DNA of 64,000 nt, taken from positions 744,001-808,000 of the forward strand of contig NZ_CP058348.1 in the NCBI RefSeq assembly GCF_013752535.1, written 5' to 3'. The first letter of the stretch is position 1. Each line of letters starts with the position of its first letter. Source of the stretch: Bdellovibrio sp. KM01 (lineage in GTDB: Bacteria; Bdellovibrionota; Bdellovibrionia; Bdellovibrionales; Bdellovibrionaceae). The translations under genes and the position numbers were made by a program. Below the pieces are notes generated by a model that saw nothing but the letters and a program-made list of their open reading frames with translations, was not told where the DNA came from and did not search any database. Positions 1-64,000 of this stretch are shown here, in pieces.

Positions 1-1
1 A

Positions 2-1495
2 ACTCGCGAAAAACGTTTCGACGTTGTCTACAACTTGTTCTCTTCCAAAGACAACTCTCGTTTGCGTATTAAAGCGCAAGTGGGCGAGGGCGAGTCTATC
101 GGTACAGCAATTCCAGCTTACCGTGGGGCTGACTGGTTCGAGCGCGAAGCGTACGACATGTTCGGTATCAAATTCGAAGGTCACCAAAACCTGCGCAGAA
201 TTTTGACTCACCACCAATTCGTGGGCCATCCGCTTCGTAAAGACTACGATGCTGATCACCAACAACAATGTACGGCTTCTTTGCCAATTCATTTCAACAA
301 CGAACCGGGTTCTCCTGGTGACGTATTGAATGATAAATATGTTCCTTTGAATATCGGTCCTGCCCATACAGCAATGCACGGAACACTTCGTGTGATGGCT
401 GAGATGGACGGGGAGACGATCGTTCGCTGTAACAACGAAATCGGTTACCTTCACCGTTGCTTCGAAAAAATGGCCGAGACTCACCCGTACAATCAGGTGA
501 TTCCATACACGGACCGTTTGAACTACTGCTCGGCTCCAATGAACAATATTGGTTACTGTAAAGCGGTTGAGCGTTTGTTGGGCGTTGAAATCCCACCAAA
601 AGCACAGGCAATGCGTATCATCCTTGCAGAGCTTTCCCGTGTTATCGACCATACGATTGCAATCGGAACTGGCGCGATGGACTTGGGTGCTTTGACTTCA
701 TTCTTTTATATGTTCGGTTTGCGTGAACAAGTTTATACATTGTTCGAAAAACTGTGCGGTGCTCGTCTTACGGTTTCTATGACTCGCGTAGGTGGTATGG
801 CTCAGGACGCTCCGGAAGGTTGGTTCGACGAAGTTTTGGCTCTTTGTAAAGAGCTTCGCCGTGGAACTGATGAAATGGCGGGAATGGTTGTCGACAATAA
901 AATCTTCATCCAACGTACTCGCAATGTTTGCGCAGTTTCTGCAGCAGACGCGATTCAATGGGGTTACACAGGTCCTTTGCTTCGTGCTTCTGGCGTGAAT
1001 CTGGATTTGCGTAAAGCCACTCCATATTATGGATATGACCAATTGGATTTTGATATTCCAGTGGGCACAACGGGCGATATTTACGACCGTTACTTGGTTC
1101 GTTTCGAAGAAATGCGCCAATCTATCCGTATCATCGAGCAAGTTTGTAAAAACGTACCAGCGGGTGATTACACGATCCGCGATAAAGGTATCGTTCTTCC
1201 AGAGAAAAAAGACGTTTACGGAAACATCGAAGGCTTGATGAACCACTTTATGTTGGTGATCAAAGGTCTTCGTCCGCCGGTTGGCGAAGTTTACGATGCA
1301 ACTGAAGCTGCTAACGGTGAGTTGGGCTTCTACCTTGTATCTGACGGCTCTGCGAATCCGTACCGTTTGAAAGTTCGTCCACCATGTTTCGCTATTTACC
1401 AGTCTTTCCCGACTGTGGTTAAAGGCGCGATGTTGGCGGATGCGATTGCGACAGTCGCTTCGATGAATCTTATCGCCGGCGAACTAGATCGCTAA
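2..1495 (+). CDS. nuoCD: NADH-quinone oxidoreductase subunit C/D fusion (5' end outside window)
   Basis: This subunit belongs to the peripheral arm of respiratory complex I and helps form the quinone pocket. The reading frame is open from base 2, so the gene begins upstream; the TTG at 35 lies inside the NuoC domain and is not a start. Bases up to about 330 encode the NuoC C-terminus, including [15 protein letters not shown] and the HPLRKDYD segment. From about 340 on the protein is NuoD, with [14 protein letters not shown] near its start (the His-containing quinone-side loop) and a normal C-terminus ending in GELDR. The C and D parts are one polypeptide, as in E. coli. It is followed 16 bases later by nuoE in the same operon. 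The assignment is secure; only the N-terminus is missing. Confidence 0.97.
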
Positions 1496-1511
1496 TTTAG
1501 AGGGAATAACG

Positions 1512-1985
1512 ATGTTTAAACTTTCTGAACAAGGCTTGGCTAACGTAAAAAAAGAACTTGCTCGCTATGAAGCGAAAGAGTCTGCGATTATTCCAAGTCT
1601 TTATATTGCACAAAAAGAAAATAATGGCTTCATCACGCCAGATATTATCCGTCACTTGTCTCAAGTGATGGAAATTCCTGAAGCGCGTATCAATGAAGTA
1701 TTCAAATTCTATACAATGTTCAACCAGGAACCTGTTGGTAAATACCACGTTCAAGTTTGCACGAATATTTCTTGTGCTCTTGAGGGTGGTCGTGAAATGG
1801 CCAGCCACATCTGCAAAGAGTTGGGTGTTAAGCTTAACGAAGTGACAGCGGATGGCCGCTTTACAGTATCCAAAGTTGAGTGCTTGGGTTCATGCGGAAC
1901 AGCTCCAATGATGCAAGTGAATGACACATATCATGAAAAGCTAACTCCTGAATCAGCGATGAACTTGTTGAGAGGTATGAGATAA
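1512..1985 (+). CDS. nuoE: NADH-quinone oxidoreductase subunit E
   Basis: This 157-residue thioredoxin-like subunit of the NADH-dehydrogenase module carries the off-pathway [2Fe-2S] cluster N1a. Its four ligands are visible as Cys83 and Cys88 (CTNISC) and Cys124 and Cys128 (CLGSC), the normal C-x4-C plus C-x3-C pattern. A helical N-terminal region of about 75 residues precedes them. A ribosome-binding site (gaggg) lies just before the ATG. The stop overlaps the nuoF start by one base (TAATG), which indicates translational coupling. Length and motifs are typical of the family. Confidence 0.97.
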   Translation: MFKLSEQGLANVKKELARYEAKESAIIPSLYIAQKENNGFITPDIIRHLSQVMEIPEARINEVFKFYTMFNQEPVGKYHVQVCTNISCALEGGREMASHICKELGVKLNEVTADGRFTVSKVECLGSCGTAPMMQVNDTYHEKLTPESAMNLLRGMR

Positions 1986-3277
1986 TGGCTGAAACTAAAG
2001 TTCTTACGGAATTCTATCATTTGCCAGAGTATCAAACTCTTGCAGGTTACAAAGCTAAAGGCGGTTACGAAACTTTGCCGAAAGCTTTGAAAATGCAACC
2101 GCAAGCAATCATCGACGAAGTGAAGGCTTCTGGTCTTCGCGGTCGTGGTGGTGCGGGTTTCCCGACAGGTATGAAATGGGGCTTCTTGCCGAAAAATGGC
2201 GAACCTCGTTACCTACTTTGCAACGCCGATGAAGGTGAACCAGGTACATTTAAAGACCGTATGATGATGGAGCGTGCTCCTCATCAATTGATCGAAGGCA
2301 TGATTATCTCTGCTTTCGCGGTTGGTTCACACAAAGGTTACATCTACGTTCGTGGTGAATACGTATTCCCAATCGAATGTCTGAATAAAGCGATCAAAGA
2401 AGCATACGATGCGGGTCTTCTTGGTAAAAACATCCTGGGTTCTGGTTTCGACTTTGACCTGGATGTGTACCGTGGTGCCGGCGCGTATATCTGTGGTGAA
2501 GAAACAGGTATGATTTCTTCTTTGGAAGGTTTGAAAGGCCAACCAAAATTGAAACCTCCATTCCCAGCAGTTCAAGGTTATTTGCGCAAACCAACTATCG
2601 TGAACAACGTAGAAACTTTGGCAGCAGTAACTTACATCGTAAAAGATGGCGCTCAAACTTACCGCAAACACGGAACTGAGAAATCTGCAGGAACTAAATT
2701 GTTCTCTGTATCTGGTAACGTGGCTAAGCCTGGTAACTATGAAGTTCCATTGGGTTACCCTTTGTTGGATCTAATCAACAAAGAGTGCGGTGGTATGAAA
2801 CCAGGTCGTAAATTGAAAGCCATTATCCCAGGCGGTTCTTCTGCCCCGGTTTTGACAGCTGAAGAGTGCGCGAAAGCAAATCTTGATTACGAATCACTTG
2901 CAGGTCTGGGCACAATGCTTGGTTCTGGTGCGGTGATCGTGATGGATGACTCTCAATGTATGGTGGATATGTTGGGTGTTTTGACTCACTTCTACGCTCA
3001 TGAATCATGTGGTCAATGTACTCCATGCCGTGAAGGTACGGGTTGGTTGAACAAGATTCTTCACTCGATTTTGGAAGGCCGTGGCCGTCTTCAAGATATC
3101 GATTTGTTGGTGAAAGTTGCTGACAACATGAAAGGTAAAACAATCTGCGCTCTTTCAGACGCTGCTGCTTTACCGGTTCTTAGCTTTGTAACTAAATTTA
3201 GAGATGAATTTGAATTCTACGTTCGTGAAGGACGTTCGAAAGTAAAAGGAACGACATATGCCGAAATGCACCATTAA
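1985..3277 (+). CDS. nuoF: NADH-quinone oxidoreductase subunit F (FMN/NADH binding)
   Basis: NuoF oxidises NADH and passes electrons through FMN to the [4Fe-4S] cluster N3. The 430-residue protein has the glycine-rich FMN/NADH segment GRGGAGFPTGMKW at about 53-65, CNADEGEPGTFKDR at about 79-92 and RGAGAYICGEET at about 163-174. The N3 ligands are seen as Cys342, Cys345 and Cys348 in ESCGQCTPCREG, with Cys388 in KTICALSDA. It overlaps nuoG by 20 bases, so the E-F-G genes are tightly coupled. Nothing is missing compared with the family. Confidence 0.97.
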   Translation: MAETKVLTEFYHLPEYQTLAGYKAKGGYETLPKALKMQPQAIIDEVKASGLRGRGGAGFPTGMKWGFLPKNGEPRYLLCNADEGEPGTFKDRMMMERAPHQLIEGMIISAFAVGSHKGYIYVRGEYVFPIECLNKAIKEAYDAGLLGKNILGSGFDFDLDVYRGAGAYICGEETGMISSLEGLKGQPKLKPPFPAVQGYLRKPTIVNNVETLAAVTYIVKDGAQTYRKHGTEKSAGTKLFSVSGNVAKPGNYEVPLGYPLLDLINKECGGMKPGRKLKAIIPGGSSAPVLTAEECAKANLDYESLAGLGTMLGSGAVIVMDDSQCMVDMLGVLTHFYAHESCGQCTPCREGTGWLNKILHSILEGRGRLQDIDLLVKVADNMKGKTICALSDAAALPVLSFVTKFRDEFEFYVREGRSKVKGTTYAEMHH

Positions 3278-4823
3278 TGGCAAAGAAGTCGAAGTAAAAG
3301 AAGGCTCGTCGATCATCGAAGCCATGCAAGTATCGGGCGATCGCATCGCTCACTATTGCTGGCATCCAGGATTGAGCGTAGCGGGTGTTTGTCGTCTGTG
3401 TGTTGTGGAGATCGAAGGAAATCCACGCGTTCAGATCGCATGTAACACCATGGTTACTGAAGGAATGAAGATCAATAACACGTCTGAAAAAGTTAAAGAC
3501 ACTGTTAAGTGGGGTCTAGACTTCCACTTGATCAACCATCCTTTGGATTGCCCGATCTGTGACCAAGCTGGTGAGTGCGGTTTGCAAGATCAATACATGG
3601 AGTACGGTAAGTACGATCCAGAAATGGCCGAGGCGAAAGTTAAGAAACACAAAGTTGTGGATTTGGGTCCTACAGTGGTTCTGGATTCTGAACGTTGTAT
3701 CTTGTGCTCTCGTTGCGTTCGTTTCACTGAAGAAGTTTCTAAAACCAACGAGTTGGGTCTGTTCAACCGTGGTGACCGTACTGAAATCGGCACTCACGAT
3801 GGCATGCCTTTGGATAACAAATACTCTTTGAACACAGTCGACATCTGCCCAGTGGGTGCGTTGACTTCCAAAGACTTCCGTTTCCGTCAGCGCGTTTGGT
3901 ATCTAAAAGATGGCGACAGCGTTTGTAACGGTTGCTCTACTGGTTGTAACATCAAAGTATACTACAACAAGGAAGGCCTTTTCCGTATCAAGCCAGTTTA
4001 CAATGAACAAGTAAATGGTCACTGGATGTGCGACAGCGGTCGTAACGCCTATAAATTCGTGAACCGCGATGCTCGCCTTCTTAAAGGTGTGGCTCGTGGC
4101 GTGGAAATGGCTCCAGGTGCGGCAGCTAAGAATGCTAACGAAGTTTTGAAAAACACGGCGGGCGATGCTATCGCTTTGGTTTTGACAGCTCAGTACACTC
4201 TTGAAGAGTACGAGGCGATCATCAAAACGTTCGTTGAAGAATTCAAAACTAAAAAAGTATTCTTCTGGATCAACAACAAAGAAACTTTCGATAGCTTTGA
4301 CGGTTTGTTGTCTCGCGGAGACAAAAATCCAAACACGAAAGGCTTGCTGAAAGTGATGGAAAAACACGGCATCACTGCGACTTGGAATGATTTGTCTGCA
4401 GGTCTTGCTAACGGTTCTATCAAAACTGTTGTGGTAGCGGGTCCAGAGAACCAAGTAGTATTCCCTGAATATAACGAAAGATTGAAAGAGCTTTCTAAAG
4501 CTCAAAACTTGATCTGGATGCAATCAGGTAAGAATGAAGCTTTGTCTGCTTTGACGGGTAATGTTTGGATCATTCCAATGAAAACATTCGTTGAAAAAGA
4601 CGGTACATTCATCAACTACTCGGGTCTTGAACAAAAGATCAAAAAAGTAACAACTGTTGTTTCTGAAGCTCTGACTTTGACAGAGGCGGCTTTGTTGTTG
4701 GCAGGTAAAAATTTGGCAATGCCGATGACGGCGCCATTCATGCCGACAAATCAACGTCCTGACCAAGTTGAGTTGGAACACCGTAAGAAGAATGAGTTTG
4801 TATTCAGAAGAGGTAGCCTATGA
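3258..4823 (+). CDS. nuoG: NADH-quinone oxidoreductase subunit G, short form
   Basis: NuoG carries the iron-sulfur wire of the complex I peripheral arm. The N-terminal 260 residues hold the complete set of ligands: [2Fe-2S] N1b at Cys34, 45, 48 and 62; His-ligated N5 at His94 with Cys98, 101 and 107; N4 at Cys147, 150, 153 and 197; and a CxxCxxxC group at 223, 226 and 230 with Cys258, matching the extra N7 cluster found in some bacteria. The remaining about 260 residues are a much reduced molybdopterin-oxidoreductase-like domain: 521 residues in all, against about 900 in E. coli. The gene overlaps nuoF and nuoI (ATGA), and its end is a normal operonic junction, so the shortness is not a visible frameshift. 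Confidence 0.93.
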   Translation: MPKCTINGKEVEVKEGSSIIEAMQVSGDRIAHYCWHPGLSVAGVCRLCVVEIEGNPRVQIACNTMVTEGMKINNTSEKVKDTVKWGLDFHLINHPLDCPICDQAGECGLQDQYMEYGKYDPEMAEAKVKKHKVVDLGPTVVLDSERCILCSRCVRFTEEVSKTNELGLFNRGDRTEIGTHDGMPLDNKYSLNTVDICPVGALTSKDFRFRQRVWYLKDGDSVCNGCSTGCNIKVYYNKEGLFRIKPVYNEQVNGHWMCDSGRNAYKFVNRDARLLKGVARGVEMAPGAAAKNANEVLKNTAGDAIALVLTAQYTLEEYEAIIKTFVEEFKTKKVFFWINNKETFDSFDGLLSRGDKNPNTKGLLKVMEKHGITATWNDLSAGLANGSIKTVVVAGPENQVVFPEYNERLKELSKAQNLIWMQSGKNEALSALTGNVWIIPMKTFVEKDGTFINYSGLEQKIKKVTTVVSEALTLTEAALLLAGKNLAMPMTAPFMPTNQRPDQVELEHRKKNEFVFRRGSL

Positions 4824-5344
4824 GCGTAATGCAAAACAACTCGGAAAAGTCCAAGTGGTACTTGCCGGGCGTATTAGGTGGCTTGTCCGTAACTATGAAA
4901 CACATGGTTACGAATCTTTTGAACCGCAAAAAGATGATGACCTTGAACTACCCAGAGGAGAAGTACGATTACTCTCCACGTTTCAAAGGTAATCACGTTT
5001 TGACAGTTAAAAAAGACGGATCTCTTCGTTGCACAGCTTGTATGTTGTGCGCGACGAACTGTCCTGCTGAATGTATCAAAATCGTTGCAGCAGAACATAA
5101 CGATCCAGCTGTTGAAAAATTCCCGATCGCTTATGAAATTGATATCCTTCGTTGCGTATTCTGCGGTTTCTGTGAAGAAGCTTGCCCAGTAGACGCGATC
5201 CGTTTGGGGCCTGAATGGCAAACTCCAGCGGTGAATGGTGGTCAGTTCATTTACGACATCAACCACTTGGCATACCGTCCGAATCTTAAGGGTGGTATTC
5301 AAACGCATGTGGACGACGAAGAACGCCACAAGCAAGGTATCTAA
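4820..5344 (+). CDS. nuoI: NADH-quinone oxidoreductase subunit I (2x[4Fe-4S])
   Basis: This 174-residue ferredoxin-like subunit holds clusters N6a and N6b, which pass electrons to N2 near the quinone. The two motifs are CTACMLCATNCP (Cys71, 74, 77, 81) and CVFCGFCEEACP (Cys112, 115, 118, 122). The N-terminal stretch VTMKHMVTNLLNRK resembles the amphipathic helix with which NuoI sits on the membrane. The start ATG overlaps the nuoG stop (ATGA). It is the last gene before a terminator; nuoH, usually between G and I, is not here, so the membrane subunits must lie elsewhere. Confidence 0.94.
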   Translation: MSVMQNNSEKSKWYLPGVLGGLSVTMKHMVTNLLNRKKMMTLNYPEEKYDYSPRFKGNHVLTVKKDGSLRCTACMLCATNCPAECIKIVAAEHNDPAVEKFPIAYEIDILRCVFCGFCEEACPVDAIRLGPEWQTPAVNGGQFIYDINHLAYRPNLKGGIQTHVDDEERHKQGI

Positions 5345-5517
5345 ACGACGGTCGATGAAAAGCAGCCGGCTGACTTCGTTGTCGGGCTGCTCCCATCGCT
5401 GCGACGTACCTGCAGTACGCCTCCGCGCTGGAATCAACCCTCCGCCTTGCATCCGACTACTTTTGATCAACCTTGGTTTTCGGTTTTGCAGATGGGAAAT
5501 AAAATAGATTTTTGAAA

Positions 5518-5545
5518 GGACCTGGGAGTACCCGGTCCTTTTTTT
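5518..5545 (+). terminator. Intrinsic terminator of the nuo operon
   Basis: GGACC and GGTCC flank GGG/CCC with a one-base bulge and an AGTA loop, and the stem is followed by seven T residues. It sits about 175 bases after the nuoI stop and is the first strong terminator after it. Confidence 0.85.
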
Positions 5546-5634
5546 ATCCGGAGGGACAATCCGGATCAACGCATGCGGTTACCGAAGCGGAGACAACCTC
5601 CTCCGAAACCTCCATTTTCGATTTTCTATTTTCG

Positions 5635-5655
5635 TTTCAAGCGGTACGCTTGAAA
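5635..5655 (+). promoter_or_regulatory. Perfect 9-bp hairpin in the leader of the ASH-like gene
   Basis: TTTCAAGCG and CGCTTGAAA are exact inverted repeats separated by GTA. The element ends 11 bases before the start codon, immediately upstream of the ribosome-binding site GGGGG, so it could act on translation initiation or be an operator. Its function is inferred from position only. Confidence 0.5.
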
Positions 5656-5666
5656 TAGGGGGTTCT

Positions 5667-6053
5667 ATGAAAAACATTTTTGTTGGTCTCTTGCTAAGTC
5701 TTCTTCCTTTAGCTTCGTTGGCCCAGGCGAACGCCGAATTTGAAATGATCGAACCTGCGGGCGATCAATACTATAACTATAATTTCGGTTCGACTTTCGT
5801 GAACTCTCGCAAGTATGTCGACTTCACTGTGACTTCAGTGGGCGATGAGCCTTTGCAGCTGCAAAAGCTATTGATCGCAGGTGGTTTTGTTTTTGATGCG
5901 CAAACAAACTGTCCAGACTCTTTGCCTGTGGGGCAGAAGTGCACAGTTCGCACGTTCTTCTGGCCTCGCGAAAAGAAATTATATTCGGGCCGTTTGTATA
6001 TGGTGTTTGCACATGGTCGTTCCATCGTAAATCTTGGCGGCCGCGGAATCTAG
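5667..6053 (+). CDS. Secreted ASH/choice-of-anchor-D-like small protein
   Basis: The protein has 128 residues with a clear signal peptide (MKNIFVGLLLSLLPLASLAQA) and is probably periplasmic or surface-exposed. The mature part has a single beta-sandwich-like pattern: NFGSTFVNSRKYVDFTVTS, then a segment with GDEPLQLQKLLIAGG, a Cys pair, and RTFFWP. This resembles the ASH/HYDIN or choice-of-anchor D fold, in which a 'fixed by its neighbour' beta-strand domain is often used for binding. Two cysteines (CPDSLPVGQKC) probably form a disulfide. The start is supported by GGGGG 6 bases upstream. Its function is unknown. It stands alone between the nuo terminator and convergent thpR. Confidence 0.75.
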   Translation: MKNIFVGLLLSLLPLASLAQANAEFEMIEPAGDQYYNYNFGSTFVNSRKYVDFTVTSVGDEPLQLQKLLIAGGFVFDAQTNCPDSLPVGQKCTVRTFFWPREKKLYSGRLYMVFAHGRSIVNLGGRGI

Positions 6054-6075
6054 TCTACGGGCTTCATTCGCGAAA

Positions 6076-6684
6076 CTACTCTTCCGCAGTGACCAAGTTT
6101 TCGTCTTGGTCTTTTCCGTTTAAGGTCGCACGAAAGATCGGCTTGTAAACGGGAAAAGCTCCAGCCAATTTTGATTCATATAAAACGATTTCGCTGACAT
6201 GGATTTTGCCAAAGCTTTTGCGCTTGAACGGTGAAATCATATCTTTCACGCTTTTTGGATTGCGTAGGCGCGCGATCGTCAGGTGGGGAGTGAAATCGCG
6301 CTTATCAATAAAGGTCAGCAGATTTCTGTCTTTCAAAATTTCATCCAGGCGATCTTTGAACTCACCCAGTGCTTTTTTATTCTGAACACCCAGCCACAAT
6401 GTTCGCGCATCGTGTTCCGAGGAAAATGCACTGATGTCGTCGATTTTTAAATCGAAGGGTTTTGTTAGTTCACAAGCATCCTGCAGAGCTTGGCTTAAGG
6501 CCGGGATGCTGTCTTCAGGTGTTTCCCCCAGGAAGCTGACGGTCACGTGAAAGTTTTCAGGTGGGACCCATTTGATCACCAGCTCTTTTTGATCCGCATT
6601 GATTCTCAATTTTTTGTAAGTCGGCAAGAAAGTTGTCGAAAGAGGATCCGTCGCGTTCAAGGCAAAGAACAGGCGTTTATTCAT
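6076..6684 (-). CDS. thpR: RNA 2',3'-cyclic phosphodiesterase (2H family)
   Basis: This 202-residue 2H phosphoesterase belongs to the LigT/ThpR family, whose members open 2',3'-cyclic phosphates on RNA ends. Both catalytic HxT motifs are visible: FHVTVSF (His46, Thr48) and FTPHLTIARL (His134, Thr136), spaced as in the family. The N-terminal MNKRLFFALN is typical. The ATG has only a weak upstream purine run. The gene is convergent with the preceding secreted protein and is transcribed alone. The physiological substrate in this organism cannot be told from sequence. Confidence 0.9.
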   Translation of the reverse strand: MNKRLFFALNATDPLSTTFLPTYKKLRINADQKELVIKWVPPENFHVTVSFLGETPEDSIPALSQALQDACELTKPFDLKIDDISAFSSEHDARTLWLGVQNKKALGEFKDRLDEILKDRNLLTFIDKRDFTPHLTIARLRNPKSVKDMISPFKRKSFGKIHVSEIVLYESKLAGAFPVYKPIFRATLNGKDQDENLVTAEE

Positions 6685-6767
6685 GTTTTCATTTTAGCAG
6701 ATATTTCGGGTTCACCAAGGCGTATTATTCAAACTCCTGATAAACTAACAAAACGGGGAGATAAGCC

Positions 6768-7073
6768 ATGATTGTGATGACTTCCAAGATACAAGTGAAA
6801 GCTGAACGAGAAAGAGAGTTCGTTGGCCTGGCTGCGATCGTAGTCAATCCTGCGCGAGCTGACAAGGGCTGTATGAGCTATGAGTTCTTTGAAGATCCGC
6901 TCGAGCCCGGTGTATTTTTGATCATTGAAACCTGGAAAAGCTGGGAGGATCTAAATGCCCACCTGGAAAAAGACTATACCAAGGAGTTCTTTGCCAAGCT
7001 TCCCAAGTTCGCCGTCATTCCACCCACCATCACGACCTATGAATCGCGTGGTGGGCAGCCGATGACTCTTTAA
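6768..7073 (+). CDS. Antibiotic-biosynthesis-monooxygenase (YgiN-like) family protein
   Basis: The protein has 101 residues and fits the dimeric ABM ferredoxin-like fold used by YgiN quinol monooxygenases and similar cofactor-free oxygenases. Supporting features are the N-terminal strand IVMTSKIQVKAERE, the central GCMSYEFFEDPLEPGVFLIIETWKS and the later HLEKDYTKEFFAKLP. A ribosome-binding site GGGGAG precedes the ATG at 6768. Its stop codon overlaps the stop of convergent terC by a few bases. The substrate cannot be predicted from this. Confidence 0.8.
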   Translation: MIVMTSKIQVKAEREREFVGLAAIVVNPARADKGCMSYEFFEDPLEPGVFLIIETWKSWEDLNAHLEKDYTKEFFAKLPKFAVIPPTITTYESRGGQPMTL

Positions 7074-8062
7074 GAGGGGTTTGTATCGTTCTTCTTTTTT
7101 GCAGGGAACATAAGTGAAAGCACCATAGATCCTCCGATAAAGAACGCGATAAGACCTAGGGAAATTCCGATCGGGAAGTGGCCGTTAAACATTTTGTTCA
7201 ACCAAGTCATTTTCAAGCCCACGAAAATTAAAGTCAGTGCCAGACCATACTTTAACAAGTGGAACTTATCAACCACACCCGCTAACAGGAAGTAAAGTGA
7301 ACGCAGACCCAGGATTGCAAAAATATTCGAAGTGAAAACGATCAATGGTTCTTTGGTGACCGCAAAAATCGCTGGCACGCTATCCACAGCAAAGATCACG
7401 TCTGTGAACTCCATAAAAACCAAAGCTACGAACAATGGTGTGGCGAAGCGCACACCATTTTCTTTTACGAAGAAATGGTCTCCATGCATTTTATCAGTCA
7501 CACGGATATGCTTACGCATAAACTTAATCAACCAGTTGTGGGAGGGATCGATGGAATGTTCGCTTTGGAACATCATCTTGAAACCAGTGATGATTAAGAA
7601 CACACCAAAGATCAGAACCACAGCTTGGTACTGCATCAATACGGAGCCTAAAGCGATAAAAATCGCGCGGAAGATCAAAGCGCCAATGATACCAAAGAAT
7701 AAAACCCGATGTTGATATTGAGCGGGGATTGCAAAGAAACCAAAAACCACGACAAAGACAAAGATATTATCCACCGAGAGTGATTTTTCGATCACATACC
7801 CGGTTAGAAACTCGAGTCCCACCTGATTGGCGATAGCTTGGTCGCCGAATTTGTATAAAGTGTAGCCGTAAAGTATCCCATTAAAGATCATCGCAAGCGA
7901 GATCCAGGCAATCGACCACAGAGTCGCCTCTTTAAAGCCCACAGTATGGGATTTTTTATGAAAGACCCCTAAATCCAGGGCCAGCATTCCAATGACAAAC
8001 CCCAAAAATGCGAGGTAAAACCACCAATAGTCCGCAAAGGGGAATAATAACATTTGATCCAA
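7070..8062 (-). CDS. TerC/Alx family inner-membrane protein
   Basis: This integral membrane protein has about 330 residues and 8-9 predicted membrane segments. It carries the TerC/Alx signature EKSLSVDNIFVFVVVFGFF and the second acidic membrane motif FMEFTDVIFAVDSVPAIFAVT. The family is linked to Mn2+/Ca2+ export and alkaline or tellurite stress. The start is uncertain: the TTG at 8062 lies 4 bases after GGAGG, while an in-frame ATG at 8053 lies 13 bases after it. The gene is divergent from an NhaR-like regulator across 95 bp, suggesting control by that protein. No yybP-ykoY riboswitch fits in the short spacer. Confidence 0.9.
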   Translation of the reverse strand: MDQMLLFPFADYWWFYLAFLGFVIGMLALDLGVFHKKSHTVGFKEATLWSIAWISLAMIFNGILYGYTLYKFGDQAIANQVGLEFLTGYVIEKSLSVDNIFVFVVVFGFFAIPAQYQHRVLFFGIIGALIFRAIFIALGSVLMQYQAVVLIFGVFLIITGFKMMFQSEHSIDPSHNWLIKFMRKHIRVTDKMHGDHFFVKENGVRFATPLFVALVFMEFTDVIFAVDSVPAIFAVTKEPLIVFTSNIFAILGLRSLYFLLAGVVDKFHLLKYGLALTLIFVGLKMTWLNKMFNGHFPIGISLGLIAFFIGGSMVLSLMFPAKKKNDTNPS

Positions 8063-8132
8063 AAAGCCTCCAATAAATGTTACGCTACAACACTTTCATT
8101 ATTCTGAAAAATCGATAAACTATAATAAGTTA

Positions 8133-8147
8133 TTCGCTTTAAACGAA
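8133..8147. promoter_or_regulatory. Candidate LysR-type operator between terC and the NhaR-like gene
   Basis: TTCG-N7-CGAA, with TTTAAA in the centre, forms a T-N11-A type inverted repeat of the kind bound by LysR-family regulators. It lies in the 95-bp divergent spacer, 11 bases before the regulator's ATG. A looser repeat AACT-N6-AGTT lies just upstream. The call is by pattern and position only. Confidence 0.4.
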
Positions 8148-8157
8148 GAGGTCCCAA

Positions 8158-9063
8158 ATGGCGGTCAAAACCACTCAGAACTTTCAATGGCTTAACTATC
8201 ATCACCTGCATTATTTCTTCACGATTGCGCAGGAGGGAAGTATCGCCAAGGCCGCAGAGAAACTTAACATCGGGCAGCCCACTCTTAGTACTCAATTGAA
8301 ACAGTTGGAAGAGTCTTTAGGGAAGCCTCTTTTTGAAAGAAGTAAACAGCGCCTGCATTTGACAGAAGCCGGGCGCATCGCGTTCGAATACGCTCAGCAA
8401 GTTTTCAATTTGGGATCAGAAATGGTCGAAGTACTGCAAGATCGACTGCAAAACAATCGCATGCATGTTCAGATCGGCGCCCTTGACAGCGTGCCAAAGG
8501 ACATTACTCATAAAGTGATCATGCAGGCGTATAAAGCTGGCAACTGCAATATCTCAGTCGTAGAAGGATCTGGGGATCAGCTTTTGCGTGAGCTTGAAAA
8601 TCATCACGTGGATTTGCTGCTTTCAAACTACGCTCCATCTGTGGACTTCCAATCTATTTATGCAAAATCCATCGCTAAACTTCCAGTGGTGGTTTGTGCT
8701 TCTGAAAAATTTAAACACTTGAAGAAAAATTTCCCCCAAAGTCTTGAGGGGCAGCCCTTCGTTATTCCCACGGTTCACAGTAAGCTTCGTCGCGAGATCG
8801 ATCACTATTTTCAAGTGAATGGCATCAAGGTGGATCAAGTCGCTGAAATTCAAGATACCAGCTTACAAACATTGTTGGGTTCAGAAGGTGTGGGGTTAAT
8901 TCCCGTCGCAGACGCCGTCGCTAAAAAGCTTACCAAAGAAGGCAAGCTGATCGTTTTAGGAACTATGAAAGGTGTCTATGAGGAAATCTGGCTGATGGCT
9001 GCCAATCGGAAAATTGAGAATCCAATTGCAGCCCAGGTCATGAAGGAATTTTCTTTCAGCTAA
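8158..9063 (+). CDS. nhaR: LysR-type regulator, NhaR-like
   Basis: This 301-residue LysR-type transcription regulator starts with a winged helix-turn-helix: LNYHHLHYFFTIAQEGSIAKAAEKL..QPTLSTQLKQLEESLGKPLFER, about residues 13-65. The N-terminal YHHLHYFF and the RSKQRLHLTEAG segment resemble E. coli NhaR, which responds to Na+ and alkaline pH. A periplasmic-binding-like effector domain fills residues 95-300. GAAGAGG precedes the start. Divergent orientation to a TerC/Alx ion exporter supports an ion or pH response (inference). It ends directly against the convergent gene at 9064, with no spacer. Confidence 0.85.
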   Translation: MAVKTTQNFQWLNYHHLHYFFTIAQEGSIAKAAEKLNIGQPTLSTQLKQLEESLGKPLFERSKQRLHLTEAGRIAFEYAQQVFNLGSEMVEVLQDRLQNNRMHVQIGALDSVPKDITHKVIMQAYKAGNCNISVVEGSGDQLLRELENHHVDLLLSNYAPSVDFQSIYAKSIAKLPVVVCASEKFKHLKKNFPQSLEGQPFVIPTVHSKLRREIDHYFQVNGIKVDQVAEIQDTSLQTLLGSEGVGLIPVADAVAKKLTKEGKLIVLGTMKGVYEEIWLMAANRKIENPIAAQVMKEFSFS

Positions 9064-9525
9064 CTATTCGCAGATAGCTTTTAAAATTCTGAATGCTGTG
9101 TATTCGTGAGTTGATACTTTGCTTTGCAGAGTGAATTTCAATTGATTCCAAGATTGGGATTCAACTTCCTCCACGTTTTCAATGCCCGCATCTTCAAGCA
9201 AGCCGTTCAAAGCCTTTTTGCATTCCGCTGGCGAGGACTTTTTAATTGTTGCACGGTCTAAGGCCACAACCAGATCCACCAGATCTGTGGATTCTGCATC
9301 ATAAGATTTGTTGGTCTCGGACATCGCTCCGATCTGGTCGGCTCGTTGCAGAACCAGAGATTTAAATTCCGCAGCTAAAGCCATTTGTTGGCGTTTATCA
9401 GTGGAGTTTTCAATCGAAGCCATGGACTTCTCAATCAGATTCAAAGAATACGAATCCTGCAAAGCCCAAGAGAATGACGGCAAAAGTAATAGATATGTCA
9501 GAACAGTCGTGATTAATTTAAGCAT
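9064..9525 (-). CDS. Small secreted hypothetical protein
   Basis: The family is not recognised. The 153-residue product has a signal peptide (MLKLITTVLTYLLLLPSFSWA), and the remaining 130 residues look helical and acidic. Two cysteines (SPAECKKAL and the penultimate AICE) could form a disulfide after export. The start codon lies 3 bases after GGGGGG and inside the end of the upstream lytic transglycosylase gene (13-bp overlap), so the two are translationally coupled. A role beside the wall enzyme is plausible but unproved. Confidence 0.7.
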   Translation of the reverse strand: MLKLITTVLTYLLLLPSFSWALQDSYSLNLIEKSMASIENSTDKRQQMALAAEFKSLVLQRADQIGAMSETNKSYDAESTDLVDLVVALDRATIKKSSPAECKKALNGLLEDAGIENVEEVESQSWNQLKFTLQSKVSTHEYTAFRILKAICE

Positions 9526-10967
9526 GAGCCCCCCGCAGCACCTTCCTCAACGAGGTCGATTTTGTGTTGGATTTTAGCGTAGTAGTTAGCAGTTTCTTTG
9601 ATACGCGCTTTTGAGCCGGCATTTCCCTTATTTGGATACGAAGCTGCATATTGTTTCAGTTCGGTCAGGAAAGTTTCTGCGTTCGTAACTTTCTTTTTCG
9701 CATATTTAGTCGTTAGCAATTTCGTCAATGGTGTTTTTAGCCCCGCGAAACCTGTATTGTGGGACCAAATCATAGTCGCCCGTTTCACTTTCGCAAGATC
9801 ATTCGATGACAGGGCGAACTTCGCTTTAATCTTTGCATCATTAAATACGTTGTCGTCGAAATAGTCTTTCGCTTCTTTCAAAGCTGCATATGTATAAATC
9901 ATGTTTGTAACCGGGTTGCCTTCTTTAATAGAAACGCGGTCGCATGTCGCATTTGTCTTCATCAGGTTTTTCTCACCCAAGAATTCAGCCGCAAGCTTTT
10001 GGCAGCGAACGTCGGAGTGATTGGCCAAGTAAGACTCTGTTTCAGAAATCACTTTGTTAACTGCATTGATTGCGGGAGACGTAAACTGGCCGATACCGCC
10101 AGCACCTGTTTTACTGGTGATGTTGATATGGAACCCAGATTCAACTGTGATCATGCCGAATACTTCACGGATGTTTTGTTTTTGAGCGACTGCAGATTCA
10201 CCTTCGCCAATGTAGGTTTTCATACATTGGGACACAACTTCAAAGCTGTTGTTAACCAAAGTGAAGTATCTTTCGCTCACACAAGGGCGGGCAGGGGCAT
10301 TTTTCGCAACACCTGATTCACATGTTTTATAGTTCACAACCGGACCGGACTGAGAGCTTTGCAAGAACATCGCGGTTTCAATGCAAACCGGACGGATCAT
10401 TGGTTTTTTACTCATATCACTGCGGATCAGAGTACCGATATAGGATTTGCTTTTCTCTTTGGCTTCCAAATCCTTTTCCAAATAGTTATCTTTAGCAGAA
10501 CACTCGTTATATTTCAGTTCGGCGACTTGGCCAGCAAGGGAGCAGTTCGTGCAGTTTGCATTTGAGTTGTTATCGCCGCTACCGACAGCAAGTAACTCGC
10601 CAATCTTCTTCATTTTATCCACTTTTTTAACGGCATTTTCAGAAATGGATTTTTCAGCATCTTTCGATACTGTTGCTTTTTGAGTAGGAAGCGTCGATTT
10701 TACAGTGGCTTTTGGAGTCGTAGATTTACTGCGCACAACGATTGGCAATGGATGAATTTTCTCAACGTATTCATCTGATTTAGCTGCAGATTTGGCTGCT
10801 GCTTTTGTCGTCGGCTTTGCGGCCGTTTTAACAGCTGTCTTTTTCGGCGTCGAAGAAGCTAAATCGAGCATTTCAAATATAGCTGCATCCGAGGTCGTCA
10901 TCATCATGGCACCGCACGTGGCGATCAAGCTGAATTTCAATAGATTGGCTGACCAGTTCATAGGCAT
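9513..10967 (-). CDS. Secreted lytic transglycosylase-like protein (SLT domain)
   Basis: The product is a probable peptidoglycan-cleaving enzyme of 484 residues. It has a signal peptide, then a low-complexity Lys/Ala/Thr linker (KTAAKPTTKAAAKSAAK), a Cys-rich middle (CTNC and others) and a C-terminal SLT fold from about residue 245. The catalytic Glu is at about 276 in ITVESGFHI, followed by the GAGGIGQFT loop. The open frame extends to a GTG at 10979, but GAGGAGA overlaps that region, so the ATG at 10967 (or 10961) is preferred. It is coupled to the downstream secreted protein. It could act in cell division or on prey wall; sequence alone does not decide. Confidence 0.82.
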   Translation of the reverse strand: MPMNWSANLLKFSLIATCGAMMMTTSDAAIFEMLDLASSTPKKTAVKTAAKPTTKAAAKSAAKSDEYVEKIHPLPIVVRSKSTTPKATVKSTLPTQKATVSKDAEKSISENAVKKVDKMKKIGELLAVGSGDNNSNANCTNCSLAGQVAELKYNECSAKDNYLEKDLEAKEKSKSYIGTLIRSDMSKKPMIRPVCIETAMFLQSSQSGPVVNYKTCESGVAKNAPARPCVSERYFTLVNNSFEVVSQCMKTYIGEGESAVAQKQNIREVFGMITVESGFHINITSKTGAGGIGQFTSPAINAVNKVISETESYLANHSDVRCQKLAAEFLGEKNLMKTNATCDRVSIKEGNPVTNMIYTYAALKEAKDYFDDNVFNDAKIKAKFALSSNDLAKVKRATMIWSHNTGFAGLKTPLTKLLTTKYAKKKVTNAETFLTELKQYAASYPNKGNAGSKARIKETANYYAKIQHKIDLVEEGAAGGSCLN

Positions 10968-11048
10968 GATTCTCCTCACCTTTTTGGAGGAGCAAGATGG
11001 TTGCCAGAACCTAGTGTGTATTTTCAGTAACTTATGCTCTAAAGAAAT

Positions 11049-11118
11049 GTCTCATTTTGAGACTCAAACGACAGGTGACGTAAAGTGTTCAGTCATCGAC
11101 AGATTCAGAACACCTTAC
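11049..11118. repeat. Two inverted repeats between the methyltransferase and transglycosylase genes
   Basis: GTCTCA-ttt-TGAGAC is a perfect 6-bp stem at 11049-11063. GTAAAGTGTTC (11080-11090) and GAACACCTTAC (11108-11118) are 11-bp arms with one mismatch. They lie downstream of the methyltransferase and upstream of the transglycosylase on the same strand; neither has a T-run, so these may be operators or RNA hairpins. Confidence 0.5.
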
Positions 11119-11138
11119 GCTCACAACGCGATTATTTT

Positions 11139-12605
11139 TTACTTTTGAATGATGATGAAAAGATTCACACCAAGAGGTTCTTTTTCAACCCACATTTTGC
11201 TACCCAGTCCATCAAACACGCGCATCAAATCTGCCTCGGTACGATAGATCAAATGCCAATCCAAGAACAGCTCCAGGAACGGACCGTATTTATAGTTATC
11301 AGCACAGAAATTTCCGATGATAATCTTGCCACCTGGTTTTACGGCATCCAACATTCTTTCAGCTGTACGACGTGCGATAGGCTCGGTGAAATAGTCAAAC
11401 AGACCTGCAGTATAGATCATGTCATAGTCTTTTTCTGGAAAGCCCTGGGCGATAATATTTCGAATTGCCAAATTGCTAAATCTGAAATTAAAGCCAGATT
11501 GAATTTTGCGATCAATCGTGTGTAGTTGACGGTGAGCATGTTTCAACGATTCTTCGTCCTGATCCACGCACATGAACTCTGCATTTCGTCCTGCAAATGG
11601 TCCCGCGTTTTGCAAAAAGATTTGCTGTTCTTTCGCAGGCCCACTGGCAATAGACATCAATTTCAAATGTTGATCAGGCTTCGTCGATTGGAATAGTTCC
11701 TTAATTTTTTTCGCCAGATACTGACCGCGATTGCGAACCGCTGTCCCTGAAGCGTCTTCGACAAAGTATTTATGAATACATTGATCGTAAAGTGTTTTAC
11801 CCACCACCTCATCGCGATAAAGCTGATTCATCATCTCATAGTCACCAGCATAGCCGCGAGGCTTGTGATATGCACGGTGAGCAAATGGAGCACCCCATAG
11901 AAAAGGTCCCATTTGCTCGCGAGCAAAGGTCATCGCCCATTTTAGTTCAAACTGATTCATACCCGTTAAAAGAGTCGGGATAAGCGGGTAGGACGGGCTC
12001 AGTGCCGCATTCATATATTTCGCGAATGATTCAGCCACGGCCTTGCGGAATTCCAGTTCTTTGTGGAAGTCGTTCAGTGGCTTTTGTTCTTCGATGCGAT
12101 CGATCTTGGGTTTTAATGTCGCCAAGAAATCGCGAAGCTCATAGACAAAGACTTTGAAAGCCACCGGCAATTGCGCGACTCCACGGGCATAGGCGCTTTG
12201 CTCTTCCATAGCGATATGAGCGGCCTCGTGGGCTTTTATCAGCTCGATATTTAGTGGTTCGTTCATGATGTCCAGGCCGATGATGATCTCGCCATTTTGG
12301 CCGTCTGCCAGACGCTCCGATTGGGCCCAGCGAACATGCATTTTTTGCAGTGGAATTTCTTTAAACAGAACATCACATTCAGTGGTGATGTTGGCTTTGA
12401 AGTATTGTTGAACCTGAGGCAGCTCTTCTGGCTTCACCATCACCGAACAGCCAAAGATACTGACGTCGTGAACAGGGGCTTTGTAGCCGCCAAAAGACAA
12501 GAAACAGGATTGAGGAGTTACAGCGCTGCGATCCTGTCTGATCGAACGCATCTGCGCCTTTTTCTCTACGCTAAAACCTTCTTGTTTTAATGCTTTTTCG
12601 CCCAT
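11139..12605 (-). CDS. PilZ-like domain fused to SAM-dependent methyltransferase
   Basis: The 488-residue protein has an N-terminal PilZ-like segment. DVSIFG (Asp47-Gly52) matches the D/NxSxxG half of the c-di-GMP site, and an arginine cluster RSIRQDR lies at 20-26 but is not an exact RxxxR. A helical middle follows. The C-terminal class I methyltransferase starts near 325 with SIASGPAKEQ (SAM motif I), CVDQDEESL and DMIYTAGLFDYF. The middle segment KPRGYAGDYEMMN recalls proteins annotated as PhcB-like 3-hydroxypalmitate methyl ester synthases. The ATG at 12605 is chosen because GAGGAGG lies 7 bases upstream. Substrate and signal dependence are unknown. Confidence 0.78.
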   Translation of the reverse strand: MGEKALKQEGFSVEKKAQMRSIRQDRSAVTPQSCFLSFGGYKAPVHDVSIFGCSVMVKPEELPQVQQYFKANITTECDVLFKEIPLQKMHVRWAQSERLADGQNGEIIIGLDIMNEPLNIELIKAHEAAHIAMEEQSAYARGVAQLPVAFKVFVYELRDFLATLKPKIDRIEEQKPLNDFHKELEFRKAVAESFAKYMNAALSPSYPLIPTLLTGMNQFELKWAMTFAREQMGPFLWGAPFAHRAYHKPRGYAGDYEMMNQLYRDEVVGKTLYDQCIHKYFVEDASGTAVRNRGQYLAKKIKELFQSTKPDQHLKLMSIASGPAKEQQIFLQNAGPFAGRNAEFMCVDQDEESLKHAHRQLHTIDRKIQSGFNFRFSNLAIRNIIAQGFPEKDYDMIYTAGLFDYFTEPIARRTAERMLDAVKPGGKIIIGNFCADNYKYGPFLELFLDWHLIYRTEADLMRVFDGLGSKMWVEKEPLGVNLFIIIQK

Positions 12606-12740
12606 GAATGTTCCTCCTCGAAATAACAATATTTTCTTATCGGGAGGATTTTTCGGATGTTAAATAAAAATCCGATTAGTTCGACTCCAGCTTGTACAGT
12701 CTGGACATAAATCTATGCATGTTTTGTAGGGGGGATAAAA

Positions 12741-12767
12741 AAAAGCCCGCTCTAGAGCGGGCTTTTT
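12741..12767. terminator. Bidirectional intrinsic terminator after the desaturase gene
   Basis: GCCCGCTCT and AGAGCGGGC form a perfect palindrome at 12745-12762. It is flanked by runs of A and T on the two sides, so it can terminate on either strand. It is placed 22 bases past the desaturase stop. Confidence 0.9.
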
Positions 12768-12789
12768 GAAGATTTGTAATCAAAATTTC

Positions 12790-13896
12790 TTAAACAGATC
12801 TAAGGTGCAGCTTCCACAACTTCATTCCCATTTGGAATTCCAGGTGAGCTACTTCCAATTCGCGTTTCAATTCCGCGAGCTTGTGGTCGTAAGCCTCTTT
12901 CAATTCTTCACGTTTACGAACTGCATCTGCTTTAAATTGTTCATAGTCTTCACGAAGTTTTTTGATTTTTGCCTGAGCTTCGATGATTTTTTCTTTCATC
13001 GCAACCAATTGCTCATCAGCGAAACCAACCTTTTTAAGTTCAGTCGACTCTGCCTGCAAGCGGGCTTTCAAAATCTCAACATTTGAAATTTGGCGAAGTT
13101 TGTAAGCTAGGCCCATATAGTTCAAAGTGTTGATGACCCATTTTGTCGGATCCCAGTGATACCATTTGATACCGTTGCGGTAATCGATTTGGAATTTATG
13201 GTGGAAGTTATGGTAACCTTCGCCATGAGTCAGAACCGCTACGAACCAAGAATCACGCGCCGAGATTTCTTTGGAATAAGTTTGTTTGCCCAATGTATGG
13301 CACAAAGAATTCACAAAGAAAGTTGATTGCTGAGTAAGGAAAATTCTTAGGCCACCGGCGATAACCAAGCCGCCCAACCAAGAACCCATTGCAGCACCAA
13401 TCAAAGTTGGGACCACAAAGCCAGTAGCGATCGCTACATAGCCATAGTATTTATGCTGAAAGTTGATCATCCAGTCTTTTTCAAGATCTGGAGCTTGGAT
13501 TTTTTGGTCTACAGAGTCCTTAAAGAACATCCAGCCCATATGTGCGTACCAGAAACCTTCATTGATGTTGTAAGGATCCTTTTCGCCATCGATATGCGTA
13601 TGGTGACGACGGTGATCAGAAGACCATTTCAATGCAGAGCCTTGGAATGCAGAAGCACCAATTAGCAAAAAGATCGCCTTAGCCACTGGATGTGCATCAT
13701 AGCTTTTGTGTGAAAATAAACGGTGATAACCTGCAGTGATGCTTAAATTTGTAGCAGCTGCGAAAACAAGCGCAAAAAGTGCGATTCCCAACTCAAAGCC
13801 GTGCATATAGAAGTAAATCGGCATGAGGATGAACGTGATCAGCGGGTTTAGCGTCAGAAAAAGCGCCACTGGCCATTCAATTCTTTTCTTTGTCAT
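12790..13896 (-). CDS. Membrane fatty-acid (acyl-CoA type) desaturase with C-terminal coiled coil
   Basis: This 368-residue di-iron membrane desaturase has all three histidine boxes: HRLFSH (58-63), HRRHHTH (95-101) and HNFHH (229-233). Four hydrophobic segments surround them. It fits the stearoyl-CoA/delta-9 type that adds a double bond to acyl chains in membrane lipids. Unusually, residues about 271-352 form a long charged heptad-rich helix (ILKARLQAESTELKK, LREDYEQFKADAVRKREELK), not part of the usual enzyme and probably a coiled coil. GAGAGG precedes the ATG. The regulator is unknown; an inverted repeat lies upstream. Confidence 0.9.
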   Translation of the reverse strand: MTKKRIEWPVALFLTLNPLITFILMPIYFYMHGFELGIALFALVFAAATNLSITAGYHRLFSHKSYDAHPVAKAIFLLIGASAFQGSALKWSSDHRRHHTHIDGEKDPYNINEGFWYAHMGWMFFKDSVDQKIQAPDLEKDWMINFQHKYYGYVAIATGFVVPTLIGAAMGSWLGGLVIAGGLRIFLTQQSTFFVNSLCHTLGKQTYSKEISARDSWFVAVLTHGEGYHNFHHKFQIDYRNGIKWYHWDPTKWVINTLNYMGLAYKLRQISNVEILKARLQAESTELKKVGFADEQLVAMKEKIIEAQAKIKKLREDYEQFKADAVRKREELKEAYDHKLAELKRELEVAHLEFQMGMKLWKLHLRSV

Positions 13897-13972
13897 TTGT
13901 ACCTCTCACTAAAAATCTAACAGACGGGCAATCTTTTCGATACATAATTCACCCCTGCGCCAATAAGTGTCG

Positions 13973-13996
13973 CGTCCTGAAGCACCATTTAGGACG
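13973..13996. promoter_or_regulatory. Inverted repeat in the divergent spacer upstream of the desaturase
   Basis: CGTCCT and AGGACG lie 12 bases apart in the 241-bp spacer between the desaturase and the gene at 14138. An operator role, for instance for a lipid regulator, is only suggested by position. Confidence 0.3.
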
Positions 13997-14137
13997 GGGT
14001 TGGAGCGGCTTGTTAAACTTGTACTCCGCTACGTTCGATGTCAGGGGAGATGAAAGATAATTATTTTTCGTAAACAACGTGGGAAAACAGACCTTTGTCC
14101 CAAAGTCATTTGGCAAAATAGATGTTAGCGTCATGAT

Positions 14138-15127
14138 ATGTACATCGATGTTGTTCGACCGGAAACCTGGGATGAGCTCAATGACTCTTTAAAAACGCAA
14201 ATGGGATTGCCAGATCCTTTGCGGGCTCGTGCCTATAAAGGCTTGGCCCATGCCGTGTTCGAGATCACTCAAGGCAGTGCTCAATTTCTTGCGCATAAAA
14301 AAGCGATCGGATTTATCAAAGGTCAAACACCTGCCTTTGAAAACCTGCTGCCGTACTATTACAAAGAAACTTACGAAGTAAATATTCTGTCGCACCTGCA
14401 ATTGCAGGATGTGAAAACGTGGGCTGACGGATTAAAAAAAGAAACCAACTTCGTGGTTTTTGCAGAGGATCATCCTGTCACGGGGGAAACATATCCCTTC
14501 GTGGATGAACTCGATAGAATTCTGAACGAAAAACGCATCTATTCTTTCCGTATCTCTCATTTCAAACATTTTCACGAAAAGACAGAGGCCTTGCGCCCCT
14601 ATTCGGTTCGTCTTTGTTCCTACACTGGAAATCTATCACTCGCGATTTTGGGTGAAAGATTCCGCTGTCCTCCGATGATGGTGCAAAACATGGACTGGAA
14701 CCACGCGGATGTTTTGCAAGAAGCGCTTCTGGCAAGTGAAGGACGAAAATTGAATCCGAATTTGATTGGCTCTTTTGAAGGTTCTTTTCAGGATATCGCC
14801 AAGCCTTACTTTAATTCTGAACAGACACGTCTGTATGATCGTGCGGTCCTTATCTTTAAAAACACCAGTGCCGAAGCATTGGCGGAAAAGGTCTTTGCAA
14901 AACTGGGAATCTCAGTTGAAGAAGGCTGGTTGCAATTGGACAGCACCAATATGTGTCACTGGTCGGGTGTAAAAATGTTCTCGCATTGGTGGGAGCCATC
15001 TCCGTCCAATGAAACGCTGCGAGGTTTGCTGATCGTGAGCCCGATAATTCTGGAGAATCCTCAATTTGCGACCTTCCTTCGCGAAAGTTATCAAGAACTG
15101 CTTGAAGAGCAGACTTGGACCGTCTAA
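14138..15127 (+). CDS. Hypothetical soluble protein upstream of recO
   Basis: The family is not recognised. The 329-residue protein lacks a signal peptide or membrane segment. It is rich in aromatic residues (KPYFNSEQTRLYDRAVLIF; CHWSGVKMFSHWWEPSP). The middle and C-terminal parts vaguely recall fold-type I PLP enzymes without an obvious lysine site, but this is weak. The ATG lacks a clear ribosome-binding site. recO follows after 9 bases in the same direction, so co-transcription is likely and a link with DNA maintenance is possible but unproved. Confidence 0.65.
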   Translation: MYIDVVRPETWDELNDSLKTQMGLPDPLRARAYKGLAHAVFEITQGSAQFLAHKKAIGFIKGQTPAFENLLPYYYKETYEVNILSHLQLQDVKTWADGLKKETNFVVFAEDHPVTGETYPFVDELDRILNEKRIYSFRISHFKHFHEKTEALRPYSVRLCSYTGNLSLAILGERFRCPPMMVQNMDWNHADVLQEALLASEGRKLNPNLIGSFEGSFQDIAKPYFNSEQTRLYDRAVLIFKNTSAEALAEKVFAKLGISVEEGWLQLDSTNMCHWSGVKMFSHWWEPSPSNETLRGLLIVSPIILENPQFATFLRESYQELLEEQTWTV

Positions 15128-15136
15128 ACATGGGGA

Positions 15137-15736
15137 ATGTCCCAAGCTAAAGATAAATTTATAATTTTGCGCAAAATGAAGTACGGCGAGTCCGACTTGA
15201 TTTTGCACGCAATTTCTCCTCAGGGAGAGAAGTTATCTTTCATTGCTCGCGGCGCTTTAAAAAGTAAAAAGCGTTTCGGCGGCGGGATTCTGGAACCCAC
15301 GCACTTTGTCTCCTTCACTTACAAAGAGAGTTCGGACGAGGGGAAGCTGCACACGTTGCAGGAAGCTTCCTTAATCAATGATTTCCCCGGTATTCGCCAA
15401 GACTACGATCATCTGGAATTTGCTCTGCATGTTTTAGATTGCGTGGGCAAGGTTTCGCAAGAAGGGGATAAGCATTCCGATTTTCTGTTCAATCTTTTAG
15501 GTCACACCTTAAAGTCGATTGAAATCGCGCAAGACGTTTTAGTGTTAAAGATGCATTTCTATCTGCGCTTCTTGCTTCAACAAGGTGTGATTCAACCAGA
15601 ACCGTGGATGGGCCCGTTCCTAAAAACAAATCTTGCAGAAACCAATACGCTGGTGATCCATCGCCAAGTCGTCGACGAAGAATTAAATAACGTCGAAAAT
15701 ATGGTAAGACATTATATTGCTCACGCAGTAATCTAA
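15137..15736 (+). CDS. recO: DNA repair protein RecO
   Basis: RecO loads RecA on SSB-coated single-stranded DNA with RecR and anneals strands. The 199-residue protein has the N-terminal OB fold with KFIILRKMKYGESDLILHAIS and the following SFIARGALKSKKRFGG (about 7-55), then the helical C-terminal domain. It is short for the family and has no CxxC pairs, so the zinc finger of Bacillus-type RecO is absent. The ATG at 15137 lies only 1 base after GGGG, but no other in-frame start fits. It directly follows the gene at 14138. Confidence 0.88.
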   Translation: MSQAKDKFIILRKMKYGESDLILHAISPQGEKLSFIARGALKSKKRFGGGILEPTHFVSFTYKESSDEGKLHTLQEASLINDFPGIRQDYDHLEFALHVLDCVGKVSQEGDKHSDFLFNLLGHTLKSIEIAQDVLVLKMHFYLRFLLQQGVIQPEPWMGPFLKTNLAETNTLVIHRQVVDEELNNVENMVRHYIAHAVI

Positions 15737-15740
15737 AAGG

Positions 15741-16631
15741 TTATTTGCCTTTGCCTAATGGGTGAAGTGCTTCCATTGTTCGCGCTAGTTGATCGATTCC
15801 AAGGTGAGTGTACTTTTCTGTCGCCTGCAAGCTTTCGTGGCCGAGCATTTCCTGCAGCGTGCGCAAGTTTGCTCCGCTGGATAACAGATGAGTGGCGAAA
15901 CTGTGTCTTAAGGCATGGGGATGCAGTGGCTTTAGAAGTCCTGCGCGTTGGCCGCTTTGGCGAACCATCTCATAGGCAGTTCTTTGCACCAGAGGTGCAT
16001 CACCGAAAACATAGTCGCTGAAACCTGATTCCTTTTTCCATTTCTGCAGGGCTTGAACGGTCAGGTTTGGTAAAGCGACAACTCGTTCTTTGTTTCCCTT
16101 ACCCATCACGCGCAAAGTTTTCTGCTGAAGCTGAACAGAATCCCAACGTAAAGTGCACGCTTCACTGATCCGCAAACCTCCGCCATAAAGCAGAAGGAAC
16201 AGGACCTTTTCTCGTAAGGGAACCTGGTGTTTTCCATCGAAGGCATGCAGGACCGCCAAGGCTTCATCGACGCTGATGAAGTGGGGCAGTTTCCGCGGCA
16301 CCTTAGGGCAAGTGACCTGCAGGGACAGATCTCTCTCTAAAAGGCTCTCAATCACATAGGCCCAATGGAAGAAGCTTTTCAAAGTAGCAGCTTTTCGGTT
16401 CCTGGAAGCCAGAGAAAGGGGAGCCCAGCGGTTGAAAGCAGCCCTCACCGCAGCCATCAATTCAGCCTCAGTATATGAGTTTTTATTCGATTGTGAGGAT
16501 TTGTCTAATTCGAAAGCCTGCTGCAAATCCAGGGTGTAGTGCTTGATTGTAAGGGGTGAGGCTGACTTAATAAAAGTCATGTATTTCAGATATTTATCTA
16601 TGTTTTGAGAGAGCTGAAAAGCCTTGCTCAT
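15741..16631 (-). CDS. xerC: Tyrosine recombinase, XerC/XerD type
   Basis: The 296-residue tyrosine recombinase has an N-terminal SAM-like core-binding domain (about 10-105) and a catalytic domain with the full set: Arg154 (GGLRISEA), Lys178 (MGKGNKER), His239-x-x-Arg242 (HALRHSFATH), His265 (GHESLQATEKY) and nucleophile Tyr274. Xer proteins resolve chromosome dimers at dif with FtsK. The gene symbol is tentative because XerC and XerD cannot be told apart here. The frame reaches a GTG at 16637, but the ATG at 16631 has AGGG upstream. It is convergent with recO. No dif-like 28-mer is seen nearby. Confidence 0.88.
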   Translation of the reverse strand: MSKAFQLSQNIDKYLKYMTFIKSASPLTIKHYTLDLQQAFELDKSSQSNKNSYTEAELMAAVRAAFNRWAPLSLASRNRKAATLKSFFHWAYVIESLLERDLSLQVTCPKVPRKLPHFISVDEALAVLHAFDGKHQVPLREKVLFLLLYGGGLRISEACTLRWDSVQLQQKTLRVMGKGNKERVVALPNLTVQALQKWKKESGFSDYVFGDAPLVQRTAYEMVRQSGQRAGLLKPLHPHALRHSFATHLLSSGANLRTLQEMLGHESLQATEKYTHLGIDQLARTMEALHPLGKGK

Positions 16632-16698
16632 AAGCACCCTAAAGTATCGGCTCCGGGCATGGTTAATAAAAAAATTCTAACGCCATGCATTTTTTTTA

Positions 16699-16728
16699 TT
16701 GAAAAAGGTACAGGACTAAGGTTATAAC
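16699..16728 (+). promoter_or_regulatory. Probable sigma-70 promoter of the sigma-54 activator gene
   Basis: TTGAAA (16699-16704), an 18-base spacer and TATAAC (16723-16728) fit a housekeeping promoter. It would start the transcript about 80 bases ahead of the gene at 16818. Confidence 0.5.
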
Positions 16729-16744
16729 TCAATGCGTCGGAAGC

Positions 16745-16773
16745 GTCTCACACTGAGTCATTCAAAGTGAGAC
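16745..16773 (+). repeat. Inverted repeat in the leader of the sigma-54 activator
   Basis: GTCTCAC and GTGAGAC are exact complementary arms 15 bases apart, lying between the predicted promoter and the ATG at 16818. This could be an operator or a leader hairpin. Confidence 0.5.
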
Positions 16774-16817
16774 AGCATCCAAAACTCTTATGAAGAACGT
16801 TACCGAAAGGTGGAGCC

Positions 16818-17873
16818 ATGAACGATAACAATTCTACGATCCTGCCCTCTTCTCAGAATGCTAACCAAGTTATGTGGAATACAAACACAACTTCCAAAGT
16901 GATGGAAAACAAGACCATTGTCTACACTTCCGAAGTTATGGGCAACCTGATGAAAATGATTGATCGCGTAGCTCCATCAGGCGCAAACATCCTGGTTCTT
17001 GGTGAGTCAGGGACAGGTAAAGAGTTGATCGCTCGCTCTATCCACGATCGTTCAAGCCGCAAAAACAAACCGTTTGTTGCAATCAACTGCGGTGCTCTTC
17101 GTGAGACCTTGCTTGAGTCTGAACTATTCGGTCACGAAAAAGGTTCTTTCACTGGCGCTTACAACCGTAAAATCGGTTTGGCTGAAGCGGCTAACGGCGG
17201 GACATTGTTCCTGGACGAAATCGGTGAATTGGATCCAGCTATCCAAGCTAAGCTTTTGCGCTTCATTCAAGAAGGCGAAATGTTCCGCGTAGGTGGCAAA
17301 GACCCTATCAAAGTAGATATCCGTTTGATCTGTGCTACGAACCGTGAGTTGGACCAAGAAGTTGTTCGCGGTAACTTCCGTGAAGACTTGTTCTATCGTA
17401 TCAACACGATCGTAGTAAGTGCTCCACCACTTCGTCGTCGTAAGGAAGATATCCCTTCATTGGTAAATCACTTCCTTAACAACTCTCAACACGCATACTT
17501 GAACCGTGGTCGTACGGTTTCTGACGATGCGATGAAAATTTTGATGAAGTACGAGTGGCCAGGTAACATCCGTGAACTTCAAAACGTATGTGAGCGTCTT
17601 CAGATTTTGTCTGATGGTCACATGATCATGTTGAACGATCTTCCAGAGAACATCAGAAACCCTGAGACTCAAAAAGACGTGATCGAATACGATCCAAACA
17701 TGACTTTGCACGATCTTGAAAAACGTTACATCTTGAAGGCTCTTCAGCACTTCGGTGGTAACAAAACTCAAGCTGCTAATAACTTGGGTATCACGATCAA
17801 GACTCTTTATAACAAACTTCACGAGTACGGCGAGTTCGAAAAATTCGCAGTTCACACGAAGCCAGCTAAGTAG
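16818..17873 (+). CDS. Sigma-54-dependent activator lacking a receiver domain
   Basis: The 351-residue AAA+ enhancer-binding protein remodels sigma-54 RNA polymerase. Residues 1-35 are a short disordered N-terminus, with no receiver or PAS domain. The AAA+ part has Walker A GESGTGKE (62-69), the sigma-54 contact loop GSFTGA (109-114, Ser in place of the usual Ala) and Walker B TLFLDEIGE (Asp133, Glu134). The C-terminus has a Fis-type helix-turn-helix at about 314-339. GGTGGAG precedes the ATG. Control is probably by another protein or by its own level. It is monocistronic, followed by a terminator. Confidence 0.93.
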   Translation: MNDNNSTILPSSQNANQVMWNTNTTSKVMENKTIVYTSEVMGNLMKMIDRVAPSGANILVLGESGTGKELIARSIHDRSSRKNKPFVAINCGALRETLLESELFGHEKGSFTGAYNRKIGLAEAANGGTLFLDEIGELDPAIQAKLLRFIQEGEMFRVGGKDPIKVDIRLICATNRELDQEVVRGNFREDLFYRINTIVVSAPPLRRRKEDIPSLVNHFLNNSQHAYLNRGRTVSDDAMKILMKYEWPGNIRELQNVCERLQILSDGHMIMLNDLPENIRNPETQKDVIEYDPNMTLHDLEKRYILKALQHFGGNKTQAANNLGITIKTLYNKLHEYGEFEKFAVHTKPAK

Positions 17874-17931
17874 TCGACCTATGCTCCGGCACTGTCGGAG
17901 CGGCTCTTCGAAAATTGACTAACGTTCTAAG

Positions 17932-17976
17932 GCCCTGTGGGGGTTCCTCTCTCTTCCCCTCACAGGGCTTTTTTAT
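17932..17976 (+). terminator. Intrinsic terminator after the sigma-54 activator
   Basis: GCCCTGTG (17932-17939) and CACAGGGC (17961-17968) form the stem, extended by GGGG/CCCC, followed by a T run. A smaller CTCCG/CGGAG hairpin at 17884-17900 precedes it. Confidence 0.85.
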
Positions 17977-18151
17977 TTCCTGGAACCTCATGATTCAACT
18001 GCGCTTCTTGGAGCGGCGGGGATTGTCTCTGTTTAATACGTTTACACCTGAGCCTGTGTTTATTTCAATTTGAGGGTGGTCTGGATCGTGCTTTGTTAGT
18101 TGGTGTTGAAAAACTAACTTTTGCCCATCATTGGGCGTACGAGGCGGAATT

Positions 18152-18787
18152 ATGAAATCATTTAAAGTTTTTATCGCAACAGCAGTAGTCACTTTGAGTG
18201 CTTCAGTAGGCTTAGCGACTATGTCTCAAAGACCTGATCAAGTTAATGTGTGTGTTCAGTCTCTGATGAACTTCCGTTTAAATCAGGTGGATCAATCACA
18301 AGCGTATATTTCTTGTAACTCTGGAACACGTGAAGACGGTGCTGCTTTCGCAACTTGTATGGCGAACATGAACTATGTCGGTTTGCCAATGGGTATCGCT
18401 CAAGCGCAAAGTCCTAAATCAATCACCGCTACTGAGGTTTGTGCTAGCAGCAGATCTTCTCAACAAGAATCAGATTTCTTGAACTGCGTGTACGATGCGA
18501 AAAAATCGATGTCGGCTGAAGAATCAGCTCGTCGTTGTGCTTTGGTGGTGCCGGGTATCTATAAACAACAAAGCCAGTTAACTAATGGCGATATCTTCGT
18601 TCCAATGAGTGAAGAGGCGGCTCGCCAACAAGCGATCCAAGAACTTACGGCTCGCGAAAATGGCACTTACACTAGCGGTCGTCAGGAATACCGCCGTCAA
18701 GCGCCAGCTCCGGTTCACCAATACCAACCTTCTGCACAAACAGAAGATACTACTGGTTCAATGTCTGACCTTCCAGAAGTTGAATAG
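18152..18787 (+). CDS. Secreted Cys-rich hypothetical protein
   Basis: The family is not recognised. The 211-residue product begins with a signal peptide (MKSFKVFIATAVVTLSASVGLA). Six cysteines are spaced through the first 135 residues of the mature part, suggesting three disulfides. The C-terminal 60 residues are Gln/Arg/Pro-rich and look disordered (RRQAPAPVHQYQP). The open frame begins at 18131, but GAGG 7 bases ahead of 18152 fixes the start. A perfect GCCCA-tcat-TGGGC hairpin lies at 18123-18136 just upstream. A periplasmic or surface role is likely. Confidence 0.72.
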   Translation: MKSFKVFIATAVVTLSASVGLATMSQRPDQVNVCVQSLMNFRLNQVDQSQAYISCNSGTREDGAAFATCMANMNYVGLPMGIAQAQSPKSITATEVCASSRSSQQESDFLNCVYDAKKSMSAEESARRCALVVPGIYKQQSQLTNGDIFVPMSEEAARQQAIQELTARENGTYTSGRQEYRRQAPAPVHQYQPSAQTEDTTGSMSDLPEVE

Positions 18788-19936
18788 TTAGATTTTCGCG
18801 ACCGCCGCGATAATGTCGGCGGCATCGTGATAAAGCCCAAAACCAAATCTTAAACGTGAGCCCCGGGAGTCCGTATAAAGACCCCGGGTTTTCATTTTTT
18901 TAACCAGCTCGGAAGTCGCTTCTGTCGACGGTAGGTCGAAAGTTAAAAAGTGACCATGGTTTTTTAATTCAGAAACCAGCAAGCTTCCGCGATTCACCAA
19001 AGGATGTTTTACCTTTTCCAGTTCTTCTAAAAATAACTGCTGATTTTGTTGAACGATCTGATGAATCTTTGTAACCGTCAGGCCTTCGTCTTTGAATTTC
19101 TCAAGTGTGGCGATCAAGCGGTACATGGCCGTAAAGTCCATAGTGCTTCCCGCATATTGAAGGGCATCCACCGGATAACCAACCTCATCGCCAATGGCTG
19201 AAAGTTTTGAAAGCTCCGCAAACCAGCCGGTGTACATTGGGCGGTGACGAGTCGCCGGCGGAACATACAAGAAGCAACACCCTTCGCCACCCTGAGCATA
19301 TTTATAAGATCCACCCAGATAGAAAACTTTGTCCTGAATCGGTTTTATATTTAACGGGACCGCCATAAAGGAATGGTAGCCATCAATTATGAACGGGCAG
19401 TCAGACGGAGCATCTTTCGCCAGGCGCTCCACATCACAAACCAATCCTGAATTAAAGAACACATGACTTAAAAAAATCAAGTTCCAGTCAGCAGCTTCCA
19501 TAGCCTGCTCAAAGCGCTCGTGAAAAGTATCAAAGGGTTGTGTCGGTACTTTTACCACTTCAAATTGGGGCAACTCGGATAGGCGGTTGATTTGACGATC
19601 AAAAGAATAAAACTCCGAATCTGTCGTTAGCACGCGAATTTTATTTCCCCAATCCAAGGAACTCAACAGGCGAAAAACAAACTCATGAGTGTTCGGGGCA
19701 AAGACGATTTGTTCAGGGTGGGAAAGATTCAGAACTTCCGAAATCAGTTTTTGCGCTTGAGGCACCTTCACTGAAAAGATGTGCTCCCATTTTCCATCGA
19801 CATATTTGGTCGTATCGTCCCAGTATTGCAGTTGGGCTTCGCGGGTGACATCCGGCCAGTAGTGATGACTATGGCAGGCAAAGTGAAGTTGGGCAGGGTT
19901 CGCTTTCAGGAATCTTTGATACAGATGTTTGTACAT
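18788..19936 (-). CDS. Class V aminotransferase / kynureninase-like PLP enzyme
   Basis: The 382-residue fold-type I PLP enzyme belongs to the aminotransferase class V group. The PLP-binding segment has FIIDGYHSFMAVP, with the Asp that contacts the pyridine nitrogen, and the Schiff-base Lys in LGGSYKYAQGGEG. The C-terminal RGSRLRFGFGLY fits the substrate-carboxylate arginine. N-terminal FACHSHHYWPDV is kynureninase-like. The substrate is undetermined. It is convergent with the secreted protein at 18152 (stop-to-stop with no gap) and is followed upstream by the terminator of the histone-like gene. Confidence 0.85.
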   Translation of the reverse strand: MYKHLYQRFLKANPAQLHFACHSHHYWPDVTREAQLQYWDDTTKYVDGKWEHIFSVKVPQAQKLISEVLNLSHPEQIVFAPNTHEFVFRLLSSLDWGNKIRVLTTDSEFYSFDRQINRLSELPQFEVVKVPTQPFDTFHERFEQAMEAADWNLIFLSHVFFNSGLVCDVERLAKDAPSDCPFIIDGYHSFMAVPLNIKPIQDKVFYLGGSYKYAQGGEGCCFLYVPPATRHRPMYTGWFAELSKLSAIGDEVGYPVDALQYAGSTMDFTAMYRLIATLEKFKDEGLTVTKIHQIVQQNQQLFLEELEKVKHPLVNRGSLLVSELKNHGHFLTFDLPSTEATSELVKKMKTRGLYTDSRGSRLRFGFGLYHDAADIIAAVAKI

Positions 19937-19950
19937 CAGGCGATGATAAT

Positions 19951-19979
19951 AAAAAAGGGAGTCGTTGACTCCCTTTTTT
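19951..19979. terminator. Strong bidirectional terminator after the histone-like gene
   Basis: A perfect 13-bp stem is formed by AAAAAAGGGAGTC and GACTCCCTTTTTT with a GTT loop. On the minus strand it ends the histone-like transcript. Confidence 0.93.
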
Positions 19980-20003
19980 TAATCGCACTATGCAATTTTA
20001 AGA

Positions 20004-20573
20004 TTAGAAGTAACCTTCGTCGTCGCCTTCTTCATCTTCTTCGTCTTCGTCGTCGTCATCATTAGACTTTTCTTGCATGTCGTCTTCAGATTCTTCGTCT
20101 TCCATGTCTTCGAAAGAGTCGTCAGAAGCTTCAGCTTCTTCTTCGTCGTTCCATTCGTCATCAGAAGATACAGATTCTTCTTCGATATCAACGATTGCAT
20201 CCATTTCAGTTTCGTCGTCGAAATCAGAAGCGATTTCCACTGGCGCTACTGCTGCTTTTACTTCTTTTTCAGCTTTAGGTGCTTTTGGAGCCTTAGGCGC
20301 AGCGGCTTTTTTTGGAGCTGCTTTTTTCGCTGCAGGTTTTTTAGCGGCTTTTTTAGGAGCGGCTTTCTTTGCAGCAGCTTTTTTAGGAGCAGCCTTTTTA
20401 GGAGCAGCCTTTTTAGCTGGCTTAGCGGCTTTCTTAGTTACTTTTTTAGCGGCTTTTTTAGGAGCTGCTTTTTTCGCAGGTTTTGCAGCTTTTTTAACTG
20501 CTTTTTTTGCTGGCTTTGCAGCCTTTTTAGTTACTTTTTTTGCAGGTTTTGCTTTTGCTTTTTTCTTTGCCAT
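20004..20573 (-). CDS. Histone H1-like Lys/Ala/Pro-rich protein with acidic tail
   Basis: This 189-residue bipartite protein has a first 100 residues of PAKK, APKKA and AAKPAKK repeats, like bacterial H1-like DNA-binding proteins (Hc1/AlgP type). Residues after about 115 are strongly acidic and end in a run of Asp and Glu. No folded domain is evident. Such tails could self-regulate DNA binding or bind other basic proteins (inference). GAGGGAG lies 7 bases ahead of the ATG at 20573; the longer frame to 20621 has no support. The reverse strand shows long open frames only because of the repeat codons. Confidence 0.85.
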   Translation of the reverse strand: MAKKKAKAKPAKKVTKKAAKPAKKAVKKAAKPAKKAAPKKAAKKVTKKAAKPAKKAAPKKAAPKKAAAKKAAPKKAAKKPAAKKAAPKKAAAPKAPKAPKAEKEVKAAVAPVEIASDFDDETEMDAIVDIEEESVSSDDEWNDEEEAEASDDSFEDMEDEESEDDMQEKSNDDDDEDEEDEEGDDEGYF

Positions 20574-20901
20574 GGCGTTGCTCCCTCGAGGTAGTCGTAT
20601 GTAAAAATCCAATGCCCTCATAGACTAACGAGGTTTGGCAGGTGAGGCAATTCAAAATAGAATTTCAACATTTAGTCTGGTTCAGAGGGGAAACGCCTTT
20701 CATTACCGAAATAAAAGGGCGAACAAAAGTTTTTACTCAAGGGACTCACTTCATTGAAGTCAAGAGCGATTGAGCCGGGTGAGAGCAAGATGCTAAGGGT
20801 GTCTAAGTATTTGATTTTAATGCGCAAAATAAAAAACCCGGCAAGTTTCCTTACCGGGTTCAAGTTCTTTAAGTAACTTCGTTCAGTCCGTTGAGCCGAA
20901 A
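20574..20901. other. Spacer between histone-like gene and flagellin
   Basis: This 328-bp stretch holds the flagellin terminator at 20831-20860 and the upstream region of the histone-like gene on the minus strand. Apart from a CCTC/GAGG repeat near 20617-20634, I see no further structure and no convincing promoter. Confidence 0.6.
20831..20860 (-). terminator. Intrinsic terminator of the flagellin gene
   Basis: AACCCGG and CCGGGTT arms (with CAAG/CTTA inside, one mismatch) form the stem on the minus strand, ending in a T run. It lies 42 bases past the flagellin stop. Confidence 0.87.
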
Positions 20902-21735
20902 TTAACCGATTAGTTTCAAAGCCAATTGGTTAGTTTGGTTCGCTTGAGCCAAAGTTGAAGTACCAGCTTGCAACAAGATGTTGTTACGAGTCATCTCTGA
21001 AGAAGCTTGAGCAACGTCTGTGTCACGGATACGTGAGTTAGCTGCAGACATGTTCTCAACTGTTACACCCAAGTTGTCTACTGTTGAAGTCAAACGATTT
21101 TGAAGGGCACCCAAGTTAGCGCGTGTACCATTCACTGAAGTTTGAGCGTCATCAAGTTTGTTCAAAGACTCTTGAGCACCTTCTTTAGAAGAGAAGTCGA
21201 TACCAGCAAGACCCAAAGAATCCAAAGTAGCTACGTTTTCTTGCGCTTTGAAGGAGATACGATCTTCTTCTGCGTTGTTATGGATACCTACTTGGAAATC
21301 GAAGCTTGGTGAAGAACCATCCAACAATTTCGTAGTACCCCAAGTTGTAACGTTAGCGATACGTTGCATTTCGTCTTTAAGCTGAACAACCTCTTTATTC
21401 AACATGCCACGCTCTTTGTCACCGATAGTGTCAGAAGAAGCCTGGATACCTAGCTCACGTAGACGTACGATGATGTTACCGATTTCATTCAAGCCACCCT
21501 CAGCAGTTTGAACCATAGAGATACCATCGTTCGCATTGCGTTGTGCTTGATTAGCAGAGCGGATCTGAGCTTTGAAGCTTTCAGAAATCGCCAAACCTGC
21601 AGCATCGTCAGCAGCTTTATTGATACGTGAACCAGAAGCCAATTTCGCCATTGAATCGTTGATAGTTCTTTGTGAACCAACCAAGTTTCTTTGAGCGTTA
21701 ATAGCAGCCATGTTTGTTGTTACTCTCATTCCCAT
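20902..21735 (-). CDS. fliC: Flagellin
   Basis: The 277-residue flagellin is the filament subunit exported by the flagellar type III system. The N-terminus MGMRVTTNMAAINAQRNLVG and the C-terminal region (MTRNNILLQAGTSTLAQANQTNQLALKLIG) show the conserved D0/D1 heptads; the central variable part is short. The open frame runs on to 21834, but GGAGG eight bases ahead of 21735 fixes the start. Bdellovibrio genomes carry several flagellins; this is one of them, not assignable to a numbered copy. A long leader with a hairpin and a candidate sigma-28 promoter lie upstream. Confidence 0.95.
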   Translation of the reverse strand: MGMRVTTNMAAINAQRNLVGSQRTINDSMAKLASGSRINKAADDAAGLAISESFKAQIRSANQAQRNANDGISMVQTAEGGLNEIGNIIVRLRELGIQASSDTIGDKERGMLNKEVVQLKDEMQRIANVTTWGTTKLLDGSSPSFDFQVGIHNNAEEDRISFKAQENVATLDSLGLAGIDFSSKEGAQESLNKLDDAQTSVNGTRANLGALQNRLTSTVDNLGVTVENMSAANSRIRDTDVAQASSEMTRNNILLQAGTSTLAQANQTNQLALKLIG

Positions 21736-21855
21736 TTTAAATTCCTCCGTTAATATTTGTTTTTCATATTCATAACCTTCCTTGATTGTTGTTTTGGGAT
21801 TGCAGAACCTACTCTGCTTTCCCGGCACTGACATCCGAGTCTGTGCTTTAGCCTT

Positions 21856-21945
21856 TTAGCCTTTGGGACCATGCTGTGCTTTATGTTCATTCAGGTTTCT
21901 CAACCTCTTGTTCCAGCGCACAGCTTTGAACAATCTGTTGTTCAT
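21856..21945 (-). CDS. Possible 29-residue basic leader peptide upstream of flagellin
   Basis: An ATG frame on the flagellin strand encodes 29 residues starting MNNRLFKAVRWNKRLRNLNE, rich in Arg and Lys. AAGGA lies about 11 bases upstream. It is far too short for a coding call by statistics, but its position within the flagellin leader makes it a possible regulatory peptide. It may equally be chance. Confidence 0.2.
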   Translation of the reverse strand: MNNRLFKAVRWNKRLRNLNEHKAQHGPKG

Positions 21946-21983
21946 TATTATTTCATCCTTGAAGGCCCTCCTTTCGGTATTAG

Positions 21984-22006
21984 CAAGAGAGTGACCTTCT
22001 CTCTTG
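21984..22006 (-). promoter_or_regulatory. Hairpin in the flagellin leader
   Basis: CAAGAGAG and CTCTCTTG form a perfect 8-bp stem with a 7-base loop. It lies about 20-40 bases after the predicted flagellin transcript start; no T-run follows, so it is not a simple terminator. Confidence 0.5.
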
Positions 22007-22037
22007 ACTCCTTCTGAGTGAATCTTTGATGTGATTA

Positions 22038-22064
22038 AGATCGGGATTTGTAGGGTTGTCTTGA
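22038..22064 (-). promoter_or_regulatory. Candidate sigma-28 (FliA) promoter for flagellin
   Basis: On the minus strand TCAAGACA, 11 bases, then CCCGATCT matches the spacing of the sigma-28 consensus TAAAGTTT-N11-GCCGATAA but only about half of its bases. It is upstream of flagellin, where such a site is expected. Confidence 0.35.
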
Positions 22065-22312
22065 CAGGACGAGAGGCGGGTTTTGTCTTTTTTAAACAAT
22101 ACTAGTCGAAGGCCGGATCCTGGATTCCCGACGTAGGATTGTCCTGAATCACTAAGATACAATACTTTCAGAGGGAAAACGGGCGTTTTCCTCGACTAAG
22201 ATAATGTCAAAGTTTCCATTGCGACGATGGTTGGAAGTGGCTGTGATAATAAACATCGCCGAGTGTTAACAATCCTACTGTCACGTGAACGAAAACATCC
22301 AACAATTTATAA

Positions 22313-24985
22313 ATGCAAATTGAAAAAAGTCGCGAGCCCTATCGAAGTTCAATCGTGGAAATTGCTAAAACGGAGCCCTCACCCGAACAAGGACTGTCGT
22401 CATCAGAGGCAAGTTTGCGACTGCAGAAGTATGGACTCAATGTGTTTCCGACAAAGAAACCCAAGCCTCTTTGGCAGATATTCTTAGGACAGTTTTTGAG
22501 TCCTCTTATTTACATTCTTCTGGTAGCGGGAATCATTGCCATTCTTATTGGTGATGCCAGAGATGCTATTTTTATCGCCGTTATTTTACTAATAAACTCA
22601 ATTATTGGGACGACTCAGGAGAAGAGTGCACAGAACAGTGCTTTAGCCTTACGTCGCATGGCTGAAACTAAATCATTGGTATTAAGAGATGGGGAGAAGC
22701 GAGAAATTCCGTCACTGGAAATTGTGGTTGGAGACGTTGTGCTATTGGAATCTGGAAATAAGGTGCCTGCAGATTTGCGACTTCTGGCGACTCACGCCTT
22801 GGAAGTCGATGAGTCCTTGCTTACGGGAGAGTCTCTGACGGTTTTTAAATATGCGGAATCAATTTCTGAGGAACATGCTTCCTTAGGTGATCGAAAAAAT
22901 ATGGCTTTTACGGGCTCTTTGGTAGTTCGAGGTCGGGGGAAGGGCTTGGTGACGGCTGTCAGTATTCAGACGGAGTTGGGAAAAATTGCCAATTCCCTGA
23001 ATATAGAAGAGTCCGCGGGAACACCGCTTTTGATTCGTATGGAAAAACTCACTCAGAATATCGCTATTTCATTGCTGGTGGTGACGGCTGTCATGGCGGG
23101 GCTTCTTTTTTGGAGGGGACACAATTACTATGATGTATTGGTATTCAGTGTAGCATTGGCTGTTTCAGCGATTCCCGAAGGTCTTCCCGTCGCTTTGACA
23201 GTGGCTTTAGCTGTCGCCAGTCGTCGCATGGCCAAGAAAAATGTAATCGTCAGAAAACTTCCTGCGGTTGAAGCGCTGGGCTCGTGTAACTATATTGCGA
23301 CCGACAAAACTGGAACTCTGACGGTGAATCAGCTGACAGTACAAAAGATTGTAACGCCCGACGGGAAAGAGCACGTCATTGAGGGGAGCGGTCTAGATCC
23401 CGGCAACGTACACGTCGTTGACAGCCAGTTGGCCTCGCTCATTCGGTGCGGAGTTTTGTGCAATGAGGCTCAGCTTTTTCAACAGGAAGGCGTTTGGATG
23501 GGCCACGGAGATTCTGTCGATCTGGCCTTCTTAGTTCTGGGGCGAAAGGGGCAGATCAGTGCGGTCTCTGATGATTTACTGATCGATGATATTCCGTTCG
23601 AGCCAGAGCACCAATACGCGGCGACGTTGCATGCCGGAGTCGAACAAAATCCGCTAATATCTGCGAAGGGTGCCGTTGAAAAATTGCTTCCGATGTGTGA
23701 TCGAATGTACGTGAACGGCCATAAACACCATCTTTCTTCCGAGCAGATTTTAAAGCAGGCTGATCGGATGGCCGAGGCGGGATATCGAGTTTTAGCCTTG
23801 GCAGGAAAGTCTGTCTCCGGGGCGGTAAAAGAAATTCAAAAGCCGCTCACAGGACTGACTTTTTATGGGCTTGTCGGAATGATCGATCCCTTGCGCCCAG
23901 ACGCTGCTCAGGCGGTTCGTCACTGTCAACGTGTGGGTATTCGTGTTGCTATGGTGACAGGAGATCATCCCAAGACCTCACTTGCGATTGCTAGACAGTT
24001 GGACCTAGCTCACTCGATCGACGATGTGGTAACGGGCCCTGCATTGAAAAAATGCAAAGGCGGAGTTGAACTCATTAAGTTGATTTCCTTGGCGAAAGTG
24101 TTTGCGCGTGTTGAACCACAACAGAAGTTACAGATCGTTCAAAGTTTAATTGCGCAAGGCTATTTTGTTGCCGTCACCGGTGATGGTGCTAACGATGCGC
24201 CAGCGTTGAAAGCGGCGAATGTGGGGGTGGCGATGGGTCTTAGCGGAACCGATGTTGCCAAGGAAGCAGCCGACCTGATTGTGACCGATGACAAGTTTTC
24301 ATCCATAGTCGCAGGAGTCGAGCAGGGACGCATTGTTTATAATAATCTTCGCAAGGTCGTTTATCTTTTAATTTCCACAGCTGCCGCCGAAATGCTGATC
24401 TTTGTGTTAAGTATTATATTCGATACCCCAATGCCCCTGACAGCAGCGCAAATTTTGTGGCTAAATCTTGTAACTAATGGAATTCAAGACATTGGATTGT
24501 CCTTTGAGCCCGGTGAGGGGGATGAGCTGGACCATCGTCCACGCAGGCCCAATGAGCCGATATTTGATCGCTTGATGTTAGAACGAGTGATTTTATCGGC
24601 CGTCGTCATTGGGGGGATGGGTTATTGGTATTTCCACCAGCTTTTGCAGAGTGGAATTGGCATCGACATGGCTCGCAATGATCTATTGCTCTTCTTAGTG
24701 TTGTTCGAAAATTTGATGCTGGGAAATTGCCGTTCAGAAGAAAAATCGATTTTTAAACTCAACCCTCTTCGTAATCCATTTTTATTGGGCGGAGCGGTTC
24801 TCGCGCAAGGCATTCATATTGCTGCGATGTACACTCCAGGTTTAAGTGACCTGCTTGGGGTGGGAGCGGTTCCAGTTCAGGAATGGGTTCGAATGCTGAT
24901 GATGGCTATATCTGTTTTGGCGGTCATTGAGATTCATAAGCTCATAAAAATTCGGGGCCTGAAGGCTCGACTGGCCACCGGCTAA
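22313..24985 (+). CDS. P-type cation-transporting ATPase (P2A, Ca2+/Na+ type)
   Basis: The 890-residue P-type ATPase has the phosphorylation loop DKTGTLT (Asp331), the actuator TGES at about 168, the IPEGLPVALT transmembrane-4 site and the TGDGAND hinge near 623. IPEGLP with PLTAAQILWLNLVTNG fits the P2 (calcium-like) class. The N-terminal cation-ATPase domain is present. Codon and base use look less biased than in neighbouring translation genes, and there is no visible ribosome-binding site. It overlaps the convergent small gene at 24982 by four bases. The ion transported is uncertain. Confidence 0.92.
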   Translation: MQIEKSREPYRSSIVEIAKTEPSPEQGLSSSEASLRLQKYGLNVFPTKKPKPLWQIFLGQFLSPLIYILLVAGIIAILIGDARDAIFIAVILLINSIIGTTQEKSAQNSALALRRMAETKSLVLRDGEKREIPSLEIVVGDVVLLESGNKVPADLRLLATHALEVDESLLTGESLTVFKYAESISEEHASLGDRKNMAFTGSLVVRGRGKGLVTAVSIQTELGKIANSLNIEESAGTPLLIRMEKLTQNIAISLLVVTAVMAGLLFWRGHNYYDVLVFSVALAVSAIPEGLPVALTVALAVASRRMAKKNVIVRKLPAVEALGSCNYIATDKTGTLTVNQLTVQKIVTPDGKEHVIEGSGLDPGNVHVVDSQLASLIRCGVLCNEAQLFQQEGVWMGHGDSVDLAFLVLGRKGQISAVSDDLLIDDIPFEPEHQYAATLHAGVEQNPLISAKGAVEKLLPMCDRMYVNGHKHHLSSEQILKQADRMAEAGYRVLALAGKSVSGAVKEIQKPLTGLTFYGLVGMIDPLRPDAAQAVRHCQRVGIRVAMVTGDHPKTSLAIARQLDLAHSIDDVVTGPALKKCKGGVELIKLISLAKVFARVEPQQKLQIVQSLIAQGYFVAVTGDGANDAPALKAANVGVAMGLSGTDVAKEAADLIVTDDKFSSIVAGVEQGRIVYNNLRKVVYLLISTAAAEMLIFVLSIIFDTPMPLTAAQILWLNLVTNGIQDIGLSFEPGEGDELDHRPRRPNEPIFDRLMLERVILSAVVIGGMGYWYFHQLLQSGIGIDMARNDLLLFLVLFENLMLGNCRSEEKSIFKLNPLRNPFLLGGAVLAQGIHIAAMYTPGLSDLLGVGAVPVQEWVRMLMMAISVLAVIEIHKLIKIRGLKARLATG

Positions 24986-25239
24986 ACGATTTCGATAAAA
25001 CGGCAGAAAGCCATGTTTCCTGCCAATTCATACTGGTGATTTTGAACGGCTTTAAGGTGATGGCGGGTGTCGTACCCAATGGTACAAGTTTTTTCGCCAT
25101 CAAAATGGGTGCAGTCTTCGCATGAAAAGCGAGTGTCATACTTCATAAAGTCGCTAGGATTGACTCTGTCCTTATGCATCGAGGGACGGATGCGGGGCTG
25201 AGATTTTCCCTTTCCTTTAGGATTAACAATACCAGGCAT
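24982..25239 (-). CDS. Small four-cysteine protein
   Basis: The family is not recognised. The 85-residue protein has Cys40, Cys43 (CEDC), Cys52 and Cys79, a pattern that could bind zinc or an iron-sulfur cluster. The first 30 residues are basic (NPKGKGKSQPRIRP). AAGGA lies 9 bases ahead of the ATG at 25239. It is divergent from clpB with a spacer of 65 bp. Stress or redox linkage is only suggested by its neighbour. Confidence 0.7.
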   Translation of the reverse strand: MPGIVNPKGKGKSQPRIRPSMHKDRVNPSDFMKYDTRFSCEDCTHFDGEKTCTIGYDTRHHLKAVQNHQYELAGNMAFCRFIEIV

Positions 25240-25304
25240 TTTATCGATTCCTTAGAGTTGACAATGGCGAAATAGACCTCATCCTTTAAGCAGATGGAGG
25301 TGAT

Positions 25305-27887
25305 ATGAGCAATGATATTGAAAAAATGACGCGAAAAAGCCAAGAGGCAATGCAGGCCGCTGCAAAGCTGGCTGAACGCAAGTCAAACCCATCTGTTGAG
25401 CCTGAACATCTCTTGTTAGAGCTGGTACAGCAAAGTGAGGGGATCATCCCTCGTCTTCTAGACAAACTAAACGTCGCTCAAGCGGACTTCTTGAGTGAAC
25501 TTCGTAAAAAAGTCGATCGCTTTCCGACTGTCACGGGTGGCGGGCAAAAACAGTTTGCCAGTCCACGCCTGGAGAAAATTTTCCGCGGGGCGGAGGTTGA
25601 GGCAGACGAGTGGGGCGATGCCTATATTTCAACAGAACACTTCTTTTTAGCGATGCTAAAAGGAACTGATGGAGAGTTGAATGCATTCTTTAAAAAGTTC
25701 AACCTGACCTCAGATAAAGTTAAAAACTCTTTAAGAGAAATGCGTGGCAATCAAAAAGTCACTGATGACGATCCAGAAAACAAGTACGAGGTTTTGACCA
25801 AGTACGCCCGTGATCTGACGGCTTTAGCCGCCGAAGGGAAACTAGACCCTGTGGTTGGTCGTGACGAAGAGATTCGTCGCGTGGTGCAGGTGTTGTCCCG
25901 TCGTACAAAAAACAATCCTGTTTTGATCGGGGAGCCGGGTGTGGGTAAGACAGCAATTGCCGAAGGTTTGGCGATTCGGATCTTGAAGCACGATGTGCCG
26001 GATAATTTGATTGGTAAAAAATTGATGTCCTTGGATATGGGAGCGTTGATCGCAGGTGCAAAATACCGCGGTGAATTTGAGGATCGTTTGAAAGCGGTCA
26101 TCAAAGAAGTCACGTCCAGCGAAGGTCAGATTATTCTATTCATCGACGAACTTCATACACTTGTTGGTGCTGGTAAGACGGATGGGGCAATGGATGCTGG
26201 TCAATTGTTAAAACCAGCTTTGGCCCGTGGCGAACTTCGCTGTATCGGTGCCACTACGCTGGATGAGTATCGCAAGTACATCGAAAAGGATGCGGCCCTT
26301 GAGCGTCGTTTCCAAACGGTCATGGTCGAAGAACCCAGCGAGGAAGATGCGATCACGATTCTTCGTGGCTTGAAAGAAAAGTACGAAGTGCATCATGGGA
26401 TTCGAATCACTGACTCGGCGTTGGTGTCGGCGGTGAAACTTTCTCGTCGTTACATCACCAATCGTTTCTTGCCGGACAAGGCGATCGACTTGATCGACGA
26501 AGCGGCAAGTAAGTTGGGTATCGAGACTCGCTCTGTCCCTGAAGAAGTGGATAAAATCGAGCGTGAGTTGATGCAGCTGCGAATTGAAAAAGAAGCTTTG
26601 AAAAAAGAAAAAGAAGAAGGTGCGAAGGAACGCATCACCGTGATCGATAAAGAGATCGCAGGTCTGAGCGCCAAGAACCAGCTTTTGCGCGAGCAATGGG
26701 AATTTGAAAAGGGTGGTATCACTCAGATCAAAAAACTCAAAGCGGACATTGAAGACCTTAAGGTCGCAATTTCCAAAGCCGAGCGTGAAGGCGATTTAGG
26801 CAAAGCCGCCGAGCTAAAATACGGAAAACTTCCAGAGACCGAGAACAAACTCAAAGCCATGGAAGAACGTAGCAAAGAGCAAAATGGCAACGAAAGCCGC
26901 ATGCTAAAAGAAGAAGTGGGTCCTGAAGACGTGGCAGAAGTTGTCGCGAAATGGACGGGTGTTCCGGTTAGCAAAATGCTTGAAAGTGAAAGCCAAAAAC
27001 TTTTGCACATGGAAAACGAGCTTAAAAAACGCGTTGTTGGTCAGGATCATGCATTGACGGTGGTGGCAGATGCCATTCGCAGAGCCCGTGCCGAGATCTC
27101 CGATCCGAATCGTCCCATTGGAACCTTCATGTTCCTGGGGCCAACGGGTGTCGGTAAAACTGAAACCGTTAAGGCCTTGGCTGAATTCATGTTCGATGAT
27201 GAGCAAGCAGTTGTTCGTATCGACATGAGTGAATACATGGAAAAACACGCCGTGTCTCGTTTGGTGGGAGCACCTCCGGGATATGTGGGCTACGAAGAGG
27301 GTGGTCAATTGACTGAAGCCGTTCGTCGCAGACCTTACAGCGTCGTTTTGTTGGACGAGGTCGAGAAGGCTCATCCGGATGTATTCAATATACTGTTGCA
27401 GGTTTTGGACGACGGTCGATTGACAGATGGTCAAGGTCGCACGGTGGATTTTAAAAACACTGTTTTGATCATGACTTCGAATGTGGGTTCGCAATCGATT
27501 TTAGATCCAAAAATGAACGACGATGCAAAACAAAAAGCGGTGACAGAAGCCTTGCGTGAACATTTCCGCCCAGAGTTTTTGAATCGTATCGATGAAGTTG
27601 TGATCTATCACTCTTTGGGGCAGGAGCAAATTGCGGGCATTGTGCAGGTGCAGTTGGATCTGGTTGCTCAAAGATTGAAAGGCAAAAAGATCGGTATCTC
27701 TTTCAGCAAAGAAGCTGTGGAGTTCCTGGCTCGGAAAGGCTACGACCCGATTTATGGGGCTCGTCCTTTAAAGCGTGTGATCCAAACAGAGTTGTTAAAT
27801 CCACTCTCAAAACAGATCATCAGTGGCGGTGTAAAAGCAGGTGACACAGTCGAAGTGAAAGCGGATTCCAATCATTTGACATTCTAA
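25305..27887 (+). CDS. clpB: ATP-dependent disaggregase ClpB
   Basis: The 860-residue ClpB/Hsp100 pulls proteins from aggregates with DnaK. It has the N-terminal Clp-N repeats (about 1-145), the first AAA+ module with GEPGVGKT (about 205-212), the middle coiled coil (about 410-525, rich in KKEKEEG repeats) and the second AAA+ module with GPTGVGKT (about 608-615). GGAGGTGAT is a near-perfect ribosome-binding site just ahead of the ATG. It looks complete. It is followed by a sigma-54-type promoter of the next gene rather than its own terminator. Confidence 0.97.
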
Positions 27888-27890
27888 ATG

Positions 27891-27907
27891 TTGGCACGAC
27901 TTTGGCT
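27891..27907 (+). promoter_or_regulatory. Sigma-54 (-24/-12) promoter of the Ser/Asn-rich small gene
   Basis: TTGGCACG, four bases, then TGGCT keeps the invariant GG-N10-GC and matches the sigma-54 consensus TTGGCACG-N4-TTGCW with one mismatch. It directly follows clpB and would start transcription near 27918, at the foot of a hairpin. Confidence 0.7.
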
Positions 27908-27917
27908 AACTCCTCGG

Positions 27918-27943
27918 ATAGGCAGGCAATGATGCTTGCCTAT
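27918..27943 (+). promoter_or_regulatory. Hairpin at the predicted 5' end of the small gene transcript
   Basis: ATAGGCAGGCA and TGCTTGCCTAT pair over 10 of 11 positions with an ATGA loop. Its first base coincides with the predicted sigma-54 start point, so it would cap the transcript, possibly for stability. It has no T-run. Confidence 0.55.
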
Positions 27944-27960
27944 CTTATAGGAGTCCTACA

Positions 27961-28143
27961 ATGGGAACTGACAAATTCAACAAGCAAAATTCTTCTTCCT
28001 CTTCAACAGACAGATCTGGCAACAGAGCTGAAGACCAAAGAAGAGAATCTTCTAACAGCTCTAACCGCAATGAGAATCTGAACAAGTCTTCTCAAAAACC
28101 TTCCCAAAACTCTACGGACAGAAATTCTTCTGGAAGAAGATAG
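27961..28143 (+). CDS. Small Ser/Asn-rich hydrophilic peptide under a sigma-54 promoter
   Basis: This 60-residue protein is almost wholly polar: Ser, Asn, Arg, Lys, Asp and Glu with no aromatic core except a Phe near the N-terminus. It begins MGTDKFNKQNSSSSSTD and looks intrinsically disordered, as in small stress or desiccation proteins. TAGGAG lies 7-8 bases upstream of the ATG. It is preceded by a -24/-12 promoter and a hairpin and followed by a terminator, so it is a transcription unit of its own. The ORF is supported by these signals rather than by homology. Confidence 0.65.
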   Translation: MGTDKFNKQNSSSSSTDRSGNRAEDQRRESSNSSNRNENLNKSSQKPSQNSTDRNSSGRR

Positions 28144-28182
28144 TCTGGAAAAATAGTGACCTAAATATGTAAGGTTGAGATG

Positions 28183-28213
28183 GGGCTTCTAGAATGGAAG
28201 CCCTTCTTTTTTT
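28183..28213 (+). terminator. Intrinsic terminator after the Ser/Asn-rich gene
   Basis: GGGCTTC (28183-28189) and GAAGCCC (28197-28203) form a 7-bp stem followed by a T-rich run. Confidence 0.88.
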
Positions 28214-28248
28214 GCAGAAGCGCAGATTTTAAGTGATAAGGGAGTCAA

Positions 28249-28283
28249 AGTGCCCCGGGGAAACTTTCCCTATATTCGGGGCA
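28249..28283. repeat. Nested inverted repeat after the DUF1328 gene
   Basis: TGCCCCG and CGGGGCA frame an inner GGGAAA-c-TTTCCC hairpin. It lies downstream of the minus-strand DUF1328 gene and may end its transcript, although the T-run is weak. Confidence 0.5.
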
Positions 28284-28302
28284 ATTTGACCCTCGGGATT
28301 TC

Positions 28303-28476
28303 TTACCTTGGTCCTCTTCGGCCAATCATATTGACGAAGAAGCTGATTACAGCCAGTACCAAGAACACAATCAACAGCAGTCTTCCGACCTCCATTGATA
28401 ATCCCGCCACGCCATTGGCGCCTAAAACGAACGCTACGATGGCTAAAATGAAAAATGCGATTGCAGCCCGTAACAT
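28303..28476 (-). CDS. DUF1328 (YtjA) family small membrane protein
   Basis: The 57-residue protein has two hydrophobic helices around GANGVAGLSME: MLRAAIAFFILAIVAFVLG and VGRLLLIVFLVLAVISFFV. This is the DUF1328/YtjA pattern of small inner-membrane peptides linked to envelope stress. It ends in basic GRRGPR. GAGGAGG lies 5 bases ahead of the ATG at 28476. It is shorter than 60 codons and easily missed; the opposite-strand frame at 28250-28513 is its shadow. A -24/-12 promoter lies just upstream. Confidence 0.88.
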   Translation of the reverse strand: MLRAAIAFFILAIVAFVLGANGVAGLSMEVGRLLLIVFLVLAVISFFVNMIGRRGPR

Positions 28477-28512
28477 GCAGACCTCCTCAGTGGTGTTACT
28501 AGCATTTGCTTA

Positions 28513-28529
28513 AGCAAAGCAGATGCCAA
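28513..28529 (-). promoter_or_regulatory. Sigma-54 (-24/-12) promoter of the DUF1328 gene
   Basis: On the minus strand TTGGCAT, five bases, then TTGCT keeps GG-N10-GC and differs from TGGCAC-N5-TTGC by one base. It lies between the activator's stop (28533) and the gene start (28476), leaving a 5' leader of about 26 bases. Just upstream, CACA-aag-TGTG at about 28533-28545 is a perfect small inverted repeat. Confidence 0.72.
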
Positions 28530-28532
28530 CTA

Positions 28533-29504
28533 TCACAAAGTGTGGTGTCGTTTCCCAAGTTTGCGATAAAGAGTCTTGCGGTCGATGCCTAAATCGCGGG
28601 CGGTCTTTTCTTTCGCACCGTTGTTAAGCGACAAAGCGTATTCGATATAGAGTCGATTCATGTCGTCGATGGATAGAATTTTGGAAGGACATTCGTTTAC
28701 TTTATCTCTTAAAAAACCGATCGTGTTTCGTTTTTGTTGAGTCAGCGACATGGCTTGTGGATGCAGATCTTCAACGTCGATATGAGAATTCAGAGCCAGG
28801 ACCACCGCACGTTCAATTCGGTTTTCCAGTTCACGCACATTTCCCTGCCACGACTCTTTCAGTAAATAGTCATTCGCCGCCGGTGTCAGGCCGAATATTG
28901 TCTTCGCGTTGATGGTCGAAAACTTTCTAATGAAATGTGTGGCAAGGGGCAGAATATCTTCGCGACGTTCACGCAGCGAAGGCACATTGATGCTGATGAC
29001 GTTTAAACGAAAGAAAAGATCTTCGCGAAATTTTTTAGTGTGTACGGCCCGGTTTAAATTTTCATGGGTGGCGGCAATCACACGAATGTTGATAGGGCGA
29101 AGGTTGTTTTCTCCCAGACGTTTGATTTTTCGTTCCTGCAAAACTCGCAACAACTTTGCTTGCAAACTGATATCCAAATCAGCGATCTCGTCTAAAAACA
29201 GAGTGCCGCCTTCGGCTTCTTCCAGCAATCCCGTCTTGCTGTTGTGCGCGCCCGTGAAAGCTCCGCGAGCATAACCGAAAAGTTCTGATTCTAATAAATT
29301 GTCAGGGATGGCTGCGCAATTCAGCGCGACGAAGCTTCGCGAATTTCGCGGGCTTTGGGAGTGAATAAATTTGGCAATGACTTCTTTGCCGGTGCCGCTT
29401 TCCCCTGTAATCAGAACATTGGAGCAGCTTTCAGCAACTTTGCGAGCTAACGACAGGGCAGAAATAAAAGCGGGACTTTCTGCTATGATGTCTCCGCTTT
29501 CCAT
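28533..29504 (-). CDS. PspF-like sigma-54 activator without sensory domain
   Basis: The 323-residue AAA+ enhancer-binding protein begins directly with the AAA+ domain, as in PspF. Walker A is GESGTGKE (34-41), the contact loop is the canonical GAFTGA (81-86) and Walker B is TLFLDEIAD (Asp105, Glu106). A Fis-type helix-turn-helix closes the C-terminus (AKEKTARDLGIDRKTLYRKL). GGGGGAGA lies upstream of the ATG. The gene sits 12 bases after a beta-barrel protein gene in one operon, and two sigma-54 promoters lie on either side of the next genes downstream. A cell-envelope stress role is an inference. Confidence 0.93.
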   Translation of the reverse strand: MESGDIIAESPAFISALSLARKVAESCSNVLITGESGTGKEVIAKFIHSQSPRNSRSFVALNCAAIPDNLLESELFGYARGAFTGAHNSKTGLLEEAEGGTLFLDEIADLDISLQAKLLRVLQERKIKRLGENNLRPINIRVIAATHENLNRAVHTKKFREDLFFRLNVISINVPSLRERREDILPLATHFIRKFSTINAKTIFGLTPAANDYLLKESWQGNVRELENRIERAVVLALNSHIDVEDLHPQAMSLTQQKRNTIGFLRDKVNECPSKILSIDDMNRLYIEYALSLNNGAKEKTARDLGIDRKTLYRKLGKRHHTL

Positions 29505-29516
29505 TTTGGTCTCCCC

Positions 29517-30023
29517 CTATAAAGCGCCCCCGCCAGAAAGAACAATAAAGTACTGAACTTCCTCGTCTGGCATTTTGAATCCATATTTGTCTCGGCGGGT
29601 ATCATAGTACTTCGTCACTTGGGCGCCGCCACCAATTCGTATTGGACCCATGGCAAAAATCAAACCGGCTTTTCCGAAATAACCACTGGCATCTTCGTTG
29701 GCAAATCGCAAACCGGGACCGGCAAAGACCTCAACACCGAACTTTGGAGAGGAGTAAAAACCCGTCCCAAAAATTGCCGCCGTGTCTAAACCGTAAGTTG
29801 TGTTAATGCTGGAGCCGAATTGAGTGAAAATGGAATTGCGCCAATTCAGCCAGTCTTTCAAATACCAATTTAGCCCCAGATCGATTTCCGTATAGCTGTT
29901 TCCATTATAGGTTCCGATCCCGCCACTGAGGTCATAGGACAGGTTTTGACTAGAGCTTTGTGCCCGGGCTGAGTTCGAATAAAGGCCGCCAAGAATCAAT
30001 AAAACACCAATTAGTTTTTTCAT
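29517..30023 (-). CDS. Secreted outer-membrane beta-barrel-like protein
   Basis: The 168-residue protein has a signal peptide (MKKLIGVLLILGGLYSNSARAQ) and a mature part of alternating short strands ending in VQYFIVLSGGGAL, typical of small outer-membrane barrels with a C-terminal strand. Many aromatic and glycine residues support this. The frame opens further at 30149 but no ribosome-binding site is seen there; GAAG lies 8 bases before the ATG at 30023. It is the first gene of the operon with the sigma-54 activator and may be its input or target. Confidence 0.72.
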   Translation of the reverse strand: MKKLIGVLLILGGLYSNSARAQSSSQNLSYDLSGGIGTYNGNSYTEIDLGLNWYLKDWLNWRNSIFTQFGSSINTTYGLDTAAIFGTGFYSSPKFGVEVFAGPGLRFANEDASGYFGKAGLIFAMGPIRIGGGAQVTKYYDTRRDKYGFKMPDEEVQYFIVLSGGGAL

Positions 30024-30165
30024 AAATTCATCTTCTGAATCCGACTCAGCCAGGTCAATGAATTTACGGGCAGTTCGGGCTTTCAACACAATGAAAATAG
30101 GGTGGCTTTCCTTGCCAATCTCCCTGTGAAAGTGTAGTTTCCAGCCCATTCAAGCAGAGGCCCTT

Positions 30166-30765
30166 ATGTTTTCTGGAATCGTCGAATCCGTTATGCCAAT
30201 TGAAAGCTCGGAAGAGCTTCAAAATGCCTATCGCATTAAAATTAAAAAACCTTCTGAATTCAATGATTTAAAGCTCGGCGATAGCATCGCTTGCGATGGT
30301 GTTTGCCTGACGGTGGAAGCCTTTGACGAGAATCAAATGACTTTCGCTCTGGCAGCGGAAACCATCAAGGTTCTTGATTGGAACCCAAACAGCTGGATCG
30401 GCAAAAAGGTCAATTTAGAGAGATCTTTGCGATTTGGTGACCGAATTCATGGTCATTTGGTGACGGGCCACGTTGATAGTTTGGGCTCCGTGACAAGATC
30501 CGAGCTTATCGGCGAATCCTTCTTTTTGGACGTAAAGGTTCAGGACACAATCCTGCCTTACGTTTGGAAAAAGGGGAGCATCACGCTGAATGGCGTAAGT
30601 CTCACGGTTAACGAGCTTGATAAAAATACGGTCTCTGTCTGTCTGATTCCGGAAACCCTCAAACGCACAAATTTGGGCGATATGAAGGTTGGTAGCAAAA
30701 TCAATGTGGAGCCGGATTATATGGCGCGCGCGATTCAACGTTCTTTGGAAGTAAAAAAGGATTAA
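30166..30765 (+). CDS. ribE: Riboflavin synthase alpha subunit
   Basis: Riboflavin synthase disproportionates two 6,7-dimethyl-8-ribityllumazine molecules. The 199-residue protein has the tandem lumazine-binding folds: the N-terminal MFSGIVES and ACDGVCLTVEAF, and the second repeat at TLNGVSLTVNEL. Length and motifs are normal. It is the first gene of a ribE-ribBA-ribH operon, with 4 bases to the next. No RFN (FMN) riboswitch is visible in the 142-bp spacer upstream, so regulation must differ. Confidence 0.96.
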   Translation: MFSGIVESVMPIESSEELQNAYRIKIKKPSEFNDLKLGDSIACDGVCLTVEAFDENQMTFALAAETIKVLDWNPNSWIGKKVNLERSLRFGDRIHGHLVTGHVDSLGSVTRSELIGESFFLDVKVQDTILPYVWKKGSITLNGVSLTVNELDKNTVSVCLIPETLKRTNLGDMKVGSKINVEPDYMARAIQRSLEVKKD

Positions 30766-30769
30766 CTCG

Positions 30770-31900
30770 ATGGCATTCAATACAATCCCAGAAATTCTTG
30801 ATGATGTAAGAGCGGGTAAAGTCGTTATTCTGGTGGACGACGAGGACCGTGAAAACGAAGGTGATCTTATTCTTGCGACAGATCACGTGAATGCCCAAGC
30901 GATCAACTTTATGATCTCTGAAGCACGTGGTTTGGTTTGCCTGTGCATGACTCCTCAACAAATGGATCGTCTGCAACTGCCATTGATGGTTCGTGACGAG
31001 TACAACTATGCTCCGAACAAAACAGCCTTCACAGTTTCCATCGAAGCCGCTGAAGGAATCTCTACAGGTATTTCCGCTGCGGATCGTGCTCACACTTGCA
31101 AAGTGGCAGCTAATCCTCACGCAAAACCTTCTGACGTTCATATGCCCGGTCATATCTTCCCCATCCGTGCCCAACACGGTGGTGTACTAAAACGTGCAGG
31201 ACATACAGAGGCTTCTGTGGATCTGGCTCGTTTGGCAGGATTGAATCCAGCAGCGGTCATTTGCGAAGTGATGAATCCAGATGGATCCATGGCGCGCGTT
31301 CCAGATTTGAAAGAATTCGCGAAAAAACACGGCATCAAAATTGGTACGATCGTGGATCTGATCGCTTACCGCTTGGCGAATGAAACTTTGGTTGAAGAAT
31401 TGGCGAACATTCCTTTGCCAGCTTCTTTCGGCGAGGGCTACAAAGCCCGCGTGTTCCGTTCCACAGTGGATGGACTTGAACACTTGGTTATTCAAAAAGG
31501 TGAAATCAAAAAAGACGAAGCTGCATTGATCCGTGTTCACGTGGACAACTTCACTCGTGATTTCATGGCCGTTGTGCAAAGAGGCGCATCGTCAGTTGTC
31601 GAAAGTCTAAAAATGATTGAAGATGCTGGTCATGGTGCTTTCGTTCTTCTGCGTGGGAACAACCGGACTCAAGGTTTGACTCAAGAACTTCAGGCTTTGA
31701 TGGGTATGGAAGATCTGCGTCCATCCACTCCGTTGATGGATGAGCGTGACTACGGTATCGGCGCGCAAATTTTGCGCGAGATCGGTGCGAACAAAATTCG
31801 TCTGATCACTAACAAACCGGAAAAGAAAGTCGGTTTGAAAGCATTTGATTTGGAAATCGTTGAAATTGTGGCAATTGAAAATTTAAAAGGGGCTCACTAA
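30770..31900 (+). CDS. ribBA: RibBA: DHBP synthase with a degenerate GTP cyclohydrolase II domain
   Basis: The 376-residue fusion has DHBP synthase in residues 1-200 with its metal and substrate residues: DDEDRENEGDL (23-33), TGISAADRAHT and FPIRAQHGG. This makes the four-carbon unit from ribulose 5-phosphate. The GTP cyclohydrolase II half (about 205-376) has lost the zinc site: His257 is followed by VDNFTRDFMAVVQ where HSECLTGD and the LRCDC motif are expected, so no cysteine remains. The half is thus probably inactive, like the RibBX-type hybrids known in other bacteria. A separate ribA must supply that step. It overlaps ribH by one base. Confidence 0.92.
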   Translation: MAFNTIPEILDDVRAGKVVILVDDEDRENEGDLILATDHVNAQAINFMISEARGLVCLCMTPQQMDRLQLPLMVRDEYNYAPNKTAFTVSIEAAEGISTGISAADRAHTCKVAANPHAKPSDVHMPGHIFPIRAQHGGVLKRAGHTEASVDLARLAGLNPAAVICEVMNPDGSMARVPDLKEFAKKHGIKIGTIVDLIAYRLANETLVEELANIPLPASFGEGYKARVFRSTVDGLEHLVIQKGEIKKDEAALIRVHVDNFTRDFMAVVQRGASSVVESLKMIEDAGHGAFVLLRGNNRTQGLTQELQALMGMEDLRPSTPLMDERDYGIGAQILREIGANKIRLITNKPEKKVGLKAFDLEIVEIVAIENLKGAH

Positions 31901-32469
31901 TGGCAAGCATCAAAGTTGGCGTTGTAACTGCACGCTGGAATTCTGAAATCACTCAAAAACTTGAAGAGGGAGCAATCTCTTACCTTGAGTCTTGTGAGGG
32001 AGTTGAAATTTACGCGGCCTTGGTTCCGGGCGCAGTTGAAGTACCTCTAGCTTGCCAGGCTTTTTTGGATGCGGGTTGCGACGGTGTGGTTGCATTGGGG
32101 GCTGTTATCCGTGGGGAAACTTCTCACTATGATTATGTCTGCAACTCAGTAACTGACGGTATCACTCGCTTGATGCTGGATTATAAAAAACCAATCGGTT
32201 TCGGTATTTTGACAACTGAAAACGAAGAGCAAGCCATTGCTCGCACAGGCAGCACTGAGCACATGAACAAGGGTGAAGAAGCTGCTCAAGTTGTCATGGA
32301 AATGATCGGTTTGGTGGGTGAAATCCCAGCGACGATGAAAACTGCTAAAATGTTGGCAGCTCAACCAGCTCCAAAAGCTGCAGCAAAGGCAAAAGCTCCA
32401 AAGGCAGCGAAAGCAGCAAAGAAAGCTCCGGCTAAAGCAAAAAAAGCCGCGAAAAAAGCTAAAAAGTAA
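31900..32469 (+). CDS. ribH: Lumazine synthase with a histone-like Lys/Ala tail
   Basis: Lumazine synthase condenses the pyrimidine with the DHBP product. The 154-residue core has VPGAVEVPL (42-50), GAVIRGETSHYDYV with His76, and GFGILTTENEEQAIART (100-116). Residues 155-189 form a tail of APKAAAKAKAPKAA and AKKAPAKAKKAAKK, like eukaryotic or bacterial H1-type tails. Such a tail is unusual for this enzyme, which normally assembles icosahedral shells or pentamers. The tail would project from the assembly and could bind nucleic acid (inference). Confidence 0.93.
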   Translation: MASIKVGVVTARWNSEITQKLEEGAISYLESCEGVEIYAALVPGAVEVPLACQAFLDAGCDGVVALGAVIRGETSHYDYVCNSVTDGITRLMLDYKKPIGFGILTTENEEQAIARTGSTEHMNKGEEAAQVVMEMIGLVGEIPATMKTAKMLAAQPAPKAAAKAKAPKAAKAAKKAPAKAKKAAKKAKK

Positions 32470-32501
32470 TTTAGCATTATAAGCCTAACGAAGGGTGCTG
32501 G

Positions 32502-34697
32502 GTGTCTGACCGAGATGAGTTTCTACCACATGGTCCGCAGGAGTTAAAAAAGAGAAGACGAGAGATCTTAATCGTTCTGGTCGTCTCTTTGATGTTCGTT
32601 CTGTTGACCTGGTTTGAAATCAGATTGTTCGCGACCAGCCAGCAACTTCCATTCGTTCACAGTATCTTCTTCTTTGGTCTCGTAAACTTTAACATCGTTC
32701 TGTTGTTGTTATTGTTGTTCATGATCTTCCGAAACATCGTGAAGGTCTTCGTCGAGCGCCAAGGTAAAATCTTCGGTAGCAGTCTTAAAGCAAAACTTGT
32801 CGCCGCGTTCGTCGCGTTCAGCTTTATCCCGACTGTTCTGATGTTTATCATCTCCGTATTTTATATTAACTCGAGCTTTGATAAGTGGTTTAGCGCCAAA
32901 ATGGCGGGAGTTCTAAAAAGCTCCATCGAAGTCACTAATGCCTACTATTTCAATGCTAAGAAAAAGAACTACCACTTTGCTCATCAGATTGCAGATTCCG
33001 TCCGGCCGTTAAGTAATTCGAACGACATCAAACGCAAAGTCGAGCAACTTCGCAAAGAATTCAGTTTGGATGCGGTGGAATATTATCCGTCACTTTTCGG
33101 TAAGCGAGTTGTCGTTTCTGCTGAAGATGACACCGTTCCTACGGTGCCTGCGGTCTCCCTAGAATTCCTGCAAAAAGGTATTAAGGTCCAAGCCGAAGCC
33201 TCCATCATCCATCAATTCGGGGATGGAAATCTGGTGCGCGTGATTGTCCCGGTCAAAGAGGGCGCTGACAAAGGTGCCATCGTTGTTTCCAGCTTTTTAC
33301 CGCTGTCACTCGTCAGTAAAATGGATGATATCTCGACGGCCTATGATGAGTTCCGGGATATCAATCCGCTCGAATATCCGTTGAAATCTATTTACCTGAT
33401 CATCCTGGTGTTGATGACCTTTGTGATCTTGCTGGCGGCGACCTGGTTTGGGTTCTATTTGGCCCGACAGCTCTCGATTCCGATTGTGCAATTGGGGCGT
33501 GCGACTCGCAGGATTGCGGGAGGAGATTACACTCCACTGGAAATCAAATCCGGTTCCGAGGAAATCACCGACCTGATTTCAAGTTTCAACCAAATGACGG
33601 TGACTTTGGAAAACACTCTGGAAGAGCTCGATCAGCATGCGCGCTATACGGATACGGTTCTTCGTAATGTGAATACGGGCGTGATCTCTGTCGATCAGGC
33701 CGGGCGCGTTTCCACCATCAATCGTCACGCCGCTCAACTTTTGAAAATCGATCCGGAACGCTACATCGGTAAATCTGTGCGTGAGCTTTTAACATTAGAG
33801 TATTTCCGTACTTTCGCAGACCTGCTGAAAACAATGCAGGATCATAAAATCGAAAGTATCCAAAAAGAATTCCGCTTGAACGTTCAGGGGGAGGCTGTGC
33901 CTCTGTTAATGAGTCTTTCCATCCTTAAAGATGAAAAAGGCGAAGCCGTGGGTAAGGTCCTGGTGTTCGACGACATGACTCCGATCGTGAATGCGCAACG
34001 TTCTGCCGCTTGGACAGAAGTGGCCCGTCGTATTGCCCATGAGATTAAAAATCCTCTGACACCCATTAAGCTTTCCGCGGAACGCCTGCAAAGAAAGTTT
34101 GGTGCTTCGATTACGGATCCGGCATTCAGTGAATGTACGACCATGATCGTAAAACAAGTGGATGGTTTAAAAAATCTGGTGAACGAGTTCAGTAACTTTG
34201 CTCGTCTTCCGCAGGCTCGTCCCGTGGTTGCGAATTTCAACAGCGTAGTTGAGGAATCCCTGGGGCTTTATCGCCAGGCTCATCCAAATGTCAGTTTTGA
34301 TTTTAAACCTGATACAGAGTTGCCGGAATTCAAATTCGACCCCGATCAATTCCGCCGTGTCCTGGTGAATCTTGTGGATAACGCTGTGGCTGCTGTGGCT
34401 AAAGAACCACAACCCGCCGTCCAAATAGCCACACTTTATTCAAAAGACATCAAAACCATGCGAATGACAGTGGCTGACAATGGAGACGGGGTGTCAGCAG
34501 AGCAAAGAAACCGCATTTTTGAACCGTACTACTCTACAAAAGAGGGCGGAACTGGTTTAGGCTTACCTATCGTAAAAAGAATCATCGAAGACCATAATGG
34601 ATTCATTCGTGCGACAGCCAATGATCCAAAAGGTTTAAAACTGGTGATCGAGATCCCTGTAAACGAAGTGGGCGCTTGGAAGCCCTCTGAAGAATAG
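32502..34697 (+). CDS. ntrY: NtrY-like sensor histidine kinase
   Basis: This 731-residue membrane kinase of the NtrY family starts at GTG. It has several N-terminal membrane segments (about 20-130) and a sensing region, a HAMP segment (ATRRIAGGDY, about 345), a PAS domain (about 380-490), a histidine box RRIAHEIKNPLTP with His513, an N-box NLVDNAVAA and the GGTGLGLPIV G-box. It probably phosphorylates the response regulator that follows. In other bacteria NtrY-NtrX is linked to nitrogen or redox control. The next gene starts 14 bases downstream. Confidence 0.93.
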   Translation: MSDRDEFLPHGPQELKKRRREILIVLVVSLMFVLLTWFEIRLFATSQQLPFVHSIFFFGLVNFNIVLLLLLLFMIFRNIVKVFVERQGKIFGSSLKAKLVAAFVAFSFIPTVLMFIISVFYINSSFDKWFSAKMAGVLKSSIEVTNAYYFNAKKKNYHFAHQIADSVRPLSNSNDIKRKVEQLRKEFSLDAVEYYPSLFGKRVVVSAEDDTVPTVPAVSLEFLQKGIKVQAEASIIHQFGDGNLVRVIVPVKEGADKGAIVVSSFLPLSLVSKMDDISTAYDEFRDINPLEYPLKSIYLIILVLMTFVILLAATWFGFYLARQLSIPIVQLGRATRRIAGGDYTPLEIKSGSEEITDLISSFNQMTVTLENTLEELDQHARYTDTVLRNVNTGVISVDQAGRVSTINRHAAQLLKIDPERYIGKSVRELLTLEYFRTFADLLKTMQDHKIESIQKEFRLNVQGEAVPLLMSLSILKDEKGEAVGKVLVFDDMTPIVNAQRSAAWTEVARRIAHEIKNPLTPIKLSAERLQRKFGASITDPAFSECTTMIVKQVDGLKNLVNEFSNFARLPQARPVVANFNSVVEESLGLYRQAHPNVSFDFKPDTELPEFKFDPDQFRRVLVNLVDNAVAAVAKEPQPAVQIATLYSKDIKTMRMTVADNGDGVSAEQRNRIFEPYYSTKEGGTGLGLPIVKRIIEDHNGFIRATANDPKGLKLVIEIPVNEVGAWKPSEE

Positions 34698-34711
34698 AAA
34701 GAAGGTCCGTG

Positions 34712-36088
34712 ATGACGGCTCTATCGACTAAAATTCTGATTATTGACGACGAAGCGCCAATTCGTGATGTGCTTTCAGCCTCTTTAAAGGATGAAGGCTA
34801 TCAAGTATTTCTCGCACACGACGGGGAGTCGGGTCTGCAAGCGATCAAAGACGTTCAGCCAGACGTTGTCTTCCAAGACATCTGGATGCCGGGTAAATTC
34901 GATGGTATCGAGGTGTTGACTCGTGCTCGCAAAGAATTCCCGAATGTTGAGTTCGTGATGATCTCTGGTCACGGAACAATCGAAACAGCGGTTAAGGCAA
35001 CTAAGCTGGGCGCATGGGATTTCATCGAAAAGCCGCTTTCAATGGATAAAATCCTTATCGTGATTTCAAACATCCTAAGCTTCCAGCAAGCAAAAGAAGA
35101 GAAATCACTTCTATTGAACAAGCTTCGTAAATCCATCGCTCTTGTGGGCGAAGCACCTTCGATCGTAGCAACCAAGCAAGTGATTGCCCGCGTGGCTCCG
35201 ACGAACTCCTGGGTTTTGATCCAAGGGGAAGCGGGCACAGGTAAAGAGCTTGTCGCACAAAACATCCACTACCTTAGCGCTCGCGCGAGCCGTCCGTTTG
35301 TTGAAATCAACTGCGGTGGTATTCCTGAAGATCTTTTGGAATCAGAAATCTTCGGTATTGAAAAAGGCGCAATGCCAGGGGTGGATCGCGCGAAAAAAGG
35401 TAAATTGGACCTCGCTCAAGGTGGAACTTTGTACATCGCTGAAATCAGCGAAATGAATAAAGACGCCCAAGCGAAACTTTTGACTTATCTTGATGACAAA
35501 AAATACCGCCGTGTCGGTGGGTCGGAAACTATTGAAAATGATGTGCGCGTGATCGCGGCGTCTTCTAAAGACCTGGATAAAGAAGTTAAAGAAGGCCGCT
35601 TCCGCGAAGATCTTTACTATCGTCTGAACGTGATTCCCTTCCGTGTACCGGCTCTTCGCGAGCATCCGGAAGACATCCCGGTTCTGGTTTCTTTCTTCTC
35701 TGATAACGTCGCTCGCGAAAGCGGTTTCCCTAAAAAAGCCATCAGTGAACAAGCTATGAACAAGATGCTTTCTCACCAATGGACGGGGAACGTACGCGAA
35801 CTTAAAAACTTTATCGAACGCGTATACATCCTGACTCCCGGGGAATTCGTCGACGTTCATGACTTGCGTTTTGCAGGTTTGATCGACAAAGACGATGAAA
35901 AAGGTTTTGAGATGCAAGACCTGTCTACGTTCCGCGATGCCCGCGCGCAGTTCGAAAAGGAATACCTTCTTCGCAAGATCAACGAAAACGGCGGCAATAT
36001 TTCGAAAACCGCTGAAGTGATCGGCCTTGAAAGAAGTTACTTGCACAGAAAAATTAAAGCCTACGGAATTGATACAAAAGACATTTAA
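34712..36088 (+). CDS. ntrX: NtrX-like response regulator with degenerate sigma-54 contact loop
   Basis: The 458-residue protein has a receiver with Asp56 (FQDIWMPG), Ser85 and Lys107, an AAA+ domain and a C-terminal Fis-like helix-turn-helix. Walker A GEAGTGKE is intact (about 171-178), but GAFTGA reads GAMPGV (219-224) and the Walker B aspartate is replaced by Ala (TLYIAEISE, about 243). It therefore probably cannot open sigma-54 complexes or hydrolyse ATP well, as with NtrX in some alphaproteobacteria. The GTG at 34709 is adjacent, but the ATG at 34712 has AAGG 6 bases upstream. Confidence 0.9.
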   Translation: MTALSTKILIIDDEAPIRDVLSASLKDEGYQVFLAHDGESGLQAIKDVQPDVVFQDIWMPGKFDGIEVLTRARKEFPNVEFVMISGHGTIETAVKATKLGAWDFIEKPLSMDKILIVISNILSFQQAKEEKSLLLNKLRKSIALVGEAPSIVATKQVIARVAPTNSWVLIQGEAGTGKELVAQNIHYLSARASRPFVEINCGGIPEDLLESEIFGIEKGAMPGVDRAKKGKLDLAQGGTLYIAEISEMNKDAQAKLLTYLDDKKYRRVGGSETIENDVRVIAASSKDLDKEVKEGRFREDLYYRLNVIPFRVPALREHPEDIPVLVSFFSDNVARESGFPKKAISEQAMNKMLSHQWTGNVRELKNFIERVYILTPGEFVDVHDLRFAGLIDKDDEKGFEMQDLSTFRDARAQFEKEYLLRKINENGGNISKTAEVIGLERSYLHRKIKAYGIDTKDI

Positions 36089-36098
36089 GGAATAGCAC

Positions 36099-37598
36099 AT
36101 GTCAGATACAGCAATTAAACCAACACGTTCTGAAAACTACCCAGAGTGGTACCAACAAGTCATCACGGCAGCTGATATGGCTGAAAATTCTCCGGTTCGT
36201 GGTTGCATGGTTATCAAACCTTGGGGCTACGCTGTATGGGAAAACATGCAAGCCGTTCTAGATCGCATGTTCAAAGATACGGGCCACGTGAACGCCTACT
36301 TCCCATTGCTAATTCCATTAAGCTTTTTGGAAAAAGAAGCAGAACACGTGGAAGGCTTTGCTAAAGAGTGCGCCGTCGTGACTCATCACCGTTTGAAAGG
36401 TGATGGCAATGGCAAGCTGGTTCCAGATGGTGAACTTGAAGAGCCACTAATCATTCGTCCAACGTCTGAAACGATCATCGGCCATCAATTCGCAAAATGG
36501 GTTAAGTCTTACCGTGACCTTCCTGTTTTGATTAACCAATGGTGCAACGTGATGAGATGGGAAATGCGTACGCGTATGTTCCTAAGAACAGCTGAGTTCT
36601 TGTGGCAAGAAGGCCATACGGTTCACGCGACGGCAAAGGAAGCTCAAGACGAAACTTTGCAAATGTTGGGCGTCTATGCTGACTTCGCTGAAAATTATAT
36701 GGCGATGCCAGTGATCAAAGGGATGAAAACTTCTGACGAGCGTTTCCCAGGTGCGGTTGATACGTATACTATCGAAGCTCTTATGCAGGATAAAAAAGCT
36801 CTTCAGGCAGGCACGTCTCATTTCTTGGGTCAAAACTTTGCCAAAGCTTCTGGTATCAAATACCTAAGTGCTGAGGGTAAAGAAGAAACAGCCTGGACAA
36901 CGTCCTGGGGCGTTTCAACTCGCCTTATCGGTGGATTGATCATGACTCACTCTGATGACAACGGTTTTGTGGTTCCACCAAGAATCGCTCCGCTGCACGT
37001 GGTGATCGTACCTATCTATCGTAACGACGCTGAAAAAGCACAGGTTCTTGAATACGTAAACAGCTTGGCTAAAGAAGTGAAATCTCAAAGCTTCAACGGT
37101 GGCTCTGTGCGTGTGAAAGTCGACGACCGCGATATCCGTGGTGGCGATAAAGCATGGCAATACATCAAACAAGGTGTTCCAGTGCGTGTAGAAGTAGGTC
37201 CTCGTGACATGGCGAAAGGCGAAGTATTCGTCGGCCGTCGTGACAAAGGCCCGAAAGAAAAAGCCGGCCAGGCCCGCGATGCCTTCGTTCAAGGCATCAG
37301 TGCTTTGTTGCAAGAAATCCAGGACGGCTTGTTCGAAAGAGCCAAAGCTTTCCGTGACAGCAACATCAAAAAAATCACAGACCTGAAAGAATTCGAAGCG
37401 CACTTCAAGGGTGAAGAAAACTCCGCCCCAGGATTCGCGTTGGTTCCATGGTGTGAAGAAGGTATCGGCCACGAATTGCTAGCTCAATTAAAAGTAACTC
37501 CGCGTTGCGCCCCCTTGAAGCAAGAGCCAATCAGCGGAAACTGTATCTTCTCGGGTAAGCCAGCAACCAAGTGGGTCTTGTTCGCAAAGTCTTATTAG
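36099..37598 (+). CDS. proS: Prolyl-tRNA synthetase, archaeal/eukaryotic type
   Basis: The 499-residue class II synthetase charges tRNA-Pro. It is the short form without the bacterial editing insertion: MRTRMFLRTAEFLWQEGHT (class II motif 2) and the following GIKYLSAEGKEETAWTTSWGVSTR (motif 3) match the archaeal/eukaryotic-like ProRS (type 3). The anticodon-binding domain follows at about 290-400, and the C-terminal zinc-like domain near 400-499 is present. GGAATAGC precedes the ATG. It is the last gene before the structured spacer. Confidence 0.95.
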   Translation: MSDTAIKPTRSENYPEWYQQVITAADMAENSPVRGCMVIKPWGYAVWENMQAVLDRMFKDTGHVNAYFPLLIPLSFLEKEAEHVEGFAKECAVVTHHRLKGDGNGKLVPDGELEEPLIIRPTSETIIGHQFAKWVKSYRDLPVLINQWCNVMRWEMRTRMFLRTAEFLWQEGHTVHATAKEAQDETLQMLGVYADFAENYMAMPVIKGMKTSDERFPGAVDTYTIEALMQDKKALQAGTSHFLGQNFAKASGIKYLSAEGKEETAWTTSWGVSTRLIGGLIMTHSDDNGFVVPPRIAPLHVVIVPIYRNDAEKAQVLEYVNSLAKEVKSQSFNGGSVRVKVDDRDIRGGDKAWQYIKQGVPVRVEVGPRDMAKGEVFVGRRDKGPKEKAGQARDAFVQGISALLQEIQDGLFERAKAFRDSNIKKITDLKEFEAHFKGEENSAPGFALVPWCEEGIGHELLAQLKVTPRCAPLKQEPISGNCIFSGKPATKWVLFAKSY

Positions 37599-37633
37599 GG
37601 AACGTCGGCAAATCGGATTTCTCCGCGTTGCCG

Positions 37634-37721
37634 GGGTTGAGGGCTCCTGCCCTCAACCCTACGGGCTGACGACAAAAATAGCATCCTGCTATTTTTGTCG
37701 TCGCTGTACAGGTAGTACAGC
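37634..37721 (+). repeat. Three adjacent perfect hairpins with TCC(T) loops
   Basis: GGTTGAGGGC-tcct-GCCCTCAACC extends to 11 pairs at 37634-37659. GACGACAAAAATAGCA-tcc-TGCTATTTTTGTCGTC is 16 perfect pairs at 37668-37702. GCTGTAC-aggta-GTACAGC is 7 pairs at 37703-37721. The first two share the loop-stem word TCCTGC with the hairpins before rpoB. Confidence 0.9.
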
Positions 37722-37890
37722 TTCCTCCTGGCGCCTTGATAAATCCAATTTTCCAACGTTCGGTTTTGCGACGTTGGGATGGGCTCGGGGAGTGGATTCG
37801 AGGTTGGTTGGGTGGAATATTGAATTCCCTCGGAAACGTAAAGCCCTAGGTCCGAAAAAGTTGATTTCAAATTATTTATGAATTTGGCGA

Positions 37891-37918
37891 ACGGAGGGAA
37901 TTTCTCTCCGTTTTTTTA
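37891..37918 (+). terminator. Intrinsic terminator of the proS region
   Basis: ACGGAG and CTCCGT flank a 9-base loop and are followed by seven T residues. It lies 293 bases past the proS stop, so either proS has a very long 3' end or a small RNA ends here. Confidence 0.85.
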
Positions 37919-37995
37919 TTGTCTTTGACCGACCGGAAGTCAGCGCAGATTCTTAATTCTAGGGATCTATGAGTGTCAATAACAGGAGGGTTTGT

Positions 37996-38760
37996 ATGAA
38001 AGCCTTAATCATTACCTTGTTGTTGCTCGTTTCAGTATTTTCCTTAACTTCCTTCGCCGATAAAGAATTTTCTCTCACGACATCGCCGGCAACCGACACG
38101 CTGAATGCACCACCTGATAACGAAGTTCTGCCGACAAATGAATCTTTAGATGACTTGATGACAACGGATGAGCTCGCTAATGAAGTTGGCGCCCCTCGCA
38201 CTGAAATGCGTGCCGCTGTGATTAATCCTGAAATCATCGCCGCTCAAGACGGTATCGACGTCTATCGTGAATACGCCATTGTCCTAAGAATTAACAAAGC
38301 TCCAATCGGTCCCACTGCGCAGCAAATGCAGGTGATGGAAAATGGAATGCCGACAGCAACTTATCTGGTTTCTACCGGCCGTGAACAATACGAAAAAGCC
38401 AAAAGCGGTCGCTGGTATTGGACCACAACTCCCGTCGGCACTTTTTCGCCCTATAAATTAGTGCGCGACCACTATTCCTATACCTGGAAAGCCCATATGG
38501 AATACGCGATGTTCTTTAATGGGGGAGTCGCAGTCCATGCCACCACTCCCGATCACTACAAAGAACTGGGCAGGCGTGCTTCCGGAGGATGTGTTCGTGT
38601 CCACAAAGACAACGCCATTATCCTGTGGAATAAAGTTTCGGCGCAGCCGCAAAAGCTTGTGCCTTTATTCAATGAGAATGGCCGGGTGGCTCGTGACGTG
38701 AATGGCAATCCTATTCGTGTCATGGGGTGGAACACGCTCATTATCGTCGAAAACAAATGA
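37996..38760 (+). CDS. L,D-transpeptidase (YkuD family)
   Basis: The 254-residue exported enzyme has a signal peptide (MKALIITLLLLVSVFSLTSFA) and a Pro/Thr-rich linker, then the YkuD catalytic domain: AVHATTPDHYKELGRRASGGCVRV with catalytic Cys199 and His181. It forms 3,3-crosslinks or attaches modified residues to peptidoglycan. In Bdellovibrio such enzymes are known to modify the prey wall, so a predation role is plausible but not shown by sequence. AGGAGG five bases ahead of the ATG at 37996 fixes the start. Confidence 0.93.
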   Translation: MKALIITLLLLVSVFSLTSFADKEFSLTTSPATDTLNAPPDNEVLPTNESLDDLMTTDELANEVGAPRTEMRAAVINPEIIAAQDGIDVYREYAIVLRINKAPIGPTAQQMQVMENGMPTATYLVSTGREQYEKAKSGRWYWTTTPVGTFSPYKLVRDHYSYTWKAHMEYAMFFNGGVAVHATTPDHYKELGRRASGGCVRVHKDNAIILWNKVSAQPQKLVPLFNENGRVARDVNGNPIRVMGWNTLIIVENK

Positions 38761-38804
38761 CCTGATTGCCAGTTTATGAGAGGGTGGAGCGCAGGAGTTA
38801 TTCC

Positions 38805-39512
38805 ATGAATAAAAACCTGCGCGCTCACCCCATGAGAAATCCCCTAATCCTCGCTCTTGATGTCGATACCAGAGATCAAGCATTGAAAATCGCCGATCAA
38901 ATCGGGGATGTTGTCGGGGGCATCAAGCTCGGCCCACGTCTTTGTCTTCGTTACGGCATGGAGTTTGTGCAGGAGATGTCGCAAAGAGCTCCTATCTTTC
39001 TCGATAATAAACACTTCGATATTCCCTCCACGATGGAAGCCGCCGTGCGCGCAAGCTTCGATGCTGGTGCCTCGCTAGTCACAGTTCACGCCCTTAGTGG
39101 AGCAGAAGCCCTGCAAAGAATGGCCAAGGTAGAGGCGGAGCTAAGTAAAATCCGTCCGTTTCGCATTCTCGCTGTGACCATTTTAACTTCCTGGGATCAA
39201 AACTCATTGCCGCCGGTAATGAATCCTCAGCCGATCGCTCAGCATGTGACTGAATTGGCGAGTTTAGTTCAAAAATCAGGACTCTCCGGGGTCGTTTGCT
39301 CGCCCCACGAGCTAGACCTTTTACAAAATCAGGGTCTCTATCTTGTCACGCCGGGAATTCGCTTTAGTATGAACGACTCTGGCGACCAAAAGCGAATCAT
39401 GGGCCCCAAGGAAGCACTTGAAAAGGGCGCTTCCGCATTGGTGGTAGGGCGTCCAATATTAGAAGCAAAAGATATTAAAGAAGCTGCAAATCAGTTTGTG
39501 ATGGCGATGTAG
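38805..39512 (+). CDS. pyrF: Orotidine 5'-phosphate decarboxylase
   Basis: OMP decarboxylase makes UMP in pyrimidine synthesis. The 235-residue TIM barrel has LALDVDTRDQAL near the N-terminus, the catalytic loop with FLDNKHFDIPST (Asp-Lys-x-x-Asp type) and the phosphate loop TPGIRFS with DQKRIMGPKEAL. AGGAG seven bases before the ATG at 38805 supports this start over the open frame at 38766. The stop is 1 base from the following gene. Confidence 0.95.
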   Translation: MNKNLRAHPMRNPLILALDVDTRDQALKIADQIGDVVGGIKLGPRLCLRYGMEFVQEMSQRAPIFLDNKHFDIPSTMEAAVRASFDAGASLVTVHALSGAEALQRMAKVEAELSKIRPFRILAVTILTSWDQNSLPPVMNPQPIAQHVTELASLVQKSGLSGVVCSPHELDLLQNQGLYLVTPGIRFSMNDSGDQKRIMGPKEALEKGASALVVGRPILEAKDIKEAANQFVMAM

Positions 39513-39513
39513 T

Positions 39514-40425
39514 ATGAAGAAAAATAATTTCCGTTCCGGTTCTAAAAACAACTCTCAAAGATCCTCTCAGGGTTCATCTCGCCCGCCAGGATCTCGTCCT
39601 CAACAAAGCGGTGGTCGCTCTCAAGGTGGTCGTCCTCAGCAGGGATCTCGCTCTGAAAATTCCATTCCTAGAGAGTGGAGAATCGTTGTCGGTAATCACG
39701 CGATCAAAGAAGCTCTCTATATGCGCCCTAAAAAAGTTAAAGGCATGTGGTTGAAAAATGGCTGGGAATCTTCTGCAGATTTGCGTGATCTGGAAGAAAT
39801 GGCTCGTAAGCACCACATCACTCCAGAAATTCGCCAAGAAGCTGTCATCGATAAATTTGGATCCTCTCACCAGGGTGCGGCACTTTTTGTTGAAGGTGCG
39901 CCGGGTATGGACCTAGACCATCTGGGGAATCTTGAAACATCTATCGTTTTGATGTTGGACGGTATCGAAGACCCCCATAATTTGGGTGCGATTCTACGAA
40001 CTTCCTGGTTAACCAATGTAAAAGGTGTATTAATTCCAGAGGATCGCGCGGTGGGTCTAACTCCGACCGTTCATAAAGTAGCTTGCGGTGGCGTTGAACA
40101 CGTTGCCGTTGAATCCACGACGAACTTTAGTAAGTACGCGGAAACACTAAAAGAAAAAGGCTATTGGATTTATGGCCTAAGTCCTCGCGGAAAAAAATCT
40201 ATATTTGAGCTCGATTTGCCAGAAAAAGTAATTTGGGCAATTGGGGCGGAAGATAAAGGTTTGAGAGTGACAACAGAACGTCTATGTGATGAATTGGTTT
40301 TCATTCCGCAAACGAGTGCATCAGCCTCTTATAATGCGTCTGTCGCGACAGCAATGGCTCTGACAGAAACACTAAGGCAGCACGCGCAGCGCGGAAAGTC
40401 TAAAAAATCGCAGTCTGACAGATAA
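39514..40425 (+). CDS. TrmH/SpoU-family rRNA 2'-O-methyltransferase (RlmB-like)
   Basis: The 303-residue SPOUT methyltransferase has an N-terminal Ser/Gly/Gln/Arg-rich disordered stretch of 50 residues, an L30e-like substrate domain (about 55-130) and the knotted C-terminal domain with DGIEDPHNLGAILRT (SpoU motif 1), IGAEDKGLR (motif 2) and SASASYNASVATAMAL (motif 3). It resembles RlmB, which modifies 23S rRNA. It starts 1 base after the pyrF stop. The disordered extension is not typical of E. coli RlmB. Confidence 0.9.
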   Translation: MKKNNFRSGSKNNSQRSSQGSSRPPGSRPQQSGGRSQGGRPQQGSRSENSIPREWRIVVGNHAIKEALYMRPKKVKGMWLKNGWESSADLRDLEEMARKHHITPEIRQEAVIDKFGSSHQGAALFVEGAPGMDLDHLGNLETSIVLMLDGIEDPHNLGAILRTSWLTNVKGVLIPEDRAVGLTPTVHKVACGGVEHVAVESTTNFSKYAETLKEKGYWIYGLSPRGKKSIFELDLPEKVIWAIGAEDKGLRVTTERLCDELVFIPQTSASASYNASVATAMALTETLRQHAQRGKSKKSQSDR

Positions 40426-40431
40426 TTATCT

Positions 40432-40461
40432 TTGACGAATGTAGATTTTTTCCACTATAAC
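40432..40461 (+). promoter_or_regulatory. Sigma-70 promoter of the tRNA-tuf operon
   Basis: TTGACG (40432-40437), an 18-base spacer and TATAAC (40456-40461) form a strong promoter about 22 bases ahead of the first tRNA. Confidence 0.8.
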
Positions 40462-40482
40462 TCTTTCGGTTATCTCAGTGAT

Positions 40483-40558
40483 GCTGGTTTAGCTCAATTG
40501 GTAGAGCAGCTGATTTGTAATCAGCAGGTTGCGGGTTCGAGTCCCATAACCAGCTCCA
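40483..40558 (+). tRNA. thrU: tRNA-Thr (anticodon TGT)
   Basis: Acceptor arms GCTGGTT and AACCAGC pair, followed by T and an encoded CCA. The anticodon loop TTTGTAA gives TGT, and the T-arm is GGTTCGAGTCC. It leads the Thr-Tyr-Gly-Thr-tuf cluster found also in E. coli. Confidence 0.96.
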
Positions 40559-40588
40559 AATTTCTCTGAGTAAGTATTTAAAAAAAAT

Positions 40589-40674
40589 GGGTAGGTGCCC
40601 GAGTGGCTAAAGGGGACGGACTGTAAATCCGTTAGCTTGCGCTTACGAAGGTTCGAATCCTTCCCTGCCCACCA
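40589..40674 (+). tRNA. tyrU: tRNA-Tyr (anticodon GTA)
   Basis: GGGTAGG pairs with CCTGCCC (one wobble), followed by ACCA. The anticodon stem ACGGA/TCCGT frames CTGTAAA with GTA, and the long variable arm is typical of tRNA-Tyr. Confidence 0.96.
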
Positions 40675-40719
40675 TTTTTTTAAATATTTTCTCGGTGAAA
40701 TTAGGGTTTCTGTTAATGG

Positions 40720-40796
40720 GCGGGAATAGCTCAATTGGCTAGAGTATCTGCCTTCCAAGCAGAGGGTTGCGGGTTCGAGACCCGTTTCCCGCTCCA
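40720..40796 (+). tRNA. glyT: tRNA-Gly (anticodon TCC)
   Basis: GCGGGAA pairs with TTCCCGC, followed by TCCA. TCTGC/GCAGA frame CTTCCAA with anticodon TCC. Third member of the cluster. Confidence 0.96.
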
Positions 40797-40806
40797 AATT
40801 TCAGAC

Positions 40807-40881
40807 GCCCATGTAGCTCAGTGGTAGAGCACACCCTTGGTAAGGGTGAGGTCGTCGGTTCGGCTCCGATCATGGGCTCCA
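40807..40881 (+). tRNA. thrT: tRNA-Thr (anticodon GGT)
   Basis: GCCCATG pairs with CATGGGC, followed by TCCA. CACCC/GGGTG frame TTGGTAA with anticodon GGT. It is followed by tuf after 74 bases. Confidence 0.96.
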
Positions 40882-40955
40882 CTTAGTTTTACACTTGAAT
40901 TTAAAAAATTTGGCTTTAAGTTAGATAAAAATAAAAAATCTCTGCAGGAGGACTA

Positions 40956-42146
40956 ATGTCTAAAGAGAAATTCACCCGTACGAAACCGCATGTTAACATC
41001 GGTACAATCGGTCACGTCGACCATGGTAAAACAACTTTGACTGCTGCTATCACTACTACTCTTGCAGCGGCTGGTAAAGCTCAAGCGATGTCTTACGATC
41101 AAATCGATAAGTCTCCAGAAGAGCGCGAGCGTGGTATCACTATCTCCACTACTCACGTTGAGTACGAAACTGAAAACCGCCACTACGCGCACGTTGACTG
41201 CCCAGGACATGCTGACTACGTAAAAAACATGATCACTGGTGCTGCTCAAATGGACGGCGCGATCCTAGTAGTTTCTTCTGCTGACGGTCCTATGCCACAA
41301 ACTCGTGAACACATCCTTTTGGGTCGCCAAGTTGGTATCCCAGCAATGGTTGTTTTCATGAACAAAGTTGACATGGTTGACGATAAAGAGCTTCTTGAGC
41401 TTGTTGAGCTTGAAATCCGCGAACTTCTTTCTAAGTACGAATACCCAGGCGATGATATCCCTGTAGTAAAAGGTTCTGCTTTGAAAGCTTTGGAAGGTGA
41501 CCAATCTGAAATCGGTCGTCCATCTATCATGAAATTGATGGAAGCTTGCGATGCTTACATTCCACAACCAGCTCGTGCTACTGACAAAACTTTCTTGATG
41601 CCAGTAGAGGACGTGTTCTCTATCTCTGGTCGTGGTACAGTTGTTACTGGCCGTGTTGAGCGTGGTATCGTTAAAGTTGGTGACGAGATCGAAATCATCG
41701 GTATCCGTCCAACTCAAAAAACTACAGTTACTGGTATCGAAATGTTCCGTAAACTTCTTGATGAAGGTCAAGCAGGGGACAACTGTGGTGTTCTTCTTCG
41801 TGGTACTAAAAAAGAAGACGTTGAACGTGGTCAAGTTTTGGCTAAACCAGGTTCAGTTAAACCTCACAAAAAATTCAAAGCAGAAGCGTACATCCTTACT
41901 AAAGAAGAAGGCGGACGTCATACTCCATTCTTCAACGGTTACCGTCCACAGTTCTACTTCCGTACAACTGACGTAACTGGTGTTTGTACTTTGAAAGCTG
42001 GCACTGAAATGGTTATGCCAGGTGACCGCGTTGAATTGTCTGTTGAATTGATCGCTCCGATCGCAATGGAAAAAGAATTGCGTTTCGCGATCCGCGAAGG
42101 TGGCCGTACAGTTGGCGCCGGCGTTGTTATCGACATCCTTGAGTAG
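40956..42146 (+). CDS. tuf: Elongation factor Tu
   Basis: This 396-residue EF-Tu delivers aminoacyl-tRNA to the ribosome. The P-loop is [10 protein letters not shown] (19-28), followed by DCPGHADYV and NKVDM. GCAGGAGG precedes the ATG. It closes the tRNA-Thr-Tyr-Gly-Thr-tuf operon and is the only tuf in the window, since none follows fusA. Codon use is highly biased, as expected for one of the most abundant proteins. Confidence 0.99.
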
Positions 42147-42178
42147 GATTAACGCAGCATAGGCTGAAATAAAAATCA

Positions 42179-42213
42179 CCCGGGGGACTCCTTGACAAAA
42201 GGGTCCCCCTCGG
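42179..42213 (+). terminator. Hairpin after tuf, probably its terminator
   Basis: GGGGGAC and GTCCCCC form a stem extended by CC/GG. A T-rich segment follows after a few bases rather than at once, so termination may be partial. Confidence 0.55.
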
Positions 42214-42224
42214 TGTTTTGTAGC

Positions 42225-42243
42225 ACTCCAGCTCCACTGGAGT
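42225..42243 (+). repeat. Perfect 7-bp hairpin in the tuf-tRNA-Trp spacer
   Basis: ACTCCAG-ctcca-CTGGAGT is an exact stem-loop between the tuf terminator and the long inverted repeat. Confidence 0.6.
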
Positions 42244-42297
42244 AGTTTTGGCAAAAAAGTCTCATCGAAGTCTCCTTACGATGTAAAACAAGGGAGA

Positions 42298-42400
42298 TTA
42301 TTAATGAGAATTGATTGAATACGAGGCGCAAGGAGGAGGCCCTACTGATCAGTAGGTCGACGACGAAGCAACGAAGTAGGCAATCGATTATCATTAATAA
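42298..42400. repeat. Large inverted repeat in the tuf-tRNA-Trp spacer
   Basis: TTATTAATGAGAATTGATTG (42298-42317) and CAATCGATTATCATTAATAA (42381-42400) are complementary at 18 of 20 positions. Inside lies a perfect 16-bp palindrome CCTACTGATCAGTAGG (42341-42356). It belongs to the same kind of spacer structure as those near rpoB and proS. Confidence 0.75.
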
Positions 42401-42408
42401 GATCGTGC

Positions 42409-42484
42409 AGGGGTGTAGCTCCAGCGGTAGAGCGAACGACTCCAAATCGTTAGGTCGTGGGTTCGAATCCCTCCGCCCCTGCCA
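42409..42484 (+). tRNA. trpT: tRNA-Trp (anticodon CCA)
   Basis: AGGGGTG pairs with CGCCCCT (one wobble), followed by GCCA. AACGA/TCGTT frame CTCCAAA with anticodon CCA. It sits just before secE, as in many bacteria. Confidence 0.95.
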
Positions 42485-42520
42485 ATTTCTACACAAATAT
42501 TTCAACAGGAATGAGGTATC

Positions 42521-42898
42521 GTGGAAAAAACTAATTCTAAGATCATGACTCTTAGTTTTGCAATTGCGGGTGCTTTGGTTGGATTGACCGTGCACTTCCT
42601 TATCAAAGCATTCTCGGGTGCTTTCGGTGTCGTTGCAAAATTGGCTGACAACGACTTGTTCAAACACGGTCTTCCGGTTGCAACAGGTATCGTTTTGTTT
42701 GCAGCACTTCAGTTCAACCCACGCGTACTGGCTTGGGGCGAAGAAGTAGTTTCTGAAATCCGTAAGGTTGTATGGCCTTCTCGCAAAGATACGACAGCAA
42801 TGACTATCGTTTGCGTAGTAATGGTTCTTATCTCAAGCGTGATCATCAGCTCATTCGATTTGATTTCAGGCTTCTTTATCAACTTCCTAATGAAGTAA
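42521..42898 (+). CDS. secE: Preprotein translocase subunit SecE
   Basis: This 125-residue SecYEG subunit has three hydrophobic segments, as in the E. coli form: about 9-30, about 48-65 and about 98-123. The conserved amphipathic motif before the last helix reads [18 protein letters not shown]. It starts at GTG, with GAGG upstream. It lies 36 bases after tRNA-Trp and 10 before nusG, the standard arrangement. Confidence 0.95.
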
Positions 42899-42908
42899 GG
42901 ATCGGACC

Positions 42909-43442
42909 ATGGACAAAAAGTGGTACATCGTAAACGTTCAGACAAGTTGTGAAAATACGGCTAAAAAAGCCATCGAGGAAAAGATCAAAACCTCCAAGAT
43001 GGAAGAGATGTTTGGCGAAATCCTGATCCCAGCTGAAAACGTTGTGGAGCTTGTAAAAGGCCAAAAACAAACGAAATCGCGTAAATTTTTCCCGGGTTAT
43101 ATCTTCGTTCAAATGTTTTTGAATGATGAGACTTGGCATTTGGTGAGAAATGCGTCAAAAGTAACAGGCTTTGTGGGTGGCACTAAAACTCGTCCCCCAG
43201 AAGTACCTGAAGCAGAGGTTTTCCGCGTAACTCAGCAAATGGCTGGCGTTGCAGAAAAACCTAAAATGAAGGTTAAGTTCTCTGTAGGTGAAAATGTGAC
43301 TGTTGTTGACGGTCCGTTTGCTAACTTCCAAGGAACAGTAGAAGAGATCAACGAGGACAAAGCGAAGCTTAAAGTTCTTGTGAGCATCTTCGGTAGACCA
43401 ACTCCAGTTGAGTTGGACTACATTCAAGTAGATAAAGCTTAA
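42909..43442 (+). CDS. nusG: Transcription termination/antitermination factor NusG
   Basis: The 177-residue NusG couples RNA polymerase to Rho or the ribosome. The NGN domain starts with [22 protein letters not shown], with [10 protein letters not shown] in its middle. The KOW domain is in residues about 122-177 ([24 protein letters not shown]). It is cotranscribed with secE. Confidence 0.97.
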
Positions 43443-43503
43443 ATCTGAGGCCCGCATGGGGCGGACTTCGGACTTTTAAATACACCTCTTGCAGGAGTGG
43501 GTC

Positions 43504-43926
43504 ATGGCAAAAAAAGTTACAGGAATGATCAAGCTGCAAATACCGGCAGGGAAAGCTAATCCAGCTCCTCCCGTTGGACCGGCACTTGGACAGCACGGGG
43601 TAAACATCATGGAATTCTGTAAGCAGTTCAACGCGCGTACGCAAGCGTTGGGTGATAGCATCATCCCTATCATCATCACTGTTTATCAGGACAGATCGTT
43701 TACTTTCATCACAAAAACACCACCGGTGTCTTCTTTGATTAAAAAGGCGTTGAAATTGGAATCTGGTTCCAAAATGCCTCAAAAAGACAAAGTTGGTAAA
43801 ATCAATAACGATCAAATCAAGCAAATCGCTACAACGAAATTGCCTGACTTGAACTGCTTGAAAGTTGAATCAGCAATGGCACAAGTCGCTGGTACAGCTA
43901 AGAGCATGGGCATCGACATCGCGTAG
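43504..43926 (+). CDS. rplK: 50S ribosomal protein L11
   Basis: The 140-residue L11 of the GTPase-associated centre has [22 protein letters not shown] in its N-terminal domain and KSMGIDIA at the C-terminus. AGGAG six bases before 43504 fixes the start at MAKKVTG; the open frame at 43489 is ignored. It is separated by 9 bases from rplA. Confidence 0.97.
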
Positions 43927-43935
43927 GAGTGAACA

Positions 43936-44643
43936 ATGGCAGGTAAAAAGTTCGCAGCAGCCTCTAAGAAGGTTGATTCTGCAAAAAAATACACTGTTGA
44001 TGAAGCATTCAAACTAGTTGTTGAGTCCGCTCCAGCTAAATTTGATGAATCTATCGACGTAGCATTGCGTTTGGGTATCGACCCTAAGCAATCTGATCAA
44101 CAAGTTCGTGGCGCAATCGCATTGCCTCACGGTTTGGGTAAAGAAGTAAAAGTAGTTGTTTTCGCAAAAGGTCCTAAAGAGACTGAAGCGAAAAACGCTG
44201 GCGCAGACTTTGTCGGCGCTGACGACCTTGTGGCTAAAATCCAAGGTGGCTGGTTGGACTTCGATAAATGTATCGCGACTCCAGACATGATGGCGACTGT
44301 TTCTAAAGTTGCTAAAATTCTAGGGCCTCGTGGTTTGATGCCGAATCCAAAAATCGGTACTGTAACTATGAACGTTGGCGAAGCCGTAACTGCCGAGAAA
44401 AAAGGTAAGTTGGATTTCCGCGTTGATAAAGCAGGTATCGTACATGCTGGTATCGGTAAGAAATCTATGGGCGATGCTAAACTTCGTGATAACTTCATGG
44501 TCCTTTTGGCCGCTCTAGTTAAAGCGAAACCAGCATCTTCTAAAGGTATCTACCTTCGCTCTATCTCCGTAGCATCTACTATGGGTCCAGGCGTGAAGAT
44601 CGAGCCAAATGCGGCAGCAGCTGCAACTGGCGCTCTAGCGTAG
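43936..44643 (+). CDS. rplA: 50S ribosomal protein L1
   Basis: The 235-residue L1 builds the mobile L1 stalk and is a translational repressor of its own operon in other bacteria. The GPRGLMPNPKIGTVT motif lies at about 130-145. It ends at a terminator before rplJ, so rplKA and rplJL are separate units here. Confidence 0.97.
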   Translation: MAGKKFAAASKKVDSAKKYTVDEAFKLVVESAPAKFDESIDVALRLGIDPKQSDQQVRGAIALPHGLGKEVKVVVFAKGPKETEAKNAGADFVGADDLVAKIQGGWLDFDKCIATPDMMATVSKVAKILGPRGLMPNPKIGTVTMNVGEAVTAEKKGKLDFRVDKAGIVHAGIGKKSMGDAKLRDNFMVLLAALVKAKPASSKGIYLRSISVASTMGPGVKIEPNAAAAATGALA

Positions 44644-44650
44644 TTAATGA

Positions 44651-44675
44651 ACTCCGGTTTCGGCCGGAGTTTTTT
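44651..44675 (+). terminator. Intrinsic terminator after rplA
   Basis: ACTCCGG (44651-44657) and CCGGAGT (44664-44670) form a 7-bp stem followed by six T residues. Confidence 0.9.
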
Positions 44676-44838
44676 GCGTTTTAGAGAATTTGTTTTTTAA
44701 ATTTTAAAGCGATCAGAGACAGTAGGTTTTCGTTTGTGAATGTAATCCCATGAATGTGTGGGGCCTACCGAGATAAGACCCTGATTCGCACACACCCCTT
44801 CGCAAGAAGGGAAAAGTCTAATGAAAGGAGGCTCACTT
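44676..44838 (+). promoter_or_regulatory. Leader upstream of rplJ (probable L10-autoregulated region)
   Basis: The 163-bp region between the rplA terminator and rplJ is placed where the L10 autoregulatory leader sits in many bacteria. A purine-rich AAAGGAGG follows the pairing element CCCCTTCGCAAGAAGGG. I infer the role from position, not from a match to the known kink-turn. Confidence 0.4.
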
Positions 44839-45369
44839 ATGATCACTCGCGCAGATAAAGAGCAAGAGATTAAGGTTATTACTGATAAATTCGGTAAAGC
44901 TAAAGGAGCTTTCATCGTCGACTTCAAAGGCATCAAGGTTGAGCAAGTAACTAACTTGCGTAAAAAATTGAATGCTGCTGATTCAGAGATGAAAGTTGTC
45001 CGTAATACTCTAGCAAAAAGAGCGTTCAAAGATCACCCAGCTATTGAAAAAGCATTTACTAGTTCAATGAAGGGTACTAACGCCATCGTATTCTCATACG
45101 GTGAAGTGAACGCAACTGCTAAAACATTGGCTGATTTCGCTAAGGACGTAGAAGTTCTTCAAATCAAGTCTGGTGTAATGGATGGCGAAGCTTTGGACGA
45201 CGCAAAGATTAAATTCTTGGCGACTCTTCCAGGTAAAGACCAACTCCGCGCTATGTTCCTTGGTACGCTATTGGCTTCAGGCTCTGCACTTGCACGTTGC
45301 TTGAACGCTTACGCCGAGAAACTTGGTGGTGGTGCTACTGCTGGTACTGAAGAAGCTCCACAAGCGTAA
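44839..45369 (+). CDS. rplJ: 50S ribosomal protein L10
   Basis: This 176-residue L10 anchors the L7/L12 stalk. The N-terminal [20 protein letters not shown] and the core [18 protein letters not shown] are typical, and the C-terminal helix carries L12 sites. AAAGGAGG seven bases before 44839 fixes the start. Confidence 0.96.
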
Positions 45370-45451
45370 TGCTTGCGCACCGATGATTCGGTGTTAATGG
45401 TGCAGAATATTTGAATTTTTAAATAATTTTTTTAAATCCCTGGAGGATTAA

Positions 45452-45817
45452 ATGTCTCTAACTAACGATCAACTTGTTGACGCATTGTCTGCGAAAACAG
45501 TTCTTGAAATCGCTGAACTTGTAAAAATGCTTGAAGAAAAATGGGGCGTTTCTGCTGCTGCTCCTGTAGCTGCTGCAGGTCCTGCTGCTGCTGCTGTTGA
45601 AGAAAAAACTGCATTCGACGTAATCTTGGTTGATGCTGGCGCGAACAAAATCAACGTAATCAAAGAAGTACGTGGTTTGACTGGTTTGGGTCTTGCTGAA
45701 GCTAAAGCACTAGTTGAAGCTGGTGGCAAAGCAGTTAAAGAAGGCGCGACTAAAGAAGACGCTGAAAAAATCAAAAAAGCTCTTGAAGCTGCAGGCGCGA
45801 AAGTTACTGTTAAGTAG
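45452..45817 (+). CDS. rplL: 50S ribosomal protein L7/L12
   Basis: The 121-residue L12 has an N-terminal dimerisation region, an Ala-rich hinge ([17 protein letters not shown], about 36-52) and the compact C-terminal domain [24 protein letters not shown] with [18 protein letters not shown] precedes the ATG. A strong terminator follows 32 bases after the stop. Confidence 0.98.
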
Positions 45818-45849
45818 TCTTTCAAACCTTTTGGTTTTGAAAATGCCGA

Positions 45850-45876
45850 AAGCCTCGTGGAAACACGGGGCTTTTT
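45850..45876 (+). terminator. Intrinsic terminator after rplL
   Basis: AAGCCTCGTG-gaaa-CACGGGGCTT is a 10-bp stem with one wobble and a GNRA-like loop, followed by T residues. It cuts rplJL from rpoBC, so rpoBC needs its own promoter or read-through. Confidence 0.9.
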
Positions 45877-45909
45877 GCTTTTTAGGACCTTGTTTTTCTC
45901 GACGACCGC

Positions 45910-46047
45910 CATGCCTTTCGAAAATCCGTGATCTGCCTCGACTATTTTCGACCCGCGCTTCCTGCGCTTGCCCGGCTTGGGTACCGCATCCTGCGGGCCG
46001 GGAGGTCGAAAATATCCGAGGCAGCTCCCGAATTTTCGAAAGTCATG
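45910..46047. repeat. 138-bp nested inverted repeat I before rpoB
   Basis: The 44-base arms at 45910-45953 and 46004-46047 pair over most positions with few mismatches. The loop contains GCGC-ttcct-GCGC and CCCGG/CCGGG around the perfect CCGCA-tcc-TGCGG. The word TCCTGC appears at 45960-45965 and 45989-45994. Confidence 0.9.
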
Positions 46048-46187
46048 ACTGACGCGCTAAATCATGATGTCTAAAAACAACAAACCCCGCGTTTCTAAGA
46101 TCTCCAAATCGGAGAATCACGTTCAATAAAATAAAAATCGAAGGAAAAACTACTTCGCGTATCCGAGAAAAATCGGTTCTGTGGTGG

Positions 46188-46415
46188 TTTCGGTTATTTA
46201 ATTTCTTACAAAACTTCTTTTTTGACCTCGAAACAGCGTTTTGGGGAGGGGGAAGGGTTGCATATTTTGAGGCCTCCGCCCCCGCACGACGCGGTACCAA
46301 GGGGCGGTGAGGGCCGGAAGCCCGTGCCCAAAATATGCAACCCTTCCCCCTCCCCAAAATGCGGCCTTCCGCAGCCCAAATCACACGGAGTTTTGTAAGA
46401 AGGTAAAGAACCGAA
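46188..46415. repeat. Giant nested inverted repeat II before rpoB
   Basis: The inner arms 46236-46269 and 46329-46362 are complementary over 34 bases with one G-T wobble. A loop of about 60 bases contains CCGCCCC/GGGGCGG. Outside, about 46188-46216 and 46388-46415 extend the pairing with the exact TTCTTACAAAACT/AGTTTTGTAAGAA core. Together they form one of the longest perfect palindromic structures in the window. Confidence 0.92.
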
Positions 46416-46546
46416 AGTACTTATAATTCCTTGCTTTTCCGAAAACCCGGAAGTAGTTTGGTTCCTTGCGTTTTGATTTTATTTAATGTGGTTCTTGATT
46501 CTTCCGCCCGAAGTGAAGTTTCGATTTTCTTATCACGGAGAGTACA

Positions 46547-49500
46547 TTGGAAAAAACTCCAGTTACGGCTTCTAACATTCGAGTTAGAAAGTCTTTCGCG
46601 AAAAATAAGCAAGTCATTGATATTCCCAACTTGATTGAATTGCAGAAGTCTTCTTACGAAGCTTTCATTCAAAAAGATATGGATCCAGATCGCCGTGGCG
46701 AAGCTGGTCTCAATGGCGTTTTCAAATCTGTTTTCCCAATCACAGATTTCAACAACACTGCAAGCCTAGAGTTCGTATCTTACACTCTTGAGCCAGCAAA
46801 ATACGACGTAGATGAGTGTCGTCAGCGCGGAATGACTTTCGCTGCTCCGATCAAAGTTACTCTTCGTCTCATCGTGTTTGATGTTGATGAAGAAACAGAA
46901 GCACGTTCTATCCGTGACGTAAAAGAACAAGAAGTTTATTTGGGCGAAATCCCATTGATGACTGCAAACGGTTCTTTCATCATCAATGGTACTGAGCGCG
47001 TTGTTGTATCTCAGTTGCATCGTTCTCCGGGCGTGTTCTTCGATCACGACGGTGGTAAAAACAATGCTTCTGGTAAATTGATCTACTCTGCACGCGTGAT
47101 CCCATACCGTGGTTCTTGGTTGGATGCTGAATTTGACCAAAAAGATTTGATCCACGTTCGTATCGATCGTCGTCGTAAATTCCCAGTTACAATCTTGTTG
47201 AAAGCATTGGGTTACAACGCTGAACAACTTCTTGAATACTTCTACGACCTTGACGAAGTTTACGTTAAAGGTGGCAAGTTGTTCCGTAAGTTGGATATCG
47301 AAAGAATGTCAGGCCAAAGAGCATTGACTGATATCCTTGATCCAAAAGGTGGCGAGGCACTAGTTAAAGCTGGTCGTCGTATCACTCGTGCGATCGTTAA
47401 GAAAATCAAAGATCTTAATATCACTGAACTTGAAGTTGAGCCAAAAGACCTTGATGGTAAAGTTTTGGCGAAACCTCTTATCGATGAATCCACTGGTGAG
47501 ATCATCGCGGATGCGAACGCGGAATTAAATTCTGCCATCATCAAACGCGCTATCGAATCTGGCATCGAAAGCTTCTACATGATCTTCTTCGACGGTTTGA
47601 CTGTTGGACCTTACCTTCGCAACACATTGTTGGTTGATAAAGTTTCTAACAAAGACGAATCATTGGTTGAGATCTACAAACGCCTTCGTCCTGGTGAGCC
47701 TCCAACTTTGGAAGCTGCTACGACATTCTTCGGTCGTTTGTTCTTTGATCCAGAGACTTATGATCTTTCTGAAGTTGGTCGTATCAAGATCAACCACAGA
47801 TTCGGTATCTCTATGGAAGAGTGCCCACCGTCTCACAGAACACTGACTCACAAAGATATCTTGAGCACTATCAAAACGCTTATCGATCTGAAAAATGGTC
47901 GCGGTGTTATCGACGATATCGATCACTTGGGTAACCGTCGTGTTCGTTCCGTAGGTGAGTTGCTTGAAAACCAATACCGTATCGGTTTGGTTCGTATGGA
48001 GCGCGCTATCCGTGAACGTATGTCTCTACAAGACGTAGAAACAATGATGCCTCACGATCTAGTGAACGCTAAACCAGTAAACGCAGTTGTTAAAGAATTC
48101 TTCGGTTCTTCTCAATTGTCACAATTCATGGACCAAACAAATCCATTGTCCGAGATCACGCACAAACGTCGTTTGTCAGCTCTTGGACCTGGTGGTTTGA
48201 CTCGTGACCGTGCCGGTTTCGAAGTACGTGACGTACATCCAACGCATTACGGTCGTATCTGTCCAATCGAAACTCCAGAGGGTCCAAACATCGGTTTGAT
48301 CGCCTCTTTGGCAACTTACGCTCGTATCAACAACTACGGTTTCATCGAGACTCCGTACCGTAAAGTTGAACAAGGCGCAGTTTCTAAAGACATCAACTAC
48401 TTGTCTGCATTGGAAGAAGCGGGTCACTACATCGCTCCTGCAGCTCGTGATGAAGCTGGTAACAAATCAATCCAAACTGCTACGACAATTACTCGTCGTG
48501 ACGGTGAGTACGAAATCGTTGATAAAGATAAAGTTGCCTTGATGGACGTTTCTCCATCTCAGCTGGTATCTATCGCGGCTTCTTTGATTCCGTTCCTAGA
48601 GCATGACGATGCCAACCGTGCCCTGATGGGTTCGAACATGCAACGTCAAGCGGTTCCATTGTTGCGTTCTCGCGCACCACTAGTTGGTACAGGCGTTGAA
48701 CGTTTGGTTGCTCGTGACTCTGGTACATCTGTCGTTGTTCAAAATGATGGTATCGTTGAAGAAGTAGATGCTTCTCGTATCGTTATCCGTCGTTTTGCTA
48801 AAGGCGGAGAACTTGGTGCGAACGTAGATATCTACAATCTAACTAAGTACCAACGTACAAATCAAAATACATGCTTCAATCAAAAACCAATCGTAACTGT
48901 TGGTGACAAGGTTTCTAAAGGCGACATCGTTGCCGATGGTCCTTCCACTGAGCTTGGCGAGTTGGCTCTAGGTCAAAACATCCTAGTAGCGTTCACTCCT
49001 TGGCAAGGTTACAACTTCGAGGACTCCATCCTTATTTCTGAACGCTTGTTGAAAGACGACGTTTACACATCTATCCACATCGAAGAGTTCGAGTGCGTAG
49101 CGCGTGACACGAAATTGGGTAAGGAAGAGATCACTCGCGATATCGCAAACGTTGGTGAAGAAGCACTTAAAGACCTAGACAGCTCTGGTATCATCCGCAT
49201 CGGTGCGGAAGTTCGCCCTGGTTTCATCTTGGTTGGTAAAGTTACTCCTAAAGGTGAAACTCAACTTTCTCCTGAAGAAAAACTTTTGAGAGCGATCTTC
49301 GGTGAAAAAGCTGGTGATGTACGTGATACATCCCTTCGCGCACCATCTGGCGTTTACGGTACTGTTATCGACGCACAAGTTTACTCTCGTGAAGGCGCAG
49401 ACCGCGATGAGCGTTTGTCTTCAATCATCGAAGAGAAAAAACGCAAGCTTGAAAAAGACTTGGCTGTTGAACAGAACGTTATCAAAAATAACTCCATCAC

Positions 49501-50746
49501 GAAACTTCGCGATATCTTGGTAGGCAAAATCACTACTGGCGTATTGTTGAATGAAGATGGTTCACAAAAACTTTTGAACAAAGGTCAATCGATCACGATC
49601 GCGGATATCGAAACAATTCCATTCGAATTGTTGAACTATATCCCTCTTGAGCAAGATCTTGAGTTCCAAGTTAACAAAATCATCGACAACGCTCGTAACC
49701 AACTTGACGCAGTTAAATTGGTATTCAACGAGAAGATCGATCGCCTTCGTAAAGGTGACGAGCTTCCTCCAGGCGTTATCAAAATGGTTAAAGTTTACGT
49801 TGCGATTAAACGTAAAATGCAAGTCGGCGATAAATTTGCCGGCCGTCACGGAAATAAAGGTGTCGTTTCTAAAGTGTTGCCTGTTGAAGACATGCCATAC
49901 CTTGCAGACGGTTCTCCGGTTGACATGGTTCTGAATCCACTGGGCGTACCTTCACGTATGAACATTGGTCAGGTCCTTGAGGTTCACTTGGGTTGGGCAG
50001 CGCACAACTTGGGTAAACAAATCGGTGCCCACCTTGATAAGTGGAATGCAGAAAACGCACGTAAAGAAATGAAAGATATCTTCAATGATTCTGATATCAG
50101 CACAAAACTTGATGGTGCTGACGAAGCTTCTTTGAAATCAATGGTAACTCGTATGAAGAACGGTATCCACGTTGGAACACCGGTATTCGACGGTGCTCGT
50201 GAGTCAGACGTTAAGAACTTGCTTGCGAAAGCAGAAGTTCCACTTTCTGGTAAGTCCATCCTATTCGATGGTCGTACTGGTGAGCCGTTCACGAACCCAG
50301 TTACTGTGGGTATCATGTACATGCTTAAACTTCACCATCTGGTTGAAGAGAAGATCCATGCTCGTTCTATCGGACCTTATTCTCTCGTTTCGCAACAACC
50401 TTTGGGCGGTAAAGCTCAATTCGGTGGTCAGCGTCTAGGGGAGATGGAAGTTTGGGCGATCGAAGCATACGGTGCCGCTTACTCTCTACAAGAGTTCCTA
50501 ACTGTTAAGTCAGATGACGTAGCAGGTAGAACACGTATGTACGAAAGTATCGTTAAGGGTGAAAACATCCTTGAGCCGGGTCTTCCTGAATCGTTCAACG
50601 TTCTAGTGAAAGAGCTTCAGTCTCTTGCATTGAATGTTGAGTTGATGGAGTCCGACATCCTTCGTGATCAAGATGAAGATCTTGATGGCGGTGGCGATGT
50701 TATTGAAGCAACTGTTGTGGCTCCTACTGAGCCAGAGCAGCACTAA
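46547..50746 (+). CDS. rpoB: RNA polymerase beta subunit
   Basis: The 1399-residue beta subunit of RNA polymerase. It has the rifampicin region [27 protein letters not shown] and [19 protein letters not shown]. The start is TTG at 46547, with GGAG 6 bases upstream; [10 protein letters not shown] is the encoded N-terminus. It starts 729 bp after rplL and 28 bp before rpoC. Confidence 0.99.
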
Positions 50747-50773
50747 TTAATACTTTAACAACAGGGGTGTTCT

Positions 50774-53700
50774 TTGAGAGACTTGTTGAATTTTTTCGAT
50801 AAACCAAAAGATCCACTTTCGTTTGACGCCGTACGAGTATCGTTGGCGTCACCTGAAATGATTCGTGATTGGTCATTTGGTGAAGTTAAGAAGCCGGAAA
50901 CAATTAACTATCGTACATTCAAGCCTGAACGTGATGGCTTGTTCTGTGCGAAAATCTTCGGTCCTATTAAGGATTACGAGTGCTTGTGCGGTAAGTATAA
51001 ACGTATGAAGTACCGTGGCGTCGTCTGTGAAAAGTGCGGCGTTGAAGTTACACAAACTAAAGTTCGCCGTGAACGTCTAGGTCACATTGAGCTTGCGACT
51101 CCAGTTGCACACATCTGGTTCTTGCGCTCTCTACCTTCTCGTATCGGTAACTTGCTTAACCTTTCTTTGAAAGATGTTGAGAAAGTTTTGTATTGTGAAG
51201 CCCACGTGGTTATCGATCCAATGGAAACAACATTGGAAGAAGGCCAAGTATTGACTGAAGAAGCTTTGAACGCAGCTTTGAACGAATTCGGTCCTTCATT
51301 CAAATACGGCATGGGCGGCGAAGCTGTTCGTGACCTTTTGAGAAAAATCGATCCTGAATACTTGTCTCGCAAGCTTCGTATGGAAGCTAAAGACGTTAAG
51401 TCTGAAGCGGGCATGAAAAAGATCACTAAACGTCTTAAGGTTGTTGAAGCTTTCAAAGGCTCTATCAACAAACCTGAATGGATGATGTTGGAAGCACTTC
51501 CAGTGTTGCCCCCAGATCTACGTCCTCTAGTTCCACTAGATGGCGGTCGTTTCGCGACTTCAGATCTAAATGATCTTTACCGTCGTGTGATCAACCGTAA
51601 TAACCGTTTGAAACGTCTTCAAGAGCTTAACGCTCCAGACATCATCATCCGCAATGAAAAACGTATGCTTCAAGAAGCTGTCGATGCATTGTTGGATAAC
51701 GGTCGTCGCGGTAAGACATTCACTGGTCCAAATAAACGTCCTCTTCGCTCCCTTTCTGATATGTTGAAAGGTAAGCAAGGTCGTTTCCGTCAAAATCTAC
51801 TTGGTAAACGTGTGGACTACTCTGGTCGTTCCGTTATCGTTGTAGGTCCGACGTTGAAATTGCACCAATGCGGTCTTCCTAAGAAAATGGCTTTGGAGCT
51901 ATTCAAACCATTCGTTTACAACAAACTTGAAGAAAAAGGCCTAGCAGCAACTATCAAGCAAGCTAAGAAATTGGTTGAGCAAGAGACAGTTGAAGTGTGG
52001 GACATCCTGGCTGACGTTGTTAAAGAACATCCAGTTCTTTTGAATCGTGCGCCAACTCTTCACAGACTTGGTATCCAAGCCTTCGAACCAGTACTTCACG
52101 AAGGTAAAGCGATCCAATTGCATCCACTAGTGTGCGGTGCCTTCAATGCCGACTTCGACGGTGACCAAATGGCGGTTCACGTTCCACTTTCTGTGGAATC
52201 TCAAGTTGAAGCTCGTGTTTTGATGATGTCTACAAACAACGTTCTTTCTCCAGCTTCTGGTAAGCCAATCATCAATCCATCACAAGATATCGTGTTGGGC
52301 TTGTACTGGTTGACTCGTAACCGTTTGGGCGCAAAAGGAACTGGCAAAATCTTCTCGACTGTTCAAGAGGCGCAATACGCTTACGAAACAGGCTTGGTAG
52401 ACTTGCAAGCGACTTGTAAAGTTCGTATCAACGGTAAGTTGCAAGAAACAACTGTAGGTCGCGCGATTCTTTCTGATAGCGTTCCTAAAGAAGTTCCTTT
52501 CAACGACGTGAACGTAATCATGACTAAGAAACAAATCGCAGCTTTGATCGACAAGACTTTCCGTCTTGCTGGTGCAAAAGCGACTTGTATCCTGGCTGAT
52601 AAAATCATGGAACTTGGTTTCAAATATTCAACGTCTGCAGGTATGTCTATCGGTATCGATGACATGGTTATCCCAGCTGCCAAAGCTCCGATGATCGCTG
52701 ACGCTGAAAAACAAGTTACTGAAATCCAAACTCAGTACGATGAAGGTTTGATCACAGATGGTGAGCGCTACAATAAGGTAGTGGATATCTGGGCACAAAC
52801 TGCGGATAAGATCGCTAAAGAAGGTATGAACGCGATCGAAAAACAAACATTCGTAATTGATGGCAAAGAAGTAGTAGGACCTTCATTCAATCCTATCTAC
52901 ATCATGGCTGAATCCGGAGCCCGTGGTTCCGCGACTCAGATCCGTCAGTTGGGTGGTATGCGTGGTTTGATGGCGAAACCTTCTGGTGAGATCATCGAAA
53001 CTCCGATCACTGCGAACTTCCGTGAAGGTTTGACAGTTATTCAGTACTTCATCTCTACGCATGGTGCTCGTAAAGGTTTGGCCGATACAGCATTGAAAAC
53101 AGCGAACTCTGGTTACTTGACTCGTCGTTTGGTTGACGTTGCTCAAGACGTAGTAGTTTCTGAGTTGGATTGCGGAATTGACGACGGTTTGGAAATCACT
53201 CCAGTTTACGAAGCTGGTGAGATCATCCAAAACATCGGTGATCGTATCCTTGGTCGTACGACATTGAGAGATGTTGTTGATCCTCAAACTAACAACGTAG
53301 TTGTTAGAGCGAACCAAGAGATCACAGAGACTGACGTTAAAACTATCGAAGGCTTGGGTATCGACAAAGTCGACATCCGTTCGGCCCTAGTGTGCCAATC
53401 TAAACGTGGCGTGTGTGTGAAATGTTACGGCCGCGACTTGTCTCGTGGTGCGACTGTGAACCTTGGTGAAACAGTTGGTATCATCGCAGCACAATCTATC
53501 GGTGAGCCGGGTACTCAGTTGACGATGCGTACGTTCCACTTGGGTGGTGCCGCTTCTCGTTCAGTTGAGCAATCAGTTCATACATCTCGTTATGATGGTG
53601 TTCTTAAACTTCAAAACGTACATGCAGTTACTAACCGTAACGGCAAGTTGACAGTTATGAATCGTAACGGATCTGCACTTGTTATCGACGAGGCAGGCCG

Positions 53701-54907
53701 CGAACGTGAAAACTTCAAGCTTGTTTACGGTGCTGTATTGAACTTTAAAGAAGGTGACAAAGTTGCCAAAGGGCAAACAGTTGTTGAGTGGGATCCATAC
53801 TCGAATCCAATCATCGCAGAGGTTTCTGCGAAGATCCAATATCAGGATATCGAAGAAGGTTCTACAATGCAGGAGCAAGTGGATGCGGTAACTGGTTTCG
53901 CGACTAAAGTTATCATGGAATCTAAATCTTCTGACATCAAACCAACTGTGTTCCTAGTTGATGGCAATGGTAAGACATTGAATCTTCCTGGTCGTGACAT
54001 CCCTGCGAGATATTTGATCCCAGTGGGTGCTCAGCTTCTAGCAGCTGACGGTCAAGAAATTCATGCCGGTGACGTAATTGCGAAAATGCATCGTGAGACT
54101 TCGAAAACGAAGGATATCACGGGCGGTCTTCCGCGCGTTGCTGAATTGTTTGAAGCTCGTAAACCGAAAGAAGCAGCAATCATCTCTGAAATTGATGGTT
54201 ATGTGACATTCGGTAAAGACGTTAAAGGTAAACAACGTGTAATCGTAACTCCTGAAGTGGGTGAGCAAAAAGAATATCTTATCCCTAAAGGTAAACACGT
54301 TGCTGTAAGAGAAGGTGAGTACGTAAGAGCCGGTGAGGCGTTGATGGACGGTCCAACAAATCCTCATGACATTCTGGCGGTTCTAGGTGCTAAAGCCCTA
54401 TCTGCATACCTTGTTGATGAAATCCAAGAAGTTTACCGACTTCAAGGTGTTGCTATCAATGATAAGCATATCGAAGTGATCGTTCGCCAAATGCTACGTA
54501 AAGTAGAAATCAAGGACGCTGGAGACAGCCGCTTCTTGGCTGGTGAACAAGCTGAAAGATACGCTTTTGACGAAGAAAATGCTCGTTTGAGCCGTGAAGG
54601 TGGACAACTTGCTACATGCAATCCACTTCTTCTTGGTATCACGAAAGTTTCTTTGAGCACTGATAGCTGGATCTCAGCAGCGTCATTCCAAGAAACAACA
54701 AAAGTACTTACAGAAGCGGCGATTAATTCTCGCACAGACCATTTGCGTGGTTTGAAAGAGAATATCATCATGGGTCGTTTGATCCCTGCAGGTACTGGCT
54801 TAACTTCTTACAAACGCTGGAAAGTGTCTGTAGCGGAAGACGACGATGTAAACTACGTGGCATCTTTGCCAGGTATGTCGCCTTCAACTCAGCCGCACCA
54901 AGGTTAG
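50774..54907 (+). CDS. rpoC: RNA polymerase beta' subunit
   Basis: The 1377-residue catalytic subunit carries the active site NADFDGD (458-464), the N-terminal zinc finger ([20 protein letters not shown], about 73-92) and the trigger loop. It starts at TTG with AGGGG upstream, so rpoB and rpoC both use TTG starts. Confidence 0.99.
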
Positions 54908-54930
54908 TAGAGTCGCAGCGCTTCATGAAT

Positions 54931-54962
54931 CCTCAAAGCCGCTTCACTGGCGGTTTTGAGGG
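54931..54962 (+). terminator. Terminator-like hairpin after rpoC
   Basis: CCTCAAAGCCGC and GCGGTTTTGAGG form a nearly perfect 12-bp stem (one wobble) with a 7-base loop. No T-run follows, so it may be a transcript-stabilising stem rather than an intrinsic terminator. The rest of the 217-bp spacer to rpsL shows no convincing promoter. Confidence 0.45.
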
Positions 54963-55124
54963 CCTAAAGCCTCGGATCTCGTAAGAAAAATGTAAAAACT
55001 CCAAAAGCGGAACTCACGCCGGATTTTGGAAACTAAAATTAATAACAATGTCTTGACCCGGACGCTTGCGACAATGTAAGTTCCAGCGTCTTGAATTCGA
55101 ATAAATTGTTTAAGGGGTTTATAA

Positions 55125-55499
55125 GTGCCTACAATTAACCAGCTCATCAAAAGTGAGCGTAAAGTTCAAAAAAACCAAACTAAATCACCTGCTTTGGTGT
55201 CATGCCCTCAGCGTCGTGGTGTTTGTACTCGTGTTTATACAACAACTCCTAAGAAACCGAACTCCGCTCTTCGTAAAGTAGCGAAAGTACGTCTTTCTAA
55301 TGGTTTTGAAGTTATCTCTTACATTCCTGGTATCGGTCACAATCTTCAAGAGCATAGCGTTGTCTTGATCCGTGGTGGTCGTGTGAAGGACTTGCCGGGC
55401 GTTCGTTACCATATCGTTCGCGGTGTATTGGATCTTCAAGGTGTTAACGGTCGCCTACGCAGCCGTTCTAAATACGGTACTAAGAGACCTAAGAAATAA
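55125..55499 (+). CDS. rpsL: 30S ribosomal protein S12
   Basis: The 124-residue S12 of the decoding centre has the conserved loop with [18 protein letters not shown] and the [11 protein letters not shown] segment. It starts at GTG, with AAGGGG upstream. It heads the str operon rpsL-rpsG-fusA. Confidence 0.98.
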
Positions 55500-55513
55500 T
55501 AAGGAATTGACAC

Positions 55514-55987
55514 ATGTCACGTCGTAAAAAGACCTTTAAAAGAGAAGTAATTCCAGATCCAGTTTTTAAAGATCTAGTTATTGCTAAATTCGTTAATAAA
55601 ATGATGATCCAAGGTAAAAAAGCTACTGCACAGAAGCTTTTCTACGGAGCATTGAAAGAGCTTGAAGGTAAAGTTGCTGGCGAAGAGCCAATGGCTGTAT
55701 TCAAAAAAGCCCTTGAAAACTGCAAACCTTCTATCGAAGTTCGTTCTCGCCGTGTAGGTGGAGCGACATACCAAGTTCCAGTTGATGTTCGTCCAACTCG
55801 TCGTTTGGCTTTGGCTATGCGTTGGTTGGTAGAATACTCTCGTGAACGTGGCGAAAAAGACTACGCTAAGCGTTTGGCTGGCGAATTCATCGATGCTTAC
55901 AACAATAGAGGTAACTCTATTAAGAAGAAAGATGAAGTTCACCGTATGGCTGAAGCTAATAAGGCTTTCTCTCACTACAATTGGTAA
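55514..55987 (+). CDS. rpsG: 30S ribosomal protein S7
   Basis: The 157-residue S7 organises the 3' major domain of 16S rRNA. It has [16 protein letters not shown] at the N-terminus, [15 protein letters not shown] in the middle and [18 protein letters not shown] at the end. Second gene of the str operon, 9 bases before fusA. Confidence 0.97.
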
Positions 55988-55996
55988 TCTGTTTAC

Positions 55997-58102
55997 ATGT
56001 CAGCTAAAGATCCAAAAGTTGTAGCTGATCTCAAGTATACTCGTAATATCGGCATCATGGCACACATTGATGCCGGTAAAACGACGACCACCGAGCGCAT
56101 CCTTTACTACACTGGAAAAAGTCATAAAATTGGTGAAGTTCACGACGGCCAGGCCACTATGGACTGGATGGTTCAAGAACAAGAGCGCGGTATTACAATT
56201 ACCTCCGCTGCCACTATGGCGTTCTGGAAAGACCACCGCATTAACATTATCGATACTCCGGGGCACGTTGACTTCACTATTGAAGTTGAACGTTCTTTGC
56301 GCGTTCTTGATGGTGCGGTAGCAGTGTTCGATGGCGTTAACGGTGTCGAGCCTCAGTCTGAAACTGTCTGGAAGCAAGCTGACAAGTACAAAGTACCAAG
56401 AATCTGTTTTATCAATAAAATGGACCGTGTGGGCGCTGATTTTGTGATGTCTTATGGGACAATCAAAGAGCGTCTTCAGGCGAATCCAATCCCAGTTCAA
56501 GTTCCAATCGGCATGGAAGATACATTCCGTGGCGTTGTCGATTTGCTAGAAAATCGCGCATACATTTGGACGACATCCGGTATGGGTGACAACTTCGAAA
56601 TTACCGATGTTCCTAACGACATGAAGGAAGAGATCAATCGCTTCCGCACAGAAGTCGTTGAGAAGATCGTTGAGTTTGACGATGTTCTTCTTGAGAAATA
56701 TCTCAATGGAGAAGAAGTGACTGTGGCAGAGTTGAAAGCAGCTCTTCGCAAAGGCACTCTTGAATTGAAAGCGTTCCCAGTATTCTGTGGAGCTGCCTTT
56801 AAAAACAAAGGTATTCAACCTTTGCTTGATGGTGTGATTGATTACCTTCCATCACCTATCGAAGTTCCGGATATCGTGGGTCACGATCCAGAGCGCCCTG
56901 AAAAAGAAATCCTATGCAAAACTGATTTCGACGCCCATGTGGCGGCACTGGCATTCAAAATTGCCAATGATCCGTTCGCAGGTTCTTTGACTTACATCCG
57001 TGTTTATTCCGGTGAAGTTAAAATGGGTGATCAACTTTTGAATCCTCGTACTCAGAAAAAAGAGCGTATTCAAAAGCTGGTAAAAATGCATGCGAACTCC
57101 CGTGAGGAAGTTGCGAGCTTGAAGGCTGGCGATATCGGTGCGGTGGTTGGTCTTAAGTTCACAGGTACTGGTGATACTCTTTGTGAAACTTCCCATGCAG
57201 TTGTTCTTGAATCTATTACTTTCCCAGAGCCAGTTATTGCTGTGGCAATCGAAGCGAAATCTTCTGCTGATCAAGAGAAGATGTTGGCTGGCCTCGAGAA
57301 ACTTCAAAAAGAAGATCCATCTTGTAAGTTGAGAAATGACCCTGAAACCGGGCAGATCCTTCTTTCGGGAATGGGTGAGCTTCATTTGGATATCCTGGTG
57401 GACCGCCTTCTTCGCGAGCACAAAGTGCAGGCGAACGTTGGTAAGCCTCAAGTATCTTACCGCGAAACCATTACGACGGCGGCTTCCGATACTCATGTTT
57501 ATGAGCGTGAAATTGCCGGCGATATGAACTTCGCATCAGTGAGCTTAACGATTGAGCCGATCTCTCAAGCAGATCACATTCAGTTCGTTAGCAAAGTCTC
57601 ATTGTCTAAAGAGTTTACAGCTCCGTTCTTAAAGGCGATCGAAAGCGGCTTCCGTGAAGCAGCTGAGGTGGGTCCTTTAGCGAGCTATTCTATGCTAGGT
57701 ATTAAGGGCACTTTAACAGCTGTTGAAGTTCGTCCAGAAACGTCCACTGAGATGGCTTTCAAGGCCGCGACCTCGTTGGCGTTCAGAGATGCCGTTAAAA
57801 AAGCCCAAGTAGAGCTGATGGAGCCGATCTTTAAGCTTGAAGTGACTTGCCCTGATGATTTTGTGGGCAATATCGTGGGCGACTTGAACTCGCGTCGTGG
57901 AAAAATTCTCACGATGAATGTGAAGCCAGGGGGCGGGCAGGTTATCTTTGCCGAGGCTCCATTGGCCTCTCTATTCGGTTATGCGACGGACGTGCGCAGT
58001 TTAAGCCAGGGTAGAGCAAGTTTCAGCATGGAATTTTTAGAGTACGCCGTGGTCCCTGCAAAGGTGAAAACGGAAATTCTACATAAAATGGGAAGATATT
58101 AA
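55997..58102 (+). CDS. fusA: Elongation factor G
   Basis: The 701-residue EF-G translocates tRNA and mRNA. GTP-binding motifs are [14 protein letters not shown] (about 22-35), DTPGHVDFT (about 88) and NKMDR (about 142). It is the last gene of the str operon; the usual tufA is not present after it, and the S10 promoter follows instead. Confidence 0.98.
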
Positions 58103-58120
58103 TTATTTAATTTTTTCCCT

Positions 58121-58149
58121 TTGACAAAGATTTTTAAAATGCGCATACT
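58121..58149 (+). promoter_or_regulatory. Sigma-70 promoter of the S10 operon
   Basis: TTGACA (58121-58126), exactly 17 bases and CATACT (58144-58149) form the strongest consensus promoter in the window. It leaves a leader of about 155 nt before rpsJ. Confidence 0.88.
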
Positions 58150-58155
58150 CGCGCA

Positions 58156-58313
58156 CTCGTGACATCTATATTTACAAAAAACCCCCCGCGTTTGGTGGAC
58201 TTATCTAGGCCGCAAGGGCTAATTCGGGGCAAGTTTTCGATGGGATTTGATGTTCAGTTATTAACATTTTTGCTAGTAATTACGCTACCTTACAAAAGAA
58301 GAGAAGTGTCCTT
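58156..58313 (+). promoter_or_regulatory. Leader of the S10 operon
   Basis: The roughly 155-base untranslated leader between promoter and rpsJ contains a small GCAA-looped stem (TAGGCC/GGGCTA, imperfect) and CCCC/GGGG pairing. In other bacteria the S10 leader is bound by L4. This is a positional inference. Confidence 0.4.
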
Positions 58314-58631
58314 ATGCAAAGTCAGAAGATTAGAATCAGATTGAAGGCATTCGATCATAAATTGCTTGATCAGTCGACGAAAGAAATCGTTGAGACTGCT
58401 CGTCGCACAGGCGCAAAAGTTGCGGGTCCAATTCCCTTGCCTACTCGCATCAATCGCTACACAGTACTTCGTTCTCCACACGTAGATAAAAAATCTCGTG
58501 AACAATTCGAAGTAAGAACTCACAAGCGTATGCTTGATATCCTTGAACCTACGCAACAAACAGTAGACCAACTAATGAAGTTGGACCTATCTGCTGGTGT
58601 TGACGTTGAAATCAAATTGTCGGCGATCTAG
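58314..58631 (+). CDS. rpsJ: 30S ribosomal protein S10
   Basis: The 105-residue S10/NusE has the conserved [18 protein letters not shown], the GPIPLPTRI loop and the [14 protein letters not shown] segment. It is the first gene of the S10 operon and also works in antitermination with NusB. Confidence 0.98.
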
Positions 58632-58640
58632 GAGTAAGAC

Positions 58641-59309
58641 GTGAGCGAAACTACAGAAAACACACAAACGTCTGCACAAGGCCTAAAGCTCAATGGCTTG
58701 TTTGCATTCAAAGAAGGTATGGCTACCATCTACAATGAACAAGGTGAAGCTATCCCAGTTACAGTTCTTCGTTATGAGCCATGGTTTGTTTCTCAAATCA
58801 AAACTAACGAAGCAGATGGTTACGAAGCTATTCAAGTAGCTTGCGAACCTAAAAAAGCTAAAAATTCAAACAAAGCTGAACAAGGTCACCTTAAAGGTGC
58901 TGGCTTCGAAAATGGCGCGAGATTCGTAAAAGAACTTCGTCAAGCTATTCCAGAAGGTCTTACAGTAGGCGCGCAAGTATCTATCGACTCTTTGTCTAAA
59001 GGTGACACTGTTAAAATGACAGCGAAATCTAAAGGTAAAGGTTTTGCGGGCGTTATGAAGCGTTGGAACTTCGCCGGTGGACCTGGTTCACACGGTTCTA
59101 AATTCCACCGTCGTCCGGGTTCTTCTGGTAACAGAACATGGCCAGGCCGTGTAATGCCAGGTAAGAAATTCCCAGGTCATCTTGGTAACGAAACAGTAAC
59201 TGTTAAGAACGTTGAAATCGTTGAGATCAATCACGCTGAAAACGTAGTTATGGTTAAGGGTCCAGTTCCAGGTGCGAAAAACACTTTGGTGAAATTGGTG
59301 AGAGTGTAA
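58641..59309 (+). CDS. rplC: 50S ribosomal protein L3
   Basis: The 222-residue L3 reaches to the peptidyl transferase centre. It has FKEGMATIYNEQGEAIPVTV near the N-terminus and the GGPGSHGSKFHRRPGS loop. It starts at GTG with AGGAG ahead. Confidence 0.97.
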   Translation: MSETTENTQTSAQGLKLNGLFAFKEGMATIYNEQGEAIPVTVLRYEPWFVSQIKTNEADGYEAIQVACEPKKAKNSNKAEQGHLKGAGFENGARFVKELRQAIPEGLTVGAQVSIDSLSKGDTVKMTAKSKGKGFAGVMKRWNFAGGPGSHGSKFHRRPGSSGNRTWPGRVMPGKKFPGHLGNETVTVKNVEIVEINHAENVVMVKGPVPGAKNTLVKLVRV

Positions 59310-59310
59310 T

Positions 59311-59940
59311 ATGGCAACAGTAAATGTACTTAACTGGAAAAAAGAAAAAGTTGGATCTATCGATCTTGCTTCTGATGTTTTCGAAACTCCTATTAAAAAA
59401 GAAGTTTTGCACACAGTAGTTCAATGGCAATTGGCTAGCCGTCGCCAAGGTACTCACATGACTAAAACAAAAGGTCTAGTGAGTGGTGGTGGTAAAAAGC
59501 CTTTCAAACAAAAAGGTACTGGTGGAGCTCGTCAAGGTTCTAGCCGTTCTATCTTGATGCCTGGTGGTGGTACTGCTTTCGGTCCTCAGCCTCGCAGCTA
59601 CGCGTTCGTACTTCCTAAAAAAGTTCGTCGCTTAGGTTTGAGCATGGCACTTTCTCACCTTCAAAAAGAAGGCAAGTTGTTCGTAGTAGACAGCATGCAA
59701 TCTGAAGGTAAAACAGCTGAGTTGAGCAAACGTCTTAAAGCGTTCGGCTTGAAAAAAGCAGTTTTGATCGATGCAAATGTTAACGACAAGTTCAATCAAG
59801 CTTCAAAAAATCTTCCAACATTCAAATACTTCCCAGTTGAAGGTTTGAACGTGTTTGATCTTTTGAAATACGATGCAGCAGTAATCACTAAAGATTCTGT
59901 AGCGAAAATCGTAGATCGCTGCTCAATGGAGAAAGCGTAA
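59311..59940 (+). CDS. rplD: 50S ribosomal protein L4
   Basis: The 209-residue L4 lines the exit tunnel with its long loop (KPFKQKGTGGARQGSSRS). In E. coli it represses the S10 operon by binding the leader; whether this holds here is not known. It begins 1 base after rplC. Confidence 0.97.
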   Translation: MATVNVLNWKKEKVGSIDLASDVFETPIKKEVLHTVVQWQLASRRQGTHMTKTKGLVSGGGKKPFKQKGTGGARQGSSRSILMPGGGTAFGPQPRSYAFVLPKKVRRLGLSMALSHLQKEGKLFVVDSMQSEGKTAELSKRLKAFGLKKAVLIDANVNDKFNQASKNLPTFKYFPVEGLNVFDLLKYDAAVITKDSVAKIVDRCSMEKA

Positions 59941-59941
59941 G

Positions 59942-60220
59942 ATGAAACAAGTAATTAAAACTCCACTAATCACGGAGAAAAACACATACCACAACGCAGC
60001 TGGTGTTTACGTGTTCGAAGTAGATATGAAATCTACAAAAACAGACGTAAAAGCAGCAGTAGAAAAGAACTTCAAAGTTAAAGTGGACAGCGTGAGAACT
60101 AGCGTTTGCCGCGGTCACTCTAAAAATTCGAAGTTTGGTGCAACTAAGGTCCCTTACTGGAAAAAAGCTTACGTTAAGCTTGTTGAAGGTGAGAAGATCG
60201 CTCTTTTTGAGGGAGTATAG
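59942..60220 (+). CDS. rplW: 50S ribosomal protein L23
   Basis: The 92-residue L23 sits at the tunnel exit, where trigger factor and SRP dock. It opens [17 protein letters not shown] and has [20 protein letters not shown]. It directly follows rplD. Confidence 0.96.
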
Positions 60221-60222
60221 AG

Positions 60223-61041
60223 ATGGGTATCAAGACGTTCGCCCCGCGCTCTCATGGTCGTAGAGGAATGACTGGTTTCGATTTCAAAGAAATCACAAAG
60301 ACAACTCCAGAGAAGTCTTTGCTTGCTCCTCTTAAGAAACAAGCAGCTCGTAACAATCACGGTCAAATTACTATTCGTCACCAAGGTGGCGGTCATAAAC
60401 GTAAGTACCGTTTGATTGATTTCAAACGTATTAAACTAGAAGTGCCAGCGAAAGTTGCTGCGATCGAGTACGATCCAAACAGAACTTGCCGTATCGCTCT
60501 TCTTAACTATGTAGACGGTCAGAAAGCATACATCATCGCGCCAGTTGGCTTGAATGTAGGCGACACTGTACTTTCTTCAGACAAAGCCGACATCAAACCA
60601 GGTAACTCTTTGTCTTTGTCAGCTATCCCTGTTGGTACAGTAATTCACAATATCGAATTGCGCCCAGGTAAAGGTGGTCAAATTTGCAGAGGTGCAGGTG
60701 CGAGCGCGACTTTGGCTGGTAAAGGTGATATGTACTGCCAAGTACGTATGCCATCTGGTGAGTTGAAGCAGGTTCTTTCAGTATGCCGCGCTTCTATCGG
60801 TCAAGTTGGAAATACTGACAATGAAAATATCAATCTTGGTAAAGCAGGTCGCTCTCGTTGGAGAGGTATCCGTCCTTCAGTTCGTGGTATGCACATGAAT
60901 CCAGTAGACCATCCATTGGGTGGTGGTGAAGGTGTGGGTAAAGGTCATCATCCTGTAACTCCATGGGGTCAACCATGTAAAGGTTACAAGACAAGACATA
61001 ATAAGAGAACTGACTCTTCAATCATCAAGAGACGTAAGTAG
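60223..61041 (+). CDS. rplB: 50S ribosomal protein L2
   Basis: The 272-residue L2 binds 23S rRNA close to the peptidyl transferase centre. It has [21 protein letters not shown] and the conserved [21 protein letters not shown] with its key histidines near the C-terminus. It starts 2 bases after rplW. Confidence 0.98.
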
Positions 61042-61050
61042 GAGTAGACT

Positions 61051-61341
61051 GTGGCACGCTCAATTAAAAAAGGTCCATTTGTTGATTTGTCTGTACAAAA
61101 GAAAATCGACAATGCGATCGCAAAAAACGACAAAAAAGTTATTAAAACTTGGTCTCGTCGCTCAACAATTCTTCCAGAAACTATCGGACTTACGTTCGCA
61201 GTTCACAACGGTAGAAAGTTCGTTCCAGTTTACATCACTGAGAACATGATTGGTCACAAACTCGGTGAGTTTGCTCCAACTAGAACTTTCCAAGGCCACG
61301 CTGAGAAGAAAGCCGCAGCTCCAGCTGCTGCTAAGAAGTAG
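61051..61341 (+). CDS. rpsS: 30S ribosomal protein S19
   Basis: The 96-residue S19 has [19 protein letters not shown] and the body [20 protein letters not shown]. The C-terminus carries an extra [13 protein letters not shown] tail, again Lys/Ala/Pro-rich. GTG start with AGGAG. Confidence 0.97.
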
Positions 61342-61353
61342 TAGAGGTTTATA

Positions 61354-61686
61354 ATGGAAGTTAAAGCTAGCCTAAAATACGCAAGAGTAGGTGCCCAAAA
61401 GGCAAGACTTGTTGCAGACCTAGTTCGCGGCAAAGACGTGAACGAAGCTGTTAAAACTCTTACTTTCTTGAACAAAAAAACTGCAGGTATGGTAAAGAAA
61501 CTTATCGAATCTGCTGTTGCTAACGCTGAATACAAAAAAGTTATGGACGTAGATAACTTGGTTGTTAAAGCCATCTGGGTTGATCAAGGTCCGGTTCTTA
61601 AGAGATTCCGTCCACGCGCTCAAGGCCGTGCATTCGGTGTTCGTAAGAAAACAAGCCACATCAACGTAGTACTTGAGGAGAAATAA
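61354..61686 (+). CDS. rplV: 50S ribosomal protein L22
   Basis: The 110-residue L22 lines the exit tunnel; macrolide-related residues lie in its beta-hairpin ([20 protein letters not shown]). It starts [20 protein letters not shown]. Confidence 0.96.
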
Positions 61687-61688
61687 TC

Positions 61689-62354
61689 GTGGGACAAAAG
61701 GTTCATCCAATTGGTTTACGCGTTGGTGTTATTAGAACTTGGGACTCTCGCTGGTATGCGAAGGGTAACCAATATTTCGAAAATCTACATGAAGACATCC
61801 GCCTAAGAAAATACCTAAAAGGTAAACTTAAGCATGCTGGTGTAGCTAAAATCGAAATGGAACGTGCAGCGAAGAAGATTAAAATCATCATCTCGACTGC
61901 TCGCCCAGGTGTTGTTATTGGTAAAAAAGGTACTGGTATTGACGCTCTTAAAGCGGAAGTTCAAAAACTTACACCCAACGAAGTTTTCTTGAGCATCCAA
62001 GAAGTGCGCAAGCCAGACCTCGATGCTCAGCTCGTCGCTGAGAGCATTGCTCAACAACTTGAGAAACGTATCTCTTGGAGAAGAGCTCTTAAAAAATCTA
62101 TTGCAGCTGCGATCAAAGGCGGCGTGAGAGGTATCAAGATCCGTGTTTCCGGTCGTCTTGATGGTGCAGAGATTGCTCGTTCAGAGTGGTACAATGAGAA
62201 GAGCGTTCCTCTTCATACATTGCGTGCAGATATCGACTACGGTACTGCTGAAGCTCTAACTGCATACGGTATCATCGGATTGAAAGTATGGATCTATAAA
62301 GGCGATATCTTATCTGCTCGCGAAGTTGAGGAGGCAGGTCGTGTTAAGTCCTAA
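61689..62354 (+). CDS. rpsC: 30S ribosomal protein S3
   Basis: The 221-residue S3 has [20 protein letters not shown], the KH motif [16 protein letters not shown] and [20 protein letters not shown]. It starts at GTG. Its last 14 bases overlap rplP, whose ribosome-binding site lies inside it. Confidence 0.97.
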
Positions 62355-62748
62355 AAGAGTAAAATGGCGTAAACAATTTGTAGGCCGCGCAACTGGTTTT
62401 GCGTACAGAGGTTCTAACCTTGATTTTGGAGATTTCGGTCTTCAAGCAGTTGAGGAAGGACGTCTTACAGCACGTCAGTTGGAAGCAGGTCGTATTGCTA
62501 TCTCCCGTTCAGTTAAGCGTGGTGGTAAAATCTGGTGCCGTGTATTCCCAAATACACCGGTAACTAAAAAACCAGCTGAAACTCGTATGGGTAGCGGTAA
62601 AGGTAACCCGGAGCTATGGGTAGCCCGTGTTCTTCCTGGAAAAGTTCTTTTCGAAATGAACGGTGTGACTCGTGAACAAGCTAAAGAAGCTTTCGAACGC
62701 GCAGCTCACAAACTTCCTTTCAAAACTCGTTTCTTGGTTAGGGAGTAG
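62341..62748 (+). CDS. rplP: 50S ribosomal protein L16
   Basis: The 135-residue L16 is near the A-site. The open frame begins at 62326, but GAGGAGG six bases ahead of the GTG at 62341 and the usual N-terminus ([11 protein letters not shown]) put the start here. Conserved [19 protein letters not shown] lies in the middle. It overlaps rpsC by 14 bases. Confidence 0.95.
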
Positions 62749-62750
62749 TT

Positions 62751-62942
62751 ATGAAGTTCGTAGAGATTAAAGATCTTTCTGTAACTGAATTGAAAAAGAA
62801 AAGAGCAGCTCTTTCTGAAGAGTTGTTCCAAGCTCGTATCAAGAACTCAATTGGTCAACTTTCTAACCCAATTGAAATTCGTGATCTTCGTCGTTCTATC
62901 GCGAAAATCAATACAGCAATCGTAAAGAAAGTAGCGAGGTAG
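62751..62942 (+). CDS. rpmC: 50S ribosomal protein L29
   Basis: The 63-residue L29 has the two-helix form with ELKKKRAALSEELFQARI and NPIEIRDLRRSIAKINT. It sits between rplP and rpsQ as usual. Confidence 0.95.
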   Translation: MKFVEIKDLSVTELKKKRAALSEELFQARIKNSIGQLSNPIEIRDLRRSIAKINTAIVKKVAR

Positions 62943-62945
62943 TAA

Positions 62946-63218
62946 ATGACAACTGAAACAAATACTCGTGGTCGTAAAATCGAAGTAGTTGGTGAGGTTA
63001 TCAGTGACAAGATGGATAAAACTATCTCTGTCCTAATCTACCGCATGGTTAAACACGCTAAATACGGTAAGTATGTTAAGAAGACTTCTGTGTTCAAAGC
63101 TCATGACGAAAAAAACCAAGCTAAAATTGGTGATATCGTTAAGATCCGTGAAACACGTCCTCTTTCCAAAACTAAACGTTGGGCTTTGTCTGAAGTCGTA
63201 GAGACGGCGAAAGCATAG
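62946..63218 (+). CDS. rpsQ: 30S ribosomal protein S17
   Basis: The 90-residue S17 has [19 protein letters not shown] and [19 protein letters not shown] of the OB fold. It follows rpmC by three bases. Confidence 0.96.
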
Positions 63219-63228
63219 GGGTGTTGTC

Positions 63229-63597
63229 ATGATTCAAATGCAAACTAGACTAAATGTAGCTGACAACTCTGGCGCAAAAGAAGTTATGTGCGTAAAGGTC
63301 CTTGGTGGTTCTAAACGTCGTGTAGCATCTATCGGTGATGTTATCGTTGTTTCTATCAAAGAAGCTTTGCCAAACGCTAAAGTTAAAAAAGGTGACGTTG
63401 CTAAAGCAGTAGTAGTTAGAACTGTTCAAAAACTTCGTCGTCCAGACGGTTCTTACATCCGTTTTGATGATAACTCTGCTGTTTTGATCAACGCCAATAA
63501 AGAACCAATTGGAACTCGTATCTTTGGCCCAGTTGCCAGAGAGTTGAGAGCGAAGTCGTTCGTTAAGATCGTATCTTTGGCTCCGGAAGTTCTGTAA
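63229..63597 (+). CDS. rplN: 50S ribosomal protein L14
   Basis: The 122-residue L14 has [41 protein letters not shown] and the C-terminal REKSF-like [16 protein letters not shown]. In most bacteria rplX follows; here rplE starts 10 bases later. Confidence 0.97.
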
Positions 63598-63607
63598 GGG
63601 GTATGAG

Positions 63608-64000
63608 ATGAATCGCTTAAAAGCTAAATACAATAAAGAGATCGCTCCTGCTCTTCAAAAACAATTGGGAGTTAAAAACGTAATGCAAGTTCCTCGCTTG
63701 GAGAAAATCACTCTTAGCGTGTGCTTGAGCGAAGCAGTTCAAAATCCAAAAATTTTGAACACTGTTGTTGACGAGATCACAGCGATCTCTGGTCAAAAAG
63801 CAGTTATCACTAAAGCTAAAAAAGCTATCTCTAACTTCAAATTGCGTGCTGGCATCCCATTGGGTGTTCGCGTGACTTTGAGAAAAGAGAGAATGTGGTC
63901 ATTCCTTGATCGTCTAAACACTTTGGCACTACCTCGCGTACGTGACTTCCGTGGTTTGCCGAATAAAGGTTTCGACGGCCGTGGTAACTACAACATGGGT
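63608..64000 (+). CDS. rplE: 50S ribosomal protein L5 (3' end outside window)
   Basis: The visible 131 codons encode the L5 N-terminus: MNRLKAKYNKEIAPALQKQL, then NVMQVPRLEKITLSV and GIPLGVRVTLRKERMWSFLDRL. The frame is open to the window end. GGGGTATGAG separates it from rplN, so there is no room for rplX. Confidence 0.95.
   Translation, partial: MNRLKAKYNKEIAPALQKQLGVKNVMQVPRLEKITLSVCLSEAVQNPKILNTVVDEITAISGQKAVITKAKKAISNFKLRAGIPLGVRVTLRKERMWSFLDRLNTLALPRVRDFRGLPNKGFDGRGNYNMG

Follow-up and report, generated by a model that had tools for sequence, protein, structure and literature searches.

Dispersed hairpins that share a conserved head, present twice in the rplL-rpoB spacer of a Bdellovibrio

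What is the giant nested inverted repeat that lies between rplL and rpoB in a Bdellovibrio? The window analysed here, 64 kb in length, covers positions 744001-808000 of a 3.96-Mb chromosome (genome G000) and contains the rplL-rpoB genes. A first-pass annotation of this DNA described the repeat (element II) and offered several roles for it, from a mobile or amplified element or a structured RNA to a DNA cruciform or a nucleoid-protein or gyrase site isolating the rpoBC domain. Its interpretation was partly supported. The hairpin family to which element II belongs is dispersed and has a conserved head, stems that co-vary and strand-specific folding; at several loci its stems are inverted duplications of the 3' ends of genes. 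With a probability of about one half, element II represents a single copy of a REP-like hairpin element, found in Bdellovibrionales, that would fold as single-stranded DNA, be spread by a RAYT and owe its stems to template switching.

Two opposed hairpins in the rplL-rpoB spacer

The inner arms of element II are 97% complementary with a single G.T pair, and the 59 nt that separate them fold into additional stems. The folded strand of 301 nt reached -145 kcal/mol (z = -10.8), and none of 100 shuffles was equally low. The nested repeat is therefore real, as first described, with both its inner and its outer arms (Table 1). The rplL terminator was also recovered by a terminator scan at the place claimed for it. 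The same scan called no intrinsic terminator, that is, a GC stem-loop directly followed by a U-tract, at either hairpin of the spacer, and the view that hairpin II is more than a plain terminator was upheld.

Table 1. Features of the rplL-rpoB region, in window coordinates
Feature	Position	Strand	Basis or remark
rplL (ribosomal protein L7/L12)	45452-45817	+	upstream gene; ORF, identity from own sequence
rplL intrinsic terminator	45848-45875	+	terminator scan; separate from element
Element I, second family hairpin	45903-46054	-	reverse orientation to II; arms 45903-45953 / 46004-46054, 82% complementary
Element I head, class A, 62 nt	45948-46009	-	covariance model R1, 85.9 bits
Element II, complete (head with inner and outer arms)	46188-46416	+	inverted-repeat search, folding, ortholog covariation
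Element II outer 5' arm	46188-46215	.	28 nt, 89% complementary to 46389-46416
Element II inner 5' arm	46236-46269	.	34 nt; compensated changes between orthologs
Element II head, class A, 62 nt	46269-46330	+	covariance model R1, 73.3 bits; head covariation
Element II head helix P1	46269-46273 / 46326-46330		
Element II head helix P2	46276-46281 / 46302-46307		
Element II head helix P2a	46282-46285 / 46291-46294		
Element II head helix P3	46311-46314 / 46320-46323		
Element II inner 3' arm	46329-46362	.	34 nt
Element II outer 3' arm	46389-46416	.	28 nt
rpoB	46547-50746	+	downstream gene; ORF, identity from own sequence

No inverted repeat of the window is stronger than the long arms of hairpins I and II, and these two hairpins are the only ones in it that carry a head on a long stem. 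Their loops are homologous and lie in opposed orientations, with the heads 260 nt apart. The same paired arrangement was found in the rplL-rpoB spacers of four other genomes (G012, G022, G010 and G020). Loss of the structure in close relatives had been named as the check on the first description; G012 and G022, whose spacers are 86-88% identical, retain both hairpins with compensated changes. Among five species, 29 of the 54 stem pairs of element II were altered on both sides, compared with 9.8 in shuffles (0/500 as high) and at most 12 when the partner was slid. The stem of element I, compared in nine species, gave 28 of 49 pairs against 14.5 in shuffles (again 0/500 as high). Pairing has been kept through evolution, as the annotation had proposed. 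A search of a plasmid collection gave no match to the element.

Further inverted repeats were noticed in the window. One of 31 nt (40556-40586 / 40675-40705, 84% complementary) brackets the tRNA-Tyr gene at 40589-40674 in a tRNA cluster, and another of 25 nt (42298-42322 / 42376-42400, 84% complementary) lies directly ahead of tRNA-Trp (42409). A different hairpin occupies the rplL-rpoB spacers of G006 (L035 1257-1432), G002 (L031 1254-1429), G023 (L048 254-429) and G018 (L044 263-450). It has a loop of ~100 nt with the conserved ends TTCGGACAGTCCTCGC and GCTGYGGAACT, stands on stems of 38-43 bp and probably represents a second head class.

The conserved head and its distribution

A genome search with element II returned the element itself and one partial match, which spanned the loop and not the arms, and a search with the loop of element I led to another locus, 3' of ssb. 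It is the loop, and not the arms, that is repeated and dispersed. When brought into one orientation, the loops of elements I and II align with those of 11 dispersed loci over ~62 nt, with 27 invariant columns. This head is a GC-rich three-way junction (P1/P2-P2a/P3) of 57-74 nt with two small hairpins. It consists of P1, a CU, P2 with P2a stacked upon it, a joining strand (7 nt, or an extra hairpin in class B heads), a GA-containing joint, P3 with its nGGAn loop, and GN. Most head loops are nGGAn, and many P2a loops are ACGAY. Twelve heads contained 30 cells altered on both sides, compared with 8.9 in shuffles. Eighty distinct heads, in an alignment that was fitted to the covariance model and is biased towards it, contained 376 double-change cells compared with 118 in shuffles (0/500 as high), and 97% of cells were paired.

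The covariance model R1, which includes just 5 bp of the stem, was used to count copies. At E <= 0.1, 23 of the 24 genomes of the genus had at least one match, with about 19 in G000, 22 in G012 and a range of 0-22 per genome. Matches were found in 10 of the 20 genera of the family and in 17 of the 66 genera of the order Bdellovibrionales. On reading, the weaker matches of G000 proved to have the same junction and long stems, and the stems of 18 of 20 weaker or more distant matches (17 in other genera, 3 in G006) exceeded the 99% level of random positions. Seven matches in G249, which lies outside the order, are likely to be a set beyond it. Where matches to the head pattern fell in named genomes, these were Bdellovibrio MAGs. 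Such dispersal through genome, genus and order fits the early reading of a mobile or amplified element. In the draft genomes G033 and G062, several heads lie within about 250 nt of contig ends. This suggests that short-read assemblies break at the hairpins and that MAGs understate the number of copies.

The family appears to be undescribed. Rfam 15 at the gathering threshold identified tRNAs only in the window, and at gathering and relaxed thresholds it assigned no known RNA family to the element in the window and the 11 further loci; loci outside the window gave weak generic stem matches to miRNA models. The SRP Alu domain and the c-di-GMP riboswitch were also considered and drew no support from the Rfam scans. 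No published description of the head family was found in Rfam 15 or in searches of the open-access literature.

Presence of the element is lineage-specific. At the 3' end of ssb it was found in five congeners, while ordinary terminators occupy the site in others; for ten genomes of this comparison, including three carriers, the automatic search did not find the stop codon. Between G000 and G012, one ortholog in G000 is head-less and keeps a shorter hairpin in which paired differences are compensated. Arm pairing can outlast the head at this site. Rather than a virgin target, this site resembles a deletion derivative and shows a CGC microhomology; an exactly empty target site was not recovered.

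The folded strand and the origin of the stems

Which nucleic acid folds was approached through isolated mismatches inside good stems, with known orthologs removed. On the head strand, G.T mismatches outnumbered A.C (46 vs 15), and A.G outnumbered C.T (43 vs 6). Folded single strands, of RNA and DNA alike, readily accommodate G.T and G.A. A double-stranded signal would be symmetric; the counts therefore point to one single strand, the head strand, as the folded form.

That strand could be RNA. A transcript in head orientation, either driven by a promoter of its own or forming the 3' UTR of the upstream, convergent gene, would then present its GGA-loop hairpins to a protein such as a CsrA-type regulator, with the long stem shielding the RNA or being cut by RNase III. 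CsrA prefers GGA-loop targets, which most of the head loops, being nGGAn, resemble, and both the strand asymmetry of the mismatches and the strong covariation in heads and in the stems of I and II would suit an RNA. One divergent head (L231) also scored 37 bits with the TwoAYGGAY RNA (RF01731). However, this score is under the gathering score of 43 and concerns a single locus, many P2a loops have ACGAY in place of GGA, and tRNA was the sole family that Rfam called in the window. An RNA should favour G.U far above A.G; in the stems G.U is no commoner than A.G, and in the heads it is nearly absent (6/1443 cells, compared with 7/106 in five tRNAs of the window), with the caveats that the GC content of the heads is very high and that G.T would also be suppressed by homogenisation through template switching. 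In G006, taken as HD100, none of the three model-matched copies or the rplL-rpoB hairpin coincides with any of the eight attack-phase sRNAs (PMC3627812). A structured RNA family is accordingly a doubtful explanation. The strong covariation keeps an RNA in play, but the scarcity of G.U pairs turns the argument towards folded single-stranded DNA, which is rather probably the acting form. Covariation so strong is normally taken as proof of RNA, and the case carries a warning, since the pair statistics here favour DNA combined with mutational copying between arms.

Nearly all loci are intergenic, lying between ORFs; five overlap a long ORF call that may not be real. At 50 of 66 de-duplicated loci, the gene ending on the 3' side was antisense to the head strand (p = 3e-5), and the commonest context was convergent (+H-, 31/70), both counts resting on crude ORF calls. 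Heads peak 55-64 nt past the stop codon of the adjacent gene. This position, the convergent context and the replacement of the terminators of congeners at ssb in five species are what a transcription-termination or mRNA 3'-end device would display, in which the hairpins substitute for terminators or block convergent read-through and selection for long stems explains the pairing. Such a device is unlikely. The hairpins examined (the ssb copies and element II) are not followed by a U-tract, neither a conserved head nor copied codons are required for termination, the asymmetry of the fold points to the strand that is antisense to the adjacent gene, and the spacer of the window already has the rplL terminator upstream.

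The stems, of ~20-80 bp, are largely unrelated in sequence between loci and are nevertheless paired. At the ssb locus (L025/L087/L115), the last ssb codons (NDEIPF and the stop) recur in inverted form within the far arm. The freshest case, L236 in another family, has a perfect stem (78/78 bp) that takes in the stop of a BPD_transp_1 permease gene and the eight codons before it (AFDPKMKK*); the inverted copy sits directly after the stop of the neighbouring gene, so that 78 bp of flanking DNA, coding codons included, were copied backwards without error. A general test measured the complementarity between the far flank and the last 75 nt of the gene ending 3' of the head. The 99% permutation threshold was exceeded at 11 of 53 loci, against 1 of 35 when the gene on the opposite flank was used; the 53 include some orthologs and are not all independent events. 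The arms of element II yielded no traceable copy of a neighbouring gene. In the related ~100-nt-loop hairpins of G006, G002 and G023, the outer arm reproduces the 3' half of the rplL terminator. Not all arms derive from the host: in G033, G029 and G062, arm segments are partly common to the copies within a genome, and the element there evidently brings along part of its own stem.

Template switching is known to make and maintain perfect stems (PMC8794818), and snap-back synthesis with template switching is probably both the origin and the upkeep of the stems in this family. It might even be the whole story: a strong head would provoke template switching at the fork, and extension of the palindrome and homogenisation of its arms would follow with neither transposition nor function. 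The known mechanism (PMC8794818, PMC8604942), the codons copied into stems and the compensated changes between orthologs, seen even at the head-less site of G000, all suit such a purely mutational product. It leaves unexplained, however, how homologous heads came to lie in many genera and at many unrelated loci, why the junction and loops of the head are conserved and why the mismatches differ by strand, and we consider it improbable as a complete account. Very unlikely indeed is an insulator of the rpoBC domain in the form of a DNA cruciform or of a site for gyrase or a nucleoid protein: a long perfect inverted repeat retained by congeners in the spacer of an essential operon would suit it, but the same element recurs next to ssb, transporter and other unrelated genes, its arm sequence is not conserved, and its mismatch types differ by strand, which is unexpected for a symmetric cruciform. 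The supposed regulatory feature specific to rpoBC is thereby removed; a role of the hairpins in rpoBC expression is neither shown nor needed, and two opposed copies fill the spacer.

Spread of the head and comparison with known elements

A candidate transposase was found next to the head once. In G033 (L258), a RAYT-like Y1_Tnp gene (1782-2330, +, 182 aa) is flanked by three heads, two to its left (1289-1345, - and 1413-1469, -) and one to its right (2719-2776, +). The protein scored 35 bits with Y1_Tnp, above the Pfam cut-off, and 32.9 bits with NCBIfam REP_Tyr_transpos, below the cut-off of 80. This is a textbook RAYT layout and the sole case found. The 11 Y1 genes of G000 all lack a head within about 1.3 kb, and no confident head accompanies the relatives of the G033 RAYT at 29 of their 30 loci. 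A correlation between head and Y1 copy numbers, significant overall, vanishes outside one clade and was dropped as support. Mobilisation of the head by a RAYT-type enzyme is given slightly less than even odds. Mobility by a reverse transcriptase was rejected on the lack of any RVT_1 match (reverse transcriptase; group II intron/retron) in the copy-rich genomes G000, G012, G022, G010 and G011.

RAYT-like genes are abundant in the order Bdellovibrionales (80/140 genomes, up to 24 per genome), and Bdellovibrio is unmentioned in the RAYT and REP papers that were text-searched for the name. Two such genes are followed by other hairpins. One with 33-bp arms and an unrelated loop (L268 1049-1209) lies after a homologue of the G033 gene (69% identical), and a perfect 21-bp hairpin (L278 1985-2059) lies after a RAYT-like gene of G006. 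Also in G006, within L260 (561000-565500), a Y1_Tnp match at 563484-563747 lies no more than ~1.6 kb from attack-phase sRNAs 3 and 4 (561854-561981 and 562984-563081; PMC3627812).

In the preferred reading of a REP-like, RAYT-spread element, the head would fold as single-stranded DNA during replication, and a Y1 (RAYT-like) transposase would recognise the folded head and spread it to gene 3' ends. DNA synthesis would then snap back on the folded head and copy the adjacent host strand, giving a perfect stem. Later template switching would re-copy one arm onto the other and leave mutations in both. A bolder and tentative proposal, on balance unlikely, is a new class of mobile hairpin, in which insertion of the head behind a gene forces snap-back synthesis and a perfect inverted duplication of the 3' end of that gene, and the arms are afterwards kept in step by repeated template switching. 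If true, the outcome of transposition would be unlike cut-and-paste, copy-and-paste or peel-and-paste. The spread of REP-like palindromes is poorly understood (PMC8266576), and the locally derived stems may record the mechanism of insertion, which would make that question testable.

Several known systems resemble parts of the element. The TwoAYGGAY RNA (clan CL00106) likewise has two hairpins with GGA loops; the loops of the head element are often ACGAY or AGGA, and the window contains no TwoAYGGAY match. Plant MIRNA genes that arose by inverted duplication of target genes (PMC3237417) also form a long fold-back from an inverted copy of a gene's own sequence. Here, in contrast, the setting is bacterial, the 3' tip of the gene alone is copied, a conserved head is present, and small RNAs are without evidence.

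The closest likeness is to the REP/RAYT (TnpA_REP) systems, including REPtrons, BIMEs and REPINs (PMC8266576, PMC2817692, PMC6006769). These are also intergenic palindromic DNA whose palindromicity is held by compensatory changes; pairs in opposite orientation occur at I/II, L046, L051, L025 and L150, and the G033 gene lies between copies of inverted orientation. Unlike REPs, the element has a three-way-junction head and long, mostly locally derived stems, and its linkage to a transposase was seen once. A GT[AG]G foot was found in 8 of 98 heads within 12 nt before P1, and the 5' arm had it at its foot in 4 of 98, where chance gives 5.6%; copies number 0-22 per genome compared with usually more than 100 for REPs. 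Since it has neither the GTAG foot nor the high copy number, the element is set beside the REPs and not filed among them. CGTC-tagged REPs (PMC3733652) are similarly dispersed palindromes without an obvious dedicated transposase, and the 3' side of the head contains CGnGTC; their 8-9-bp stems, 4-5-nt loops and terminal CGTC motif differ from the junction and the far longer stems described here. Finally, template-switch quasi-palindromes (PMC8794818, PMC8604942) share the reverse-complement copies of adjacent sequence, the perfect stems and the compensated changes, whereas in the present family a conserved, dispersed head always lies at the turning point.
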